A DNA stretch of 6,196 nucleotides. It comes from Candidatus Latescibacterota bacterium. Its GTDB lineage: Bacteria > JAAXHH01 > JABIQT01. Shown in pieces: positions 1-6,196 of the stretch. The translations under genes and the position numbers were made by a program. Where the stretch lies: NCBI GenBank assembly GCA_018667995.1, contig JABIQT010000077.1:1-6196 (forward strand). Reading direction: 5' to 3'. Each line of letters opens with the position of its first letter. Positions within the stretch are counted from its first letter, which is position 1. Under the pieces are notes generated by a model. The model worked only from the letters and a program-made list of their open reading frames with translations, made no database searches and had not been told where the DNA came from.

Positions 1-1243
1 CTAGTGTTCTGCGATCGGACGGCACCGTGAATAACGAGGCATCCCATAGCGTCGGGACCGGATCATTGGGATCATAATCGTAGGTGTCGACGCTTTCCAG
101 TTGAGGCTTGGCACGCGCCAGCTTGGCATTGTCAGTTACGCCAGCGGCGCCGCTACTGTCCAGGTATAGGGAATCCTCGCGCATATTGGGAAGCGGCCAG
201 GTCTCAGCCTCTTTCCACTGTGCGCTTCCCATAACAAAATAACGAACCGGGGGGGCCCCATCAACCCCATTCTCCAGTCCCTTGAGCCAGTAATCAAACC
301 AACGGATTATCATGTCTGTAAGATCTAATCGGGCATCGGCACCAAAATCTATTCCGCCTATACGCCGTTCACCCATGGCCACATGATTCCAGGGACCGAT
401 GACCAGTTGATTACCGTTTCGCGACGCTTCACTGCCCCCCCTCTCCTGCATACCTGCGAGATGTCCCATGGTGCCATTGCAATGATCATACCAACCACTA
501 AAATCTAGATTGGGAACGTCCACCTCATGTTGATGGCTCTCGAAATCCCACGCGCGTCTATGAGGCTCTTCAAGCCACGATTGGGCATATTCGGCCAGGC
601 CCGGAGGCAGATACTTGACAATATCAATCCACGGAAGAAACTCAAGCCATCTACCCTTTTCAATGTCTTCCCAGATGGCAACTGCTTCCGCGGGGGTATG
701 AGGCGGCGGCCAACCGTGGCGCCGCCGAAGATCTGGGGCCATGGTGGTCATCCACCACTTAATCCGCCTTGCGGGCCGGAAGGCTCCCATCCAGTCCACC
801 TGCGTCAGCTCAAGTGGGATCGAGTATGCGCACATTGCCACCAGGTGAGGTGGTTTGAGTCGTGCGAGCATCCACTGCATCCAGGCATTGTACGAAGCGC
901 CTAATGTTCCCACGCGACCGTTGCAGTAGGGCTGCTGTGCGAGCCATTCGACACTGTCGTATCCGTCTTCGGCGTCCCCTGTATCTATCTCTGTAAATGG
1001 TACATATGATCCTTCGGAGGCGTAGCGCCCGCGACTGTCCTGCGAAATCACCACATAACCGGCGCGAACATATCGGTCGTATCCATCCGAAGGCTTGCCG
1101 TAGGGGGTGCGGAGCAACAGGCTTGGATACTGCCCCTCGCCGGACGGTCGAAAAACATTGGCGCGCAGTATGATTCCATCACGCATAGGAACGGCAACAT
1201 TTTCCTCTTTGACTATCGAGAGTGTGCCAATACTGGGATTCAT
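1..1243 (-). CDS. CocE/NonD family hydrolase (X-Pro dipeptidyl-peptidase/cocaine esterase type), 3' end beyond window
   Basis: Serine hydrolase of the CocE/NonD family, predicted to cleave an ester or amide bond; substrate unknown. The frame is open for 414 codons from ATG 1243 to the window edge, so the C-terminus is missing (family members are usually about 550-600 residues). Seen: N-terminal VPMRDG (19-24), RTPYGK with Tyr48 as the likely oxyanion-hole residue, QDSRGR (68-73), nucleophile elbow GASYNAW with Ser117, a cap region around 140-235, SGWYD with Asp253, and IGPWNH with His287. Ser117 and His287 fall at the same residue numbers as in Rhodococcus cocaine esterase as I remember them. 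The jelly-roll C-terminal domain begins near YFVMG (355) and YDPNDPVPT (389-397) is typical of it. No signal peptide is apparent, so it is probably cytoplasmic. The start is supported by AGGAG four bases upstream. It follows the pyrH homologue on the same strand after 354 bp, so it may have its own promoter. Oddity: the elbow is GxSYxA rather than the usual GxSYxG. Confidence 0.94.
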   Translation of the reverse strand, partial: MNPSIGTLSIVKEENVAVPMRDGIILRANVFRPSGEGQYPSLLLRTPYGKPSDGYDRYVRAGYVVISQDSRGRYASEGSYVPFTEIDTGDAEDGYDSVEWLAQQPYCNGRVGTLGASYNAWMQWMLARLKPPHLVAMCAYSIPLELTQVDWMGAFRPARRIKWWMTTMAPDLRRRHGWPPPHTPAEAVAIWEDIEKGRWLEFLPWIDIVKYLPPGLAEYAQSWLEEPHRRAWDFESHQHEVDVPNLDFSGWYDHCNGTMGHLAGMQERGGSEASRNGNQLVIGPWNHVAMGERRIGGIDFGADARLDLTDMIIRWFDYWLKGLENGVDGAPPVRYFVMGSAQWKEAETWPLPNMREDSLYLDSSGAAGVTDNAKLARAKPQLESVDTYDYDPNDPVPTLWDASLFTVPSDRRTL

Positions 1244-1247
1244 AGGA

Positions 1248-1252
1248 CTCCT
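1248..1252 (-). promoter_or_regulatory. Ribosome-binding site of the CocE-type gene
   Basis: AGGAG on the minus strand, four bases before ATG 1243. It fixes the start that gives the family-typical N-terminus MNPSIGTLSIVKEE followed by VPMRDG. Confidence 0.75.
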
Positions 1253-1322
1253 GATTTACATACAAGGATTAGATGAGAGGCGTAGCCCGGCTCGTGTGTC
1301 CGCCTGTTAGTGCGACCAACTG

Positions 1323-1347
1323 CTATCCAATAAGACACCGCGGATAG
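1323..1347. repeat. Inverted repeat CTATCC-N13-GGATAG upstream of the CocE-type gene
   Basis: Six-base arms at 1323-1328 and 1342-1347 with a 13-base spacer, about 80-105 bp upstream of ATG 1243. It could be an operator or a weak leader hairpin. Six-base arms at this spacing arise readily by chance, so this is a weak call. Confidence 0.25.
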
Positions 1348-1527
1348 AAATTCCTGCGGGAATATTCAACCTGACCGGATACATATCAGCAGGTATTCAG
1401 ACTCCAGCATACAGCAATTCGGTCAATTCCGGCCATAGTGCTACAAGTTACGGCAATATCTCCTATCCGGCCCGAAAGAGATCGTCAGTCCTACAGTATG
1501 AGAGCGTTGAAAACACCTAAAAATAAC

Positions 1528-1568
1528 GCGTGCTATCAACACCCGAACTGCAGCTTTGGCGTGCTATC
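1528..1568. repeat. Pair of perfect 10-bp direct repeats GCGTGCTATC, 31 bp apart
   Basis: GCGTGCTATC occurs at 1528-1537 and 1559-1568. The start-to-start spacing of 31 bp is close to three helical turns, so both copies face the same side of the DNA. A shorter match, TGCTATC, is at 1321-1327. The pair lies just downstream of the pyrH stop and about 285-325 bp upstream of the CocE-type start. A protein-binding site is possible, but nothing identifies a binding protein. Confidence 0.4.
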
Positions 1569-1597
1569 CTTGATGGAGATTCGGAGCATCCCTGCAC

Positions 1598-2329
1598 TTA
1601 AATGAGCACATCCTCCTGATTAGAGATCAAGGTTCCTACATCTTCGCCGAGGCAGATCTTTTGCATGGCACCCGGAGCATCGAAGTCAAAAACATGAACA
1701 GGCAGATTATGATCCCTCGCGAGTAGGACCGATGACTGGTCCATAACCCGCAAATCCTGCTGAATTACGCTGTCATACCGAATGGATTTATATCTTTTGG
1801 CATCGGGGTTGATACGGGGATCACTCGTATAAATGCCATCCGTGCCATTTTTTGCTGAAAGCAATACGTCTGCCCGCAATTCAAGGGCGCGCAAAACGGC
1901 CGGATAATCGGTAGTGACATAGGGATTTCCCGATCCAGCCGCCAGGAGAATCATGTTGCTCTGATCAAGATGCCGTATAGCTCTCAGTCTGATATACGGT
2001 TCGGCGACGGTGTCTATGGGAATGGCGGTCATGACCCGAACATCGGTGGCCCCGCGGGAGGTCAGGACGCCACGCAGCATCATACAGTTGATCACGGTGG
2101 AGATCATGCCGATATTATCCGCCTCAGCACGTTCAATTCCCCATCGCTCGCCAAGTTCGCCCTTGAATATATTCCCACCACCGACTACGATACCGACCTG
2201 GACATTTAAGCTCCGGAGATTCATTACTTCTTCCCCGATGTGATTCAGAGCATCCGGCTCAAAACCCCAGGGCCTTTCGCCTGCAAGAGCACCGCCACTC
2301 AACTTAATCAGGACACGGGTATACCGCAC
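1598..2329 (-). CDS. pyrH: Uridylate (UMP) kinase PyrH homologue, divergent and away from its usual neighbours
   Basis: Amino-acid-kinase-fold protein of the PyrH family, whose known reaction is ATP-dependent phosphorylation of UMP to UDP in pyrimidine synthesis. The GTG start at 2329 gives 243 residues, the usual family length. Seen: RVLIKLSGGAL (5-15) at the phosphate loop, VVGGGNIFKG (48-57), EADNIGM (69-75) with conserved Asp71, AEPYIRLRAIRHL (109-121), AGSGNPYVTTD (131-141), SAKNGTDGIY (158-167), DPRINPDAKRY (170-180), MDQSS (196-200), ARDHNLPV (204-211). The fold and most nucleotide-site motifs are intact, so an active kinase is likely. Departures: KLSGEAL is KLSGGAL, FRG is FKG, GTGNP is GSGNP, and the usual MDLTA/MDxTA is MDQSS. 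PyrH normally sits between tsf and frr; here it follows a sugar kinase and precedes a CocE hydrolase, which suggests a paralogue. A TTG at 2362 would add 11 residues, but AGGAG five bases before GTG 2329 favours the shorter form. Confidence 0.84.
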   Translation of the reverse strand: MRYTRVLIKLSGGALAGERPWGFEPDALNHIGEEVMNLRSLNVQVGIVVGGGNIFKGELGERWGIERAEADNIGMISTVINCMMLRGVLTSRGATDVRVMTAIPIDTVAEPYIRLRAIRHLDQSNMILLAAGSGNPYVTTDYPAVLRALELRADVLLSAKNGTDGIYTSDPRINPDAKRYKSIRYDSVIQQDLRVMDQSSVLLARDHNLPVHVFDFDAPGAMQKICLGEDVGTLISNQEDVLI

Positions 2330-2334
2330 GTTTT

Positions 2335-2339
2335 CTCCT
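2335..2339 (-). promoter_or_regulatory. Ribosome-binding site selecting the GTG start of the pyrH homologue
   Basis: AGGAG on the minus strand with the five-base spacer AAAAC before GTG 2329. It argues for the GTG start over the in-frame TTG at 2362, which has its own weaker GAGGA eight bases upstream. The protein from GTG begins directly with the family-typical RYTRVLIKLSG. Confidence 0.65.
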
Positions 2340-2389
2340 GTGGTCTTGTTCTCGTTGTCCAAGTCAGATTCCTCATTTTGGGCCCTGAA

Positions 2390-2410
2390 TATAGCCGTCT
2401 ATGGGCTATA
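2390..2410 (-). repeat. 7-bp inverted repeat (TATAGCC / GGCTATA) between the FGGY kinase and pyrH genes
   Basis: Perfect arms at 2390-2396 and 2404-2410 with a 7-base loop, in the gap between the kinase stop (2428) and the pyrH homologue. No T-run follows on the minus strand, so it does not look like an intrinsic terminator. It could be an mRNA hairpin that tunes expression of the two genes, or an operator. Confidence 0.4.
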
Positions 2411-2427
2411 ATTCACGGCTCTTGTTG

Positions 2428-3915
2428 TTATGCTTTACCTTGGTGAAACCACGGCTTCAGCGTTGGATATAAGGCACAATAGTGCTGATAATAGGCATCG
2501 TACAACGTGACGCTGTCCGGTCTGTGACATACGTGATCCGTCAATTGAACGGTTCGGCTGCAAGCTTCCTCAAAATCCTTGAATATCCCGACACCAACCC
2601 CCGCTATCAGAGCGGCACCGATTGCGGAAGCATCACCGAGTTCCATGAGACGCCCTTCTTGACCGAACACATCCACCAGAATCTGTCTCCACAGCTTTGA
2701 CCTGACTCCGCCCTCGCCAAGGCGAATTTCCGTCACAGGTAAGCCTATACCATGAATACAGTCAAGGGCCTGCCGCAGATCAAAGGCAACGCCTTCCATC
2801 AATGATCGAACCATGTGGCGCTTTCCGTGCTGAAGGGTAAGTCCCAACCACCCTCCGCGCGCCCTGGCATCCGGATGAGGTGTCCCCGTCCCTGCCAGCC
2901 ACGGCATGAAGAAAAGCCCGTCGCTTCCGACTGGCGCTTCCGAGGCCATAGTCGTGAGCGATTCATAGTCGTCGCCGAACTGTTCACTAAACCACGATAG
3001 GCTGCCTCCCCCAGTGTAACTGCATCCCAACCAGAAATAAGCATCAGGGACGCTGTGACACATGGGCCACAGCTGATTGAATGCCCCATCATGCAGATCT
3101 TGAGCAAAGGTGATTGCGTGTCCTGCCGTGCCTATCCCTATCCCCACTATTCCTGGTTTTATGGCACCACTTCCCACGGCCATACAGGCCATATCACCGC
3201 CTCCGGCACAGACCGGCGTGCCGGCGACAAGTCCCGTAGCATCTGCAGCGCTCTGGGAAACAGAACCAGCAGGAGCGGTTGATTCCACTACTTCTGGGAA
3301 CAAATCATCACGGACCCCCACGCTCTCTAATATCTCTCCACTCCAGGCACGGTTGTAGAGATCCAGGGCACCGGATACAGACGCATCAGAAACGTCCGAG
3401 AACATCTCTCCTGTGAGGCGAAACCGAACCCAATCCTTGGGAATCAGTACCCACCTTGACGCACGGTAGACATCCGGCTCGTTACCTTGGAGCCACAGTA
3501 TCTTGGCCAGAGTATTTACGGGATTCAGGATTGTGAGCGCACGTTCCCTGAGCTGCCGTTCCGCTCTTTCGTTGGCCTGATCACATTCCGTCTGTGACCG
3601 GCCATCAAGCCATAGAATTGCGGATCGAAGTGGCTCTCCATGTTGATTGGTTGGTACGGCACCGTTCATCTGGCCGGAAAGCGCGACTCCCTGAATATCC
3701 GATGCGGACAGAGGGACGGGCAGACTGGCGATACTCTCTTGTATGGTTACACATACGGCGTGCCACCAGTCATCGGGCGCCTGTTCAACCCATCCCGGTC
3801 GGGGCGTAGACATGGGATAGGATGCGCTTGCCGTTGCGACCGGCGTGCCTCCTTGATCCAGTATAATGGTTTTGGTACTCGACGTGCCAAGATCGATGCC
3901 CATTACGAGAGACAT
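2428..3915 (-). CDS. xylB: FGGY-family carbohydrate kinase, xylulokinase-like
   Basis: Cytoplasmic ATP-dependent sugar kinase of the FGGY family, closest in wording to xylulokinase; 495 residues, full family length. Seen in order: GIDLGTSSTK (6-15), the N-terminal phosphate-binding loop with Asp8; GWVEQAPDDWW (41-51); SGQMNGAV (80-87); ILWLDGR (100-106); LIPKDWVRFRLTGE (157-170); SDVSDAS (173-179); AGGGDM (237-242) with Asp241 as catalytic base; GIGTAGH (260-266); MPWLAGTGTPHPD (337-349), ARGGWLGL (352-359); LGEGGVRSKLWRQIL (399-413) and GDASAIGAAL (427-436), the C-terminal nucleotide-binding motifs. E. coli XylB has a QMH motif contacting xylulose; here it is QMN (Asn84), and the Asn usually next to the catalytic Asp is Met242, so the sugar may differ. 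It starts 7 bp after the phosphotriesterase-family stop, with GGGGGA upstream inside that gene's end, so translational coupling is likely. A second in-frame ATG at 3903 is possible but less likely. Confidence 0.92.
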   Translation of the reverse strand: MSLVMGIDLGTSSTKTIILDQGGTPVATASASYPMSTPRPGWVEQAPDDWWHAVCVTIQESIASLPVPLSASDIQGVALSGQMNGAVPTNQHGEPLRSAILWLDGRSQTECDQANERAERQLRERALTILNPVNTLAKILWLQGNEPDVYRASRWVLIPKDWVRFRLTGEMFSDVSDASVSGALDLYNRAWSGEILESVGVRDDLFPEVVESTAPAGSVSQSAADATGLVAGTPVCAGGGDMACMAVGSGAIKPGIVGIGIGTAGHAITFAQDLHDGAFNQLWPMCHSVPDAYFWLGCSYTGGGSLSWFSEQFGDDYESLTTMASEAPVGSDGLFFMPWLAGTGTPHPDARARGGWLGLTLQHGKRHMVRSLMEGVAFDLRQALDCIHGIGLPVTEIRLGEGGVRSKLWRQILVDVFGQEGRLMELGDASAIGAALIAGVGVGIFKDFEEACSRTVQLTDHVCHRPDSVTLYDAYYQHYCALYPTLKPWFHQGKA

Positions 3916-3922
3916 AGCTTAC

Positions 3923-4846
3923 TTATTCCCCCGTCAGGAATCTTCGCGGATTATTAATGAGCAGATCGTCGATAGCGGCATGATTGAACAGTTCAGCCTT
4001 GAGCCGGGGAATATACTTCGTGAGCACAAAATCCAAGCCCGGTCCCCCTCCGTAAGATCGCCAGTAACTTGGTCGCCCCAGATCGTTACCGAGCAGGATC
4101 CGGTTTCCCTGTCCTTCGTCTATCATTTTGCGCAACACGCTATTGCGATATTCGTCGGGTCCGTATTTTGTCTTTCCGGGACAGTCATATCCTACATATG
4201 CGCCAGACTGGGTGATCCGCCGGTGTTCCCAGAAGTCGGGATTCCGATCCATGTGGCTCAAGCAGATTCGTTCCGGCTTCACGCCATGGGATACCAGGTA
4301 CTCCACCTGTTCAAACCCCATTGTCCCGCCCTCGGTATGTGTGATGATCGGCACACCCGTTTCAAGATGCACCTTGGCAGCCACACGAAGCAGCTTCCGG
4401 TCCTGTTGGTTCATGGTATTGTAGCCACTACCGCCCTTCACGATCGCTGCTCTCACGGAGGTTCCGTCTATGCCGTCCACAATATCGCTGATACAGTCTT
4501 TTATCAGATCCGCGTCGGGCGTTTCAAATACGGAGGGATCACAGAAATAGGGTTTATTGTATCCCGTGATTGCTATTATATGCGCCTGGGGGACGAGTTC
4601 GCCGACACGCTGCATCTTGGCAATATTACGACCAAAATCAATGGCCGTCATATCGATGATTGTACGGCCGCCGGCGTGAACAAACGTAGTCAGCTCCTCC
4701 GCAGACTTCTCTGGATTATTCAAAGCAAAATCCGGATCTTCTTTCAACAACCATTCCGGAGCATCGAAGGCAAGGTGCTCGTGATAGTCGACCACCCCAA
4801 GATCTTCGCCTCTGACCTCACCGTTAAGTGTCATAACGGTAGCCAT
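3923..4846 (-). CDS. Phosphotriesterase-family (COG1735) metal-dependent hydrolase, probable phosphorylated-sugar lactonase
   Basis: Amidohydrolase-superfamily TIM-barrel enzyme of 307 residues, full length for COG1735. Visible binuclear metal set: His22 and His24 (DYHEHL), Lys137 (AAIVKGG) as the carboxylated bridging lysine, His170 (PIITHTEGG), His198 (CLSHMDRN) and Asp255 (LLGNDLGRPSY). The C-terminus NNPRRFL is typical. COG1735 includes phosphotriesterases and several lactonases. Lys225, Lys227, Arg258 and Tyr261 have the same spacing as Lys242, Lys244, Arg275 and Tyr278, which I recall as the phosphate-binding residues of Listeria Lmo2620, a lactonase for D-lyxono- and L-ribono-1,4-lactone-5-phosphate. 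This and the sugar kinase 7 bp downstream support a phosphosugar-lactonase role over organophosphate hydrolysis. ATG 4846 is preceded by AGGGAGG four bases upstream. It may be expressed with the creatininase-family gene 143 bp upstream or from a promoter in that gap. Exact substrate is inferred, not shown. Confidence 0.92.
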   Translation of the reverse strand: MATVMTLNGEVRGEDLGVVDYHEHLAFDAPEWLLKEDPDFALNNPEKSAEELTTFVHAGGRTIIDMTAIDFGRNIAKMQRVGELVPQAHIIAITGYNKPYFCDPSVFETPDADLIKDCISDIVDGIDGTSVRAAIVKGGSGYNTMNQQDRKLLRVAAKVHLETGVPIITHTEGGTMGFEQVEYLVSHGVKPERICLSHMDRNPDFWEHRRITQSGAYVGYDCPGKTKYGPDEYRNSVLRKMIDEGQGNRILLGNDLGRPSYWRSYGGGPGLDFVLTKYIPRLKAELFNHAAIDDLLINNPRRFLTGE

Positions 4847-4850
4847 AATT

Positions 4851-4857
4851 CCTCCCT
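4851..4857 (-). promoter_or_regulatory. Strong ribosome-binding site of the phosphotriesterase-family gene
   Basis: AGGGAGG on the minus strand, four bases before ATG 4846. It is the strongest Shine-Dalgarno match in the window. That fits this gene leading a transcription or translation unit with the kinase after it. Confidence 0.75.
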
Positions 4858-4989
4858 CTTGAATTGCTCTACATGAACGTAGTCAGTGCCAAATACCGAT
4901 ATGGTGTAGACGATATTGCGTCGCACGGTAAGCGGGTAAGGCCCAGGAAGGCATGGATTCCCGATCGAAATTCTGCGCTCTGCTTACCA

Positions 4990-5727
4990 TCAATCCTGCT
5001 CCAGGGCCTTAGACCAGATGTCAGCAATACGATCGACACAAGCGTCAAACCAGCGTTGCCCCTTGTCCGCGGAAGCTACAGTGGCATCGCCGAAAACACC
5101 TGATTCGCTCAAGGCGCCCATGGGTAAATTTGAAATGTCGTATTCACGTGAGTGCGCCGGATACTCACTCACTGCTCTGTCCATCCGAACGAGTTCCGGG
5201 CGCAGATGCAGCATCAATGATGTCTCAAATTCCTCTGCATGGAAGTTCATAGGCTTCCACGCAACCGAATCGGCATCCCACATAATCTCAGCAAGGTCCG
5301 GGTAGAAGACGTTCAGTAGCTTCATGTCCATCTCGTCGGCCAGCTCCCGTATCGTGTACTTTATGGGGGCCGGATTGGCACCATGGGCCGACAGAAACAT
5401 CAAGGCCTTGCATCCGTGCCTGTCCATGTTACCGGCTATGTCACGTAACACGGATCGGAACGTATCGAACGAAAAGGTCAAGGAGCCTGGAAAGTCACGC
5501 CATACCCAGGAATACCCTATAGGAATTGCCGGAAGGACCAGACCCCGGCTCTTTTTCGCGACGGCGTTGGCGAGTTCACCCGCAAGAATCGTGTCGGTAT
5601 TCTGAGGGAGATGGGGGCCATGCTGCTCCGTGGCACCCAACGGTAGGATAGCGAAAGGATAGAGATCCAGATATGTCTGACATTCCTGCCAGGTAGCGGT
5701 TCCTGCGTCGAGAGATCGGGTGCTCAT
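4990..5727 (-). CDS. Creatininase-family amidohydrolase
   Basis: Metal-dependent amidohydrolase of the creatininase family (creatinine amidohydrolase, FAPy deformylase ArfB and mycofactocin MftE belong here), 245 residues, usual length. It hydrolyses a cyclic or acyclic amide; substrate unknown. Seen: LPLGATEQHGPHLP (28-41) with Glu34 and His36, NTDT with Asp45, IPIGYSW (69-75), FPGSLTFS (79-86), FLSAHGAN (111-118) with His115, and HAEEFETSLML (163-173) with Glu166/Glu168, together giving the expected metal and active-site set. Variants: SAHGAN replaces the common NGHGGN, and HAEE replaces HAGE. The start is ATG 5727, which overlaps the upstream methyltransferase stop (TGATG), with AAGGTGG seven bases upstream; a TTG three bases earlier (5730) is the only alternative. 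The overlap implies co-expression with the methyltransferase. Creatinine itself is not a safe substrate call, because most family members act on other amides. Confidence 0.92.
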   Translation of the reverse strand: MSTRSLDAGTATWQECQTYLDLYPFAILPLGATEQHGPHLPQNTDTILAGELANAVAKKSRGLVLPAIPIGYSWVWRDFPGSLTFSFDTFRSVLRDIAGNMDRHGCKALMFLSAHGANPAPIKYTIRELADEMDMKLLNVFYPDLAEIMWDADSVAWKPMNFHAEEFETSLMLHLRPELVRMDRAVSEYPAHSREYDISNLPMGALSESGVFGDATVASADKGQRWFDACVDRIADIWSKALEQD

Positions 5728-6196
5728 CAACCGTCCACCTTCCGGCCTATACCAAGTAGTTCGTCTTTTCCAAGCAGCTTCATAAATCCTGTGGCCGCCG
5801 CATTGATCAGGGGATGAGCCCCAACCAGACGTGAAATCATGAGTTCGGCACCTCCAGTCTCGGTGGAGCTGAAGGCCATCTGGGATAGGTCACGGTCGCG
5901 CACGTAGGATTGGCAGGCCAGGGTCACAAAACCACTCATGCTAAGCGTGATATCGAGCGATTTAGGCGAGAAATACACGGGATGTTCACTAGGTTTGATC
6001 TGGTATTTACGGCACAGCCAGGAGTCGAAATTAATGGTAACGATAACCACGATACCGTCCGTCTGCAGCACGCGATTGGCTCGTCGTAACATATCAAGAG
6101 GTTGCGGCACATGTTCGATAACATCCGACAACAGGACCACATCAAATACTGGACCGAGTTCCTCTTCAAGGCCTTCGTCAAAGAAGGACTCGTGCA
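5727..6196 (-). CDS. Class I SAM-dependent methyltransferase, C-terminal part (5' end beyond window)
   Basis: The last 155 codons of a SAM-dependent methyltransferase (Methyltransf_11/23-like Rossmann fold); the frame stays open to the window edge, so the true start and the glycine-rich SAM-binding motif I are not visible. Seen near the edge: FDVVLLSDVIEHVPQP, which covers the acidic motif II strand and the DxxEHV post-motif common in this family, then MLRRANRVLQTDGIVVI, equivalent to the usual LRRxxRVLKPGGxLVI. HPVYFSPKSLDITLSMSGF resembles the HxxxFSxxxLxxLLxxxGF segment. The end, LLGIGRKVDG, resembles the conserved terminal ARK strand. A GTG at 6140 is internal and not the real start. The stop TGA overlaps the downstream creatininase-family ATG by one base. 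The acceptor (sugar, lipid, quinone or other small molecule) cannot be told from this part. Confidence 0.87.
   Translation of the reverse strand, partial: HESFFDEGLEEELGPVFDVVLLSDVIEHVPQPLDMLRRANRVLQTDGIVVIVTINFDSWLCRKYQIKPSEHPVYFSPKSLDITLSMSGFVTLACQSYVRDRDLSQMAFSSTETGGAELMISRLVGAHPLINAAATGFMKLLGKDELLGIGRKVDG
5735..5741 (-). promoter_or_regulatory. Ribosome-binding site of the creatininase-family gene, inside the methyltransferase gene
   Basis: AAGGTGG on the minus strand, seven bases before ATG 5727, within the last codons of the upstream gene. The spacing favours ATG 5727 over TTG 5730. Confidence 0.6.

What the first reader, a model, noticed from the sequence alone, without database searches (positions are those of the whole stretch)
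3923..4846. COG1735 enzyme carries a complete phosphosugar-lactone phosphate pocket
Besides the full metal set (His22, His24, Lys137, His170, His198, Asp255), Lys225, Lys227, Arg258 and Tyr261 all sit at one constant offset (minus 17) from Lys242, Lys244, Arg275 and Tyr278. I recall those residues as the distal-phosphate ligands of Listeria Lmo2620, which opens D-lyxono- and L-ribono-1,4-lactone-5-phosphate. Four of four residues with identical spacing is hard to explain by chance. It points to a phosphorylated sugar lactone as substrate, whereas automatic annotation would say phosphotriesterase or parathion hydrolase. The Lmo2620 numbering is from memory.
Basis: partly seen in the sequence, partly recalled or inferred. 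Interest (0 to 1): 0.6.

Follow-up and report, generated by a model that had tools for sequence, protein, structure and literature searches.

The report
Predicted phospho-sugar lactonase with kinase partner
A gene that standard annotation would call a pesticide-degrading phosphotriesterase is, by its ancestry, its conserved phosphate-gripping residues and its kinase neighbour, most likely an enzyme that opens phosphorylated sugar lactones, a known enzyme type newly recognised here in poorly studied bacteria.

Summary
On the minus strand, 3923-4846 encodes a 307-aa COG1735 protein. It has the binuclear-metal set H22, H24, K137, H170, H198, D255, and K225/K227/R258/Y261 align without gaps to K242/K244/R275/Y278 of Listeria Lmo2620 (3pnz; 31% identity; model rmsd 1.5 A over 304 residues). 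The constant offset is only what homology gives, and K225 and R258 also occur in E. coli PHP; K227 and Y261 are the informative sites. The quartet is invariant in all nine sampled orthologues (65-75% identity). It marks a well-supported clade with Lmo2620 and the Mycoplasma lactonase MS53_0025 and was absent from 33 other family members surveyed. New evidence is the gene neighbourhood: quartet-bearing members sit beside a phosphoryl donor in 16 of 18 loci, against 1 of 33 without the quartet. The donor is an ascorbate-type PTS in Listeria, mycoplasmas and G196, and an FGGY kinase in Alicyclobacillus, Deinococcus and this window. A creatininase-family gene is shared with Listeria and Alicyclobacillus. 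This supports phosphorylation before ring opening. Exact substrate, stereochemistry and the creatininase step remain unknown; nothing was assayed, and the ligand residues rest on recalled abstracts. I judge it a new member of a known kind.

The parts
3923..4846 (-). COG1735/PF02126 metal-dependent hydrolase, predicted phosphorylated-sugar lactonase (307 aa, ATG)
4781..4783 (-). His22, metal ligand (HxH)
   Evidence: alignment; = Lmo2620 H22
4775..4777 (-). His24, metal ligand (HxH)
   Evidence: = Lmo2620 H24
4436..4438 (-). Lys137, bridging (carboxylated) lysine position
   Evidence: = Lmo2620 K154; Glu in PHP-type members
4337..4339 (-). His170, metal ligand
   Evidence: = Lmo2620 H187
4253..4255 (-). 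His198, metal ligand
   Evidence: = Lmo2620 H215
4244..4246 (-). Arg201, further phosphate-site candidate (Arg in Lmo2620, Lys217 in MS53_0025)
   Evidence: role of MS53_0025 Lys217 recalled from abstract
4172..4174 (-). Lys225 (= Lmo2620 Lys242)
   Evidence: invariant in orthologues, also Lys in PHP
4166..4168 (-). Lys227 (= Lmo2620 Lys244; MS53_0025 Lys244)
   Evidence: discriminates the clade
4163..4165 (-). Tyr228 (= Lmo2620 Tyr245, MS53_0025 Tyr245)
4082..4084 (-). Asp255, metal ligand / general base position
   Evidence: = Lmo2620 D272
4073..4075 (-). Arg258 (= Lmo2620 Arg275)
   Evidence: also Arg in PHP
4064..4066 (-). Tyr261 (= Lmo2620 Tyr278)
   Evidence: His in PHP; discriminates the clade
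2428..3915 (-). FGGY-family sugar kinase (495 aa), 7 bp downstream of the lactonase gene; proposed phosphoryl donor step
   Evidence: XylB TIGR01312 413.6 bits, cut-off 380; adjacent in eight of nine orthologue loci; GGGD motif intact
4990..5730 (-). creatininase-family metal hydrolase (246 aa, TTG), upstream partner of the cassette; substrate unknown
   Evidence: 40% identical to the creatininase-family gene beside Lmo2620

Best explanation
The gene encodes a Zn-type binuclear amidohydrolase of the Lmo2620/MS53_0025 clade that opens the lactone ring of a phosphorylated sugar lactone. Two metals held by H22, H24, K137, H170, H198 and D255 activate a bridging water that attacks the lactone carbonyl. 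K225, K227, R258 and Y261 (with R201 and Y228) hold the substrate's distal phosphate and so fix its orientation. The phosphate is supplied by the adjacent FGGY kinase, which does here what an ascorbate-type PTS does in the Listeria and Mycoplasma operons. The product, a phospho-sugar acid, is passed to central metabolism; the creatininase-family enzyme catalyses another hydrolytic step of the same route. Shown here: the residues, clade, predicted fold and neighbourhood. Inferred: phosphate binding, lactone chemistry, order of kinase and lactonase. Unknown: which lactone, and what the creatininase homologue does.
For: Top PDB sequence matches 3pnz and 3msr. AlphaFold model pLDDT 95.3; top structural matches 3pnz/3ovg, Z 44.3, rmsd 1.5-1.6 A over about 305 residues. 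The quartet aligns without gaps to Lmo2620 and is invariant in the orthologues. Clade with Lmo2620 and MS53_0025 has support 100/98, and 100/99 with the pocket columns removed. Quartet-bearing members have an FGGY kinase or ascorbate-type PTS within 6 kb on the same strand in 16/18 loci, against 1/33 for members without it; after collapsing close relatives 7/8 against 1/33. The gene 323/326 identical to crystallised Lmo2620 lies in IIA-IIB-IIC-lactonase-creatininase-KDGP aldolase-SIS. Alicyclobacillus bridges the two layouts: lactonase-creatininase-KDGP aldolase-regulator-xylB. Own genome has no detected EIIC-GAT PTS protein. In mycoplasmas the lactonase stands in an ulaABC-ulaDEF operon, and a metabolic model independently proposed a phosphotriesterase-annotated mycoplasma gene as the missing UlaG (PMC4866288).
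Against: No assay. That the four residues bind phosphate in Lmo2620 is from recalled abstracts; the paper is not held and coordinates were not compared residue by residue. Identity to the characterised enzymes is only 31-33%, and COG1735 members change chemistry (PTER is an N-acetyltaurine amidohydrolase; Pmi1525 is crystallised with butyrate). Association counts are not phylogenetically independent, and some non-member contigs are short. One orthologue (L069/L011) lacks the kinase next door. FGGY kinases usually act on ketoses or polyols, not on lactones.
Confidence: 0.75

Rival explanations
1. The substrate is phosphorylated but is not a lactone: for example a phosphorylated N-acyl amino sugar, lactam or ester. 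The same pocket would hold the phosphate while the metals cleave an amide or carboxyl ester.
For: The family contains an amidohydrolase (PTER, PDB 9efa/9efb) and Pmi1525, crystallised with butyrate. Neighbours include SIS-domain and creatininase (cyclic amidohydrolase) genes in Listeria, and nagA/nagB-like genes by my reading in G196.
Against: The clade members with published activity (Lmo2620, Bh0225, MS53_0025, from memory) are lactonases. Ascorbate-type PTS partners import a lactone, L-ascorbate, in the known case (PMC3219644). No nag genes were recognised in the window or orthologue loci.
Confidence: 0.17
2. The enzyme opens an unphosphorylated lactone and the FGGY kinase phosphorylates the opened product; the basic pocket binds a carboxylate or is vestigial.
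For: Dr0930, GkaP and SsoPox in the same family act on unphosphorylated lactones (family knowledge). FGGY kinases include aldonate kinases such as gluconokinase.
Against: Quartet invariant in nine orthologues and shared with the phospho-lactonase clade, and different in GkaP (I, G, N, L). PTS-linked relatives would receive an already phosphorylated substrate.
Confidence: 0.06
3. It is a true phosphotriesterase or parathion hydrolase, as a family-level annotation would suggest.
For: PF02126 match 177 bits; same fold and metal ligands as PTE.
Against: PTE structures rank below the lactonases and PHP; orthologues keep sugar-kinase and creatininase-family neighbours; no resemblance to PTE beyond the common fold and metal site.
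Confidence: 0.02

Closest known systems
Lmo2620 of Listeria monocytogenes (PDB 3pnz), phosphorylated pentono-1,4-lactone lactonase
   Same: Same clade, fold, metal ligands and K/K/R/Y quartet plus Arg at 201; creatininase-family gene next door in both; phosphoryl donor next door in both
   Different: 31% identity; Lmo2620 has an insertion after about residue 100; its operon has a PTS, KDGP aldolase and SIS gene, whereas the window has an FGGY kinase and no aldolase or SIS gene in the 6.2 kb
MS53_0025 of Mycoplasma synoviae (PDB 3msr/3ovg) and other mycoplasma 'phospho-furanose lactonases' (NCBIfam NF045706)
   Same: Nearby branch in the tree; K, R, Y at 227, 258, 261 and Y228
   Different: First quartet position is Arg and position 201 is Lys; located in an ula-type PTS operon in related mycoplasmas; the window scores far below the NF045706 cut-off (190 against 630 bits)
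Alicyclobacillus dauci plasmid lactonase (NZD86_RS23675) with creatininase, KDGP aldolase and xylB
   Same: Quartet intact; creatininase-family and FGGY kinase partners as in the window
   Different: 38% identity; additional KDGP aldolase, GntR regulator and ABC transporter
E. coli PHP (PDB 1bf6)
   Same: Fold, Lys at 225 and Arg at 258
   Different: No metal-bridging Lys at 137 (Glu in PHP-type members); Ser and His at the discriminating positions 227 and 261; outside the clade

Membership tests
PF02126 / COG1735 (phosphotriesterase-like amidohydrolases) | Profile match over the full length and binuclear-metal ligands H-H-K-H-H-D | tested here: met
   177 bits against cut-off 22.4, residues 14-305; ligands present
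Lmo2620/MS53_0025 phospho-sugar lactonase clade | Monophyly with the characterised members | tested here: met
   Support 100/98 and 100/99 with pocket columns removed; the wider clade also holds two members without the full signature (Enterococcus, Haliscomenobacter)
Lmo2620/MS53_0025 phospho-sugar lactonase clade | Distal-phosphate residues Lys, Lys, Arg, Tyr | tested here: met
   that these residues bind phosphate is recalled, not read here
Lmo2620/MS53_0025 phospho-sugar lactonase clade | Hydrolysis of pentono-1,4-lactone-5-phosphates | not testable with these tools
   needs purified enzyme and substrates
NCBIfam NF045706 phospho-furanose lactonase (equivalog) | Score above curated cut-off 630 bits | tested here: not met
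   190.5 bits; the Listeria Lmo2620 gene itself gets 154, so failing this cut-off does not separate the window from Lmo2620
Phosphotriesterase / parathion hydrolase | Closest relationship to PTE/OpdA | tested here: not met
   PTE and OpdA rank below the lactonases and PHP by sequence and structure
FGGY carbohydrate kinase (neighbour) | FGGY_N and FGGY_C domains, GGGD catalytic motif | tested here: met
   actual sugar substrate not tested

The most novel reading that the evidence does not exclude
The creatininase-lactonase-FGGY cassette is an undescribed catabolic route in which an FGGY kinase phosphorylates a sugar lactone (or its precursor) taken up without a PTS, the COG1735 enzyme opens the phospho-lactone, and the creatininase-family protein carries out a new sugar-ring hydrolysis; the kinase's substrate would then reveal the natural substrate of the whole Lmo2620 clade.
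Probability: 0.35. Interest if true: 0.55.

Novelty: new member of a known kind. Interest (0 to 1): 0.36.

Why it matters
It shows a case where family-level annotation ('phosphotriesterase') would mislead and a pocket signature plus neighbourhood gives a better call, including for the Listeria enzyme itself. The exchange of PTS for FGGY kinase around the same lactonase and creatininase homologue gives a direct handle on the natural substrate of the Lmo2620 clade, which I believe is still open: identify what the kinase phosphorylates, then test that product on the lactonase.

Tried and rejected
Reading the original Lmo2620 paper by DOI: not held; text searches found no paper in the open library describing the lactonase. 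Paper searches for a described creatininase-FGGY-lactonase or PTE-creatininase-PTS operon found nothing relevant. pyrH (1598-2362) as part of the cassette: rejected, it is the sole, single-copy housekeeping gene conserved across the order and lies on another contig than the lactonase in G011. The CocE-type gene (2-1243) and the methyltransferase fragment (5727-6194) as partners: no relative within any orthologue locus. PhyH, DegT and pabB-like genes downstream in the sponge/marine orthologue loci were considered as pathway parts, but they are missing from this window and look locus-specific. The constant -17 offset as evidence in its own right: rejected, it follows from an ungapped alignment. 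Promoter and terminator scan found no more sites than shuffles.

Full report
What is there. The gene lies on the minus strand, 4846 to 3923, ATG start, 307 codons, with a clear Shine-Dalgarno sequence. It is the only PF02126 protein found in its 85%-complete genome. Upstream on the same strand is a creatininase-family gene (4990-5730). Downstream after 7 bp is an FGGY kinase (2428-3915; best NCBIfam model XylB, above cut-off), then pyrH and a CocE/NonD hydrolase. The nearest named relatives are MAGs labelled Latescibacterota, Zixiibacteriota, Gemmatimonadota and Poribacteria. In the window's own small phylum only 3 of 16 genomes have the gene.

Residue check. All six metal-site residues and all four proposed phosphate residues are at the stated positions. 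I also recall, from the abstract of the Mycoplasma synoviae MS53_0025 work, the phosphate ligands Lys217, Lys244, Tyr245, Arg275, Tyr278. Counting along the chain printed, those residues all fit with one constant two-residue offset, which corroborates the recollection but does not replace reading the papers; the Lmo2620 paper is not held. The window has Arg201, Lys227, Tyr228, Arg258 and Tyr261 at these five positions.

Is the match informative? The fixed spacing is not: any ungapped homologous stretch gives it. Lys225 and Arg258 are shared with E. coli PHP. Lys227 and Tyr261 are what separate the clade. These form one clade that also holds two members lacking the full signature (Enterococcus RLRY, Haliscomenobacter RKKY). 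Support is 100/99 on a tree built without the pocket columns; a first tree gave 100/98.

Structure. The AlphaFold model from a 23-sequence alignment has mean pLDDT 95.3. Its best PDB matches are 3pnz (Lmo2620) and 3ovg/3msr (MS53_0025): Z 43.7-44.3, rmsd 1.5-1.6 A over 304-306 residues, above PHP (Z 41.0) and PTE (about 39). A shared fold alone shows no function, since all these proteins share it. The ranking agrees with the sequence result.

Neighbourhood, the main new evidence. The crystallised Lmo2620 is 323/326 identical to the Listeria gene beside tuf. That gene lies in an operon PTS IIA-IIB-IIC (ascorbate type)-lactonase-creatininase-KDGP aldolase-SIS isomerase. The second Listeria paralogue also follows a PTS and precedes a creatininase gene. 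Mycoplasmas have lactonase-PTS-ulaD-ulaE-ulaF. G196 has a PTS, a KDPG aldolase and a creatininase gene around it. Alicyclobacillus has lactonase-creatininase-KDGP aldolase-GntR-xylB with an ABC transporter, and Deinococcus has ABC transporter, FGGY kinase, lactonase, KDPG aldolase and SIS. The window and eight of nine orthologues have lactonase and FGGY kinase adjacent, and the creatininase gene upstream wherever the contig reaches far enough. Counting FGGY or PTS within 6 kb on the same strand: 16 of 18 with the signature, 1 of 33 without (Fisher p about 3e-10; 7/8 against 1/33, p about 3e-6, after collapsing close relatives). The counts still share ancestry and some non-member contigs are short, so I read them as support, not proof. 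The two exceptions are L069 and Spirosoma; Spirosoma has a ROK-family gene, a family that includes sugar kinases, in its cluster. No EIIC-GAT PTS protein was found in the window's genome, so the FGGY kinase is the obvious phosphoryl donor. A KDPG aldolase is present elsewhere in the genome, next to a gene that looks to me like a PfkB-type sugar kinase.

Mechanism. Shown: the residues, clade, predicted fold and neighbourhood. Inferred: water bridged by two metals attacks the lactone carbonyl; K225, K227, R258 and Y261 with R201 hold the distal phosphate; the kinase acts before the lactonase. A parallel exists in ascorbate metabolism, where UlaABC imports L-ascorbate, a lactone, as the 6-phosphate and UlaG opens it (PMC3219644). 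A metabolic model of swine mycoplasmas lacks UlaG and proposes, from gene context, a phosphotriesterase-annotated gene in its place (PMC4866288), which fits the operon seen. The creatininase homologue's reaction is unknown. KDGP or KDPG aldolases in relatives, and a galactonate-dehydratase-like gene beside the Poribacteria cassette, suggest that the opened product is processed as a sugar acid.

Verdict. Observation confirmed and interpretation supported, with confidence about 0.75 for a phosphorylated sugar lactone. Which lactone, and its stereochemistry, cannot be told from sequence. It is a new member of a known enzyme kind; the FGGY-for-PTS exchange around it is the part most worth testing.

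Noticed in passing
window 1598-2362 (-): The only pyrH (UMP kinase) of the genome sits directly downstream of the FGGY kinase; it is 74-76% identical to single-copy pyrH of most order members, while G001 has a quite different one (45%).
   Followed up: partly
L073 9001-9993; PDB 3pnz: The crystallised 'Lmo2620' is 323/326 identical to the gene beside tuf, which appears to be lmo2648 in EGD-e numbering (my reading of gene order), so the name 'Lmo2620' seems to follow another strain's locus numbers.
   Followed up: partly
L075 7983-13809 and L110 7989-13922: In two Mycoplasmopsis species the PTE-family lactonase stands inside a ulaABC-ulaD-ulaE-ulaF operon with no UlaG gene in view, suggesting it may act as L-ascorbate-6-phosphate lactonase there.
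   Followed up: partly
NCBIfam NF045706, seen with the window protein (3923-4846) and L073: The 'phospho-furanose lactonase' model cut-off (630 bits) excludes the Lmo2620 gene itself (154 bits), so non-mycoplasma members stay annotated as phosphotriesterase.
   Followed up: yes
L076 1860-3922: A small Enterococcus faecium plasmid carries a clade member with a changed signature (RLRY) next to galactonate dehydratase and a PTS.
   Followed up: no
L090, L106: A different COG1735 branch (pocket residues Y, N, P, Y) also has a creatininase-family gene about 50 bp away, so the creatininase pairing extends beyond the phospho-lactonase clade.
   Followed up: no
L013, L015, L016, L017, L018: In the sponge/marine and related orthologue loci the cassette is followed by PhyH dioxygenase, pabB-like, DegT aminotransferase and an unassigned 318-aa family in largely conserved order.
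   Followed up: partly
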